From NCBI GenBank assembly GCA_029262475.1, contig JAJCZG010000022.1:1-55438 (forward strand): a DNA stretch of 55,438 bases. Direction: 5' to 3'. This DNA comes from Deltaproteobacteria bacterium. Its GTDB lineage: Bacteria; Desulfobacterota; GWC2-55-46; JAJCZF01. The notes beneath the pieces are model-generated. The model did not search any database and was not told the DNA's origin. It worked only from the letters and a program-made list of their open reading frames with translations. The position numbers were made by a program, and so were the translations under genes. Of this stretch, positions 1 through 55,438 are shown one piece after another (the stretch's first letter is position 1; each line of letters opens with the position of its first letter).

Positions 1-633
1 CTCGTTTAACTTTTTGATAAAAGACAACGCATCATTCCAGCTCATGAAATTAAGCGGAAGCTCTTTACCTTTATCAACGGAGGGGTTAAAACCCATTAGC
101 TTCTCAAAGGAATCCTGAGTGAGCTCCGTCTCCTGGAGGAAATAGTCGTCTACACAGACCTCATGAACTGGTTTTTCGTCAAAATGTCCGTCGCCGAAGT
201 TATCGCCCATCATGAAGCAGCCGCCCTTAACGAAGATCATCTTTATTCCAAGCTCTTCAGGCGTCATATTCTCTGTAATTATCATCTTTTCTTCGGCTGC
301 GTCCTCGTCTACGGCGTCTCCTTCGGCGTCTCCATCAACGGTATCGTCGGCAACAGTCTCTTCTTCGCCGTATAGCTCGTCTTCAAAGAAATCCTCGTCC
401 TCATCGGTGAAACCCTCGTCAAGGCTTTCATTCATTATGGCGTCCAGCTCGTCGAAGAGCTCCTCTGTATTATATTCAGAGATATCAAGATCTTCATCTT
501 CAATAAACTCGGTGTCTTCAATGGCTGTATCGGCGGTCGACTCCGTGTCTGTCTGGGCGTAAGAGCCAGGGGTGGGGGCTAGAAACAAGAATAGCGGTAT
601 GAATAGAATCGAAAGAAAAAATTTTATCCTCAA
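1..633 (-). CDS. Formylglycine-generating-enzyme-fold (SUMF1) secreted protein, C-terminus cut by window edge
   Basis: The reverse strand reads open for 211 codons from a TTG at 633 to the window edge, so the C-terminus is missing. GAGGAG lies about 8 nt before the TTG. The protein starts with a hydrophobic signal peptide (about residues 1-26, ending SYAQ). About 95 residues very rich in Asp and Glu follow. From about residue 125 it shows the opening of a SUMF1/FGE-sulfatase domain: FVKGGCFMMGD, then DEKPVHEV and ETELTQ. Family members modify sulfatases or, more often in bacteria, are FGE-like domains of unproven function. The catalytic part is outside the window. It starts 48 nt after purF and may be cotranscribed. 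The acidic linker is unusual. Confidence 0.8.
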   Translation of the reverse strand, partial: MRIKFFLSILFIPLFLFLAPTPGSYAQTDTESTADTAIEDTEFIEDEDLDISEYNTEELFDELDAIMNESLDEGFTDEDEDFFEDELYGEEETVADDTVDGDAEGDAVDEDAAEEKMIITENMTPEELGIKMIFVKGGCFMMGDNFGDGHFDEKPVHEVCVDDYFLQETELTQDSFEKLMGFNPSVDKGKELPLNFMSWNDALSFIKKLNE

Positions 634-681
634 CGTATCTTCTCCTCGGCAATCAGGTTTTTCATAATAACAATAAAAACT

Positions 682-2073
682 CTAACCAAAGAGCGCCAAC
701 TGCGGCGCTCTTCTCTCAGACACACTAACGGGGTAACGCCCCGTAAAACAAGCATCACAAAAACTGGACCCGGCCCCACTAACAGCCCGGTACATTCCCT
801 CAAAGCTCAGATACCCGAGCGTATCGGACGTTATAAATTCATTTATTTCACTAACGCTCATCTTGGCGCCGATAAGCTCCTCGGCGTCAGGCGTATCGAT
901 GCCATAATAACACGGGCTAACAGTCGGCGGAGAGCTTATCCTCATATGAACCTCCTTTGCGCCGGCGTTTCTAAGCATCTTTATGATCTTGCGGCTGGTC
1001 GTACCCCTTACGATAGAGTCGTCAACGACGATTACCCTCTTTCCCTTTACAAGGTCGCGAATGGGGTTAAGCTTAACCTTTACTCCGAAATGCCTGATCG
1101 AATCCTTCGGCTCGATAAAAGTCCTGCCGACGTAGTGGTTCCTGACCATACCCATCTGAAAGGGAATACCGGAGGCTTCCGCGTATCCTACAGCTGCAGG
1201 CCCCCCGGAGTCCGGTACGGATATAACAATGTCGCCGTCCACGGGATGCTCCTTGGCAAGCTCTCTACCGAACCTGATCCGAGCTTCGTAGACATTGGTA
1301 CCAAAGATCGTGCTATCGGGGCGGGCAAAATATACAAATTCGAATATGCACGGCGTATACGGGGCCTCTTCGAAGGGCTTGTGGGAGGTAAGCCCCTTAT
1401 CATCTATAACCAGCACCTCTCCGGGTTCGATATCCCTGACGAATTCGGCCTCTATAAGATCGAATGCGCACGTCTCCGAGGCAATTACCCACGAGTCCTT
1501 AAGCCTACCCAGTTGAAGGGGCCTGAAGCCGTGCGGATCCCTTGCGGCTATAAGCTTGTTTTCCGAGAGGAGCACGAGAGAGTACGCCCCCTGTACCCTT
1601 TTCAGCGCGCCCGTCAAGCGGTCGAGGAGCTTACTTTCCTTGCTCGTCGCGATAAGGTGCACGATGACCTCGGTATCCATATTTGACTGGAATATGGAGC
1701 CGTAAGCCTCAAGTTCGTCCTTTAACCTTCCGGCGTTCACCAGGTTGCCGTTGTGGGCCACGGCAAGCTCGCCCATGGAATACTCCACGAGAAATGGCTG
1801 GGCGTTCTTTATATGTGAAGCCCCGGTCGTGGAGTACCTGACGTGTCCTATGGCCTTCTCGCCCGGAAGTTTAGCTAGAGACTCTTCGCTAAAGACATCG
1901 GCGACGAGCCCCATCCCCTTGTGGGAGCTTAAGCTTCTATTCGATGAGACTATTCCCGCGCTCTCCTGCCCCCTGTGCTGAAGGGAATAGAGCCCGAGAT
2001 AAGTAATATTAGCTGCCTCCGGGTGATTATAGACGCCAAATACTCCGCACTCGTCTTTAAATTTGTCAAACAC
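682..2073 (-). CDS. purF: Amidophosphoribosyltransferase PurF
   Basis: Catalyses the first committed step of de novo purine synthesis, PRPP plus glutamine to phosphoribosylamine. A short propeptide precedes the class II glutaminase Cys (DECGVFG, Cys9 from the chosen start), and [11 protein letters not shown] follows. The PRPP-binding loop [14 protein letters not shown] is intact. Cys residues in PCIFEF, SPCYYG and CDAC match the four 4Fe-4S ligands of the Bacillus-type enzyme, so an oxygen-sensitive cluster is likely. I prefer the GTG at 2073 because it leaves a family-like propeptide; the frame also extends to a TTG at 2109 without a clear ribosome binding site. It lies downstream of purL and is probably cotranscribed. 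Confidence 0.96.
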
Positions 2074-2155
2074 CTCTAATGTAAACCTTTCAAAGACTCT
2101 CCCGCCCAAAGGGTTTAAGAGAGCATAAAGGGAGCGGCTAAACTATATTTCATAA

Positions 2156-4375
2156 TTACACAAAAAGTCCCGGGAGCGCGCCCTCCCAGGCATCTCTGAT
2201 AACCGAAAGTTCCAAATCGATAAATCCGTCGATAAAAAGGCGTTCGCCGCCAACTCTTCCAAGCTCGCTTAGGGTTACACCCTTCTCCGACGCTATAGCA
2301 TTTAATTTTTCAAGGTCGCCGGGGGCGACACTTACTATGATCCTGGACTGACTCTCTCCAAATAGCAGGGCATCGGCCCTCTCGCCCCCGGAGTGGCATT
2401 TAACGCTTACGCCTACTTCTCTCTCCGGCGCCAGACACGATTCCGCAAGGGCCACTGCAAGGCCGCCTTCCGAGAGATCATGGGCAGATTTAATTATACC
2501 AGCTTTTATAGCGTTTAAACAAGCTTCATCTACACTTTTGGCCTTCTTGAGGTCTATCCCCGGCGGCATTCCCCTCTCCAGGCCGTGCTTTACCTTGAGG
2601 TACTCGCTTCCGCCGAGTTCCGCCCCCATATCGCCAAGGAGAAGGATTACATCTCCCTCATCCTTGAACCAGATGGTGGTGTGGAGAGAAAGGTCTTCTA
2701 TAAGACCGACCATGCCGATGGTAGGCGTCGGGAAGATCGACTCCCCTGATGTCTCGTTATAAAAACTTACATTACCGCTTACGACCGGTATGCCGAGAGT
2801 GCGGCAAGCATTGCTTATCCCTTTTACCGACTCGCTGAACTGCCACATTACGTCCGCTCGTTCCGGGTTGCCGAAATTAAGGCAGTCGGTTACGGCAAGA
2901 GGTGTAGCGCCACTTACGGCAAGATTCCTCGCGGCCTCGGCAACGGCAATCTCTCCGCCCGTAAACGGGTCCAGATAACAGTACCTGGAGTTACAGTCCG
3001 TCGTAAGGGCTATAGCCTTATTCGTGCCCTTCACCCTCACGACCGCAGCGTCGGAACCGGGCCTTACGACCGTATCGGTCCGTACCATATGGTCGTACTG
3101 GCGGTAAATCCAGCGGCGGCTCGCGAGATTCGGCGAGGAGATCATCTCAAGCATTAAGGAGTTAAAATCCGAAGGGATATCAATAGCATTTAAATCAAGG
3201 GTGTTACGTTCGTCCTGCTCTTCCGGCCTCTTTATAGGGCGGTTATAGACCGGGGCAGCGTCGGTTAGCGAGTCTATCGGCATCTCGCCTTCGAGCGCGT
3301 CTCCGTTCATTAGCCTTAGCGTAGAGCCGTCGGTTACGCTCCCGATTACCGTTGCCTCAAGGTCCCATTTATGGACTATCTCCATCACCTTATCTTCGGT
3401 CCCGGCACTGACGACCATCAGCATCCTCTCCTGAGATTCCGAGAGCATCATCTCGTAGGCCGTCATCCCCTCCTCGCGACACGGTACCTTGCTTATATCA
3501 ATTTCTAGGCCGAGCCCGGCGCGAGAGGCCATCTCTACGCTCGACGAGGTAAGCCCGGCTGCGCCCATATCCTGAATGCCGATGATATAGTCGGTCTTAA
3601 AGACCTCAAGGCAAGCTTCGAGGAGTAATTTCTCCATAAACGGGTCGCCGACCTGAACGGTAGGGCGTCTCTCCTCGCCGCCCTCTCCGAAGACATCCGA
3701 GGCCATTACGGCTCCGTGTATGCCGTCCCTGCCAGTTCTAGACCCGACGTAAATCACCGGATTCCCTACGCCGGAGGCATATCCCTTAAATATCTTATCT
3801 GACTTTGCGATACCTGCGGTCATCGCGTTTACGAGGCAGTTTCCGTTATATGATTCGTTAAAATATACCTCTCCGCCTACCGTAGGGACGCCCATGCAGT
3901 TACCGTAACCGGCGATACCGGCTACTACGCCATCGAGCAGGAAAGGGGTCTTTTGGTGGTCGGCAGAGCCGAAGCGCAGCGAGTTCAGGTTAGCTATTGG
4001 CCTTGCGCCCATCGTAAAGACGTCCCTCATTATGCCGCCAACACCTGTGGCAGCGCCCTGGTACGGTTCTATAAAGGACGGGTGGTTGTGGCTCTCCATC
4101 TTAAATACACACGCGAGGCCGTCTCCGATAGCCACTACCCCGGCATTCTCCCCCGGCCCCTCGATAACATTTCGCCCGGTCGTAGGGAAATTCTTAAGAT
4201 GTACCCGTGAGGATTTATAAGAGCAGTGCTCGCTCCACATCACGGAGTAGATACCAAGCTCCAGCATATTAGGTTCACGCCCGAGGATATCCAGAATCTT
4301 CTGGTATTCGTCACCCTTGAGGCCGTGCTCCTCGATGACCTGATCAGTTATCTTCAATGCAGAGGACTCCATCAT
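2156..4375 (-). CDS. purL: Phosphoribosylformylglycinamidine synthase subunit PurL (small type)
   Basis: ATP-dependent FGAM synthase large subunit. With glutamine supplied by PurQ/PurS it converts FGAR to FGAM in purine synthesis. At 739 residues it is the Bacillus-type small PurL without a fused glutaminase. Family motifs include [16 protein letters not shown] near residue 40, then GPGENAG and [10 protein letters not shown]. The second half repeats the AIRS-like ATP-binding fold (for example [14 protein letters not shown]). purQ and purS are not in this window. Start: ATG codons at 4375 and 4372 lack a good ribosome binding site. An in-frame TTG at 4357 preceded by GGAG is an alternative and would still leave a complete protein. 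Confidence 0.96.
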
Positions 4376-4731
4376 AAGAGAGAAATTAACACAGAATAAT
4401 GAATTTTAGATTAGAAAGAAATTAAGAGATAAAAATAACCCAAAAACCATAAAAATTCAAGGCATATATCGATACGGGAAGGAAGTTTAACTTCGCTCAC
4501 CGGAAAAAAAGGCATAACGGTCTAAAATATTGGTTGGACGGGGTTTTTCATCCCAAGCAAGAGAGTCTCTCCTTCCTTCAATAAGAGTGAATAGAAGCGG
4601 AATTCCCTAATGATTTCGTTCTAACGGCATTATAAACGGATAGCTTGGATGTATTTAAAGTATCCTGCAACTATACCGATATAAAGTATGTTGCAATATT
4701 TATTTTTTTCATCGTTACGAAAGGAATAACT
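4376..4731. other. Divergent intergenic region between purL and the two-CW gene
   Basis: AT-rich region of about 350 bases separating two divergent genes. No ORF or RNA gene is convincing. On the minus strand TTGAAT (4455-4460) and TATTTT (4432-4437), 17 nt apart, could form a sigma-70 promoter for purL, but both boxes match consensus only partly. I saw no purine riboswitch-like core. Confidence 0.4.
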
Positions 4732-5046
4732 ATGTCAAAAAAGAACTGCTGGGAAGTGAAGAACTGCGGCAGAGAGGCCGGGGGTGCAAAGACCGAAGAG
4801 CTAGGCGTATGCCCCGCAACTACTGACACCTCAATTGATGGGACAAATAGCGGCTATAACGGAGGTAGGGTCTGTTGGGCTGTTTCCGGGACTTTCTGCG
4901 AGGGCCAAGTTCAGGGCACCTATGCACAAAAGGAATCGAGCTGCCTCAATTGCGACTTCTATCGTAACGTTAAGAAAGAAGAAAGTTTTATTACCTTCAC
5001 CGCTCTTTTGCCGGGTCAGGAAGTCAAACGTAGCGGGAACGACTAA
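4732..5046 (+). CDS. Small Cys-rich two-CW domain protein
   Basis: A 104-residue protein starting at the ATG at 4732, with AAAGGA about 8 nt upstream. The frame opens earlier at 4645, but that extension has no ribosome binding site. It contains KNCWEVKNCGRE near the N-terminus, then GVCPA, GRVCWAVSG and CLNCDFY, the Cys-Trp pattern of two-CW proteins found alone or in bacterial signalling proteins. The cysteines probably bind a metal; this is inference. No signal peptide, so probably cytoplasmic. It stands alone between divergent purL and a convergent TolC gene. Function unknown. Confidence 0.75.
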   Translation: MSKKNCWEVKNCGREAGGAKTEELGVCPATTDTSIDGTNSGYNGGRVCWAVSGTFCEGQVQGTYAQKESSCLNCDFYRNVKKEESFITFTALLPGQEVKRSGND

Positions 5047-5086
5047 GCCCAAAACACTCCAAGCAATAGATATAATAAACAAACGC

Positions 5087-6490
5087 TTATGGCGTATTTC
5101 CAGGGTCTAGGCCACTGACGAGCAGCCCCATGCTATTGCTTAGTTCGAGTATGCCTAGCTGGTAGTCGTATCTGGCGTTCATGAGCCCGCTCTCGGCCTC
5201 GACGAGTGTCGAGTCGGCGTCTATAAGATCGGTGCTGTCGGCGAGCCCGTAGGTAAAACGCTTGAAGACCATCCGGTAATTCTCTCCTGCAAAGCTCAGC
5301 TGCTTCTCGAATGCCTCGGTTACAGCCCCCTGCGTTTCAACCTCGTTATACCGTCTCCGCACTTCGACCTCCAAATCCTTCTTATACCTGCTCCTCTCAA
5401 GGCTTGCGGCCCTTCTTCTGCTCTTGGCCTCATTTAAGCGCGCCTTCCTCACACCGCCGTCAAAGAGCGGGTACGAGACGACTATCGCCGCAGATGCGCT
5501 GTCTTTTAAGAAGAAGGTCGTCTCGGGGGATTGATCCCTATAGGTATACCCCCCCTCGACCGTTACAGTAGGCAGGTATCCTCCCCTGGCGTAGCCGACA
5601 TCCTCTTTCGATGCCTTCTCCGAAAAGAGCCTCGCCCTGTAGTCCGGGCGCTTACTGAAGGCGACCTTGACGATTTCACTTATATCTTCTAAGGGAGGCG
5701 TTATATCATCCGGGTCTTTTAACGTGAGTTCGCCCTCAAAGCCTGTAATACTCTTCAGGAGGTCTATGGCGTCGATCAAAACCTTCTCGGCCTTAATAAG
5801 CTCTGCCGCCCGCCCGGCCTTTTCGGCCTCGGCACGGAGCACCACGGCCCTCGTGGCGGTACCTGCCTTAAGGCGCGCACGACTCGCGCGGAGCTGCTCC
5901 GAGACCCTTTTAAGAGAGGCTTCCTTAATATTAACCTCACTAAATGCCTTTAGCGAGGCGAAATAGACCCTTGCCGTAGTTATAAGGAGTTCGTCTTCCG
6001 TGGCGAGGGCCAACGCCTCTGTCGCCTCGGCGCGCATCCTCGACCCCCTCAAATTACTTAAGTTTTTACCTCCAGCGTAAAGGGACTGAGTTAGTACCAG
6101 GTCAACGCGTTTCGTCCGGTCGGGCTGAAGTAAAAAGCTAGCCGATGATTGTTCTGTTGAAAACTTTCTAAGCTCGCCGCTCGCGGTTACGGAGGGAAGG
6201 AAGGCGGCATATGCCTCGCGAACCCCCTCCCTGCCCTGTAGTGAGAGTTCTCCGGCCACTCTGACGGATTCGTGGTTCTCCATCGCCATTACATATGCGT
6301 CTTTTAACGCCAGCTCCGAAGCCTGACCCTCGCCGCAAAGAAATAGGCTGAAAAACCCGGTAAATACGGCAATAGACAGGATAAAAGGGAAACCTGGCCC
6401 GCCAGGCCTCATGGCCCGTAAAGTGGCTTTAACCCTTTTTAAAGGGGAATATAATGGAGATTCAATTCTATTCATCATAATATATCTCAT
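5087..6490 (-). CDS. TolC-family outer-membrane channel protein
   Basis: Outer-membrane efflux/secretion channel of the OEP family. After an N-terminal hydrophobic segment (about residues 34-54, cleavage near GQAS/E) the protein has two similar halves of long alpha-helical coiled coil with beta-barrel strands, as expected for TolC folds (for example LTQSLYAGG and VSYPLFDGG at the strand turns). Its 467 residues are typical. Such channels normally work with an inner-membrane pump and a periplasmic adaptor; neither is adjacent. Several start codons are possible (6490, 6478, 6412), none with a strong ribosome binding site. The start at 6412 would place the signal peptide closest to the N-terminus. 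Confidence 0.9.
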   Translation of the reverse strand: MRYIMMNRIESPLYSPLKRVKATLRAMRPGGPGFPFILSIAVFTGFFSLFLCGEGQASELALKDAYVMAMENHESVRVAGELSLQGREGVREAYAAFLPSVTASGELRKFSTEQSSASFLLQPDRTKRVDLVLTQSLYAGGKNLSNLRGSRMRAEATEALALATEDELLITTARVYFASLKAFSEVNIKEASLKRVSEQLRASRARLKAGTATRAVVLRAEAEKAGRAAELIKAEKVLIDAIDLLKSITGFEGELTLKDPDDITPPLEDISEIVKVAFSKRPDYRARLFSEKASKEDVGYARGGYLPTVTVEGGYTYRDQSPETTFFLKDSASAAIVVSYPLFDGGVRKARLNEAKSRRRAASLERSRYKKDLEVEVRRRYNEVETQGAVTEAFEKQLSFAGENYRMVFKRFTYGLADSTDLIDADSTLVEAESGLMNARYDYQLGILELSNSMGLLVSGLDPGNTP

Positions 6491-6551
6491 ATTATCTTAA
6501 AGAAGCCTTTTTGGCGGCCCTTAACGGGTTAATAGTGACCCGCAATTATGA

Positions 6552-6580
6552 ATTATAACCCAAAAAACTCTTAACGTGAA
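6552..6580 (-). promoter_or_regulatory. Candidate sigma-70 promoter for the TolC-family gene
   Basis: On the minus strand TTCACG (6575-6580) and TATAAT (6552-6557) are separated by 17 nt. The -10 box is perfect and the -35 box matches 4 of 6 bases. It lies about 60 nt upstream of the longest TolC-family start. Confidence 0.45.
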
Positions 6581-6740
6581 GCCAGTTTTATGATTTTATC
6601 GCTCAGGGGTCGATATTTGCAGTGCGCGAGCGGGCTTTTATCATTTTTATTATTATCCGCGAGAAGAGTTAAAGAGCGGGGCTAAACCGATGCTTAATCT
6701 AAGCCTCAATCTTTGGAGAGCCCCTAATGCCTGTATTTAC

Positions 6741-6770
6741 TTGACTTTTGGTATCAAAATAGGCTATAAG
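6741..6770 (+). promoter_or_regulatory. Candidate sigma-70 promoter for pycA-pycB
   Basis: TTGACT (6741-6746) and TATAAG (6765-6770) with an 18-nt spacer, each 5 of 6 to consensus. It sits 57 nt before the pycA start, in the right orientation for pycA and pycB. Confidence 0.6.
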
Positions 6771-6826
6771 AATTCTTCTATTACAATTTCCTAATGTAAG
6801 CAATTAAAGACTAAGCAGGCGGTTAT

Positions 6827-8260
6827 ATGACTAAGCAAGGCTTATTCAAAAAAATACTTATAGCCAACAGGGGCGAGATAGCAACGCGTATCATAAGGGC
6901 ATGTAAGGAACTCGGCATCCCCACCGTGGCCATATATTCGGAGGACGATTCTACGGCCCTCTACGTTCAGAAGGCAGATGAGGCCTACCTCGTCGGCCCA
7001 GGCCCCATACAGGGATATATGAACATCCACCGGATAGTGGATCTCGCCATGAAGGTCGGCGTGGACGCCATACACCCCGGCTACGGCTTTCTCTCCGAGA
7101 AGGTACGCTTACCCCTCCTCTGCGAGAAGAAGGGCATAACCTTCATCGGCCCGACGGCGAGGAGCATAGCCGACATGGGTGATAAGATAAAGGCCCGCCA
7201 GCTTATGATAAAGGCCGGGGTGCCGGTAGTGCCCGGCACGGAAGAGCCGGTAAAGGACGCCGAAGAAGCAAAGAAATGGGCTAAGGAAATCGGGTACCCG
7301 ATAATGGTCAAGGCCGCAGGCGGCGGAGGCGGCAGAGGGCTTCGCAGGGTTGAGGACGAGAGCCAGCTTGCCGCTGCATTCGAGTCGGCGGTAAACGAGA
7401 CCAAGGCCGCCTTCGGCTCATCCGATATCTTTCTTGAAAAATACGTCGACGAGCCGCACCACATAGAGTTCCAGATACTCGCCGACAAGCACGGCAACAT
7501 TGTCCACATCGGAGACAGAGACTGCTCCATTCAGAGAAGGCACCAGAAGCTCGTCGAGATAGCGCCTTCCCTCATCTTAACTGACGACTTAAGGCGGCGA
7601 ATGGGCAAGGCTGCGGTGAAGGCCGCAAAGGCAGCTAATTACACCAACGCCGGGACAATTGAATTCCTCGTCGACAGGGACAGAAACTTCTACTTCCTCG
7701 AAATGAATACCAGGATACAGGTCGAGCACCCGGTAACAGAGCAGATTAGCGGTATTGATCTGGTAAAGAAGCAAATTGAGATTGCCGCCGGAGAGAAGCT
7801 CGGCTTCACGAATAAAGACATTAAGTTCAGGGGTTTCTCCATAGAGTGCCGTATCTGCGACGAGGATCCGAAGAATAATTTCATGCCGAACTCCGGACTC
7901 GTTACGGCCTACTACTCCCCCGGAGGCATCGGTGTCCGCATTGACGGCTCCATATACAAAGACTACGTAATTCCCGACTCCTACGACTCTCTTATCGTTA
8001 AGCTCATAGTGACGGGCAGCACATGGGAGGAGGCCGTAAGCCGCATGAGGCGGTCCCTTGAGGAGTACGTAATAAGGGGTGTCAAGACGACGATCCCCTA
8101 CCTTTTAAATATCATGAACGACGAAGACTTTAAGGCCGGAAATTTCGACACCGGATATATAGATAGAAAACCGGAGCTCATGCAGTATTATGAATACGGA
8201 GAGCCAACGGACCACGTAGCCGCCATAAGCGCCGCCATAGCGGCCCACTACGGCTTCTAA
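6827..8260 (+). CDS. pycA: Pyruvate carboxylase subunit A (biotin carboxylase)
   Basis: ATP-grasp biotin carboxylase, which carboxylates biotin with bicarbonate and ATP. KKILIANRGEIATRI is at the N-terminus, the glycine-rich ATP loop KAAGGGGGRG is near residue 165, and EMNTRIQVEHPVTE is near 290. The length of 477 residues fits a stand-alone biotin carboxylase without carrier or transferase domains. The same fold serves acetyl-CoA carboxylase (AccC). The adjacent biotinylated carboxyltransferase, 32 nt downstream, favours two-subunit pyruvate carboxylase. A purine-rich AGGCGG lies just before the ATG. Confidence 0.9.
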   Translation: MTKQGLFKKILIANRGEIATRIIRACKELGIPTVAIYSEDDSTALYVQKADEAYLVGPGPIQGYMNIHRIVDLAMKVGVDAIHPGYGFLSEKVRLPLLCEKKGITFIGPTARSIADMGDKIKARQLMIKAGVPVVPGTEEPVKDAEEAKKWAKEIGYPIMVKAAGGGGGRGLRRVEDESQLAAAFESAVNETKAAFGSSDIFLEKYVDEPHHIEFQILADKHGNIVHIGDRDCSIQRRHQKLVEIAPSLILTDDLRRRMGKAAVKAAKAANYTNAGTIEFLVDRDRNFYFLEMNTRIQVEHPVTEQISGIDLVKKQIEIAAGEKLGFTNKDIKFRGFSIECRICDEDPKNNFMPNSGLVTAYYSPGGIGVRIDGSIYKDYVIPDSYDSLIVKLIVTGSTWEEAVSRMRRSLEEYVIRGVKTTIPYLLNIMNDEDFKAGNFDTGYIDRKPELMQYYEYGEPTDHVAAISAAIAAHYGF

Positions 8261-8292
8261 AAACATTTTTTTCACTACGGAGATTTGAAGTT

Positions 8293-10179
8293 ATGACTGA
8301 GACCAGAACAGAACTCAGAAAACTTAACGACATGAGTGACGGCAGGACCAGGATAATGGATACGGTCCTCCGGGACTCGCACCAGTCGCTCATTGCGACA
8401 CGGATGAGGACCGCCGACATGCTGGAGCTGACCGACCTCTTAGACAAAGTCGGCTACTGGAGCCTCGAGGTGTGGGGCGGCGCGACATTCGACGCATGTC
8501 TGAGGTTCCTTAAAGAAGACCCCTGGGAGAGGCTAAAGACCTTAAGGAAGGCCCTTCCGAACACAAGGCTTCAAATGCTTCTACGCGGTCAAAACCTCGT
8601 AGGCTACAGGCACTACTCAGACGATGTAGTTGAAAAGTTCGTAAGCCGGAGCGCAAAGCACGGCATAGACGTCTTCAGAATATTTGACGCCCTAAACGAC
8701 ACCCGTAACATCGAGGTGGCGATGAGATCGGTTAAGGAGGCGAAGGCTATCGCCGAGGCTTGCATCTGTTACACGACAAGCCCAGTGCACACACACGAGG
8801 GCTTTGCCGAAATGGCGACAAAACTCGTAAATATGGGCGCAGATACCATATGCATTAAGGATATGGCCGGGCTCCTTACCCCCGACGCTGCCCACGACCT
8901 CATTGGTAAAATCAGGGAAAAGGTAGATATACCGATTCACCTCCACTCACATGATTCCTCCGGGCTCGCCTCCATGAGCTACATGAAGGCCATCGAGGCC
9001 GGCGCGAATATCATAGACACAGGCATTTCGAGCATGGCGTCGGGTACCTCACAGCCGCCGACCGAGAGCATGGTAGCGGCCTTCAAGGGCACCAAGTACG
9101 ACACAGGGCTCGACCTCTCCCTTCTCGCCGATATCGCCGAGAAGGTTCGCGAGATACGCAAAAAATATAAACGCTTCGAGAGCGAGTTTACCGGCATAAA
9201 TCCGAGAACTCTCGTCGTCCAGATCCCCGGCGGGATGATATCCAACCTCGCCAACCAGTTGAAGGAGCAAAACGCCCTTGATAAGATGAACGAGGTCTTC
9301 GATGAGATACCGAGGGTACGAAAGGATATGGGTTATCCGCCGCTGGTTACCCCGTCGAGCCAGGTCGTCGGCACCCAGGCTACTCTTAACGTCCTCATGG
9401 GCGAGAGATACAAGGTCATAACGAGCGAGACGCGAAACTACTTTAAGGGGCTCTACGGCAAGCCGCCCGGAGAGGTAAACGACTACGCAATGAAGAAGGC
9501 CATCGGAGACGAAGAGCCGATCACCTGCAGGCCCGCCGACTTACTTGAGCCTGAGCTCGATAAGATAGCTAGAAAGAACGACGATAAACTTAAAACCATA
9601 GAAGATATGCTCTCATACGCCATATTTCCGGTAGTGGCGATGGAGTTCTTCGAGCAGAGGGAGGCCGGGACACTTGAGCCCGAGTCGCTTGAAATGCCCG
9701 AGGATTTGCTAGGGTCTTCCGGTAACGCATCACCTGCTCCGCACCTATCTCCGAGCGAATTCAACGTCACTGTCCACGGCGAGACCTTCCACATAAAGGT
9801 AGCGGGCGCAGGGCACCAGGTCGATGGAAAACGCCCCTTCTTCTTAAAGGTTGACGACCGCCTCGAAGAGGTAATGCTAGAGTCCCTGACCGAAGTCGTA
9901 CCCTCGACGGCAGGTGAGATCGAGGGCGACTCCATGGCGCGTTCGTTTAGGCCGAGGGCCAAGCAGGAAGGCGACGTCACGACACCGGTACCGGGGAAGG
10001 TCATCTCCGTCAAGGTCGCCGTTGGCGATAAGGTCGAGGAAGGCGATACGGTACTTACCGTTGAGGCCATGAAGATGGAGAACGAAGTCCACGCCCCGAT
10101 AAGCGGCGAGGTAAAGAAGATAATGATAAAGGTCGGGGACTCGGTAAACCCGGACGAAACACTTATTGAAATAGAATAA
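8293..10179 (+). CDS. pycB: Pyruvate carboxylase subunit B (carboxyltransferase with C-terminal biotin carrier)
   Basis: Transfers CO2 from biotin to pyruvate to give oxaloacetate. The N-terminal HMGL-like TIM barrel starts with MDTVLRDSHQSL. The metal-binding HLHSHD and the CIKDM lysine expected to be carbamylated are present. A conserved carboxylase region follows, then a linker from about residue 475. The C-terminal biotinyl domain has the EAMKMEN site with Lys594. The same architecture (OadA) occurs in the sodium-pumping oxaloacetate decarboxylase, but no beta or gamma membrane subunits are adjacent, and pycA lies immediately upstream. So an anaplerotic pyruvate carboxylase is the better call. 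Confidence 0.9.
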   Translation: MTETRTELRKLNDMSDGRTRIMDTVLRDSHQSLIATRMRTADMLELTDLLDKVGYWSLEVWGGATFDACLRFLKEDPWERLKTLRKALPNTRLQMLLRGQNLVGYRHYSDDVVEKFVSRSAKHGIDVFRIFDALNDTRNIEVAMRSVKEAKAIAEACICYTTSPVHTHEGFAEMATKLVNMGADTICIKDMAGLLTPDAAHDLIGKIREKVDIPIHLHSHDSSGLASMSYMKAIEAGANIIDTGISSMASGTSQPPTESMVAAFKGTKYDTGLDLSLLADIAEKVREIRKKYKRFESEFTGINPRTLVVQIPGGMISNLANQLKEQNALDKMNEVFDEIPRVRKDMGYPPLVTPSSQVVGTQATLNVLMGERYKVITSETRNYFKGLYGKPPGEVNDYAMKKAIGDEEPITCRPADLLEPELDKIARKNDDKLKTIEDMLSYAIFPVVAMEFFEQREAGTLEPESLEMPEDLLGSSGNASPAPHLSPSEFNVTVHGETFHIKVAGAGHQVDGKRPFFLKVDDRLEEVMLESLTEVVPSTAGEIEGDSMARSFRPRAKQEGDVTTPVPGKVISVKVAVGDKVEEGDTVLTVEAMKMENEVHAPISGEVKKIMIKVGDSVNPDETLIEIE

Positions 10180-10287
10180 CGGGGCCGCGTCGGGGCACGG
10201 TCATTTACGCCCCCCCCACTCCCACGGGGCATAACTAAACCAGTAATCTTAAGCAACGCTGGCAATTAATTCACCTGTAGCGGCCAA

Positions 10288-10349
10288 TGACCGCACCGGC
10301 AAGTTACAAGAACCGCCTGAAGCTGGAACCAACGATTAAATGGCACTAT
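10288..10349 (+). repeat. 62-bp direct repeat, copy 1
   Basis: Perfectly identical to 10365-10426, with a 77-bp period. This upstream copy ends in the same ATG GCA CTA that begins the permease gene, but its frame meets TGA immediately. Confidence 0.9.
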
Positions 10350-10358
10350 GACCGGTAG

Positions 10359-10387
10359 TTGACCTGACCGCACCGGCAAGTTACAAG
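10359..10387 (+). promoter_or_regulatory. Possible promoter at the repeat junction for the AEC permease
   Basis: TTGACC (10359-10364), 17 nt, then TACAAG (10382-10387). The -35 box lies in the 15-bp spacer before repeat copy 2 and is absent before copy 1, while the weak -10 box (4 of 6) lies inside the repeat. About 30 nt separate it from the permease ATG. Confidence 0.35.
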
Positions 10388-10426
10388 AACCGCCTGAAGC
10401 TGGAACCAACGATTAAATGGCACTAT
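10365..10426 (+). repeat. 62-bp direct repeat, copy 2 (includes permease start codon)
   Basis: Identical to 10288-10349. The final 10 bases are the first codons of the permease gene, so copy 2 carries its translation start region. Confidence 0.9.
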
Positions 10427-11304
10427 TAAAAGTTCTTTCAATTATTTTTCCGGTCTTTTTCACCATCGCACTCGGCTTCATCTTCGCACGCTTTAAGAAG
10501 ATCGACCTTAGTCCGGTAATAGATATTCTCCTCTATCTTGCCATACCGGCGCTTGTAATATCCTCACTCTCACAGAAGAAATTCCTCGTTTCAGAGCTCG
10601 CTATAGTAGCGATATCAGTAACTGTCGTAGTCCTTTCATGCGGTCTATTAAGCTACTTATACCTTCGTAGTACCGGGAGGGGTGGAGTTAAGGGCTTTTA
10701 CCTTCCGGCGATGTTCATGAACTCGGGGAATATGGCCTTCCCCCTCGCCCTCCTGGCATTCGGGAGCGAGGGACTAAGCATTGCCGTACTATATTACATC
10801 GCCGTCGGCATCCTCGTCTCCACCATCGGTGTCGCTATAGCCAATGGAAGAAGCGGCTTTAAGGAGATACTAAGGCTTCCTCTCATATACGCCGCAGCCT
10901 TTAGCCTGGGCCTGAATTTCATGGATATCGAGCTCCCGGGGCCTCTACTTGAGACGACTACCATGCTCGGGGCGGCTACCATACCGCTCATGCAGCTAAG
11001 CCTCGGATACAGGCTCTACTCCACCAAACTCACAAACATCGGCCCGTCGTTTGCAGCATCCGTCATCCGTATCGGCGGCGGCTTTATCGTAGCCTACGTC
11101 CTTGTGACGATGCTCGGGATAGAGGGATTAAATAAGAAGATAATAATACTCTCGTCCAGCATGCCTGCTGCGGTGATAACCTTTGTAATAAGCCATAAAT
11201 ACAAGGCCGATAGCGACCTCGTGGCTTCGGCAATAGCCATGAGCACTATTATAAGTATCATTACTACACCTCTCCTGCTCCTATGGCTCATGAATGATCT
11301 ATAG
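10417..11304 (+). CDS. AEC (auxin efflux carrier)-family permease
   Basis: Integral membrane protein of 295 residues with about ten hydrophobic helices, arranged as two similar halves. MFMNSGNMAFPL and SMPAAVITFVIS are the crossover-type segments seen in the AEC family, which includes bacterial malate and malonate carriers. The substrate cannot be read from sequence. The position after pycAB makes a C3/C4 acid plausible but unproven. No strong Shine-Dalgarno precedes the ATG. Its start region is part of the duplicated 62-bp unit, so a recent rearrangement shaped its 5' end. Confidence 0.85.
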   Translation: MALLKVLSIIFPVFFTIALGFIFARFKKIDLSPVIDILLYLAIPALVISSLSQKKFLVSELAIVAISVTVVVLSCGLLSYLYLRSTGRGGVKGFYLPAMFMNSGNMAFPLALLAFGSEGLSIAVLYYIAVGILVSTIGVAIANGRSGFKEILRLPLIYAAAFSLGLNFMDIELPGPLLETTTMLGAATIPLMQLSLGYRLYSTKLTNIGPSFAASVIRIGGGFIVAYVLVTMLGIEGLNKKIIILSSSMPAAVITFVISHKYKADSDLVASAIAMSTIISIITTPLLLLWLMNDL

Positions 11305-11329
11305 ACGTCCACGACTAAAAACTCTCACC

Positions 11330-11494
11330 TCAAGAATCATGAATAAGAGCCATTCCTTGACGGTAATCGTCCATTATGCTATCTTCAACACAGATGGCAA
11401 TTGCTTCATCATATGACATACGCAACCCTTCACCCTGAAGCTTAGCCTGATTTTCTAGCAACCGGCGCACTTGAGATTCATCATCCTTTGACAT
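11330..11494 (-). CDS. Hypothetical 54-residue protein, possibly a gene remnant
   Basis: A short ORF on the minus strand between two plus-strand genes. It starts with ATG (MSKDDESQVRRLLE) and ends GMALIHDS. The frame stays open for about 13 more codons upstream (including ECFFVRWC) before a stop. The product is acidic, soluble and probably helical. I do not recognise a family and see no clear ribosome binding site. It could be a small gene, the 3' remnant of a longer one, or chance. Confidence 0.3.
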   Translation of the reverse strand: MSKDDESQVRRLLENQAKLQGEGLRMSYDEAIAICVEDSIMDDYRQGMALIHDS

Positions 11495-11591
11495 ACACCA
11501 GCGCACGAAAAAACATTCATCAGTAAATATTCCCGGTTAATCAAGACATTTCGGTACGGATTAACCGTTACTACCAATGGATAACTGATCT

Positions 11592-12761
11592 TTGTCTAAA
11601 CGACGACTACTGCTGGCAATCTTACTAACCGTACTCTCTCTCGCATGCACTACCCCGGAGGCACACTCCGGGGAGGGTTATTCATGGGAGTTCGAGGATA
11701 ACGGTGAGGACTATCCATGGAAGGTATTTAATAACGCCGCCTCACGGGACTTCTCCGGAGGGAACCTCAATCTTCACGGCGGCGACTCACCGCATATCGC
11801 TCAATTCTCCATCCCCCCGGTCCCCTCCTCATCGACTATACTAATTAAGATAAAGAGCGAAGAGAGCTTTACCCTGGACCTTATTACCCGCAAGGCCTCG
11901 GAGAAACTAAGCTATCTTAAGTCGTATTCCCATAAAGGTTCCGAAGAGTTTCAAGAGTACCGCTTCTATCTAAATGAAATCATAGAAGAAGGCCGGGTGA
12001 GCGCCATAGGGATAAGGTTCAACGTAAGTAACGCGGAAATATCAATCGCCTCCATAAAACTTTACGAGACGACCTTTACCGAAGATCTTATCTCCTTCTG
12101 GAATCTCTTATGGAGCCCCTTCGAGCGGTATATGAGCACCATAAACCGCATCGAAAGCCCGCGTGCCAAGCCCCTGCCCTTCATAGCCATTATAGGCATC
12201 ATCACGTTGCTCATCTTCTCGGCCTCCATGCTCGTAGCACTTGTACGGGGAGGAAAAGGCCGGAATACGAGACGGACGCTCTTAAACTCCGTAGCCGTCT
12301 CGTTTATTACCGGCGGCCTCATCTTCTCAGTACGCATGGACTATAACTGGCTCTACCTCTTAAAGGACGATCTCACAACACTCGCCGGGAGACCCGTTGA
12401 GGAGCGTATATCAAAGATCTATAGAGAAGGTTTTGACGACTTTTTTGGTTTTCTTGATCTAATTAGAGAGACACTCCCCGAAGGCGAAGCCACGCGCCCG
12501 GCGGAGAAGGGGTTTATGAACTTTTACGCACAGCTCGGAAGGTACTACCTACTCCCCATAAAGAGCTCCGGGGGAGCGCGGTATCTATGGACATATAACG
12601 ACAAGGGCGTTAAGTACGACCGCTTGGCGATGACCCTTACGAAGAACGGAGGGGTGATAGCCTCTCCCGTGATACTCGTAGCCGGGGAGAGCGCAAAAAA
12701 GGGCGTATTCCTGATTCTTGGAGATAAGGACGCCGCAGACGCCGTCAGGGAGGATGAATAG
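11592..12761 (+). CDS. Membrane-anchored protein of unknown function paired with a glycosyltransferase
   Basis: 389 residues from a TTG start. A signal-peptide-like segment ends near LSLAC, but the lipobox is imperfect, so lipidation is uncertain. Residues about 30-165 look like an extracytoplasmic beta-sandwich (many beta strands, starting YSWEFEDNG). Two membrane helices follow at about 197-220 and 228-247. A final domain has RETLPEG and YAQLGRYYLLP, which resembles accessory domains beside membrane glycosyltransferases. It abuts the next gene with no gap and its 3' end supplies that gene's ribosome binding site, so the two probably act together. No function assigned. Confidence 0.75.
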   Translation: MSKRRLLLAILLTVLSLACTTPEAHSGEGYSWEFEDNGEDYPWKVFNNAASRDFSGGNLNLHGGDSPHIAQFSIPPVPSSSTILIKIKSEESFTLDLITRKASEKLSYLKSYSHKGSEEFQEYRFYLNEIIEEGRVSAIGIRFNVSNAEISIASIKLYETTFTEDLISFWNLLWSPFERYMSTINRIESPRAKPLPFIAIIGIITLLIFSASMLVALVRGGKGRNTRRTLLNSVAVSFITGGLIFSVRMDYNWLYLLKDDLTTLAGRPVEERISKIYREGFDDFFGFLDLIRETLPEGEATRPAEKGFMNFYAQLGRYYLLPIKSSGGARYLWTYNDKGVKYDRLAMTLTKNGGVIASPVILVAGESAKKGVFLILGDKDAADAVREDE

Positions 12762-14189
12762 ATGATCATATTCGTCCCGTTTATCATAACAACGCTATCG
12801 GGCTACCTCCTCGCCTCCATCTTCATGAGGGAGATTGAGGGGGTGGGGCCGATGGAGAGGTTATTTGCGGGCTACGGTCTTGGTCTCGGGGTACTTACAT
12901 TTCAGATGGTGATAATGGGCGCGCTCGGGGCGAGCTTCACGCTTGAGACGGTAACTTCGGTTAACCTCTTGATCTCAGCCGTTACGCTCTATATCCTTAG
13001 CAGGGGTGGGAGTCTTAAGCTTTCACTCCTCGGAGCGCCCACTACCCGCTACCTGTATAAGGTGGTAAAACCCTTCGGAGTTAGAGACGTCTTTCTCTGG
13101 GCGCTCGCCGCATGGATAGTATTCAGGTGTCTCTTCGTATTCTTCGACAGTATCTCAACACCGCTCTATTCGGTCGATGCCTGGAGCAACTGGTCTGCCG
13201 GGGCCAAACTCTTCTTCTTTGAGGGGGGGCTCCTCGGCCCGGCCGACGAGCATTACCTCGGTGAGGGATACAGGCGTTTTCTCGGGCACCCGCTTCACAC
13301 CCCCCTTTCTCAAGTATGGCTCGCGTTGTGGCTCGGTGAATTTCACGAGGTATACGTAAAGCTCTGGAACGTATTCTATTACTACTCTGTGCTAGGGATA
13401 TTCTACCTTGCGATAAGACGCGAGGCCGGGGCCGGTTACGCGCTTATAATGACCTTCTTCCTCTCAAGTGCGCCGCTCTTCACCTATCACGGCGCCGACG
13501 CCTTAGCCGAGCTGCCGCTAAGCTATTATAACCTCGTCTCAATCGTCTTTCTCTTCATCTATATGAAGAGCGGCAACTTTAAAAGCCTCATCCTCTCGGG
13601 GCTCTTAATGGGCATGGGGCTATCCACGAAGAACGAAGCAATCTTATTTATCGGGGCGTCGCTTCTCTCTCTACTCATCTTTACTATCAGTGAGAAGCGG
13701 CCACTATTAAAGAGCGCTGCCGCCTATCTGATTCCTCTCGTTACCGTCTCGGCTCCGTGGCTAATCCTTAAGACGATAAACGGTATCGGCGTCGGACACA
13801 GCGGTGAGAAGTCGGGTATAGAGTGGTTTAACGCGCCCTTCGGCCCGGCGTCGGTGGACGACACCTATCTGGAGCTCATCGGCCAGATACTCTACCAGCT
13901 ATTCCTCTCGCCGAACTTTAGCCTCCTCTTCCCCTTCTGGGTTGTCGTGACGATCATAGGGGCTAAGCTCATAATAAAGACCGAGCTCAAATACCTCTAC
14001 GTAATCGTCTGCTCGGTCATATCGGGCTATATATTCATCTATCTCACCCTGGAGGTCACCGCCGTAACCGACGTAAGCGGAATACACCGAAATATCCTCA
14101 CCTACATGCCTATCCTCTTTTATACGTCGTCGGTCGTGCTCGCGTGGTTATATAGGGAGGGACGAAATGAAAATTCTTCATGCCGCTGA
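12762..14189 (+). CDS. GT-C-type integral membrane glycosyltransferase (PMT/ArnT-like)
   Basis: 475 residues with about eleven predicted membrane helices. An early periplasmic loop contains YSVDAWSNWSAGAK, placing an acidic residue beside aromatics as in lipid-phosphosugar-dependent GT-C enzymes. GHPLHTPLSQVW and GLSTKNEA later in the protein also fit this class. These enzymes move sugars from polyprenyl-phosphate donors to envelope glycolipids or proteins; donor and acceptor are unknown here. The ATG follows the upstream stop directly, with GGGAGGAT as ribosome binding site. Confidence 0.8.
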   Translation: MIIFVPFIITTLSGYLLASIFMREIEGVGPMERLFAGYGLGLGVLTFQMVIMGALGASFTLETVTSVNLLISAVTLYILSRGGSLKLSLLGAPTTRYLYKVVKPFGVRDVFLWALAAWIVFRCLFVFFDSISTPLYSVDAWSNWSAGAKLFFFEGGLLGPADEHYLGEGYRRFLGHPLHTPLSQVWLALWLGEFHEVYVKLWNVFYYYSVLGIFYLAIRREAGAGYALIMTFFLSSAPLFTYHGADALAELPLSYYNLVSIVFLFIYMKSGNFKSLILSGLLMGMGLSTKNEAILFIGASLLSLLIFTISEKRPLLKSAAAYLIPLVTVSAPWLILKTINGIGVGHSGEKSGIEWFNAPFGPASVDDTYLELIGQILYQLFLSPNFSLLFPFWVVVTIIGAKLIIKTELKYLYVIVCSVISGYIFIYLTLEVTAVTDVSGIHRNILTYMPILFYTSSVVLAWLYREGRNENSSCR

Positions 14190-14205
14190 GGAGAAGATAA
14201 TTAAA

Positions 14206-14260
14206 AACCCCCTCCCCACTTGCCAATTGGCGCGTAAGGAGGGGGGAGGATAGGATTTTT
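14206..14260 (-). terminator. Intrinsic terminator between convergent genes
   Basis: CCCCCTCC (14208-14215) pairs with GGAGGGGG (14238-14245), enclosing the palindrome GCCAATTGGC. On the minus strand TTTTT follows the stem directly, so it best ends the ECF-sigma/Spy operon. On the plus strand TTTTT comes about 10 nt later (14256-14260) and may also help end the glycosyltransferase transcript. Confidence 0.7.
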
Positions 14261-14311
14261 ACTAAAAACCCGCTATCAAGCAGGTCTAATTAAAAACCTT
14301 CGAGGAAGTAC

Positions 14312-14878
14312 TTAATTATTCTCTTCATCGCCGGTGACAGCGTTGTCGTCAGCATCGTCTTCGCCGTCTTTATCTTTATTCTTCCATTTCTTCTTGTTCT
14401 TTTTCTTGTGATCTTTCTTCTTCATATTGCGTCTTTCATCACGCATCGACTTTACGCCCTTGCTGAACTTCTGGAACTGCTCGGGGGTGAGTATCTCTTT
14501 GACGGCTAGCACGCTGTCTATCCTGTGGTCGATCATCTGCCCCTGGATATCCTTCAGGTCACCGGCGAGCGCGTTTATAGCTGACCTGTTCGTAGACTCC
14601 TTTTCGAGTTCGTCTGCGAGTTCCTTCTGCTTCTCGGCAAAGCCCTTAAAGAGCTTCTTACCGTTTACAATCTGTGCCTCTCTATTGGCCTCAAGTTTTT
14701 GCTGCTGGTCTTCGGTCAGGTCAAGCTCCTCCATCATGCGTTCCATATGCTGACCTCCTCCACCGCCAAAGCCCCTTACACCGGCCATGCCGCCACCCGG
14801 GCCCCTGGCAAAGGCCTGCGTCTCAAAGAGGAGCGCCGTAACCCCAAGCATTACAAATAAAACAAAAAATCTCTTCAT
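14312..14878 (-). CDS. Spy/CpxP/ZraP-like periplasmic LTxxQ protein
   Basis: 188 residues with a signal peptide (cleavage near QAFA/R), then a Gly-rich stretch and a helical core carrying two LTxxQ motifs (LTEDQ near residue 54, LTPEQ near 131). Spy-family proteins are periplasmic chaperones or metal-responsive stress proteins. The tail from about residue 145 is unusual: strongly basic and Lys-rich, then acidic. It is 19 nt downstream of the anti-sigma gene, with a strong AAAGGAGG. The sigma/anti-sigma/LTxxQ order recalls metal or envelope-stress systems such as CnrYXH, but the signal sensed is unknown. Confidence 0.85.
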   Translation of the reverse strand: MKRFFVLFVMLGVTALLFETQAFARGPGGGMAGVRGFGGGGGQHMERMMEELDLTEDQQQKLEANREAQIVNGKKLFKGFAEKQKELADELEKESTNRSAINALAGDLKDIQGQMIDHRIDSVLAVKEILTPEQFQKFSKGVKSMRDERRNMKKKDHKKKNKKKWKNKDKDGEDDADDNAVTGDEENN

Positions 14879-14897
14879 CGTCTTACCTCCTTTTAGT

Positions 14898-15431
14898 TTA
14901 CAAGAAATACTCTTCTATACTGGTTCCAAGCTTCACAAACTGAAGGCCGTTAGCAGTCTCGTCATCGCTACCAAGAGAGGAGAGAAACTCCACATCGTCA
15001 GCAAGGAATGCGTAACTCGCAGCCCCTCCATTCTCCATCGGTGAAAACACATAAACGCCTGTAAGTATCGCGGCTACGGCTACGGCCGCAAGCGCGGGGC
15101 GGGGGATAATAAAGCCGCTCAGTAGCCTTGAAAAGAAACCCGGCCTCTCTCTAACGCGGCTAACTTCGCTAACAGGCAGGGGGGATAAATCTTCCCTTAC
15201 GGCTCCGGACGAGAGAAGTTCGGCTTTAATGCCAAGCCACACGTCGTCGGGCGGCGAGATGTCGGAGAGCTCTCTAAAGGGTTCCAGGACGTGCTCCCTC
15301 ACCTCTTCACTAAAGGTAGCGCAAGCAGGGCAAGCCAGCAGGTGGGCATGAACTTCCCTTGAGGTCAAAGCCCCGGCCTCGCCGTCACTGAAGTCAGCGA
15401 CTATAAGCTCTCTTATCTCACAACATTCCAT
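14898..15431 (-). CDS. Zinc-finger anti-sigma factor
   Basis: Putative membrane anti-sigma factor for the upstream ECF sigma. The N-terminal zf-HC2 motif is HAHLLACPAC (H-x3-C-x2-C) after two Cys near the start. A single membrane helix lies at about residues 110-130 (LAAVAVAAILTGVYVF), followed by a short extracytoplasmic tail. I chose the ATG at 15431 because it overlaps the sigma stop (TGATG) and has GAGAGG about 8 nt upstream; a GTG at 15440 is possible. The overlap suggests translational coupling, which keeps sigma and anti-sigma in balance. Confidence 0.85.
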   Translation of the reverse strand: MECCEIRELIVADFSDGEAGALTSREVHAHLLACPACATFSEEVREHVLEPFRELSDISPPDDVWLGIKAELLSSGAVREDLSPLPVSEVSRVRERPGFFSRLLSGFIIPRPALAAVAVAAILTGVYVFSPMENGGAASYAFLADDVEFLSSLGSDDETANGLQFVKLGTSIEEYFL

Positions 15432-15997
15432 CAGGCGCACCTCTCAACTCTACCGTGTTTCATAAGCGCCAGCCTCGCCCTTACGAGCCTCGTTCTGACG
15501 GTATTGATATTTATTCCCAGTGTATCGGATATCTCCCTGTAGCTTAAACCCTGAAGTTCCCTTAAGACGATACATTCCCGATGCTCCGGGCTTAGAAGAG
15601 CCAGCAAGGCTATGAGCTTTTCTTCATTCTCGATCTTTAGGACCTTCTTCTCGGCGCACTCTACGTCGGGGGAGTTCAGGTCGAGGAGAGCCTCGAAATC
15701 GTCGTTTACTCCCGGAGTACCCGGCTCGGTGGAGTGCTTCCTTAACCTTCCGAGCGCAGTATTTACAGCGACCCTGTAGAGCCACGACTTAAAGGACGAG
15801 CGATACTCAAAGTTACCGAGAGACTTAAATACCTTAATAAAGACCTCCTGAGTAACCTCAAGTGCCTCTTCCCTCTCCGAGGTAATGGCAAGGGTAAGCG
15901 AATATACAAACCCGGAATAAGCCCTGTATATCTCCTCAAAGGCACCCTCTTCGCCGGCTAACGCCAGCTCTATTATTTCTCTACTTATCTCTTTCAT
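15431..15997 (-). CDS. ECF (sigma-E-like) RNA polymerase sigma factor
   Basis: 188 residues with only sigma regions 2 and 4, typical of ECF sigma factors. Region 2 (about 10-80) has EALEVTQEVFIKVFKSL and FKSWLYRVAVN. Region 4 (about 125-180) has LSPEHRECIVLRE and a helix-turn-helix around YREISDTLGININTV. It directs polymerase to stress promoters. A matching promoter (GGAACTT/TCTAG) lies immediately upstream, so it probably activates its own operon. Confidence 0.92.
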   Translation of the reverse strand: MKEISREIIELALAGEEGAFEEIYRAYSGFVYSLTLAITSEREEALEVTQEVFIKVFKSLGNFEYRSSFKSWLYRVAVNTALGRLRKHSTEPGTPGVNDDFEALLDLNSPDVECAEKKVLKIENEEKLIALLALLSPEHRECIVLRELQGLSYREISDTLGININTVRTRLVRARLALMKHGRVERCA

Positions 15998-16012
15998 ACG
16001 CCCCTTATATAC

Positions 16013-16041
16013 CTAGACTCTTCAAAGGTAATAAAAGTTCC
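16013..16041 (-). promoter_or_regulatory. Sigma-E-type promoter of the ECF sigma operon
   Basis: On the minus strand GGAACTT (16035-16041), 17 nt, then TCTAG (16013-16017). This closely matches the RpoE-class consensus (GGAACTT, about 16 nt, TCTRA). It implies a very short leader, with AAGGGG just before the sigma ATG at 15997. Autoregulation is the usual arrangement. Confidence 0.65.
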
Positions 16042-16249
16042 GTCATATATGAATTATCTTTCATTTTATCCATTTTATCATGTATAAGAGCGAATTATAA
16101 GTGCTGGCCAAATGGCTAAAAACTCTTTATATAGGGTAGCAATCTACGGGCCGGAGAAGCAAGGCTCATGAATGAGCGGCCTTTCTCACGACTGGAGTGG
16201 GCCTTAAAGAAGAATACTCAATGTAATTGTGACACTTTCAAGCCGAGTC

Positions 16250-16415
16250 TATAAAAAAAGAGGGTCGAAAGTTCACCACACCTTCGACCCTCTTCTAATT
16301 GAAATTCCGTCTCCCGGAGCAGGGTGGGAGAAAGAAAGTTCGTTGTCTTTGTTGAATATAATATAACACCCATTTATTAAAAATCAATAGACGGGAAGAT
16401 TAAGAGATTTTAAGG
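16250..16415 (-). repeat. 166-bp direct repeat unit A
   Basis: Aligns without gaps to unit B (16507-16672), about 94% identical, 257 bp apart. The unit covers a complete candidate promoter, transcript and terminator on the minus strand. Flanking sequences differ. Confidence 0.9.
16252..16351 (-). ncRNA. Candidate small RNA, copy A
   Basis: On the minus strand TTGATT (16382-16387) and TATTAT (16358-16363), 18 nt apart, can start a transcript near 16351. It would carry a hairpin CTCCC/GGGAG with a C-rich loop (16311-16330). It ends in a strong intrinsic terminator: a 12-bp stem (AAGAGGGTCGAA with TTCGACCCTCTT, 16258-16294) followed by seven U. Length about 100 nt, no ORF. The C/U-rich loop could pair with Shine-Dalgarno sequences; that is inference. 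Confidence 0.6.
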
Positions 16416-16506
16416 ATCAAATCGGTCTTCTTTAGGCGGCTTCTATTGTTGATCCCCAAAGGCACCCTACTGGAGCCCCTGCAACGCCGGTGCGGATAGC
16501 AACGTG

Positions 16507-16672
16507 TATAAAAAAAGAGGGTCGAAAGTTCACCACACCTTCGACCCTCTTTTAATTGTATTCCTGTCTCCCGGAGCAGGGTGGGAGAAGGAAAGTTCGT
16601 TGTCTTTGTTGAATATAATATAACACTACTTTATTAAAAATCAATACACGGGAAGATTAAGAGATTTTAAGG
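16507..16672 (-). repeat. 166-bp direct repeat unit B
   Basis: Second copy of the unit at 16250-16415. It keeps promoter, C-rich hairpin and terminator. Most differences lie outside the stems. Confidence 0.9.
16509..16608 (-). ncRNA. Candidate small RNA, copy B
   Basis: Same organisation as copy A: TTGATT (16639-16644), TATTAT (16615-16620), C-rich hairpin near 16568-16587, a 12-bp terminator stem within 16515-16551 and a U-run. The terminator stem is unchanged between the copies, while the linker before it varies. Confidence 0.6.
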
Positions 16673-16771
16673 TATAATATGTTGAGAGGTCGGTGATATA
16701 CGGATATTCCCTGTCTATATCCAGGGAAATATTTTCAGGCATGGATTGGAGCGGAGTTCAAAGGAAAGTCT

Positions 16772-16848
16772 TGGTGACGGTGGGTGGACTCGAACCACCG
16801 ACTCGGGGCTTATGAGACCCCTGCTCTGACCACCTGAGCTACACCGCC
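16772..16848 (-). tRNA. tRNA-Met (CAT), elongator
   Basis: Full cloverleaf on the minus strand with encoded CCA. Acceptor GGCGGTG pairs with CACCGTC (one G-U), the D-arm is GCTC/GAGC, the anticodon loop is CTCATAA and the T-arm is GGTGG/CCACC with TTCGAGT. Anticodon CAT is at 16812-16814. A paired first base (G1-C72) and no three-G-C anticodon stem argue against initiator tRNA. tRNA-Ile2 with a modified CAT anticodon cannot be fully excluded. Confidence 0.93.
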
Positions 16849-17035
16849 GTATAAAGAAGCAAAAGAGATTATATGATATTTTCTACGGCGTTTCAACCGT
16901 GATTATCGCCTTAAGGCAATCTATTTGCTTTCCGGCTAAGATTCGCATGAGCTTGCCCCTTACGGAGCTATTGAAAGTTCAAAGAAAAGCGCGGCTGAGC
17001 AGTAGTAAGGCGGCTCCAAGAGGTAAAAGACCGCC

Positions 17036-18715
17036 CTACAGGCCGTGCGTCAGGAGGTAACTCGTCTCCTTACTTCCCTTCAAAAAAAGCCCTGTCCCCT
17101 CCACAACGAGAAGGGTAATTTCATTCTTGCCGTCTCCGTCGAGGTCTGTGAGGGTAAAGTCGGCTATATAACCGCTGATATCTTTAGTACGCCACTCCTC
17201 TTCCAGATTTGCTACGCCCCATGAGAGGGCAGAGGCAAAGCCGTCCTTAAAGCGGGTCTTTCTCCTGGCGTACTTGCCAAACCCTTCGGTATTGTTCTTC
17301 TTTAAGAGAATTTCGCTCTTCCCGTCGCCATCAAGATCCGCTTGTATGAAGTCTCCCCGGACCGTTACGAATATCAAGGTATCGCCATCGGAGGTATTCT
17401 CCGGCGTATCGAAGGTGTTGAGCGTCCCGCCAAAGCTCTCAGGACTAGTCCAGTATATCGACCACTCGCCCTTTTCGTCAGCCCTGTAGACTTGAAGAGA
17501 CCCGCGCTCGCCGATCCTCACAAGCTCTCTCTCCCCCTCGCCCGTCAGGTCAAAGAAATGATAGCCGAAGAGCCCTTCGCGGATTATTTCCCTGGGGAGC
17601 GTTATCTTACCGGCGTCCACGTAGCCACCGGGGCCCTTTGTAATCCTTATTACCTTACTGAGGTAGCCCCTGGCGGGCCTGAAACCCTGAGCAATCAAGG
17701 CGGTCTCACCGTTACCGAAATCCACCGCCCTCGCAAAGCGGCCCTTGAAGACAGAGTGGTCGGCCCTTTTATATTCGCCGTCCGAATACTCTATCAGATA
17801 CGTCTCGGCCACTCCCGAAGTGAGAGAGGAGACGTAAACCTCCGGGGTTCCGTCCCCGTCTATATCAGCTGAAGAGATGTATATATTGATGCTGCCCGGG
17901 GTATTATTATCCAAGCTCATCTTCGCTGTAAGCCCCTTCGGGCCGAAGTCGGCAATCAGGAGCTTGCTCCTGCTCATGAGAAAGAACTCTTCGGTTCCGT
18001 CACCGTCAAGATCGGCGGTACTCATAGCATGGTAGAAGTCGTCCTGGTTAGCGCTCCTCCAGGTGGAGACTTTATCTTCGGGATTCGTCTTCCTGGTTAC
18101 AACTATAAAGCCTTCTCCATCACCGGCTCCAGGAGCCGCAGTTACACCTGTCTTCTGAGCGCTCTCTTCCTTAAAGATACCGGTATAGGTAATATCGACT
18201 GGTTCTTTAGTCGAGAAGGTCTTCTTTATCTCGGAGACGGCCCCTTTGGAGACCGAGTCGGCCATAGCAATGACAGATGAAATGTCATTACCGCTCGCAT
18301 ATAACGGCTTGGAGAGCTTGCTCTTCACATTTAAGAGTTTAGCGTCGAGGCTTACGCTTTCGCCAAGGACCGTCACGCTCCCGAAGAGTACGAAATCTAC
18401 ACCAAGCGCCACTGCGGCCTTTAACGCCTCCTCTTCTGTAACCGTACCCGATGTAAGTGGAGAAAGCGCCTCTTTGACCTTATCCGACCTCTCTAGCAAA
18501 ATGGTTGGCTCTGAGCCTAGGCGAGACGAGAGCATATCGGTTAGGGCAGGGCCTATATAGCTGTGCTCGTCAGCGGCGTTTACGCTCCATTCCAGCACAG
18601 CTACGCGCGCTCCAGCGCCGTCCACGCTAACAGCAGGAAGTGCTACGGAGAGTATAATCAGAAGAGATGCAATTATTATAAACGTCTTCTTCACTGTATA
18701 AACCGGTCCCGTCAA
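17036..18715 (-). CDS. Secreted protein with TolB/CsgG-like domain and FG-GAP/VCBS repeats
   Basis: 559 residues with an N-terminal hydrophobic export signal (about 9-30). Residues about 35-165 resemble the TolB/FlgO/CsgG-like fold (ARVAVLEW, then ALGVDFVLFGSVT and a lipid-exposed helix pattern). The rest has FG-GAP-type repeats with Ca-binding loops: DLDGDGTEE, DIDGDGTPE, DLDGDGKSE and DLDGDGKNE, suggesting a beta-propeller. Possibly a periplasmic or surface sensor or adhesin; no function is established. The 18715 start is TTG without a clear ribosome binding site. A GTG at 18694, just before KKTFIII, is as likely. Confidence 0.75.
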   Translation of the reverse strand: MTGPVYTVKKTFIIIASLLIILSVALPAVSVDGAGARVAVLEWSVNAADEHSYIGPALTDMLSSRLGSEPTILLERSDKVKEALSPLTSGTVTEEEALKAAVALGVDFVLFGSVTVLGESVSLDAKLLNVKSKLSKPLYASGNDISSVIAMADSVSKGAVSEIKKTFSTKEPVDITYTGIFKEESAQKTGVTAAPGAGDGEGFIVVTRKTNPEDKVSTWRSANQDDFYHAMSTADLDGDGTEEFFLMSRSKLLIADFGPKGLTAKMSLDNNTPGSINIYISSADIDGDGTPEVYVSSLTSGVAETYLIEYSDGEYKRADHSVFKGRFARAVDFGNGETALIAQGFRPARGYLSKVIRITKGPGGYVDAGKITLPREIIREGLFGYHFFDLTGEGERELVRIGERGSLQVYRADEKGEWSIYWTSPESFGGTLNTFDTPENTSDGDTLIFVTVRGDFIQADLDGDGKSEILLKKNNTEGFGKYARRKTRFKDGFASALSWGVANLEEEWRTKDISGYIADFTLTDLDGDGKNEITLLVVEGTGLFLKGSKETSYLLTHGL

Positions 18716-18919
18716 AAGATTATATTAATAAAAGAGCAATATAACTTTAAAACACAACAGGCTTATGATAGTCAAGATTTATTTCCCCGGAGAGCGATAT
18801 AAGATGGTGTCGAGGGTGTGGTTTTTACCCCCTCTCCTGTGATATGCTTGTAGTTGTTAAGCACCCTAACCTAAACCGCATGGCGCTCTCCTCCTCGCGC
18901 AGAACGGGACATTAACCTT

Positions 18920-20869
18920 ATGAGTAAAACCACTATTGCAGATACTGGCGGAAAAGGCTTTACCTTCACCTCCGACGACGCCTATCTCTTCAAGGAAGGC
19001 ACGCATTATAAGCTTTATGAGAAGCTCGGTTCAACCCTCGTAAAGGAAAAGGGAGTCGATGGGGGAAGTTTCAGGGTATGGGCTCCCAATGCGGATTCAG
19101 TCTCCGTTATAGGAGACTTTAACGGCTGGAACTTCACGGCTAACCCCCTTGATGTTCGCCATGACTCATCGGGTATATGGGAGGGTTTTATCCCCGGCCT
19201 CAAGCAAGGGAGCACCTATAAATATCACATCGCCGCGAAGAGCCATGCCAGGGCCGTAGACAAATGCGACCCCTTTGCTCGCCGTGCTGAAGAGCCGCCG
19301 AAGTCTGCTTCGGTCCTCTGGAAGACGGAGTACGACTGGAACGACGGTGAGTGGATGAAATCTCGGGCTAAGAAGCACACCCTCTCCGCTCCCGTATCCA
19401 TCTACGAGGTGCACCTTGGTTCCTGGCGGAGAGTCCCGCACGAACATAACCGTTCTCTCACCTACCGCGAACTCGCTCACGAGCTCTCGGAATATATAAA
19501 GGATACGGGTTTTACACACGTTGAGCTCATGCCCGTAATGGAGCACCCCTTCTACGGCTCCTGGGGCTACCAGATAACAGGGTATTTCGCTCCTTCCAGC
19601 CGCTACGGCACCCCGGAGGATTTAATGTACCTGATAGACCACCTCCACCAGAGCGGCATCGGCGTAATCCTCGACTGGGTGCCGTCTCACTTCCCATCCG
19701 ACGAGCACGGCCTGGCGAACTTCGACGGAACGCACCTCTACGAACACGAGGATTTGCGTAAAGGATTCCACCCGGAGTGGAAGAGCCTTATCTTCAACTA
19801 TGGACGCCACGAGGTACGTGCCTTTCTCATAAGTAATGCCCTATTCTGGCTCGATAAATTCCACATAGACGCCCTCAGGGTAGACGCCGTGGCCTCGATG
19901 CTATACCTCGACTATTCGAGAGAAGAAGGGGAATGGGTGCCCAATGAATTCGGCGGGAACGAAAACATCGAAGCGATGGATTTCATAAAACGTCTTAACA
20001 CTGCGGCCTACGGCGAGTTCCCTGACGTACATATCATAGCCGAGGAGTCAACGGACTGGCCGATGGTCTCCCGCCCTATCTATACAGGGGGCCTGGGCTT
20101 CGGCATGAAGTGGAATATGGGTTGGATGCACGATACCCTCAAGTACTTCTCCAAGGACCCGGTCTACAGGAAATACAGCCACGACAAGCTGACCTTCAGC
20201 CTCTGCTACGCCTTTAACGAAAATTTTATGCTCCCGCTCTCCCACGACGAGGTGGTCCACGGCAAGGGCTCGCTCCTCGGTAAGATGCCGGGGGACGATT
20301 GGCAAAAGTTCGCTAACCTCCGAGCCCTATACGGCTATATGTACGGCCATCCGGGGAAGAAACTCCTCTTCATGGGCGCAGAACTTGCGCAGACAGCGGA
20401 GTGGAACCATGACTGTAGCCTCGACTGGCACCTCCTCGACCACGAGTCGCACTCGGGCGTTAAACGCTGGATAAGCGACCTGAACGCATTCTACAAACGC
20501 GAGCCGGCCCTCTACGAATTAGACTTCGAGCATGATGGATTTGAATGGGTAGACTGCCGTAACTGGGAGGATAGCATTATAAGCTTCATAAGAAAGGGGA
20601 AAGAGCCGGGTAGCGCCGTTCTCGTAGTATGTAACTTTACTCCCGTCCCGAGATATGATTTCCTCGTCGGAGTGCCGTTCGGGGGCTACTGGACCGAAGA
20701 ACTCAATAGCGACTCGACCGCATACTGGGGGAGCGGTCTCGGGAATCTGGGCGGCCTTGAGGCAACGGAAGAGAGGGCCAACGAAAAGCCCTTCTCGCTT
20801 AAGATGACGCTCCCGCCTCTCTCTACCGTCTTCTTTAAAGGAAGAGCGCCAAAGGGGCTCGGCAAATAA
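18920..20869 (+). CDS. glgB: 1,4-alpha-glucan branching enzyme GlgB
   Basis: Makes alpha-1,6 branches in glycogen. An N-terminal CBM48 domain (RVWAPNADSVSVIGDFNGWN) precedes a GH13 barrel. HIDALRVDAVASMLYLDY carries the catalytic Asp, HIIAEESTDWP the catalytic Glu and LPLSHDEVVHGKGSL the third acidic region; a C-terminal beta domain follows. The 649 residues suit a branching enzyme without a long N-terminal extension. GGGA lies before the ATG. No other glycogen genes are present in the window. Confidence 0.96.
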   Translation: MSKTTIADTGGKGFTFTSDDAYLFKEGTHYKLYEKLGSTLVKEKGVDGGSFRVWAPNADSVSVIGDFNGWNFTANPLDVRHDSSGIWEGFIPGLKQGSTYKYHIAAKSHARAVDKCDPFARRAEEPPKSASVLWKTEYDWNDGEWMKSRAKKHTLSAPVSIYEVHLGSWRRVPHEHNRSLTYRELAHELSEYIKDTGFTHVELMPVMEHPFYGSWGYQITGYFAPSSRYGTPEDLMYLIDHLHQSGIGVILDWVPSHFPSDEHGLANFDGTHLYEHEDLRKGFHPEWKSLIFNYGRHEVRAFLISNALFWLDKFHIDALRVDAVASMLYLDYSREEGEWVPNEFGGNENIEAMDFIKRLNTAAYGEFPDVHIIAEESTDWPMVSRPIYTGGLGFGMKWNMGWMHDTLKYFSKDPVYRKYSHDKLTFSLCYAFNENFMLPLSHDEVVHGKGSLLGKMPGDDWQKFANLRALYGYMYGHPGKKLLFMGAELAQTAEWNHDCSLDWHLLDHESHSGVKRWISDLNAFYKREPALYELDFEHDGFEWVDCRNWEDSIISFIRKGKEPGSAVLVVCNFTPVPRYDFLVGVPFGGYWTEELNSDSTAYWGSGLGNLGGLEATEERANEKPFSLKMTLPPLSTVFFKGRAPKGLGK

Positions 20870-20912
20870 GAGACTGAGCTCTTTACCTCCGGGCCATGAC
20901 GTGGCTGCTGCT

Positions 20913-20946
20913 TTAAAAAACTTACCTGCCGCGGCGGTGCCGCGGC
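20913..20946 (-). terminator. Possible terminator between glgB and the TPR-like gene
   Basis: A GC-only hairpin, CCGCGGC/GCCGCGG with loop GGT (20929-20945). On the minus strand TTTTTT follows after about 8 nt (near 20915-20920). The gap before the T-run weakens the call. It would end the minus-strand TPR-like gene. Confidence 0.4.
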
Positions 20947-20973
20947 GGCGGTTGCGGAGCGAAACGCGAGGCG

Positions 20974-21624
20974 TTACTTATTAAATTCGACGATTATCTT
21001 ATCGGCAAGATATTGAGCGGCCCTGGATGTAAGGGTCCCCTTAAGCGCCTTAGTGCTCCTGCCATCAGAGAGGGCGCGGCAAAGTATCTCTGTCTCCTCG
21101 TACCCTGAGAGTGAGCAGGTCGGCAAAATTCCGTCCGTAATCTTTGCGATCTTCTTTCTATCCTTTCCTTCCATGAAGTCAATGCCCACCATAAATGTAA
21201 AGGGAACGATAGAAATCTTGCTGGTCTCTTTTGTCGCATCAAAGCTCTTAGTTAAACATTCACGCGCATTTTTGAGGTCGTCATTTAAAATATAGGCCGA
21301 ACCCGCGCCGAGGTTTATGATTGCCGTTTCAAGCTCGTACTGACTCTTGTCGTCCGGGTTAAGTTCGGCGAGATGAGCGTTCAAGAGCGAAAGGTTCTCA
21401 TAGGCGTCTACGAAGAGCGAATCCAGGCTTATCGCCTGCTGGTACCTCTCGCCGGACTCTATATATAACTCTTCGGCCTTTGCATTATCTGCCTTCTTTA
21501 CATGCTCGTTTGCCCACTCAAAGTAGTGGGAACCCCAGTCGTTAAAGAGTGCCGCATCATTAGGCCTTATCTCATTGGTCTTTATAAAGCTCTCGTTCTT
21601 TATATTGAATTCTTCCTCAGTCAT
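20974..21624 (-). CDS. TPR-like helical repeat protein of unknown function
   Basis: 216 residues without signal peptide, rich in helices. Segments such as ALFNDWGSHYFEWAN, SGERYQQAISLDSLFVDAYENL and LETAIINLGAGSAYILNDDLKNARECLTK have the spacing of tetratricopeptide repeats. TPR proteins usually scaffold protein contacts; no partner is evident. Cytoplasmic location is inferred from the missing signal. It lies convergent to glgB. Confidence 0.65.
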   Translation of the reverse strand: MTEEEFNIKNESFIKTNEIRPNDAALFNDWGSHYFEWANEHVKKADNAKAEELYIESGERYQQAISLDSLFVDAYENLSLLNAHLAELNPDDKSQYELETAIINLGAGSAYILNDDLKNARECLTKSFDATKETSKISIVPFTFMVGIDFMEGKDRKKIAKITDGILPTCSLSGYEETEILCRALSDGRSTKALKGTLTSRAAQYLADKIIVEFNK

Positions 21625-21784
21625 TCCAAAAGCCCCGTATATGAATTAGGTTATTAACTTCTATGGTGTGATTACAGGATATGCTACCACTTAAAATATT
21701 AGAATACCAGCGCTTAATTGTACTGCGGAAGTCCTCTATGCGGAGACGGGCGGAAGATACGGCGCGCAAAAGGGGCTTTTAGTA

Positions 21785-22375
21785 TCACTCCTCCGGAGCC
21801 ACCGGCGGAAACGTTACAGGCGATACATAATTACCTCCACGCTGCAAAAGCTCAATAGAGTGCCTAGCCCCTTTCTCCTTAAGATAATCCATATACCACT
21901 GGATAGCCTCGCGCGGGGAATCGTCGCGGGCGTTACTCTTAAGGCGCACTATATAGTCGAGGAGGCTCTCGCCGTTAGCGTCCAAATGGTTGAGGATCAT
22001 ATCGGTGTATGTGGTCTTATCCCACTCGTCTCTATCCTTAAGGTAGTACATAAAATCAGAGACAAACTCCTTGCTGGACATGGCGACAGCGTACTCAAGG
22101 ATGGTGGAGTCACTTGTGTCGTTTCCGCAGCTTATAGTGAAGTAGACATCTACAATATCAAGGCTCTTCTTCTCAAGGCGTGAAATGATATCGTCAAAGT
22201 TATTTGAGCTGACCCTGGAGCAAACGTAACGGAGCGTATCACTTGGAATTGATGGTTCCTGAGAGGTCTCGCCGGATGCTACAGAGGCGTCTGCGCGGGG
22301 AAAGGCCGGAAGCAGAACAGAGAGAGCCACGAGGATAACAAGAGTGAAGAGAAAATTCCTTTTAGAGAAACCCAT
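21785..22375 (-). CDS. Secreted helical-repeat (ankyrin-like) protein
   Basis: 196 residues with a clear signal peptide (FLFTLVILVALSVLLPAF, cleavage near ADA/S). The mature part has helical pairs such as DSTILEYAVAMSSKEFVSD and LDANGESLLDYIVRL, which resemble degenerate ankyrin repeats. Two Cys in the mature region could form a disulfide. Function unknown. It is in the same direction as the TPR-like gene, but about 160 nt separate them. Confidence 0.6.
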   Translation of the reverse strand: MGFSKRNFLFTLVILVALSVLLPAFPRADASVASGETSQEPSIPSDTLRYVCSRVSSNNFDDIISRLEKKSLDIVDVYFTISCGNDTSDSTILEYAVAMSSKEFVSDFMYYLKDRDEWDKTTYTDMILNHLDANGESLLDYIVRLKSNARDDSPREAIQWYMDYLKEKGARHSIELLQRGGNYVSPVTFPPVAPEE

Positions 22376-22815
22376 AAACTCCTTTGCTTATTCCATAAAT
22401 AATAGAAGAAGACCGGTTAGTGCCTAACGATGCGACCGGACAAAGCACCCTGTACCTAAAATTAAATAAGGGGTAAACTATTTATCCGGCAAAACAAGAG
22501 AAGTACCGTGAAAGAACCGTCTCTCTTAAAGCCGTCTCACCCATCCACATCATACAGGGGTAAGGCGAAAAAGTCCTGGCAGTTTTGCGTCATGCCAGGG
22601 ACGCTATACGGCAGCCGTCGCTACAGTGGGCTACGCGTGGTAGCATGAAACGTCTCATCTCTAATCTCCTTGATATTGAGGCTACTCTATTAATTATACT
22701 ACCGCATGGCGACTTATGCAAAAGGGTTTTTAATAATTAAAAATCTATTTTAAAGTCGTAAGAGCCACAGGGTATTTCACCCTGGTGTAAGCAGATGGAG
22801 CGGCACCTGGCGAGT
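22376..22815. other. Long intergenic region with hairpins
   Basis: 440 bases without a supported gene. It contains the terminator-like hairpin at 22568-22602 and a second small hairpin (CAGGGT/ACCCTG, 22768-22784) without a good T-run. No tRNA or known riboswitch was recognised. Confidence 0.5.
22568..22602 (-). terminator. Intrinsic terminator, minus strand
   Basis: CCTGGCA (22575-22581) and TGCCAGG (22593-22599), extended by GTC/GAC with one bulged G, form a stem of about 9-10 bp. On the minus strand TTTTT follows the stem after one base. It would end the minus-strand operon finishing at 22816. Confidence 0.55.
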
Positions 22816-23082
22816 CTACTTTACTTCGTCCTTCCAACGCCACCACTTAAGAAGCTCCGGGTCGTGGACTTCGTTAGCGGCGAAGTAGACGGCGCATCTG
22901 AAGACATAGAGGAGGCACCGGTCGGCGGTTACGCCGCGCCGGGCATTAAGCCTTTCGTATATCTCTTCACCTTGAGCGTCCCTTAAATCACTCACCTCAC
23001 TATAGCCGAGCTCCGTAAGGAGAGCCGCAATCTTAACGCCCACACCGGGGATTATGCGAAGTCCATTCCTTGCCGGATTCAT
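22816..23082 (-). CDS. Cdd1-family helix-hairpin-helix protein
   Basis: 88 residues from the ATG at 23082, which has GGAAGG about 10 nt upstream. The frame stays open to 23190, but that extension would overlap the cytochrome gene and lacks support. LRIIPGVGVKIAALLTELGY is a helix-hairpin-helix motif. DLRDAQGEEIYERLN and CLLYVFRCAVYFA match the Cdd1 ('pathogenicity locus') family. HhH motifs usually contact DNA non-specifically; the role of Cdd1 proteins is unknown. It lies 61 nt after the pentaheme cytochrome gene. Confidence 0.75.
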   Translation of the reverse strand: MNPARNGLRIIPGVGVKIAALLTELGYSEVSDLRDAQGEEIYERLNARRGVTADRCLLYVFRCAVYFAANEVHDPELLKWWRWKDEVK

Positions 23083-23143
23083 CTTAAAATACCTTCCGGG
23101 TATTTCAAAAAATCCATAATGGTACGGCGGCGAAGCATCACAT

Positions 23144-24319
23144 TCAAAACTCCACCTCGGTACTATAAAGAATATAAGGAGACTCTTCACTCAACCGGAG
23201 CGCCTCTTTAAGTTCTTCCTTCTTGAAGTTCGGCCAGTCATTATCTGTGGCGGCGCGGTAGAAGCGGTTATAGAATTCGTCGGGGTAGACGGTAACATCT
23301 ATTAAGAGCTTCTTACCTTTTGTACCACCAGCCGGGAGAGAGTACTTAAAATCAAAGCTCTCGCGAGGAAGGATTCTCGTATCATACTCCTCCCTTGAAA
23401 GATCAAGCGGAAGTTTGCGAACTATCCTCTCCACCTTCTCGCTGTCCTTAATAACCCCTCCGTCCCTGCCGGTGAGGCGACCCCTTACGACGACCATTGG
23501 GGTGATATATGTCGGAAAGTAATGTCCGGCACCGGTATTAGTAATCCTTAAGGTGACGGAGCCTTCGCGCTTAACCAGCTTGAAGTCGACGGCGCTCTTT
23601 GTCGTCTCAGGGTCGTGAATCCCTTTGAAGAGGTGGCGGCGCTCCGGCATATGGCAGTCCTGACAGGTTACTCCACGCTCTCCGTAAGTGCTCTCCCGCC
23701 ACTCGGTGAATGTATTTACGAGCGGCTTACCATTTAGGACAAAACCGTTATCCAGTTGGTGACACGCGGCACAAAACGTAGAGCTGGTGAAGAGCGGATT
23801 CATGACCGTACTATGAAGCCCCTCCAGTGCACCTGCTGCCGGTTTTACCGGGCCGTTTATGGTGCCTGAGCGCATATGACATGCCACGCACGTTACGCCG
23901 GCCTTCTGGAGTTCTTCGTTAAAGAAGGGGTTCTTCTCGTAGCCGCCACCCGTATCCGTATTAGCCCGGATCTCGCTTTGAATAAGTGCCGGAGCGTGAC
24001 ATTTGTAACAGCTATAAGCGAACTCCGGGTCAGTTAGCGGATGGAGCTGGGTCGAGAGGCCGGGGCTAAAACTTTTAGCATGAAGAGAAGCGCTCCACTC
24101 CCTCACCTTACCCGGGTGACAGGCCGAACACTCTCCCGACGTAAGCCCCGCCACTGAGTGCCCTACCATAACCGGCCTTGACCAGTGGGGGGCGCTCTCC
24201 GTAGCCCCATGCGTACTCATTTTATCTATCTCAATAGGAGCAGCTTCAGCACCGGCCAGAGTAGCGGCAGAGATAAGTAGAGCTAGAGAAAAAGCTATAT
24301 CCGGAAGACAACGTATCAA
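23144..24319 (-). CDS. Pentaheme c-type cytochrome (cytochrome c554-like)
   Basis: Five heme-attachment motifs in order: CSACH, CYKCH, CVACH, CAACH and CQDCH, all in the first two-thirds. The C-terminal part is a beta domain with TNTGAGHYFPT, a signature often found in multiheme cytochromes. A signal peptide (IAFSLALLISAATLAGA) directs periplasmic heme attachment. I chose the TTG at 24319 (391 residues) because AAGG lies 7 nt upstream and it starts just after the stop of the preceding cytochrome gene. The frame extends to 24391 only by overlapping that gene. Probable periplasmic electron carrier or reductase; the substrate is unknown. Confidence 0.88.
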   Translation of the reverse strand: MIRCLPDIAFSLALLISAATLAGAEAAPIEIDKMSTHGATESAPHWSRPVMVGHSVAGLTSGECSACHPGKVREWSASLHAKSFSPGLSTQLHPLTDPEFAYSCYKCHAPALIQSEIRANTDTGGGYEKNPFFNEELQKAGVTCVACHMRSGTINGPVKPAAGALEGLHSTVMNPLFTSSTFCAACHQLDNGFVLNGKPLVNTFTEWRESTYGERGVTCQDCHMPERRHLFKGIHDPETTKSAVDFKLVKREGSVTLRITNTGAGHYFPTYITPMVVVRGRLTGRDGGVIKDSEKVERIVRKLPLDLSREEYDTRILPRESFDFKYSLPAGGTKGKKLLIDVTVYPDEFYNRFYRAATDNDWPNFKKEELKEALRLSEESPYILYSTEVEF

Positions 24320-24323
24320 AGCA

Positions 24324-25223
24324 TTACCTTGAGCACGGGTTCGCAGCACACGGGTTTTTAGGCCTGGAGTTCGCATTGACGTATGCAGCAAGTGCCGTCA
24401 TCTCACGGCTATTCCAGGAAAGATAATCTCCCTTCATCGGGTTCTTCATACAAAAATTTATCATCTGGTCGAGTGTTACAAAATCTTTGGTCATGGAGAC
24501 ATATTTAGGATAGGGTTCGGAGTAAAGCCCCTGTCCGGACGGATGACACGTGGCACATGATAAACCCGAGGTGCCAAGCGAAGTGTCCTTCCAGAGCCTC
24601 TTGCCCATTGCTGAAAGTTTTGATTCTTCTACAAAAGGCTTGCTTCTTATGAGAATATTTTTCGTAGCACACGGGTTAGCGGCACACGGGTTAGCGGCAC
24701 ACGGGTTCGCAGCACACGGGTTCGCAGCACACGGGTTCGCAGCGCACGGGTTAGCGGCGCACGGGTTAGCGGCACACGGGTTCGCAGCACACGGGTTAGC
24801 GGCACACGGGTTAGCGGCGCACGGGTTAGCGGCGCACGGGTTAGCAGCGCACGGGTTGGCGGCGCACGGGTTAGCGGCACACGGGTTAGCGGCACACGGG
24901 TTAGCGGCGCACGGGTTAGCGGCGCACGGGTTAGCGGCGCACGGGTTAGCAGCGCACGGGTTGGCGGCGCACGGGTTGGCGGCGCACGGGTTAGCGGCGC
25001 ACGGGTTAGCAGCGCACGGGTTGGCGGCGCACGGGTTAGCGGCACACGGGTTAGCGGCGCACGGGTTAGCGGCGCACGGGTTAGCAGCGCACGGGTTGGC
25101 GGCGCACGGGTTGGCGGCGGGTTCTCCGGCGGGACGTTTCCCGGCTGCCGCTACACTACTAACCCCGTAGCCTAAAGAGATGAAGATAGCTAGCATAATT
25201 ATCGGCACTAATCTTCTAAACAT
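24324..25223 (-). CDS. Monoheme c-type cytochrome with 30 AANPC pentapeptide repeats
   Basis: 299 residues: signal peptide (about 1-27, ending VAAAG), then residues 36-185 made of 30 perfect Ala-Ala-Asn-Pro-Cys repeats, then a cytochrome c domain with CATCH (223-227) and a possible Met ligand region (KNPMKG). Two more NPC units close the protein. The CxxxxC spacing lacks His, so the repeats are not classical heme sites. AAGGAGG precedes the ATG. The pentaheme cytochrome follows within 5 nt, so both are probably cotranslated in one periplasmic electron-transfer unit. The role of the Cys tract is unknown. Confidence 0.88.
   Translation of the reverse strand: MFRRLVPIIMLAIFISLGYGVSSVAAAGKRPAGEPAANPCAANPCAANPCAANPCAANPCAANPCAANPCAANPCAANPCAANPCAANPCAANPCAANPCAANPCAANPCAANPCAANPCAANPCAANPCAANPCAANPCAANPCAANPCAANPCAANPCAANPCAANPCAANPCAANPCAANPCATKNILIRSKPFVEESKLSAMGKRLWKDTSLGTSGLSCATCHPSGQGLYSEPYPKYVSMTKDFVTLDQMINFCMKNPMKGDYLSWNSREMTALAAYVNANSRPKNPCAANPCSR
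24669..25118 (-). repeat. 30 tandem 15-bp repeats coding for AANPC
   Basis: 450 bp, exactly 30 units of 15 bp. Differences between units fall at third codon positions of the minus-strand frame (Ala GCC/GCT/GCG, Cys TGC/TGT), so the peptide is unchanged. Confidence 0.95.
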
Positions 25224-25409
25224 TTTTTCCTCCTTAAAAAATTAGGTTAATCGTCTTCTTGAAAAATATCGAAGTTGATGATTACTGAAAAAAACGCGCA
25301 TGTCGTTTCAAGCCTTGAAACGACACTATCACATTTGTACTTCTACGGACTGTAAGATAGATTACACCGGGACCGAACAGATAAGATTCTAATCATTCAG
25401 CTCGGCATG

Positions 25410-25890
25410 TCACCCGGTAAAGAGATCATAGTTATCAAGAAATACTTTATGGACCGTTGGACAGAAATCCCCCCCCGGGATTCGTCTTTTCGTCACCTTC
25501 GGCCATAATCTCAAATGTACGGTCATATTCTATCGCCGGTTTATAGACCCGCGTTGAGACCAGTGCGTCGAATGTATCGACGACCGAGACTATGCGGGCC
25601 GAGATCTGGCAACGGATAGGCGCTGGTGATCGCCGATGATCTTAGCTCCGAAAATCGTATGTTTCTTCATTACCGCCGCTTCGGAGGAATTCACTAAAAC
25701 TCTCTCTCCCCTTCTCCTCACTTAAAAGGATCTCTCCGAAGAAATCAGCGACCTTCATACCCTTCAGGGTCTGGCCGAATAGCTCACAGGCCGCCGGATT
25801 GACATAAGTAAATACCGTCTCCTCCGGCCTCTCATCGAGAGTCGCCGCAAGCGCTCCGAATATGGCATTATCCGGATTGAAGCGGTACAT
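25410..25890 (-). pseudogene. Decayed PAS/HD-GYP signalling gene
   Basis: The first 82 codons (25890 to 25642) encode the start of a PAS domain (TYVNPAACELFGQT) and end in a stop after YDFRS. Downstream, in another frame, ARIVSVVDTFDALVS and IEYDRTFEIMAEG match the end of an HD-GYP cyclic-di-GMP phosphodiesterase domain. Beyond a run of eight G (25469-25476 as C on the plus strand), a one-base shift gives DFCPTVHKVFL, like the HD-GYP tail. The middle, including the HD and GYP residues, is missing. The ATG overlaps the Nudix stop (TGATG). Confidence 0.65.
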
Positions 25891-26363
25891 CAGAGCCCCC
25901 CGCTAGTAGTCTCTTCGATCCCTTCCTTCGCCCTTCTGATGATATCCCGTTCGTCATCAAAGCTCATAAGAGATAGAGCCTCGTCAATTGGAAACCACCT
26001 GCACTCAGAAACCTCATCGTCGTGATTTGAAGTATCCCCTTCCGTATACTCCATGAGAAAAAAATATACGATCTTAAAAACTTTTTTTGTTACGTGTTGG
26101 TCCTTATACGTATAAAAATATTCTATATCGCCGAGCTTCTTGATGATCCTTCCGTTTAGCCCGGTCTCTTCCCGTACTTCGCGGTGGGCAGTCGCGGCCA
26201 AATTCTCTCCCTCTTCCTGAAGCCCCTTCGGGAGGGCCCAGGGCTTACCCTTGCTGACAGATATGAGAGCAACTTCTATCTCCGCGCCTCTCCTTCTATA
26301 TACCACCCCTCCGGCAGATATAAGGCGGCCCGGCGGTACACCGGCGTCTTTCATATTTTCCAT
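25890..26363 (-). CDS. Nudix hydrolase
   Basis: 157 residues with an intact Nudix box: Gly, five residues, Glu, seven residues, then REVREETGL. The box starts in KGLQEEGEN near residue 46. ISAGGVVYRR opens the fold. Nudix enzymes hydrolyse nucleoside diphosphates linked to other groups, such as dinucleoside polyphosphates or NDP-sugars; the substrate cannot be told. CGGAG lies close to the ATG at 26363. It precedes the decayed PAS/HD-GYP gene with overlapping stop and start. Confidence 0.9.
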   Translation of the reverse strand: MENMKDAGVPPGRLISAGGVVYRRRGAEIEVALISVSKGKPWALPKGLQEEGENLAATAHREVREETGLNGRIIKKLGDIEYFYTYKDQHVTKKVFKIVYFFLMEYTEGDTSNHDDEVSECRWFPIDEALSLMSFDDERDIIRRAKEGIEETTSGGL

Positions 26364-26396
26364 TATACTCCGTAAAGACGGGTTGACAAGACCTAT

Positions 26397-27326
26397 TCAC
26401 TCCTCTATACCGGCTATCCGCTTTAGCCCCGCTTCTCTTGCAAAGGCTAACGCCTCCTCGAACTCCGCCCTGGTGATGGGCCTCGATAACTCAGGAAAGT
26501 CAGGGTTATCGCCGGCCTTATGGCAAGGCCTGTACTGGTCCATGAGATTTACATAAGTACTCGGTGAAAGCTCTTTGGCGATGAACTCCATGACCTCCCT
26601 TGTCCCTGCAATAGACCCGGGCAAGACGAGATGACGCACCATAAGACCCCTTCTAGCTATACCGGCGGGGGTTAGTACGAGTTCCCCCACCTGGCGATGC
26701 ATTTCCATTACGGCGAGCTTAGCAACCTCGAAGTATCCGGGAGCGAAAGAGAGAGCCATCGCAGGCCAGTCGTCGCCGTACTTTATATCAGGCAGGTAGA
26801 TATCAAATATGCCGTCGAGTAATTTTATCGTCTCCGGAGAGTCGTAGCCGCCGGAGTTATAGACTAGAGGGACTTCGAGCCCACCTTCAATCGCCTTCGG
26901 AAGACTTTTGACAATCTGGGCTATTTGGTGAGTCGGGGTAACAAAATTGATATTATGGCAGCCCTTCTCCTGGAGAAGAAGCATGATGGAGGCGAGTTCG
27001 TCTGTGGATATCTCCCTGCCTGAGCCAAGCTGGCTTACCTCATAGTTCTGGCAATATGCGCATGTAAGGTTACATGAGGAGAAAAATATAGTACCACTCC
27101 CGCGTGACCCGGTAAGCGGCGGCTCCTCACCGAAGTGTGGCGCATAGGAGTCTATGACCGGGAGCGCAGCAACGCGGCAGATACCCGTAACCCCTCTCGT
27201 CCTGTCGACCATGCACCCCCTCGGGCATAGCGTGCACTTCTTCATGAGAGCCGTAAGGGTATCTATCCTCGATAAAAGCTCACCGTTCTCATAGAGCCTG
27301 AGATATGAAGGCCTAAAGGTTGACAT
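26397..27326 (-). CDS. Radical SAM protein, PflA-like (COG1313 type)
   Basis: Has the radical SAM 4Fe-4S motif CNLTCAYC near residue 85, preceded by KCTLCPRGCMVDR near the N-terminus, which may bind another metal or cluster. FFSSCNLTCAYCQNYE and the SAM-contact-like YNSGGYDSPE fit the group called putative pyruvate-formate-lyase activating enzymes. No glycyl-radical enzyme gene is adjacent, so the true substrate is unknown. ATG at 27326 chosen; a TTG at 27344 would add six residues. Neither has a clear ribosome binding site. Confidence 0.85.
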   Translation of the reverse strand: MSTFRPSYLRLYENGELLSRIDTLTALMKKCTLCPRGCMVDRTRGVTGICRVAALPVIDSYAPHFGEEPPLTGSRGSGTIFFSSCNLTCAYCQNYEVSQLGSGREISTDELASIMLLLQEKGCHNINFVTPTHQIAQIVKSLPKAIEGGLEVPLVYNSGGYDSPETIKLLDGIFDIYLPDIKYGDDWPAMALSFAPGYFEVAKLAVMEMHRQVGELVLTPAGIARRGLMVRHLVLPGSIAGTREVMEFIAKELSPSTYVNLMDQYRPCHKAGDNPDFPELSRPITRAEFEEALAFAREAGLKRIAGIEE

Positions 27327-27425
27327 GCGTAAAGGATAACACAAGTGGGGGTAAAAACAGCAATCTAAAAGACGGGTATTTATGTCAGATAAGGATGCGG
27401 GAGACTGAAATCATGCGGTGCAGGG

Positions 27426-29633
27426 CTACATGCCTCTCCAGTTCGCTATCTGAAAGTAAGGAATGACATTGGGGATTTCTTCAAGGGAAATAAGGCCGTC
27501 CTCCACCTTAATAAGGGCGTCCTTTAACATCGGCATGAGGCCGTTTTCCAGGGCATTCTCGTAGAGTTCGTCAAATGAAGCGTTGGCCATGATGAGCTTC
27601 TTGCTAACGGCGTCCACGCACCAGAACTCGAATACCGGCATCCGTCCCTTGTGTCCCATAAACTCGCACTTCTCGCATCCGTATCCCTTGTAGAACTCCA
27701 CCGAGTCCGGAACCCCATCAGGATAGAAGGTATCGACAAGTTCTTTTTCGGGCTTATGTTTGACCTTGCAGTACTGACAATTCCGTTTTGCGAGCCTCTG
27801 TGAGATGACGGCGATAAGTTCGGAGGATATGGAGCCAGGCATCATGTCCAGATCGATGAGCCTTCTTATAGTTTCAACGGAGTTATTGACGTGTAGAGTC
27901 GCGAAGACCAGATGTCCCGTCTGGCTGGCCCTGAGCGACTCCAGGGCGGTCTCCTGGTCTCTTATCTCTCCTATGAGCATTATATCAGGGTCTTCACGGA
28001 GAAAGGCCCTTATCGCCTGTGGGAAGCCGAAGCCGATCTCCTTCTTGGTCTGCGACTGTTGTATCCTGCTTATCGAATATTCTATCGGGTCCTCGATTGT
28101 AAGAATCTTCTTACGGACGTCCCTGCTGAGTTGAGCAAGCGTCGAGTATAGGGTAGTAGTCTTTCCGCTGCCTGTAGGCCCGGTGATGAGTATCAAACCC
28201 GAGGGGTTTTTTATAAGCCTTTCATACTGCACCAAAACGTCCGGGAGGAAACCTATCTTGTTTAAGCCTATAATTGAGCCCGAGTGCTTAAGAAGTCTTA
28301 TGACAATATTCTCGCCGTATAAGGTTGGCTGGGTCTGGAGCCTGAAATCGTATACCTTGCCGCCGGTCCTTCTCCTGAAACGCCCTCCCTGAGGCAGGCG
28401 CCGTTCGGCGATATTAAGGTCTGAACAAATCTTCAAAACATTTACAACGCCGCTCACATTGGTCTTGTTTATCTTTATATGTTCGTCGTCATAGAGCGTG
28501 CCGTCAACCCTGTAACGAATAAAGACGTCAGTCTCAAAGCATTCGATATGGATATCGCTCGCATCTTTCTTAATTGCGGTGAGCAGCAGCGCATTGGTTA
28601 TCTTCTGGAACTTTCTGGTGAGATACTCAATACTCTCGATCCCCTGGCTATCAATCTCTTCGGTGATCGGAATATCTTCCAGGAAGTCTGAATATTCCTC
28701 GTTATCGGACACTTCAGCATTATTCTCATCGACGTCAAGGAAAATAGCCCTGAGTATGGTAGTGATATCCGTATAAGTAGCGAGGTCCATATGAACGTGC
28801 TTACAATTGAATGCTGCCATCAGCTCGTCGGGGTTTAGGGATGGCTCTGAGGTAACGATATATACGGTATCGTCTTCCATCAGGTAAGGGATAAGGTAAT
28901 TATGTATGCAGAAGGCCTTACTTAGTTTCTTGGCGAGGCTCTTATCTAGCATGTTCAGGATGTCGTGGCTCGACACGACTGCAATCCTTCTCTGAAGCGA
29001 GAGCATCTTGAAAAAGTCTAACTCGTTAACTTTGCCCGTCTCTATGAGGATCTTCCCGACCATCCTCTGGGTCTTCTGGCTAAGCTCTATCGCCAGTTTC
29101 ATATCCTCTTCGCTGACGTAATTGTCCCTTACAAGAACCTCGCCTATTCGTATCCCGCTAAGCCCCCTCTTCGTGAGAAGATCGTAACACTTCTCAATAT
29201 TCTCGATGAAGGCATCGTCTTTGACTTCAAAAAAGTCCACCTTGCGCCCGATAAGGGAGCCTATATCCTTTAATTCTTCTTCGGAGAGAGCCTTTATAGA
29301 GGCGACCAGCATAAAATCATCGCTCAGCGAGACGAGCGGCATGAGCGAGTGTTCGATGGCGAAGCTCTTGCTCATCCATGTGGTAGTCCTGGGTTCGACA
29401 AGGTACTGTCCGGAATAGAGGAAATCAACATTTCCCTTTTGTTCGCAAAGGACCCTTACAAGCTCCATGGGCTCTATACAACCCATCTTGACAATGATCT
29501 TTCCGATGAGTTCTCCGACACGGACACCTTTTTCCTCGTCGCCGGTCGTCTGTATATCGAGGGCCGTTCGCAGGTGGTCCCTGCTAATTAAACCCTTCCT
29601 TATTAATATTTCACCGAGCATCATCTTGCTCAT
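27426..29633 (-). CDS. GspE/PilB-family secretion or type IV pilus ATPase
   Basis: 735-residue hexameric ATPase powering type II secretion or pilus extension. Two MshEN-like N-terminal units occur (GEILIRKGLISRDHL near 7 and GEVLVRDNYVSEEDM near 165). The ATPase core has Walker A GPTGSGKTTTL, Walker B IMLIGEIRDQET and the His box TGHLVFATLH. Two C-x2-C pairs (CQYC, CEKC) form the zinc element of GspE/PilB. No pilin, platform or secretin gene is adjacent, so which machine it drives is open. Confidence 0.92.
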   Translation of the reverse strand: MSKMMLGEILIRKGLISRDHLRTALDIQTTGDEEKGVRVGELIGKIIVKMGCIEPMELVRVLCEQKGNVDFLYSGQYLVEPRTTTWMSKSFAIEHSLMPLVSLSDDFMLVASIKALSEEELKDIGSLIGRKVDFFEVKDDAFIENIEKCYDLLTKRGLSGIRIGEVLVRDNYVSEEDMKLAIELSQKTQRMVGKILIETGKVNELDFFKMLSLQRRIAVVSSHDILNMLDKSLAKKLSKAFCIHNYLIPYLMEDDTVYIVTSEPSLNPDELMAAFNCKHVHMDLATYTDITTILRAIFLDVDENNAEVSDNEEYSDFLEDIPITEEIDSQGIESIEYLTRKFQKITNALLLTAIKKDASDIHIECFETDVFIRYRVDGTLYDDEHIKINKTNVSGVVNVLKICSDLNIAERRLPQGGRFRRRTGGKVYDFRLQTQPTLYGENIVIRLLKHSGSIIGLNKIGFLPDVLVQYERLIKNPSGLILITGPTGSGKTTTLYSTLAQLSRDVRKKILTIEDPIEYSISRIQQSQTKKEIGFGFPQAIRAFLREDPDIMLIGEIRDQETALESLRASQTGHLVFATLHVNNSVETIRRLIDLDMMPGSISSELIAVISQRLAKRNCQYCKVKHKPEKELVDTFYPDGVPDSVEFYKGYGCEKCEFMGHKGRMPVFEFWCVDAVSKKLIMANASFDELYENALENGLMPMLKDALIKVEDGLISLEEIPNVIPYFQIANWRGM

Positions 29634-29718
29634 AAAGCAGTCCAGTTCATATAGAAAATGTTAGTTGGAATAAGAGTCAGTACGAAGAAACGAGTTTTTG
29701 AAGAAACTATGCAAGTGA

Positions 29719-30312
29719 TTAACCGAAGACAGCGTCCCTTTCAAGAGAGCCTTTAGGTTCAATTTTATACCTCTCCATCCAACTGTAGATACAGCCGCAG
29801 TACTGTTGCCTGTAGAGCCCCATCTCCTTGCTCTCCTCGATTCCTTCTTTCCAGCCAATGCGAAAATCCCGGTAGAATAAGGAGATACAATATTTATCGG
29901 CAAGTTCCTCGGATAGCTTGAGCATTAGTTCGTGATTCTGATACTTGGAGTAAAAGAGAGATGAAGAAAAATAATCAAAACCTCTAAGAGAGGCTTCCCT
30001 GGCGACGGCCTCAAGGCGGAGACTGTAACAGTGACGGCATCTTTCTTCCTTCTTAAGGGTCTTTATGGCCCTACCATCCGAGTCTTTTACAAACTCCGCC
30101 GCGTCGTAATCCTCTCCACCTCCAAAGATTACATCTATATCCATAAGGCGCGAGAGAGTTTCAACGGCTTTGCGCCTCTTATCGTGTTCTCCCCTCGGCT
30201 GGATATTAGGGTTATAGAAATAACCAGCGACCTCCATCTCCCCCTTTAGAGCGGTCTTAAGCGGGTAGATAGAACACGGGCCGCAGCACATATGTACGAG
30301 CACTTTCTTCAT
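29719..30312 (-). CDS. queH: Epoxyqueuosine reductase QueH
   Basis: Final step of queuosine tRNA modification, reducing epoxyqueuosine to queuosine without cobalamin. HMCCGPCSIYP near the N-terminus, ERCRHCYSLRL and QQYCGCIYS hold the conserved Cys used for a 4Fe-4S cluster and a second metal. I chose the ATG at 30312 (MKKVLVHMCCGPC, 197 residues) to match the family; an ATG at 30324 is possible. The frame opens to 30405 without support. It follows ruvB in the same direction. Confidence 0.92.
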   Translation of the reverse strand: MKKVLVHMCCGPCSIYPLKTALKGEMEVAGYFYNPNIQPRGEHDKRRKAVETLSRLMDIDVIFGGGEDYDAAEFVKDSDGRAIKTLKKEERCRHCYSLRLEAVAREASLRGFDYFSSSLFYSKYQNHELMLKLSEELADKYCISLFYRDFRIGWKEGIEESKEMGLYRQQYCGCIYSWMERYKIEPKGSLERDAVFG

Positions 30313-30419
30313 TAAATCGTCCATTCGTGTTAAGTCCAGATAATGATTATAATAGACTAGCTCCCGGCTTCCGCCGGAGGCTGTCAGTAAGGTGCGAATC
30401 CCCACAACTTAATTTGGGA

Positions 30420-31454
30420 TTATAAAAGCCTGTCCTGGCCGTCGCCTGCGGCGGTCTTCTCCGGAGAGCTCATACCAAAATGTTCGTAGGCCAGAGGTGT
30501 CGCCACCCTGCCCCTGGAGGTCCTCTGTATAAAACCTTCTTGAATCAGAAAGGGCTCGTAGAGGTCTTCTATCGCGTCCCTCTCCTCGTGGAGCGCGGCA
30601 GAGAGAGAGTCGACGCCTACAGGGCCTCCGGCGAATTTCTCGATTATCGCCAGAAGTATCCTTCTATCCATCTTATCGAAGCCTCGGGAGTCTATCTCAA
30701 GCATATCGAGCGCCCCGGAGGCCACCTCACGGGTTATGACGCCGTCCGCCTTCACGTCTGCGAAGTCCCTTACCCTCTTAACGAGCCTGTTCGAAATCCT
30801 TGGCGTACCGCGTGAGCGTGAGGCTATCTCCACTGCGCCGTCGTCCGTTATCTCGCACCTGAGTATCGAAGAAGTCCTTTTAACTATAGTCACTATCTCC
30901 TCTGTGCTGTAGAAGTCAAGTCGTGAGATCACGCCGAACCTATCACGCAGCGGTGAGGTTAGGAGCCCGGCCCTGGTCGTGGCGCCTACGAGCGTAAAAC
31001 GCGGGATATCGAGGCGAACGGACCTCGCCGACGGTCCCTGCCCGATGATGATATCAATCTTAAAATCCTCCATCGCAGGGTATAAAATCTCCTCCACGAC
31101 AGTCGAGAGCCTGTGTATCTCGTCTATGAAGAGCACGTCCCCCTCATCGAGGTTCGTGAGTATCGCAGCTAAATCTCCCTGCTTCTCTATCGCCGGTCCG
31201 GAGGTGCTTTTGATATTCGCACCGAGCTCGAAGGCGATGATATTTGCAAGAGTAGTCTTACCGAGCCCAGGCGGGCCGTAGAAGAGGACGTGGTCGAGGC
31301 TCTCGCCCCTGCCCCTTGCAGCCTCGATAAATATCTTGAGGTTCTCCTTTATCCTCTCCTGCCCTACGTAATCTACCAGGCGAGTCGGTCGAAGAGATGT
31401 GTCGAAACCCTCGTCAACCGCTAGGTCAAAGGCTGAAATTTCACCGTCGGTCAT
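30420..31454 (-). CDS. ruvB: Holliday junction branch migration helicase RuvB
   Basis: AAA+ motor that drives Holliday-junction migration with RuvA. Walker [12 protein letters not shown] near residue 61, Walker [10 protein letters not shown] and sensor [18 protein letters not shown] are intact. A winged-helix C-terminal domain includes [12 protein letters not shown]. The 344 residues are typical. It lies downstream of ruvA and ruvC, so the cluster can make the whole resolvasome. Confidence 0.97.
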
Positions 31455-31494
31455 CTTAGTAATCTTTCTTTAAGATAGATTGGAATAAATACTT

Positions 31495-32097
31495 CTATGT
31501 GAAAAATCTTAGCGTCTTTTTAAGCAGCTCTTCAAAGCCAATGGAGTCGTTCTCCTTTAAAACCTTCTTTACGGCGTCGGTTGCGGCTGGGCGTTTATAA
31601 CCGAGGTTAATGAGGGCCGACACTACGTCAGTTGATAGCATGCCGCTTAGGGTCGATGTGTCGAGTTCACCTCCGCCCGGCGCCTCGGCCGCCATGAGCT
31701 TTACCTTGTCCTTTAGCTCAAGGATAAGGCGCTCGGCCGTCTTCTTGCCGAGCCCCGGAACCCTTGTCAGCGCCAAAAGCTCTTCAGAGACGACGGAGTC
31801 GATAAAGTCGCCTACCGAGATGCCTGATAGTATATTACACGCAAGCTTCGGTCCAACTCCGTTTACCGATATGAGCATCAAGAAGAGCGTCTTCTCATCA
31901 TCGGTAAAAAACCCGTAGAGCTTTATGGAGTCGTCCTTAATTAAGGTATGAACCCGCAGGGAAAGACTTTCGCCCGGCTCGGGGAGATTGTAATAACTGG
32001 AGAGCGGAATAGTAAGCTCATAGCCAACGCCGCCGACGTCAACTATTGCCGTATCGGATCTCTTAAGGAGTAGGGATCCTTTAATATTAGCTATCAT
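31495..32097 (-). CDS. ruvA: Holliday junction protein RuvA
   Basis: Four-way-junction-binding protein that loads RuvB. The N-terminal OB fold starts MIANIKGSLL. Two helix-hairpin-helix motifs appear as VNGVGPKLACNIL and VPGLGKKTAERLI. The C-terminal RuvB-binding three-helix domain contains LINLGYKRPAATDAVKKV. Length 200 residues, normal for the family. It lies 75 nt after ruvC and 40 nt before ruvB. Confidence 0.97.
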   Translation of the reverse strand: MIANIKGSLLLKRSDTAIVDVGGVGYELTIPLSSYYNLPEPGESLSLRVHTLIKDDSIKLYGFFTDDEKTLFLMLISVNGVGPKLACNILSGISVGDFIDSVVSEELLALTRVPGLGKKTAERLILELKDKVKLMAAEAPGGGELDTSTLSGMLSTDVVSALINLGYKRPAATDAVKKVLKENDSIGFEELLKKTLRFFT

Positions 32098-32172
32098 ATG
32101 TCGTTAGAGTCCGTTAGAGAGGTTTATAGGTGAGAACCGGTCAGAAGGCCCAGTGCTGCCTGCCGGTGGGGT

Positions 32173-32661
32173 TTAAAGGTTAGTGAGCGGGCCGGAGCTA
32201 TTAATATGACAGATAGCCACGGCAAGGGCGTCAGCCGCATCAGGTGGCGGCGCCTTCGGTATATTTAAAAGGGCTTTTACCATATGCTGAACCTGCACCT
32301 TGGCGGCTGAGCCGTAGCCGACGACCGCAAGCTTCACGGAAGCGGGGCTGTACTCGAATACCTTTATACCGTATGAGGACGCAGCTAAGAGTGCCACGCC
32401 CCTCACGTGGCTAAGGACTATGGCGCTCTTAACATTTTTTGCATAAAAGACCGACTCTACCGAGACGGCGTCGGGGCGAAACTCTTCGATAACGTCACGT
32501 AGCGCGCCGGAGATGATGAGCAGGCGCCCTGAAAGCTCTTTTGAGGCTGCGGTCTTTATCTCTCCGTCACAGACGTGTTTTAGGCCGCTCCCTCCCCTTA
32601 CGCTCTCAACGATGCCGTAGCCCGTTACCCTCGACCCGGGGTCTATGCCAAGGACCTTCAA
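32173..32661 (-). CDS. ruvC: Holliday junction resolvase RuvC
   Basis: Mg-dependent endonuclease that cuts Holliday junctions symmetrically. RNase H-like fold with GIDPGSRVTGYGIV (first Asp at residue 7), VSVESVFYAKN (Glu) and PPDAADALAVAICH (Asp residues). At 162 residues it is complete. The start is TTG at 32661, as the fold begins immediately; no strong ribosome binding site is visible. A small hairpin with a T-run sits just before it. Confidence 0.96.
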   Translation of the reverse strand: MKVLGIDPGSRVTGYGIVESVRGGSGLKHVCDGEIKTAASKELSGRLLIISGALRDVIEEFRPDAVSVESVFYAKNVKSAIVLSHVRGVALLAASSYGIKVFEYSPASVKLAVVGYGSAAKVQVQHMVKALLNIPKAPPPDAADALAVAICHINSSGPLTNL

Positions 32662-32702
32662 CTGAAAAAGACCAGCAAATGGTCCACGGGAAAGCTCACA
32701 GC

Positions 32703-33455
32703 CTACATCGCCTCTTCCATGGCGTCCATGTCCATGTCGAAATTCGCATAAACCTCCTGTACGTCGTCCAGGTCCTCAAGCGCATCTATGAGACGCAAGA
32801 GCTGCACGGCGACCTTTCCTTCGACCCGTACAGTATTTTGCGGGATCATAGTCGTCTCGGCCATATCGATCTGAAAGCCGCCTTCCGAAAGGGCGGATTT
32901 AACGTCGAGAAAATCAGTGGGCTCCGTATATATCTCGAATACCCCGTCCTCCTCATTCGTTGTAACGTCTATTGCTCCGGCTTCGAGGGCAGAGTCCATG
33001 ACCGTATCCTCGTCGGTTGACTCCGTCGGTACGGTGATAAGACCCCTGAGGTCGAATATCCAACCCACAGAGCCGTTCTCACCGAGATTGCCGTTGCCTT
33101 TGGCAAAGGCATGACGCACCTCGGAGGCGGTCCTGTTCCTGTTGTCGGTCATAAAGCTTACAAGCACCGCCACTCCGCCCGGACCGTATCCCTCGTAGGT
33201 ACCCTCTTCGTAATTTACACCCGAGAGTTCGCCAGCGCCCTTCTTTATTGCCCTGTCGATATTATCGGCCGGCAGGTTAACGGATTTGGCCTTCTCTATA
33301 ATGGTCCGCAATCTTGCGTTCGAGTCGGGGTCGGAGCCGCCCATCTTAGCGGCGACCATTATCTCCTTAACCACCTTACTAAAGATCTTTCCCCTCTTTG
33401 CGTCGGTCTTGGCCTTCTTGTGCTTGATAGTTGACCACTTGGAATGTCCTGACAT
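32703..33455 (-). CDS. yebC: YebC/PmpR-family protein
   Basis: 250 residues starting [14 protein letters not shown], the family hallmark. Further conserved blocks are RAIKKGAGE and [13 protein letters not shown]. Members are DNA-binding regulators, and some relieve ribosome stalling at polyproline stretches. yebC upstream of ruvC-ruvA-ruvB is a common bacterial order. A C-terminal acidic stretch ([15 protein letters not shown]) is typical. Confidence 0.95.
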
Positions 33456-33579
33456 AATCTCATCCTGAATTAATATTAGTTGGTTTTATAACAATTATCG
33501 GTTCAATCTATTGAAAAATAACATAAAAACTTGCGTTTTGCAATGCTTTGCTGACGAGAAGGCAGGGTGAAGTCTTCCC

Positions 33580-34971
33580 CTATTGCTCGCCCGGGCCGTC
33601 CATAAGGTCGTACTCTCTCATCTTGGAGAGAAGCGTATTCCTGTGCACCTTGAGCTCACTTGCCGTCTTATTCCTATTCCACTTCGTCTTTTTGAGGACC
33701 TTCAGGATAAACCTCTTCTCGAAATCCTTACATGCCTGGCGAAAATCCCCATCATCGCTCTCAGCCTGCTTGCCGGTGATTGCGGCGTCACTGTCAGAGA
33801 AGAAAAAATCTTCAGGAAGGTCCTCAACCCCTATCTGAGATAGATCGGAGACATAGACCATCAGCCTCTCAATCATATTCTCAAGCTCCCTGACGTTACC
33901 GGGCCAGTTATAGGATACCATCGCCTGTAGGGCCTCATTGGAGATTCCGGGGATGGCCTTCTTATATTTACGATTAAATATCGCTATAAAATGATCAATG
34001 AGTATCGGGATATCCTCAACCCTCTCTCGAAGAGGCGGGAGCGTTATTGGAACAACATTTAGCCTGTAGAAGAGATCATCACGGAACTCACCCTTTGAGA
34101 CGGCATCTTCCAGATCGGTATTCGTAGCGGCTATTACACGTATATCCACGCTTACTGTAATATTACCCCCGACACGCTCAAAGCTCCTCTCCTGAAGCAC
34201 CCTCAAAAGCTTTACCTGAAGCCCAAGCGGCATCGTAGATATCTCGTCAAGGAAGATCGTCCCACCGTCCGCATACTCGAACTTCCCGATCTTCTTTACG
34301 TGCGCCCCTGTAAATGCCCCTTTTTCATGGCCGAAGAGTTCGCTCTCCATGAGCTCGTACGGCACTGCCCCGCAGTTGACCGCCACAAATGGGGCGGCGG
34401 CCCTTATGCCGTTATTATGAATGGCCCTTGCGATGAGCTCCTTACCTGTGCCGCTCTCCCCTGCTATCAAGACGCCCGAGGAGGTGGAGGAGACCTTGTT
34501 TATCACCCCGAAGATTGCTCTCATCTTTGAGGATTTGCTTATTATCTCTCCATAAGTATGCTTACTCTCAAGCTCCTCGCTAAGGAGGAAAACTTTACGC
34601 TTCAACTTGAGGCCGTCTATATACCTCTTGATTGTCGTTAAGAGGTCGTTCTCGTCAAATGGTTTGGTAATATAATCATAAGCGCCAAGCTTTAAGGCCT
34701 GGACGGCGTCCTCGGCCCTGTCCATGGCGCTAATGACTATGAAGCCGAGTTCGCTATCGAGCTTCCTCGCCATCTTCATAGTCTCGAAGCCGTCCATCAT
34801 GGGAAGGTTCAGGTCGATTAGCATAAGGTCAACGACCCTTTGCCTGATGACCTCTAGCGCCTTTATCCCGTCTTCGGCAAGGACTAGCTCATAATCGTCC
34901 TGCAAGAGGAGCGAAAAGGTTCTCCTTACTATGGTGTCGTCTTCGACGATTAAAAGTACAGGTCTCTTCAT
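33580..34971 (-). CDS. Sigma-54-dependent response regulator (NtrC family)
   Basis: 463 residues: receiver domain (1-120) with phospho-acceptor Asp in [17 protein letters not shown]+ domain with Walker A GESGTGKE and the sigma-54 contact loop GAFTGA, then a Fis-type helix-turn-helix ([17 protein letters not shown]) near the C-terminus. It activates sigma-54 promoters when phosphorylated. It lies 24 nt after ntrX and may receive signals from NtrY or from an unlinked kinase. Confidence 0.93.
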
Positions 34972-34995
34972 ATGCGTTAAATCCGGAAGTAAAAG

Positions 34996-36344
<1,349 letters not shown>

Positions 36345-36348
<4 letters not shown>

Positions 36349-38582
36349 ATAGGCACTACCTTTACCGGAAGTTCGATTATAAATTTTGTCCCTCTGGGGA
36401 GATTATCCTTTACTTTTATGTAGCCGTTATGGTCGGCGATGATATTGCTGACTATGGCAAGTCCAAGGCCGGTGCCGGATTTCTTTGTTGAAAAATACGG
36501 CTCGAAGAGACGCTGCTTATCGTCGGGAGAAATGCCAGGACCATTATCTATGACACTTATTATCGCAAGCCCCTTCTCCTCCTCGTAGCGAGTCTCAACG
36601 AGCACCCTTCCGTCTCCACCGACCGCCGCTATGGCGTTATCCATAAGGTTTATGATGACCCTCTTTAACTGGTCGCGGTCAACAGCGAGTATTGGAAGGC
36701 GCTTGTCGGTGCGCGCGTCTATAGTTATCATCTTCTCTCCCACCCGGTAGAGGGACACGGTCTCCTCGACTATCTCGTTTAGGTCATTCGGGCTAGGAGA
36801 GGCCATCGGCATCCTCGCAAAGCTTGAGAACTCGTTAACGAGCCTTTTAAGCTCTTCGACCTGACGGATGATCGTCCTAGTGCAATCGTCGAATACGCCC
36901 TCTTCAGATGATGGTATCACATCCATATACTTCTTTCTAAGCCTCTGGGCCGAGAGTTGAATCGGGGTTAGCGGGTTCTTTATCTCGTGTGCAATACGCC
37001 TCGCAACCTCTTTCCAGGCGAACATGCGCTGCGTCTTTATGAGATTTGTGAGGTCGTCCATAACGGCTACGAGACCGATATAATTACCGTCCTCGTCTTC
37101 GAGGGCGTTATAGTTAACGAGCACTGTCATGAGGTTTCCCCCGGCCTTTATCTTAACCTGTATCTCCATCGCCTCATCCCCTTTGCTGCGAACCTCGGAG
37201 ATCATCTCGCTAAGTAAGGTCGAGCCCTCCTCGCTAAGAACTTCAGTAAAACCCTTGCCGAGAGCCGCTTGTTCTTCGGCCCCGAGCATATCGGCAGCTA
37301 CCCTGTTTATGGAGAGTATTGTGCCGTCCATGTCTATGGATAAGACACCGGCCGGAACGTTACCAAGGACTATTTCTATGTAGCGGCGCCTTTGCTCCAG
37401 CTCGGTATTGGTGCCCCTTAGTTCAAGGTTCGCCTTCTCAATCTCCTGCTTACCTGCCTTAAGGTCCTCGGTCATCCTGTTAAAACTTCTTACAAGAACC
37501 CCAATCTCATCACTGCTCTTTGTAGTAATCTTATAGTCGAGGTTGCCGCTTGCGACCTCGTGGGTACCTTCGGCCAGATCTTTTATGGGTACTGTTATCT
37601 GACGGGCGATATAGCGGCCAACCCATATAGAAAAGAATACTATAAGGAGGGTAACTATCAGAAGTATCGTAATATAGGTGGCCTTTACCGGGTTCTTAAG
37701 AAGCTTTAGCTCCTGGTACTTATGGAAGGTCTCCTGGATATCGTTCATCTTTGCCATAAGGCTTCGAGGCACGTAATAGCTCACAACTACGGCCCCGGCC
37801 GCAACAGGGCGACCCTCCACAAACACAGGCGAGAGCCCTCTAACGACGTCGCCTGAGCTTATAGTGTCTATGATGGTGACGGCTTCTCCAAGCAGGGCCT
37901 GGCTCAAAACCTCATCCGAGGCATAAGGGACCATGTTACGGTTGACCTTCCCTGAAATAGATGTTGCTACGCGCTCACCCGCAGGGAGATAAATATCAAC
38001 AGTTGATATGTCGTTATCTTCCCTTACGCCTTCGATAAGCTCCATGAGGGTGGAGAGTTCTCCCGGGGAGAGAAAGCCCTCCTCCTTACTTATCTTATTA
38101 GAAAGGCTGTGCGCGATACTCATCGTCTTATCGGAGGTTACCTTGTAATAGTTTCTCGCAAGGTCAAGACTCTCTTCGAGGGCGTCCTCAATCTTAATGT
38201 CGAACCACGCATCTATACTCTTATTTATAAAACCGACAACTAAGAAGAAGAGAACAAAGGTAGGGATAATGGTTAAAACGACGAATGAGACTATAAGCTT
38301 GGTCCGGAGCCTCGAGCCCATGACATTACTTCGACTCTCGAAGAAGAGTTTAACAGCATTACGAAGTACAAGGAAGATCAGGAGAACGAGGAGTATGATG
38401 TTGACGTTTATGAGGCTCAGTACCAGGAGATTTGTTGCAACAGGGACGTCAACGCTTATGATGGAGGTGTGAGACTCCAGATAGGTCAAGAGTATTATAA
38501 GCGGGATAACCGCAAGTATAATATAAAAGTCCCTGCGGCGCCTCTTCTGTTCCGCCTCTAATCTCACCGGTGTATCTGTCAT
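36345..38582 (-). CDS. ntrY: NtrY-like membrane sensor histidine kinase
   Basis: 745 residues. Membrane helices near 20-40, 50-75 and 95-120 are followed by an extracytoplasmic segment (about 120-305), another helix, a HAMP domain (DLAEGTHEVASGN) and a PAS domain (VLSIDMDGTILSINR). The phosphorylation site is in RRIAHEIKNPLTPIQLS, and the ATPase motifs are INLMDNAIAAV, DNGPGIS and GTGLGLAIV. All catalytic boxes are present. Coupled to ntrX by a 4-base overlap. Confidence 0.93.
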
Positions 38583-38799
38583 CTGGCCCCTTCGGGAAAA
38601 ATGGAAAATATATGAAAACGACTACCCCTTCGAGGCATTATGGATAGATCAAAACACTAAATAAAGCATGTCACAGAACACAAGTGAGGTTTTTAAATTC
38701 GCTAAGCGCAGTGAATGTGGTTGTATTGCATTAGACTACGCGTTTAATGTTTACCCAAAATTAAGGCCGGATAACTCCCGCGCCACCCGGCGAGCATTC

Positions 38800-39357
38800 T
38801 TACTTACGGGTGAACCTGGCGCTGTACCAGTCGGTTTCAAAGTCCCAGAACTTTACGAAGAAGAGCATATGTCTTAATAGGAATGGCAGTTTTACCGTAT
38901 CCAACTGAGCCTTTATGCGCACTTCATAGACCGCGCCACGGATAAGGGTAAGGGCCGGGAGTATGGCGATATCTTCGCCCGAGCTCATGAGGCGTTTCAT
39001 CTCCTCGAAGTCGTTAGTCCTTATCTCGATATAATCCTTCTCGTCGAGCCTTACCACATACTCTTCCTTGATGGCGTCGTATTTGACGGTATGCCTGAAC
39101 TTCCACTTTCCGGCAACCTTGTCGAACCATGCACCCCTAACACGGTATGCCTCCATCATGAATGTAAAAGAGGTGGGGATTCCACTCTTTATCGCTTCTA
39201 CAATTTCGTCGGTAAAGGCGCTACGCACCATAAAGGAGACGTTAACTACCGAAGCTGAATCTACCTTCAGAGAGTCTATAGTGGCCGAGTCGGCTCGTGC
39301 AGATACTGGGACGAATAAGGCCGTAAGAATAGTGAGTATAAGAAGAGTTTTTTTCAT
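38800..39357 (-). CDS. DUF4390 secreted protein
   Basis: 185 residues with a signal peptide (LLILTILTALFVPVSARA) and a beta-rich mature part containing TFMMEAYRVRGAWFDK and VKFWDFETDWYSARF. The pattern and position upstream of ntrY match DUF4390 proteins, commonly linked to ntrYX. It could act as the periplasmic input of NtrY, but this is inference. 217 nt separate it from ntrY. Confidence 0.8.
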   Translation of the reverse strand: MKKTLLILTILTALFVPVSARADSATIDSLKVDSASVVNVSFMVRSAFTDEIVEAIKSGIPTSFTFMMEAYRVRGAWFDKVAGKWKFRHTVKYDAIKEEYVVRLDEKDYIEIRTNDFEEMKRLMSSGEDIAILPALTLIRGAVYEVRIKAQLDTVKLPFLLRHMLFFVKFWDFETDWYSARFTRK

Positions 39358-39701
39358 AGATAAAGGAATTAGTCAGGTAAATAGATGGTGCCATAAAATA
39401 AATAGAGGCCACCAATCAAAAGTGTTAAGTTCTCGTAATATATAAAAAATATAACTCATATGAAAGATAAAAGCAAGGTCAAGGAAAGTGGGGTGTATTT
39501 ATGGACGGATAGAAAAATAGCGAAGTGATAAAAAAAAGGCAAGGTTCGCACCTTGCCTTCTGGGTCTTTATTATTTTTTGGTGTTTAAGGTGAGAGCGTT
39601 TTTCAATAAGCCCCACTCCTCTAGCAGTGACCAGAAGAGAACGACTGTAATGAGATCACGCTGCGCGAAACGATGCGGAAGCAAGCGACATTTGACCGGA
39701 G
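39358..39701. other. Intergenic region between rplQ end and the DUF4390 gene
   Basis: 344 bases without a gene. It contains the terminator of the ribosomal cluster (39528-39560) and AT-rich sequence upstream of the DUF4390 gene. No other feature is convincing. Confidence 0.6.
39528..39560 (-). terminator. Strong intrinsic terminator of the ribosomal protein cluster
   Basis: A perfect 10-bp stem AAGGCAAGGT/ACCTTGCCTT (39536-39545 and 39550-39559) with a four-base loop. On the minus strand about eight T follow. It lies 142 nt downstream of rplQ. Confidence 0.9.
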
Positions 39702-40283
39702 CTATTCCTTTTCTTCCTTCTTTGGAGCGGCCTTCTTGACGGCAGGTTTCTTCTCAGAGCCCTCGGCGTCTTCTGCCTTCTTGGCGGCAGGCTTCTTCGG
39801 AGCGGCCTTCTTGGCCTTGGTGGCCTTCTTCTCAGAACCCTCGGCGTCTGCCTTCTTAGCAGCAGGCTTCTTCGGAGCGGCCTTCTTGGCGGCAGGCTTT
39901 TTATCCGGCTCTGCCTCTACCTCGGAGACGGAGTCAACCAGCTCTATGAGTGAAACAGGGGCGCAGTCGCCTGGGCGAACGCCAAGCTTTAATATCCTGG
40001 TATAACCGCCTTTTCTCTCCTCGTAACGCTTGGCAAGCTCGTTAAATATCTTTGTAACGACCGCTTTATTCCTGAGGAACCCCATAGCGCGCCTTCTTGC
40101 CGAGAGGCTGCCGTCTTTTCCAAGCGTAATCATACGCTCGGCATAACGTCTGAGCTCCTTTGCCTTCGGCGTGGTCGTCTTAATCCTCTCATGGTTCAAG
40201 AGGTCGCAGGTAAGGTTGGCCATCATGCAACGTAAATGTCCACTCGGCCTGTTAAATCTCTTATCGTCTCTATTGTGTCTCAC
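39702..40283 (-). CDS. rplQ: Ribosomal protein bL17 with Lys/Ala/Pro-rich tail
   Basis: Large-subunit protein near the exit tunnel. The L17 core (about 1-125) starts MRHNRDDKRFNRPSGHL. The remaining 65 or so residues are repeats of Lys-Lys-Pro-Ala-Ala-Lys-Lys and Ala-Pro-Lys-Lys type, like histone H1 tails and absent from the usual 120-residue L17. Starts at GTG with GGAG 8 nt upstream. 136 nt separate it from rpoA, unlike the tight spacing elsewhere in the cluster. Confidence 0.95.
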   Translation of the reverse strand: MRHNRDDKRFNRPSGHLRCMMANLTCDLLNHERIKTTTPKAKELRRYAERMITLGKDGSLSARRRAMGFLRNKAVVTKIFNELAKRYEERKGGYTRILKLGVRPGDCAPVSLIELVDSVSEVEAEPDKKPAAKKAAPKKPAAKKADAEGSEKKATKAKKAAPKKPAAKKAEDAEGSEKKPAVKKAAPKKEEKE

Positions 40284-40419
40284 CTTATCACTCCGTTAAA
40301 ACGTCTTTATTCACGCCTGCACTTTCGCGGCATGACGGCAAACTGCCTGATAAATCATTATAATATCTCGTCCGGACCTGGTAGTTAGACTACCGGTGGC
40401 GCGGATGTGTTAAGCGCTT

Positions 40420-41436
40420 TTAGGCGCTCTCCTTATGTTCAACGGACATATTGTCAAGTTCATCCCTTGTGGGGAAGCCCTCGATATTCATCCCGAAGTC
40501 AAGTTCCATGGTATGGAGGAGTTCCTTTATCTCGTTTAGGGATTTCCTGCCAAAATTTTTCGTCCTGAGCATCTCCTGATCGGTCTTCATTACCATCTCG
40601 CCTATGAATTTGATATTGGCGTTCTTCAGGCAATTAGCACTTCTAACGGAGAGCTCCATTTCGTCTACGGTCTTGAAGAGACTTGGGTTGAACTTTGGAG
40701 CTTCCTCCTTCTTCTCATCAAACTCTTCTGCCATCTCCTCGAACGTGATAAATACGCTGTACTGATCCTTTAAGATCTTTGACGCAACGGCCACAGCGTC
40801 GTGAGGAGTAATGGAGCCGGTGGTCCAGACCTCAAGCGTGAGCTTATCGTAATCCGTTCTCTGTCCTACCCTGGCGTTGGATACGTCGAAGTTCACCCTG
40901 ACGACAGGATTAAAGATGGCATCTATGGGTATTGAGCCTACAGGAAGATCCGGGTCGTCGTTTGCGTCCGCCGACATATAGCCCTTACCTACGGAAGCCG
41001 TAAGCTCCATATTTATTTCCGCGTCGTTTGCGAGCGTTGCAATATGGAGCGCCGGGTTTAGGACCTCAACACTAGCGTCGCCCTGAATGTCGGCTGCCGT
41101 GAAATCACCAGGACCTTTCAGGTTAACCCTTAAAGTTCTGCTCTCGTCTCCTTCAATACGCAGGCGTACCTGCTTGAGGGAGAGAATTATATCGGATACA
41201 TCTTCCTTAACACCGTCTATCGATGAAAACTCATGCAAGACGCCATCTAGCTTGACGCTCGTAATGGCTGCTCCCCTGAGGGAACTCATGAGCACCCTTC
41301 TAAGCGACGACCCCATCGTTACTCCAAAACCCCTCTCAAGAGGCTCTATAACGAATTTTGTATAAGTATTGGAAAGGGTATCGTTATCAATATCAAGTTT
41401 TTTGGGTTTGATCAAATCACGCCAGTTCTTCTGCAT
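40420..41436 (-). CDS. rpoA: RNA polymerase alpha subunit RpoA
   Basis: 338 residues. The N-terminal assembly domain has FVIEPLERGFGVTMGSSLRRVL, and the C-terminal domain has ELSVRSANCLKNANI and LRTKNFGRKSLNEIK, which contact DNA UP elements and activators. Complete and in the standard place after rpsD. Confidence 0.98.
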   Translation of the reverse strand: MQKNWRDLIKPKKLDIDNDTLSNTYTKFVIEPLERGFGVTMGSSLRRVLMSSLRGAAITSVKLDGVLHEFSSIDGVKEDVSDIILSLKQVRLRIEGDESRTLRVNLKGPGDFTAADIQGDASVEVLNPALHIATLANDAEINMELTASVGKGYMSADANDDPDLPVGSIPIDAIFNPVVRVNFDVSNARVGQRTDYDKLTLEVWTTGSITPHDAVAVASKILKDQYSVFITFEEMAEEFDEKKEEAPKFNPSLFKTVDEMELSVRSANCLKNANIKFIGEMVMKTDQEMLRTKNFGRKSLNEIKELLHTMELDFGMNIEGFPTRDELDNMSVEHKESA

Positions 41437-41469
41437 AACGCCCCCGTTTATTTAGTATATCTTAAATTA

Positions 41470-42096
41470 CTATTTTGAGTAGAGCTCAACGATGTACTGC
41501 TCCTGGATCGGAAGCGTGACGTCATCCCTATCGGGAAGTCTTCTTACCGAGCCCTTCAGGCTATCCTTGTCGAGCATCAACCACTCGGGAACACCGCGTC
41601 TGTCAGCGGACTTAACGCTGCCCTCAAATACATTCGCCTTCCTGCTCTTTTCCGTAACCTGAATCTCGTCGTTTAGATTGATCGAATAGGACGGGATATT
41701 AACCTTACGGTTATTAACGGAAAAATGACCCTGGGTTATGAGCATCCTCGCCTGACGCCTGGAGTTGGCGAGCCCGAGTCTGAAGACTACGTTATCGAGC
41801 CTTTTTTCGAGTAGGCTTATAAGGTTCTCACCTGTAACGCCCTTCTCTCTCTCGGCCTTCCTGAAGGTATTTATGAACTGGCCTTCCATGAGGCCGTAAA
41901 GACGCTTTACCTTCTGTTTCTCTCTGAGCTGAATGGCGTACTCGGAGACTTTACCCTTCGCCTGACCGTGCTGACCTGGCGCATAGCTCCTTCTTTCGAA
42001 AGAACATTTATCAGTATAACACCTGTCGCCCTTGAAGAAGAGCTTCATGCCTTCACGCCTACATACCTTACATACTGAACCTATATACCGTGCCAA
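41470..42096 (-). CDS. rpsD: Ribosomal protein uS4 (zinc-finger form)
   Basis: 208 residues, primary binder of 16S rRNA. Four Cys at 9, 12, 26 and 31 ([15 protein letters not shown]) form the C+ zinc-finger type. S4 RNA-binding core [19 protein letters not shown]. Confidence 0.98.
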
Positions 42097-42115
42097 AATC
42101 TTGCCTCCCGTGAAA

Positions 42116-42496
42116 TTATACTCTGCGCCTCTTCGGCGGCCTGCAACCGTTGTGCGGAAGAGGGGTTACGTCCCTTATGAGAGTTATACTGAAACCGGCA
42201 CTCTGAAGGGCCCTTAGGGCGGCCTCTCTGCCGGAACCCGGACCGTTTAGGAGTACGCTTACCGTCTTCATGCCGCATTCGGCGGCCTTGGCGGCGGCAT
42301 TCTCAGCCGCTACCTGCGCTGCGAACGGAGTGCCTTTCCTTGAGCCCTTGAAGCCTGCGGCGCCTGAACTCGACCACGCCACAACGTCACCGGCCGGATC
42401 CGTTATACTGATTATCGTATTGTTGAATGTAGCCTTTATGTGTGCCACACCCTTCAGTACGTTCTTTTTTACTTTCTTGCCCCTTGGCTTAGCCAT
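42116..42496 (-). CDS. rpsK: Ribosomal protein uS11
   Basis: 126 residues with conserved [25 protein letters not shown] and the C-terminal [12 protein letters not shown]. Small-subunit platform protein. 18 nt after rpsM. Confidence 0.98.
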
Positions 42497-42514
42497 GAAT
42501 CTCCTCCGGTAGTG

Positions 42515-42883
42515 TTAGCTTTTGCGGGATACCGCGCCCTTCTTGGGGCCTTTTCTTGTCCTTGCGTTGGTGGACGTACGCTGTCCCCTGACGGGTAAAT
42601 TCTTTCTATGTCTGATACCCCTGTAAGAGGCCATGTCCATAAGTCTCTTTATGTCCATCGAGACCTCTTTCCTGAGATCGCCCTCGACCTTATAGGCGCT
42701 GTCTATCTCCTTACGAATAGAAGAGACCTGGGCTTCGGTAAGGTCTGAGACGCGTACCGCAGAATCGACGCCTGCAGTGTCGAGTATCCTCGACGAGAGT
42801 TCTCTGCCAATACCGTATATCTTCGTAAGGGCTATATCGATCCTTTTCTTCTTTTCAAGATCAACCCCAGCTATCCTGGCCAA
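42515..42883 (-). CDS. rpsM: Ribosomal protein uS13
   Basis: 122 residues starting [20 protein letters not shown], with [17 protein letters not shown] near the C-terminus. Head protein contacting tRNAs and L5. 51 nt after rpmJ. Confidence 0.98.
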
Positions 42884-42934
42884 AACAAACCTCCTTAATA
42901 AAAAAACCTACTCTGAAAGTGGTCTTTAAGACGC

Positions 42935-43048
42935 CTAACCCTGTCTCTGCTTGTGCTTCGGGTTTTCACAGACGACCCTTATAACACCCTTGCGCTTTAT
43001 TACTTTGCATTTAGTGCAAATCTTCTTAACCGAGCTTCTAACCTTCAT
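42935..43048 (-). CDS. rpmJ: Ribosomal protein bL36 (zinc-binding)
   Basis: 37 codons, easily missed because of size. Begins [20 protein letters not shown]. Cys11, Cys14, Cys27 and His32 form the zinc ribbon, so this is the zinc-dependent version. Sits between infA and rpsM as in many bacteria. Confidence 0.97.
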
Positions 43049-43064
43049 CTGAAAACTCCGAATA

Positions 43065-43283
43065 CTATTTGGACCTGTATGTTATCCTACCCCTTGTGAG
43101 GTCGTAAGGAGAAAGCTCCATCGTAACCTTATCGCCGGGCAGGATCTTTATAAAATGCATTCTCATCTTGCCGGATACATGGGCAAGCACCTTGTGTCCG
43201 TTCTCCAGCTCAACCCTGAACATAGCGTTCGGGAGGGTCTCAAGAACGGTGCCTTCTACTTCTATTGATTCTTCTTTAGCCAT
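43065..43283 (-). CDS. infA: Translation initiation factor IF-1
   Basis: 72-residue OB-fold protein starting [15 protein letters not shown], with [19 protein letters not shown]. Blocks the ribosomal A site during initiation. Complete; 6 nt after map. Confidence 0.98.
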
Positions 43284-43289
43284 AATCCC

Positions 43290-44036
43290 CTAGAGCTTGC
43301 TCAGGACAAAAGGTCCATTTTGTGTAATTGCGACAGAATGCTCAAAATGCGCTGAAAGCGAAGCGTCCTTTGTAACGGCTGTCCATCCGTCCTTAAGGAC
43401 TTTTACCTCGTGATCCCCTGCACTTACCATTGGTTCAATGGCTAACACCATCCCAGGCTTGAGCTTCAGGTCAAGCCCCGGTGTTACGAAGTTCGGTACC
43501 TGAGGAGCTTCATGAAGCGCTTTTCCGATGCCGTGACCAACGAAGGCTCTTACAACCGAGTAACCGTTACCTTCGACATGTCTCTGTACGGCTGCGGCGA
43601 TATCTTTTAGAAGGTTACCCTTCCTCATCGCCTCTATAGCCATATCGAGAGAGACTTTAGTTACATCCATCAGCCTCTCCGCATCGGCGGATACCTTGCC
43701 TACAGGTAAGGTAACGGCGGAGTCTCCATAAAAACCTTCGCACTCAACGCCAAAATCTATGCTAAGTATGTCGCCTTCGTCGAGAACCCTATTCGATGGA
43801 ATTCCGTGTACAACTTCTGTATTTACTGATGTACAGAGGCAGTGCTGAAAACCGTGATAGCCCTTAAAGGCCGGTCGTACGTTTCTCTTTTTGCACTCTT
43901 CCTCAGCTATAAGCTCGAGGTCCATGGTGGTGATGCCAGGCTGAACCTTCTCTTTCAGGATCGCCAAAACCTCTGCCACTATAACGTTGCTCGTCCTAAG
44001 CTTTGCAATATCGCGCGGAGACTTAAGGCTTAACAC
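43290..44036 (-). CDS. map: Methionine aminopeptidase, type I
   Basis: 248 residues. Metal ligands are in SIDFGVECEGFYGDSAVT (two Asp), GHGIGKALHE (His), LAIEPM (Glu) and SAHFEHSVAI (Glu). Removes initiator Met. The GTG start at 44036 lies inside the adk 3' end (14-nt overlap), suggesting coupling; a clear ribosome binding site is not visible. Confidence 0.96.
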   Translation of the reverse strand: MLSLKSPRDIAKLRTSNVIVAEVLAILKEKVQPGITTMDLELIAEEECKKRNVRPAFKGYHGFQHCLCTSVNTEVVHGIPSNRVLDEGDILSIDFGVECEGFYGDSAVTLPVGKVSADAERLMDVTKVSLDMAIEAMRKGNLLKDIAAAVQRHVEGNGYSVVRAFVGHGIGKALHEAPQVPNFVTPGLDLKLKPGMVLAIEPMVSAGDHEVKVLKDGWTAVTKDASLSAHFEHSVAITQNGPFVLSKL

Positions 44037-44688
44037 ATCTATCGTCTATCGCTGCCGTTACGAGAGCGTTTATCTCGTCCACGGTGCCAAGTCCGTTAAT
44101 GCCTTTAAAAAGATCTCTCTCCGTATAATACTCTATCAGAGGCTTGGTCTGTTCTTCGTAGACTTCAAGCCTCGATTTTATCGTCTCTTCTTTATCGTCG
44201 GCTCTCTGGTAGAGCGCGCTCTTACAGTCGTCACAGGCACCATCTACTGCCGGAGGGTCGAAGTCAACGTGATAGCCTGAGCCGCATTCCTTGTTGGTGC
44301 ATACTCTCCTGCCGCAGAGCCTTCTTACCAGCTCGTCCGGCGGGACTTCTATGCCAAGCGCCAGGTCAACTGATTTCGATAGGCTATAAAGCGTAACTTC
44401 AAGGGCCTCAGCCTGGGCAGTGTTCCTCGGGAAGCCATCGAGAATGAACCCATCTGCGCAGTCGTCTTCGTCGAGCCTGCTTTCGATCATCTCCAGAACC
44501 AGTTTATCCGGTACCAGAGCACCCTTCTCCATGAAATCCTTAGCCTTCTTACCGAGCTCTGTTCCCTCTCCTACATTAGCGCGGAGGATATCACCGGTGC
44601 TAACGAGAGGTATTGAAAATTTGGCCGCAAGGCGTTTGCCCTGAGTGCCCTTGCCAGCCCCTGGAGGGCCCATAAGTAATAGATTCAT
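44023..44688 (-). CDS. adk: Adenylate kinase
   Basis: Converts AMP plus ATP to two ADP. P-loop GPPGAGKGTQ at the N-terminus, NMP-binding LVSTGDILRA and DGFPRN. The LID carries four Cys (130, 135, 152, 155), a zinc finger, but the first pair is C-x4-C instead of the usual C-x2-C. ATG at 44688 chosen because the P-loop starts at residue 7; a GTG at 44697 would add three residues. Confidence 0.96.
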   Translation of the reverse strand: MNLLLMGPPGAGKGTQGKRLAAKFSIPLVSTGDILRANVGEGTELGKKAKDFMEKGALVPDKLVLEMIESRLDEDDCADGFILDGFPRNTAQAEALEVTLYSLSKSVDLALGIEVPPDELVRRLCGRRVCTNKECGSGYHVDFDPPAVDGACDDCKSALYQRADDKEETIKSRLEVYEEQTKPLIEYYTERDLFKGINGLGTVDEINALVTAAIDDRCVKP

Positions 44689-44728
44689 ATCATACACCCG
44701 CTTGAAAGAATATAGTTTTGAGCCGGGG

Positions 44729-46024
44729 CTAATACTTCGACTTGCCCTTGCCCTTCTTCATTAGCCCGTCGTAATTGCGTGAAAGCATATGCGACTGGGC
44801 CTGCTGTGCAGTATCTATGGCTACTCCTACTACGATCAGGAGGCTGGTGCCGCCGAAGTAGAAGGGTACGTTGAATCTCCAGATAAGAATCGATGGCAGG
44901 ACACAGACGCCCGCCAGGTATATCGCGCCCCAGAATGTCAGGCGAGTAAGTATCATATCCAGGTGCGTCGCGGTATTTGCGCCCGGCCTAATGCCGGGTA
45001 TAAAGCCGCCGTTCTTCTTGAGATTTTCAGCAATCTCCTTTGGATTGTACTGAATAGCCGTGTAAAAGAATGTGAAAAATATCGTAGCTATGATGAAGAC
45101 CAGGTTGTACATGACGCCGCCCGGATTCATCAAATCGGCAAAACCCTGCATTATGGAATTATCCGTAAATTGAACGATAGTCGCCGGGAAAAAGAGTATC
45201 GAGGAGGCGAATATCGGCGGAATAACACCAGCCGCGTTTACCTTCATCGGAAGGTGCTGGGTGCCGCCACCCATGACTTTTCTACCGACGACCCTCTTCG
45301 GATACTGTATCGGTATCTTTCTCTGAGCGCTCTCAAAGAATACGATAAAGGCAATTACCGCAAACATCAGGATGATGAGGAGGATGGCGATAAGAACGTT
45401 CATCTCTCCAGCCCTGATGAGCTTTATCATATTTACAATTGCCGAAGGGAACCTTGCGACGATATTTGCAAATATTATCAGGGATATGCCGTTTCCGACA
45501 CCCCTTTCGGTAATTTGTTCACCGAGCCACATGATAAAGACGGAACCACCGGTAAGGGTGATCATCGTCATTATCCTGAAACTCCATCCGCCGTGAAGAA
45601 CAATCGGCGAAGTGCCCGGACCCGACATACTTTCGAGACCTATGGCTATCATCAGACCCTGAACGGCGCTAAGCACGACGGTCAGGTACCTTGTATACTT
45701 GGTTATCTTCTCCTGTCCACCGGACTCCTTCTTAAGATTCTCAAGCTGCGGCATAACTGCCGTAAGGAGCTGAAGGATAATAGAAGCACTGATGTAAGGC
45801 ATAATGCCGAGAGCGAAGACTGAGAAGTTCTCAAGAGCTCCGCCCGTGAACATCGTGGCCATGTCAAGGAGTGTTCCCTTGGCCTGCGCAAAAAAGCCGG
45901 CAAGAGCGACAGCGTCAATACCGGGTGTCGGTACATAAACACCTATCCTGTACACTATCAAGAGCGCACAGGTAAAGAGTATTCTTTTATTTAACTCCGG
46001 TACCTTACCGAGTGAAGAAGCCAA
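44729..46024 (-). CDS. secY: Protein translocase subunit SecY
   Basis: 431 residues with ten membrane helices; the channel of the Sec pathway. YRIGVYVPTPGID near the N-terminus, FALGIMPYISASIILQLLT and FFYTAIQYNPKEIAENLKK near the C-terminus. It abuts rplO with no spacer. Confidence 0.98.
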   Translation of the reverse strand: MASSLGKVPELNKRILFTCALLIVYRIGVYVPTPGIDAVALAGFFAQAKGTLLDMATMFTGGALENFSVFALGIMPYISASIILQLLTAVMPQLENLKKESGGQEKITKYTRYLTVVLSAVQGLMIAIGLESMSGPGTSPIVLHGGWSFRIMTMITLTGGSVFIMWLGEQITERGVGNGISLIIFANIVARFPSAIVNMIKLIRAGEMNVLIAILLIILMFAVIAFIVFFESAQRKIPIQYPKRVVGRKVMGGGTQHLPMKVNAAGVIPPIFASSILFFPATIVQFTDNSIMQGFADLMNPGGVMYNLVFIIATIFFTFFYTAIQYNPKEIAENLKKNGGFIPGIRPGANTATHLDMILTRLTFWGAIYLAGVCVLPSILIWRFNVPFYFGGTSLLIVVGVAIDTAQQAQSHMLSRNYDGLMKKGKGKSKY

Positions 46025-46465
46025 TTAACAGACCTCCGCCTTACCGCCTGCCGCAGTTATCTTCTCTGTGGCACTCTTGCTGAATGAATCAGCTTTGACG
46101 GTGAGGGCAAAACCAAGCACGCCATTTCCAAGGATCTTAAGAGGCGCCTTGGAGGACCTAATAATTCCCTTCTCTTCCAGAACCGCTGCGTCCACGGTTT
46201 CGCCTTCCTTAAAGAGTAAAGCCAGATTAGCCAGATTTACTATGCGGTTCTCAACCCTGAAGATATTGGTGAAGCCGCGCTTCGGCAAACGCCTCTGCAG
46301 CGGCATCTGACCACCCTCGAATCCGGCCTTTATATGACCGCCGGACCTGGATAACTGGCCCTTTTCTCCCCTGCCGGAGTTCCTCCCCCAACCGGAAGCA
46401 TTACCGCGGCCAACCCTCTTTCTCTTCTTTACAGCGCCCTTTGGAGGCCTTAACCTATTTAACAT
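46025..46465 (-). CDS. rplO: Ribosomal protein uL15
   Basis: 146 residues beginning MLNRLRPPKGAVKKRKRVGR, with GRGEKGQLSRSGG and KGFEGGQ-type region GFEGGQMPLQRRLPKRGF. Joined directly to secY. Confidence 0.97.
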   Translation of the reverse strand: MLNRLRPPKGAVKKRKRVGRGNASGWGRNSGRGEKGQLSRSGGHIKAGFEGGQMPLQRRLPKRGFTNIFRVENRIVNLANLALLFKEGETVDAAVLEEKGIIRSSKAPLKILGNGVLGFALTVKADSFSKSATEKITAAGGKAEVC

Positions 46466-46523
46466 AACTTAAACCTAACATTAATAGCAAACAAATAATA
46501 ACTTATACCGGTCTTACTGTAAA

Positions 46524-46718
46524 TTATCCGGCCTCTTCTATGACCTCCACAAGGTGGGAGACCTTTCTGATCATTCCGCGTATATTGGGTGTGTCCTTAA
46601 AAGTCCTGGTCTTGTTCATCCTCGTAAGACCCATGGTCTTTAGTGTTAATTTCTGATTTTTATTGTAACCGATGGGGCTCTTTCTAAGAGCGACAGTTAC
46701 GAAAGTCTCTTCACTCAT
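46524..46718 (-). CDS. rpmD: Ribosomal protein uL30
   Basis: 64 residues with [20 protein letters not shown] and [16 protein letters not shown]. The start overlaps the rpsE stop by four bases (ATGA). Confidence 0.96.
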
Positions 46719-47218
46719 CCCATCACCTCTTCTACCGTCTTACCCCTTAAAGCCGCTATCTCCTGAACGCTCCTTAACTGCCTGAGGCCGTCGATGGTAG
46801 CTTTTACGACATTATGGGGGTTATTGGTTCCAAGCGATTTTGTTAGGACGTTATGAACGCCTACGCTCTCAAGAACTGCCCTTACACCACCGCCCGCTAT
46901 TACTCCGGTACCCGGGGATGCAGGCTTCAAGACTACGCGCCCGGCTCCGTAACGACCGATGACGGCGAATGGTATAGTTCCTTCCTCGACTAGCGGCACC
47001 TTGAAGACAGCTTTCTTGGCGGTGTCTACAGCCTTTCGTATAGCCTCTGGAACTTCGTTTGCCTTACCGAGCCCTATGCCAACATGGCCGGCCCCGTCGC
47101 CAACGACGACTATGCAGTTAAAACTAAAGCGCTTACCGCCCTTGACAACCTTGGCAACCCTGTTCAGGTATATAAGCTTGTCCTTCAGGTCCTGGGTATT
47201 TATGTCGAGCTTTTCCAA
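46715..47218 (-). CDS. rpsE: Ribosomal protein uS5
   Basis: 167 residues, decoding-fidelity protein. [20 protein letters not shown] at the N-terminus, [18 protein letters not shown] and [20 protein letters not shown]. Complete. Confidence 0.98.
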
Positions 47219-47254
47219 AAGTTTACTCCGTAAAGATAATTAAAAAGTTATTGG

Positions 47255-47626
47255 CTAAAACTGAAGACCCGCTTCCCTGGCTCCATCGGCAAGGGCTTTC
47301 ACCCTGCCGTGATAGAGGTATCCTCCCCTGTCGAATACGGCCTTGTCGATGCCTTTCTGAACGGCTATCTTTCCTATGAGCTCGCCGACCTTCTTTGCAG
47401 CTTCCGTCTTGTTCGCTACTGCGCCTAGCTCTTTAAAGGAGGCTGAGAGCGTTGATGCGGTGGCTAGCGTGGTGCCCGTAGCATCGTCAATGAGCTGAGC
47501 GTAAATATGGCTGTTGCTCCTGAAGACGTTTAGCCTTGGCCTCTCGCCTGCTGCCTTCCTGATTCTACGTCTAACCCTCGCCGACCTCTTGGCGTGTGCG
47601 GCATGTCTTTTATGTAAATGACTCAT
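47255..47626 (-). CDS. rplR: Ribosomal protein uL18
   Basis: 123 residues with [19 protein letters not shown] and [20 protein letters not shown]; binds 5S rRNA. 6 nt after rplF. Confidence 0.97.
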
Positions 47627-47632
47627 ATTCTC

Positions 47633-48178
47633 TTAACCTCCGGCCTTGCCAGCCTTGCCGGCTTTCCTTCTAATAGTCTCATTATCGTACTTAACGCCCT
47701 TGCCCTTGTACGGCTCCGGCGGACGGAACGAACGTATCTCTGCGGCGACCTGGCCGACCAGCTGCTTGTCCACACCGGAGATGGTTACGAGTGTCTGCTT
47801 TTCGACGGCTGCCTTTATGCCGTCCGGGAGCGCGTAGTTGATGGGGTGTGAGAAGCCGAGGGCTAAATTCAGGGTAGACCCTGAAACCTCTGCTCTGTAA
47901 CCAACACCTATGATCTCAAGCTTCTTCTCAAAACCCTCGCTTACGCCCTTAACCATATTGGCTACGAGTGACCTTGTGAGGCCGTGTAAGCTCCTTGCCT
48001 CGCGTGTGTCGTCTGTACGCTTGACGTTAATTACGTTATCGGCTAAAACTACACTTACTTCATCGCGCACGGTGAGTTCAAGGATACCCTTGGAACCCGA
48101 TACTTTGACGTTAGTGCCGCTCTGTTCAACTTTTACTCCGGCCGGTATCTCTATCGGCTGAATGCCTATTCTTGACAT
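47633..48178 (-). CDS. rplF: Ribosomal protein uL6
   Basis: 181 residues starting [18 protein letters not shown], with [14 protein letters not shown] and [13 protein letters not shown]. Ends in Gly/Lys/Ala repeats. Complete. Confidence 0.98.
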
Positions 48179-48189
48179 GAGTTCTTCCT

Positions 48190-48588
48190 CTAATATACGC
48201 TTAAAAGGAGCTCGCCACCAACGCCGAGTTCCCGTGCTCTCTTATCAGTCATAACACCGGCTGATGTCGAGATGATGGCAACACCCATGCCGTTTAGTAT
48301 CCTCGGGATGGAATCCTTGCCGACGTACCTCCTGAGCCCTGGTTTGCTTAAACGCTTTATCTCAACGATAACAGGTCTCTTCTTCTCGCACGGCTTGAGG
48401 TTTATCGTAAGGATGCCCTGCTTCGTGTCGTCCTGATGGGAAGAGCCTTTAATATAACCCTCCTCGGCCAGAACCCTTGCGACCTCCTGCTTTAATTTGC
48501 TGGAGGGGAGTTTTAGCTCCTTTATCCCAGCCTGCTGCGCGTTTCGTACCCTCGTTAGCATATCAGCCAACGGATCAGTCATCGACAT
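48190..48588 (-). CDS. rpsH: Ribosomal protein uS8
   Basis: 132 residues with [17 protein letters not shown] and the C-terminal [20 protein letters not shown]. Binds the central domain of 16S rRNA and often the spc mRNA for feedback control. Confidence 0.98.
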
Positions 48589-48620
48589 AACAAAATACTC
48601 CAGTTAAAGACTATTAAAAA

Positions 48621-48806
48621 CTACCAGCTCGATTTGGTAACGCCGGGGAGTTCTCCCTTGAGCGCCATGTTGCGAAAACAAATTCTGCAGAGATCAAACT
48701 TCCGGTAGTAGGCCTTTGGTCTTCCGCAGACCGGGCAACGGTTATACTCTCTGACTTTGAACTTATTCTTCTTCGAAGACTTGATTATTAAAGATTTTCT
48801 TGCCAA
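48621..48806 (-). CDS. rpsN: Ribosomal protein uS14, zinc type
   Basis: 61-residue short form with Cys24, Cys27, Cys40 and Cys43 (CPVC, CRIC), the zinc-dependent S14. Ends [13 protein letters not shown]. 32 nt after rplE. Confidence 0.97.
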
Positions 48807-48838
48807 ACCGATCCTCCGTACAACCCGTAGGCCTCTAG

Positions 48839-49381
48839 TTACTTCTTAAATGGCATACCGAGGTGCCTTAAGAGGGCTTTGCCCTCTTCGTCGCCTGATG
48901 CCGTTGTGTTAATAGTTATATTCATACCCCTGATGCGGTCTATCTTATCATACTCTATCTCAGGGAAGATGATCTGTTCCTGAATGCCGAGGGTATAATT
49001 GCCGCGACCATCAAAACTCTTATCCGGGATTCCTTGAAAATCCCTGATCCTCGGAAGGCTCGAGTTGACGAGACGGTCAAAGAACTCGTACATCATCTTG
49101 CCGCGAAGCGTCACCATCGTGCCGATAGGCATGCCGGCGCGGAGCTTAAAGGTAGCAATGGACTTCCTGGCGCGTGTTACTACGGGCTTCTGTCCGGCTA
49201 TCTGTGTAAGATCCTTTACGGCGAAGTCGATGATCTTTACATCCTTGGTGGCCTCGCCCAGTCCGATATTTACAACGATCTTATCGAGCTTCGGGACCTG
49301 CATGACGTTAGTGTAACTAAACTCCTTGGTCATTGCCGGGATTACTTCTTCCCTGTACTGTGTTTTTATCCTCGGGATCAT
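48839..49381 (-). CDS. rplE: Ribosomal protein uL5
   Basis: 180 residues with [18 protein letters not shown] and [16 protein letters not shown]; 5S rRNA binding. The start overlaps the rplX stop by four bases. Confidence 0.98.
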
Positions 49382-49713
49382 TTGTCGATAACCTCACCGC
49401 ATTTTCTGCAAAACCGAACCTTGCTCTTATCTTCCAGAATCTTCTTACCGACCCTGACCGGCTTCGAGCACTTGGAGCAGAGGATCATTACATTAGAGAG
49501 ATGGAGCGGGGCCTCTTTTTCGATGATACCGCCCTGCTGGTTCTGCTCGGAGGGTTTAGTATGGCGTTTCACCATATTAAGCTTCTCGATGAGAACGGTG
49601 CCCTTGGGGCCGTTGACCATCATGACCTTACCGGTCTTGCCCCTGTCCTTGCCGGCGATGACCATTATCTGATCATCCTTCTTTATCCTGAATCCTTTAT
49701 TAAGCATACCCAA
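49378..49713 (-). CDS. rplX: Ribosomal protein uL24
   Basis: 111 residues with KOW motif ([20 protein letters not shown]). The C-terminus has two Cys pairs (CSKC, CRKC), a zinc-ribbon-like tail. Assembly initiator of the large subunit. Confidence 0.97.
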
Positions 49714-49744
49714 AACTATACCTCTTTAATATCCGTGGCTCTTA

Positions 49745-50113
49745 CTAGAGCACCTCAGGGGCGAGAGAGACAATCTTCATGAACTTCCTGGCCCTTAATT
49801 CCCTTGCGACTGGGCCGAAGATTCTGGTGCCTACCGGCTCCTTGTCCTTATTTATTATAACAACCGAATTTTCGTCGAACTTAATGCTCGACCCGTCCGG
49901 ACGTCTGATTTCCTTGACGGTGCGAACGACAACTGCCTTTACGACATCGCCCTTCTTGACCTTGCCGTCGTGGGCAGCCTCTTTTATGTTGGCGACTATT
50001 ACGTCGCCAACGCTTGCGAACTTCTTATTGGAAGCGCCAACGACTCTTATACAGTGAACCTTCTTGGCGCCGGAGTTATCAGCCACCTTAAGGCTTGATC
50101 TTAATTGAATCAT
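49745..50113 (-). CDS. rplN: Ribosomal protein uL14
   Basis: 122 residues starting [19 protein letters not shown], with [13 protein letters not shown] at the end. The start overlaps the rpsQ stop by four bases. Confidence 0.98.
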
Positions 50114-50367
50114 TTTGCCTTCTCCAGTACCTCGGTGACGCGCCAGTTCTTACGCTTGCTGATAGGGCGGCACTGAATTATGCTGACCTTGTCATTAGCG
50201 TTGCACTCATTAGACTCGTCATGGGCCATATGTTTGACCCTTCTCTTTAAATATTTACCGTAAAGGGGATGCTTTTTAAGCGTCTCGATGGATACAATTA
50301 CGGACTTATCCATATTCTTCGATACAACGGTACCGACAAGCGTTTTCTTAAGGCCGCCGTTACTCAT
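50110..50367 (-). CDS. rpsQ: Ribosomal protein uS17
   Basis: 85 residues from the ATG at 50367 ([20 protein letters not shown]). This ATG overlaps the rpmC stop by 8 nt and has AAGGAG 10 nt upstream. The frame extends to 50391 with an Arg-rich leader that lacks support. OB-fold region [15 protein letters not shown]. Confidence 0.95.
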
Positions 50368-50560
50368 TTGTCTTCTTCTCCTTCTCGGCAATGATGGTCT
50401 TCAACCTGGCGATATCTCTTCTCTTGTTGCGTAGAGTCATCGGGTTCTCGGACTGTCCTGTCGCAACCTGCATACGCAGATTAAAATACTCTTTACGAAA
50501 ATCCGACTCTTTGGCCGTAAGTTCCTCAACCGTCATATTTCTAAGTTCCTGGGGGTTCAT
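50360..50560 (-). CDS. rpmC: Ribosomal protein uL29
   Basis: 66 residues, two-helix protein with [18 protein letters not shown] and [14 protein letters not shown]. The start overlaps the rplP stop by four bases. Confidence 0.96.
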
Positions 50561-50970
50561 ATCTCTTCTCTCTTAACAAATTTGGTCGGTAACGCGAGCT
50601 TGTGGGCTGCGAGCCTAAATGCCTCTTTAGCGACATCCAGATCAACACCCTCCATCTCATAAAGCACCTTGCCCGGCTTTACAACCGCCACCCACTCTTC
50701 GGGGGCGCCCTTACCACTACCCATTCTCGTCTCAGCCGGCTTCTTGGAGATCGGCTTATCCGGGAATACGCGTATCCAGATCTTTCCACCCCTCTTGATA
50801 TAACGGGTCATGGCGACACGAGCGGCCTCTATCTGACGCGCCGTGATCCAACCGCAGGCAGTAACTTTAAGGCCATACTGCCCGAAGCTTATATCCGAAC
50901 CCCTCAATGCCTTGCCCCTGCGCTTGCCGCGCTGCTGTTTTCTAAATTTTACTTTCTTCGGCATTAACAT
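50557..50970 (-). CDS. rplP: Ribosomal protein uL16
   Basis: 137 residues starting [20 protein letters not shown], with [20 protein letters not shown]. Close to the peptidyl transferase centre. Complete. Confidence 0.98.
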
Positions 50971-51023
50971 GGTAAAAAAGCCTCTCTATATAAAAAATTC
51001 CTAATTGCAAAACGTTTAAAAAC

Positions 51024-51695
51024 TTACTTCGTGATCGTCTTCTTGTCATCCTTGGGGATGGCATTCGGATGGGCCTTGACCTCACCCTTGTATATCAGCA
51101 CTTTTACGCCGATTATTCCGTAAGTGGTGCGTGCCTCGGCGACACCGTAATCTATGTCTGCCCTCAAGGTATGAAGAGGTACTCTGCCCTCCCTGTACCA
51201 CTCGGTCCTGGCAATCTCGGCTCCGCCGAGTCTGCCGCCGCAGGTTATCTTTATTCCCTTAGCGCCCATCCTCATGGAGCTTGTGACGGCCTTCTTCATC
51301 GCGCGCCTGAAGGAGACTCTTCTCTCTAGCTGCGTGGTAATATTTTCCGCTACCAACTGCGCTTCGAGATCAGGCTTTCTTATCTCGATTATATCGATAT
51401 TTATATCCCTGCCGGTCTGGGCCACGAGCTCTTTCTTCATGACGTCAACCTCGGCGCCGCGACGGCCTATAACAAGACCGGGTCTCGCGGTATGGATGAT
51501 AACCCTTGCCTTGTCAGAGGTCCTCTCGATTTCTATCCTTGCAATACCGGCGTGGAAGAGGCGTTTCTTAACGTATTTTCTTATCTTAAGGTCTTCGTGG
51601 AGAAATATAGAGTAGTTCTTCTCTCCGTACCATCTAGATGACCAGTCCTTATAAATACCAACCCGAAAACCTATTGGATGAACCTTTTGACCCAA
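51024..51695 (-). CDS. rpsC: Ribosomal protein uS3
   Basis: 223 residues from the TTG at 51695, giving the family start (M)[17 protein letters not shown], with GGAGG 8 nt upstream and 16 nt after the rplV stop. The frame stays open to 51734, but that extension overlaps rplV. KH domain [12 protein letters not shown]. Mediates mRNA entry. Confidence 0.95.
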
Positions 51696-51711
51696 AACCT
51701 TCCTCCTCTTC

Positions 51712-52053
51712 CTACTTGCCGCTATCGTCGCCAAGGACGATGGTAATGTGGCTTGAGCGTTTTCTTATGGTAAATCCCCTGCCCTGTGCCCTCGGACGCA
51801 TACGTTTCATAACAGGACCGCCGTCAGCGAATGCGCTCTTAACGAAGAGGCTGTCTACGTCCATGTCGTGGTTATTCTCGGCATTGGCCATCACACTCTT
51901 AAGGGCTTTGGTTATCTCCTTGGAGACTGCCTTGTCGCTAAGCGTAAGTATCTTCATCGCCTCGCCGACCTTCTTGCCGCGTATCTGGTTCACAACTAGT
52001 CTTGCCTTCTGTGGACCGACCTTTAAATATTTAGCTACTACCTTGGCTTCCAT
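51712..52053 (-). CDS. rplV: Ribosomal protein uL22
   Basis: 113 residues with [19 protein letters not shown] and the exit-tunnel loop region [13 protein letters not shown]. Complete. Confidence 0.98.
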
Positions 52054-52075
52054 ATCATATAATCCTTAATATACT

Positions 52076-52351
52076 CTACCTGCCCTTGCTCTTCTTGGAG
52101 CCGGCATGACCGTGAAATGTCCTGGTAGGAGAAAACTCACCGAGCTTGTGTCCGACCATATTCTCGGTAACGAAGACCGGGATGTGCTTCCTGCCGTTAT
52201 GCACGGCAATAGTGAAGCCGACCATATCCGGAATAACCATCGACCTTCTGGACCAGGTCTTTATAACCTTCTTTGAACCGCTCTCAATCGCCGTCTCAAC
52301 CTTCTTTATGAGATGGCCGTCAATGAACGGGCCTTTCTTTGCGGAACGCAC
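52076..52351 (-). CDS. rpsS: Ribosomal protein uS19
   Basis: 91 residues, starting at GTG with AGGAGG about 8 nt upstream. [38 protein letters not shown] and [12 protein letters not shown] are conserved. Confidence 0.98.
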
Positions 52352-52446
52352 TTTATACGCCTCCTGAAATTCTAAAAATTATTTCCGGGGTGCAAAACAT
52401 ACCCCATATTATATTCACTCTCGTTAAATGCCGGGCTACCGTACGC

Positions 52447-53274
52447 CTAGCGCTTCTTTCTTGATACTATATACTTTGAAGAATGCTTCTTCTTACTACG
52501 TGTCTTATAACCCTTTGCCGGCTGTCCCCAGGGGCTCGACGGGTGATTTCCGCCCTTGCTTCTACCCTCACCACCTCCGTGAGGGTGATCGACCGGGTTC
52601 ATCACGACACCCCTTACGTGAGGAGTACGACCGAGCCAGCGCTTTCTGCCGGCCTTTCCTATCGTTACGTTCTCGTGTTCGAGGTTGCCTATCTGCCCGA
52701 TGGATGCGCGGCAGTTAAGCTGGATAAGCCTTACCTCGTTCGAGGGAAGTTTTATATTTGCATAGTCGCCGGACTTGGCCATGAGCTGCGCGTATGCTCC
52801 GGCGCTCCTTGCAATTTGACCGCCCTTGCCCGGCTTCATCTCGATATTATGTATCCAGGTACCGAGGGGGATATTCCTTATCGGTAGAGTATTGCCGATC
52901 TTTATATCGGCGTCGTCAGAGCTAAGTATCGAGTCTCCGGGGTTTAAACCCTCCGGGGCGAGTATGTAATTCTTCTCACCGTCTGCATATACCACGAGGG
53001 CTATATTACAGCTGCGGTTCGGATCGTACTCAATGTCGGAGACCTTCGCGGGTATCCCGAGCTTACTCCTCTTGAAGTCGATAATACGATATAACTTCTT
53101 ATGACCACCACCTCTAAAACGTGATGTAATCCTACCGTTTACGTTTCTTCCGCCGGTGCGTCTCTTCGGAGCGGTCAGAGACTTCTCCGGTCTCTTCTTT
53201 GATAGCCCCTCTACTACGAGGCAGCTCATTGATCTTACGCCGGGGGAAGTCGGTTTGAATTTTCTTATCGCCAT
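52447..53274 (-). CDS. rplB: Ribosomal protein uL2
   Basis: 275 residues with [37 protein letters not shown] and [19 protein letters not shown]. Needed for peptidyl transferase activity. Complete. Confidence 0.98.
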
Positions 53275-53342
53275 AACTACTCAGCCTTTATATAAATGAT
53301 TCAGATTTAGTATAATATCAGGGAACTTTACTTATAAAATTA

Positions 53343-53645
53343 CTACTTGGTTGCTCCGCCGCTTACAAGCTCTTCTATCGAGTCGCCCTCTTTAAGCGTT
53401 ATGTAGGCCTTCTTCCTGATAGATGTCCTGCCGGCGTGTCTGCCGAGCCTCTTTACTTTGCTCGGTACGCGCTGCGTATTTACATCTACGACATTTACGC
53501 CAAAAACCTTCTCCACAGCGTCTTTAATCTGGTATTTATTAGCCTTAAGCTCGACCCAGAAGACAACCTTATTAGCGGTCATGCCCTGATTGGCACTCTT
53601 TTCGGTAATAACCGGGCTCTTTATTATTGAATATATATCGTTCAT
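53343..53645 (-). CDS. rplW: Ribosomal protein uL23
   Basis: 100 residues with YSIIKSPVITEKSANQ and QIKDAVEKVFGVNVVDVNT. Tunnel-exit docking site for SRP and trigger factor. Overlaps the rplD stop by four bases. Confidence 0.97.
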   Translation of the reverse strand: MNDIYSIIKSPVITEKSANQGMTANKVVFWVELKANKYQIKDAVEKVFGVNVVDVNTQRVPSKVKRLGRHAGRTSIRKKAYITLKEGDSIEELVSGGATK

Positions 53646-54256
53646 TTAAGTAACGTCTCTACCTTCTCGAAGCTCTCCTTGGTCATGACAAGATACTCAT
53701 GGTCAAGCACATCGTATACGTTAATACCAGGGGTATAGAGGAATTTAACAGACCTAAGATTCCTTGCAGCGAGCTTTAAATTCTTATTCTGCTCTCCGTC
53801 TACTATAAGGGCGCTACCGATGGAGTTACCCTTGAGCACACCAGAAAGTTCCTTGCACTTGGGTTCCGAGAGCTCAAACTTGTCGAATACTCTAAGCTTA
53901 TCTTCCCTGATCTTAAGGGTTATTGCGCTCTTTAGAGCGGCCCTTGCGACCTTCTTCGGGACGTTATAGGAGTAATCTCTCGGCTTCGGCCCGAAACATG
54001 TGCCTCCGTGCCTCCATATCGGGCTCCTTGTTGTACCGGCCCTGGCCCTGCCTGAACCCTTCTGCTTCCAGGGTTTAGCTCCGCCTCCACTCACTTCGCT
54101 CCTGGTCTTCGTACATGCGGTGCCCAAGCGACGATTGGCGAGCTGCATCTTAACTACCTCGTAGAAGAGGTCCTCATTTACGGAATTGAAGATCTCCTCT
54201 GAAATATTAAGTGTGGAGCTCTTCTTGCCGTTTATATCAATTATGTCGATACTCAT
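53642..54256 (-). CDS. rplD: Ribosomal protein uL4
   Basis: 204 residues with TRSEVSGGGAKPWKQKGSGR and RSPIWRHGGTCFGPKPRDY. In many bacteria it also represses its own S10 operon. 24 nt after rplC. Confidence 0.97.
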   Translation of the reverse strand: MSIDIIDINGKKSSTLNISEEIFNSVNEDLFYEVVKMQLANRRLGTACTKTRSEVSGGGAKPWKQKGSGRARAGTTRSPIWRHGGTCFGPKPRDYSYNVPKKVARAALKSAITLKIREDKLRVFDKFELSEPKCKELSGVLKGNSIGSALIVDGEQNKNLKLAARNLRSVKFLYTPGINVYDVLDHEYLVMTKESFEKVETLLK

Positions 54257-54280
54257 AACCTGTTCTTTCGCCTTGTTAGA

Positions 54281-54907
54281 TTACTTCTTTAGGGCTTTCC
54301 TGATCTCTATTAGCGTACCTCTCGAGCCCGGTATGGCGCCCTTTAGAAGCAGTATCTCCCCGTCGTTCCTTATCCCTACTACTTCTACATTCTGTATGGT
54401 AATACGCTTATTTCCGGTCTGCCCCGGCATCTTCATACCCTTAAAGACCTTGGAGGGGCTAGAGCCCTGACCTACCGAGCCTGAAGTCCTTCCGTGCATG
54501 GAGCCGTGTCCTGCCGGGCCGCCTTTAAAGTTCCAGCGCTTTACGACACCCTGGAATCCCTTACCCTTGCTCGTAGAGGAGACATCGACAAAGTTACCTA
54601 CTTCAACGACATCGGATGTCTTAACGATGTCGCCCGGGCTATACTTGTCTATATCCGAGGTCTTAAATTCCTTCAAGTAGTAAACCGTTGGTGCGTCGGC
54701 CTTCTTTACGTGGCCTGCCAGCGCCTTATTAACCCTTGAAGGCTTCTTCTCGGAGAAGCCGACCTGGAGGGCGTCGTAGCCATCCTTGGCAACGGTCTTC
54801 TTTTGCACAATATGAACGGGCCCAGCCTGTACTACAGTAACAGGCACCTGCATCACACCCGTAAATATATGGGTCATTCCGACCTTTTTTCCTAATATAC
54901 CTTCCAT
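54281..54907 (-). CDS. rplC: Ribosomal protein uL3
   Basis: 208 residues starting MEGILGKKVGMTHIF, with VSSTSKGKGFQGVVKRW and HGSMHGRTSGSVGQGSSPSK. Complete. Confidence 0.98.
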   Translation of the reverse strand: MEGILGKKVGMTHIFTGVMQVPVTVVQAGPVHIVQKKTVAKDGYDALQVGFSEKKPSRVNKALAGHVKKADAPTVYYLKEFKTSDIDKYSPGDIVKTSDVVEVGNFVDVSSTSKGKGFQGVVKRWNFKGGPAGHGSMHGRTSGSVGQGSSPSKVFKGMKMPGQTGNKRITIQNVEVVGIRNDGEILLLKGAIPGSRGTLIEIRKALKK

Positions 54908-54951
54908 TTATCCATCCGCTTCAAAGCGTTCAAACGCTTAAATAATTAATT

Positions 54952-55263
54952 CTAGTCGAGCTTTATCTCCACATCAACACCGGCAGGCAAATCGAGCTTC
55001 ATGAGTGCGTCTACGGTATTTTGAGACGGCTCAAGGATATCCATAATCCTCTTATGGGTTCTCATCTCGAACTGTTCCCTGCTCTTCTTGTCCACATGAG
55101 GAGAACGCAGGACACAGAATTTGACTATCTTCGTAGGAAGGGGAATAGGACCTTTGATATTCGCCCCCGTCCTTCTGGTAGTCTCAACAATCTCTTTTAC
55201 AGACCTGTCCAGCAGTCTGTGATCGTAGGCCTTAAGCCTTATTCTTATACTCTGGTTCTCCAC
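54952..55263 (-). CDS. rpsJ: Ribosomal protein uS10
   Basis: 103 residues with [20 protein letters not shown] and GPIPLPTKI. First gene of the S10 block here; also the NusE elongation factor partner. Confidence 0.98.
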
Positions 55264-55299
55264 CTTATATACTATCCTTATAGATTTAAAAAGTTAGGA

Positions 55300-55438
55300 C
55301 TACTCTATTACCTTGGTTACAACTCCGGCGCCAACTGTGCGGCCACCCTCTCTTATCGCAAACTTAAGACCATCTTCCATGGCGATCGGCATGATCAGCT
55401 CGACGTCCAGCTTTACGCTGTCGCCGGGCATTACCATC
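55300..55438 (-). CDS. tuf: Elongation factor Tu, C-terminal end (cut by window edge)
   Basis: The last 45 residues are visible: [20 protein letters not shown], then [20 protein letters not shown] and the end TKVIE, diagnostic of EF-Tu domain 3. The rest lies beyond the window. 36 nt upstream of rpsJ, so probably the same operon. Confidence 0.97.

Follow-up and report, generated by a model that had tools for sequence, protein, structure and literature searches.

Why does a small exported cytochrome carry a Cys in every unit of a thirtyfold pentapeptide repeat? The question is raised by a gene (24324..25223, minus strand) within a 55,438-nucleotide contig of a Deltaproteobacteria bacterium; "the window" here means that whole stretch. 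The gene, whose ATG is preceded by the SD sequence AAGGAGG, encodes a 299 aa protein that consists, from N- to C-terminus, of a signal peptide (judged by eye), a short linker, 30 AANPC units, a heme domain with a CATCH attachment site, and the tail PKNPCAANPCSR. The signal peptide and the one CATCH bear out the initial annotation of a secreted monoheme cytochrome; however, the repeat does not begin the protein, as had been stated, but comes after the signal peptide and linker. The count of 30 AANPC repeats is correct for the perfect units, but two NPC units in the C-terminal tail (24327..24362, minus strand) had been missed, which brings the total to 32. Also beyond that earlier reading are the SoxA/TsdA type of the heme domain, an adjoining gene for a five-heme ("pentaheme") cytochrome, and a paralogue elsewhere in the genome. 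The boldest of our proposals, held at somewhat short of even confidence, is that the repeat belongs to a new secreted poly-thiol module, present in several phyla of uncultured bacteria, which occurs free, fused to SmbP-like or other cores, or flanking a His/Cys-ligated heme, and which may act as an extracytoplasmic reservoir of thiols, coupled to the pentaheme, in which soft metals or sulfur are kept.

The AANPC array of the window gene

The array (24669..25118, minus strand; 24670-25119 according to TRF) covers residues 36-185. At the protein level all 30 units are without mismatch, while TRF describes the DNA as 15 bp x 30 with a 93% match. Variation is confined to 3 of the 15 unit positions (the third codon base for Ala1, Ala2, and Cys), and the five resulting unit types follow one another in the order CCDABACDACCDAABBACDABBEAAEEEBB. 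Unit-to-unit differences are thus 100% synonymous, exactly as the initial annotation had observed. That annotation also took the pattern as a sign of selection on the peptide. However, at least four substitutions, together with copying by duplication, suffice for the differences between units, and the chance that all four would fall at third positions by luck is ~(5/15)^4 = 0.01; the array is therefore weak evidence of selection when taken alone. The array looks like a recent expansion, and its exact length looks recent as well. Within it, the longest exact repeat is 83 bp, which ordinary reads of 150 bases could bridge, so that the array does not clearly exceed what short-read assembly can resolve; the copy number given here is the assembled one.

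Two overlapping ORFs, 24550-25170 (plus strand) and 24647-25045 (minus strand), are mechanical by-products of the 15-bp repeat. The window contains a second tandem repeat, built of 75-bp and 15-bp units, at 39748-39903 within the ORF 39702-40283 (minus strand).

N-P-C tails in relatives

The search for NPC repeats beside CxxCH that had been recommended is productive: in more than 40 relatives, the same heme domain is flanked by NPC units at one end or at both, and since homologues in many genomes share the motif, its origin by chance is excluded. The 33 named relatives found are mostly from uncultured 'Deltaproteobacteria' of groundwater, with others in Nitrospinota, Nitrospirota, Tectomicrobia, and Zetaproteobacteria/Mariprofundaceae. 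The family is present in 31 of 59 related genomes (strong match in 27 of 59), and NPC flanks the domain, on one side or both, in nearly all of its members; the more remote SoxA-like relatives within the phylum lack NPC units altogether. Comparison of copy number, likewise suggested earlier, gives 0 to 35 NPC units per protein. The units of relatives are mostly six residues apart and fewer than in the window protein, and six-residue units are also found in the paralogue within the window genome (L009 5844-6449, 58% identical). Among 39 relatives, NPC accounts for 339 of the 374 tail Cys and N/H/Q-PC for 356, with Cys-Cys spacings of 6 (152), 3 (52), 5 (46), and 7 (22) residues. The initial annotation had pointed to a Cys at every fifth position; the conserved element, however, is N-P-C, the perfect five-residue period is peculiar to the window protein, and the window protein is an expanded extreme among its NPC-tailed relatives.

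Several loci deserve separate mention. A 35-unit NPC cytochrome (L047 6735-8327) ends in a hydrophobic helix plus RRRNK, resembling a surface- or membrane-sorting tail, and the locus also encodes, upstream of it, another NPC cytochrome, a short one. In the window's own genome, contig C135 encodes a small secreted protein (L010 6528-6893, minus strand) whose helical, charged core is accompanied by three NPC units. Pattern matches in G008:C43 and G349 are short out-of-frame repeats and were rejected as NPC proteins.

In five ortholog pairs, dN/dS is 0.05-0.12 for the tails and 0.03-0.14 for the heme domain; a pair of free NPC peptides gives 0.15 across the whole protein. These ratios place the tails of relatives under purifying selection. 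Thus, the earlier claim that the peptide is selected finds its support in the relatives, the synonymous pattern of the array being weak by itself, and the accompanying claim that the tract is not just a recent expansion holds for the tails in relatives, although the array would appear to be a recent expansion as well. A neutral or selfish in-frame expansion of DNA, having no function of its own, would suit an array whose units are almost alike and more numerous than those of close relatives. However, the low tail ratios, the retention of NPC across several phyla, and the association with a partner gene (see below) make such an origin very improbable as an account of the tails, although it may explain the excess length in the window genome alone.

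A different origin for regularly repeated Cys is offered by RiPP-like precursors, in which a maturase modifies the Cys of the tract. Captophorins, MNIO-made metallophores with EGKCG repeats, likewise have Cys in 5-residue repeats (PMC13097082); peptides with regularly repeated Cys also include fontiphorin and CefA, and the model NF038108 ('Cys-every-fifth RiPP' CefA) gives 42.4 bits on the 24669-25118 tract, above its curated cut-off of 30. Nevertheless, a precursor of the captophorin or CefA kind is the least credible of the explanations considered. Across the scanned relatives and free peptides, NF038108 matches only L030, at 18.5 bits and under the cut-off, so the match to the tract is probably compositional, arising through the five-residue period. 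MNIO maturation was rejected, since no PF05114 protein is found in the window genome and 58 relatives (59 genomes; controls positive) and since FonBC accepts no Pro in the repeat (PMC13097082), while NPC puts a Pro before each Cys. A radical SAM gene at 26397-27344 was considered as the maturase and rejected as well; neither a radical SAM gene nor any other maturase recurs in the neighborhoods of relatives. NPC proteins further differ from captophorins and CefA in having a heme domain between the tails and, in relatives, a spacing of mostly six. Because the CefA model reaches its cut-off on the tract, annotation pipelines may mislabel NPC proteins as RiPPs.

The heme domain and its pentaheme partner

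The domain that follows the array (24354..24671, minus strand) is assigned to the SoxA/TsdA N-domain type by PF21342, AlphaFold, and Foldseek. PF21342 (SoxA-TsdA_cyt-c) gives 57.4 bits and E 1.5e-15 on the window cytochrome, well above the Pfam gathering score of 27, and an AlphaFold model from a 44-sequence alignment has a mean pLDDT of 91. The closest structures in Foldseek are SoxA (1h31; TMq 0.68, E 2.5e-4) and TsdA (TMq 0.63), and the family profile matches the SoxA (1h31) sequence at E 1.7e-15 and that of TsdA (4wq7) at 8e-7. In common with the SoxA heme-1 domain and the TsdA N-terminal domain are the fold, the CxxCH (here CATCH, residues 223-227; 24543..24557, minus strand), and the position of a heme-ligand Cys. 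This is Cys258 of MINFCM (24450..24452, minus strand), the predicted second heme ligand, which is kept in >90% of 44 homologues. In a profile comparison with chain positions counted, Cys258 aligns with TsdA Cys96 and the CATCH His with TsdA His53, which we take to be the ligands of heme 1 in TsdA.

The likeness has limits. The window cytochrome contains one domain and one heme, whereas SoxA and TsdA contain two, and to our knowledge neither SoxA nor TsdA has NPC tails. TIGR04484 (SoxA) gives 51.6 bits in a partial match (7-93 of 212), below its equivalog cut-off of 110. Met and Pro occupy the positions of R92 and S100, the substrate residues of TsdA, so that the substrate site is not kept; a thiosulfate dehydrogenase active site was accordingly rejected, given also the single CxxCH and the lack of a second heme domain. 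The heme domain is best described as stand-alone, with the N-terminal domain of SoxA, that of heme 1, as its closest counterpart and a catalytic domain further off. In G249, a gene for an NPC-tailed monoheme cytochrome (L182 823-1479, minus strand) has an in-frame TGA at the expected heme-ligand Cys; a Sec-ligated heme was set aside here, since no SelB scores above cut-off in that genome and a stop or an error is likelier.

Directly downstream of the NPC cytochrome gene in the window lies the gene for the pentaheme cytochrome (23144..24319, minus strand; 5 CxxCH), with a probable TTG start just after the NPC-gene stop. A homologue of this partner adjoins 31 of the 41 NPC-bearing loci with enough sequence, and it is present in 25 of 25 genomes with an NPC cytochrome but in 2 of the remaining 34; Fisher's test gives 1e-14 when the genomes are treated as independent, which they are not. 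The two exceptions with a pentaheme gene and no NPC cytochrome are G025, where it lies at a contig edge, and G055. Conversely, G015 and G035 have the heme domain with neither NPC nor pentaheme, and since both nest inside the NPC clade (94/79 support), their loss of NPC is secondary. Across 395 genomes surveyed in the phylum, in-frame NPC arrays occur only in pentaheme-bearing genomes (G011 and G022 among them); because of this, the association seems to follow the tails rather than the heme core.

Besides its five CxxCH, the partner has five conserved non-CxxCH His (H42, H131, H191, H197, and H228), a match in number suggesting that its hemes are bis-His electron-transfer hemes. AlphaFold models it with moderate quality (pLDDT 74); 9wt9 is matched at E 6.5e-17 and, in Foldseek, 5ze8 at E 8.5e-12. 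Five CxxCH and a C-terminal beta domain are shared with ExtKL, MccSep, and the T. tepidum penta-heme c552, and by these likenesses the partner is placed near all three, in a superfamily that is already known. It is a member of neither named family as modeled, however: ExtKL (NF040886) gives 71.5 bits, far under the cut-off of 250, and the column of the MccSep Sec325 site is not conserved. In Geobacter, the ExtKL cluster includes a rhodanese and is tied to selenite/tellurite reduction (PMC5877670).

The fold of the heme domain is, like the superfamily of the partner, known already. In contrast, no Pfam model fits the NPC module above cut-off, and the open-access literature searched holds nothing relevant on the NPC motif or on SoxA-like Cys-rich cytochromes. 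NPC tails and the five-heme partner form a conserved and apparently undescribed gene cassette, whose architecture, conservation, and tail-pentaheme link are established here at the level of sequence. The combination provides a searchable marker by which the cassette can be recognized.

Candidate roles of the tails: metals, sulfur, or a scaffold

The NPC module also occurs outside the heme protein. Free secreted NPC peptides are encoded beside the cytochrome at L016, L017, L018, L023, L035, L041, L042, L044, and L065, although none lies next to most members, the window included; the peptide that is a separate gene from the cytochrome in L016 is fused to it in L015. Beside a pentaheme gene, G057 encodes an NPC-SmbP-NPC protein (PF16785 29.9 bits, cut-off 29), and G249 encodes a divergently transcribed NPC protein whose core has no assigned family. 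The free peptides, the NPC-SmbP-NPC protein, and the fusion share one position in the operon. In L032, L062, and L147, NPC proteins have an SmbP-type helical His repeat as their core, and the L032 homologue matches the SmbP structure 3u8v at E 3.7e-10. SmbP, the small metal-binding protein of Nitrosomonas, is thus the core of some NPC proteins and absent from the window protein; we know of no NPC tails in SmbP itself.

These observations are consistent with the explanation that we favor, though tentatively: that the tails are multivalent thiols for soft metals or metalloids, with electrons served by both cytochromes. The exported single-heme cytochrome, with its SoxA/TsdA N-domain fold and predicted His/Cys heme, would bear flexible N-P-C tails whose exposed thiols reversibly capture ions of the Cu, Hg, As, or Se/Te class in the periplasm or at the cell surface. 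In this scheme, the His/Cys heme and the partner's five hemes, themselves probably bis-His, would donate electrons to the captured species or accept them from it or, alternatively, keep the tail thiols reduced. Tail length would set capacity, so the number of units could vary, up to 35, while N-P-C stays. The window protein would then be a high-capacity version, its 30-unit array taking the place of the NPC peptide for which many relatives have a distinct gene next to that of the cytochrome. Were the tails indeed redox-served thiols, they would give uncultured lineages a direct link between respiratory cytochromes and the extracytoplasmic capture of metal or sulfur, and the module might find use as a natural metal-binding polymer.

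Metal binding had been among the roles first suggested for the Cys tract, and some of the gene context favors it as a prediction. MerT and MerR are encoded near L019, MerA (above cut-off) and an HMA/CopZ-like protein at L162, and an ArsM-like methyltransferase at L019, L031, and L162; the MerA, MerT, and ArsM cases are confined to a few lineages of one order. A PiT permease is found at four NPC loci, and a Crp-type regulator is close to nine. However, no metal-resistance gene is recognized in the window at ~17-30 kb or within 5 kb of most NPC loci, and the tails differ from metallothioneins in their 5-6-residue spacing and few CxxC, which counts against a metal role.

Another possibility, which we regard as doubtful, is that the NPC thiols carry sulfane sulfur or selenium, holding a persulfide or S-sulfonate that the SoxA-like heme and the pentaheme oxidize or reduce. 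A single Cys of SoxY carries sulfur in this manner, and both the fold and the Cys-ligated heme are shared with the sulfur enzymes SoxA and TsdA. Rhodanese genes adjoin the pentaheme gene in L035, G051, G055, and G058, DsrE-like proteins (just under the Pfam cut-off) are encoded near three NPC loci, and the resemblance of the partner to ExtKL points the same way, given the rhodanese and the selenite/tellurite reduction of the Geobacter Ext cluster (PMC5877670). On the other hand, the heme domain lacks the TsdA residues R92 and S100 and is closer to SoxA heme 1 than to the catalytic domain, and SoxY was not found in the 59 genomes, in a search in which no control genome gave a match either. Thirty carrier thiols on one protein would, moreover, be without precedent as far as we know. 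The neighboring genes leave both metal and sulfur in play; what tips us toward metal is the fusion, between NPC tails, of SmbP, which is itself a metal-binding protein.

The thiols could instead be structural. Disulfide arrays, also raised initially, are disfavored in the form of a defined intramolecular ladder, since the number of tail Cys is even in 20 of 40 proteins and odd in the other 20. This lack of an even bias would fit random intermolecular links, by which tails and free NPC peptides could fix the cytochromes, for electron transfer, within a matrix outside the cell or in its envelope. Tails at both ends would make the protein a bivalent linker; furthermore, several members have a free peptide encoded alongside, units differ freely in number and spacing, core domains are exchangeable, and L047 has its C-terminal hydrophobic, arginine-rich anchor. 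Such a crosslinking scaffold is nonetheless unlikely, as it leaves the SmbP fusion and the metal genes unexplained, many members have only 3-6 units, and most, like the window protein, are without an adjacent free peptide.

Three of the rhodanese genes beside pentaheme genes contain an in-frame TGA within the active-site loop, and the two that were tested, when read through, match NF041203 (rhodanese-related (seleno)protein) above cut-off. Secreted rhodaneses with a TGA after the active-site Cys lie 3' of the pentaheme gene at L156 3888-4283, L159 4546-4968, and L161 (near 4100-4500). The genomes concerned have SelB, and the TGA rhodaneses are probable selenoproteins that ordinary ORF calling truncates.
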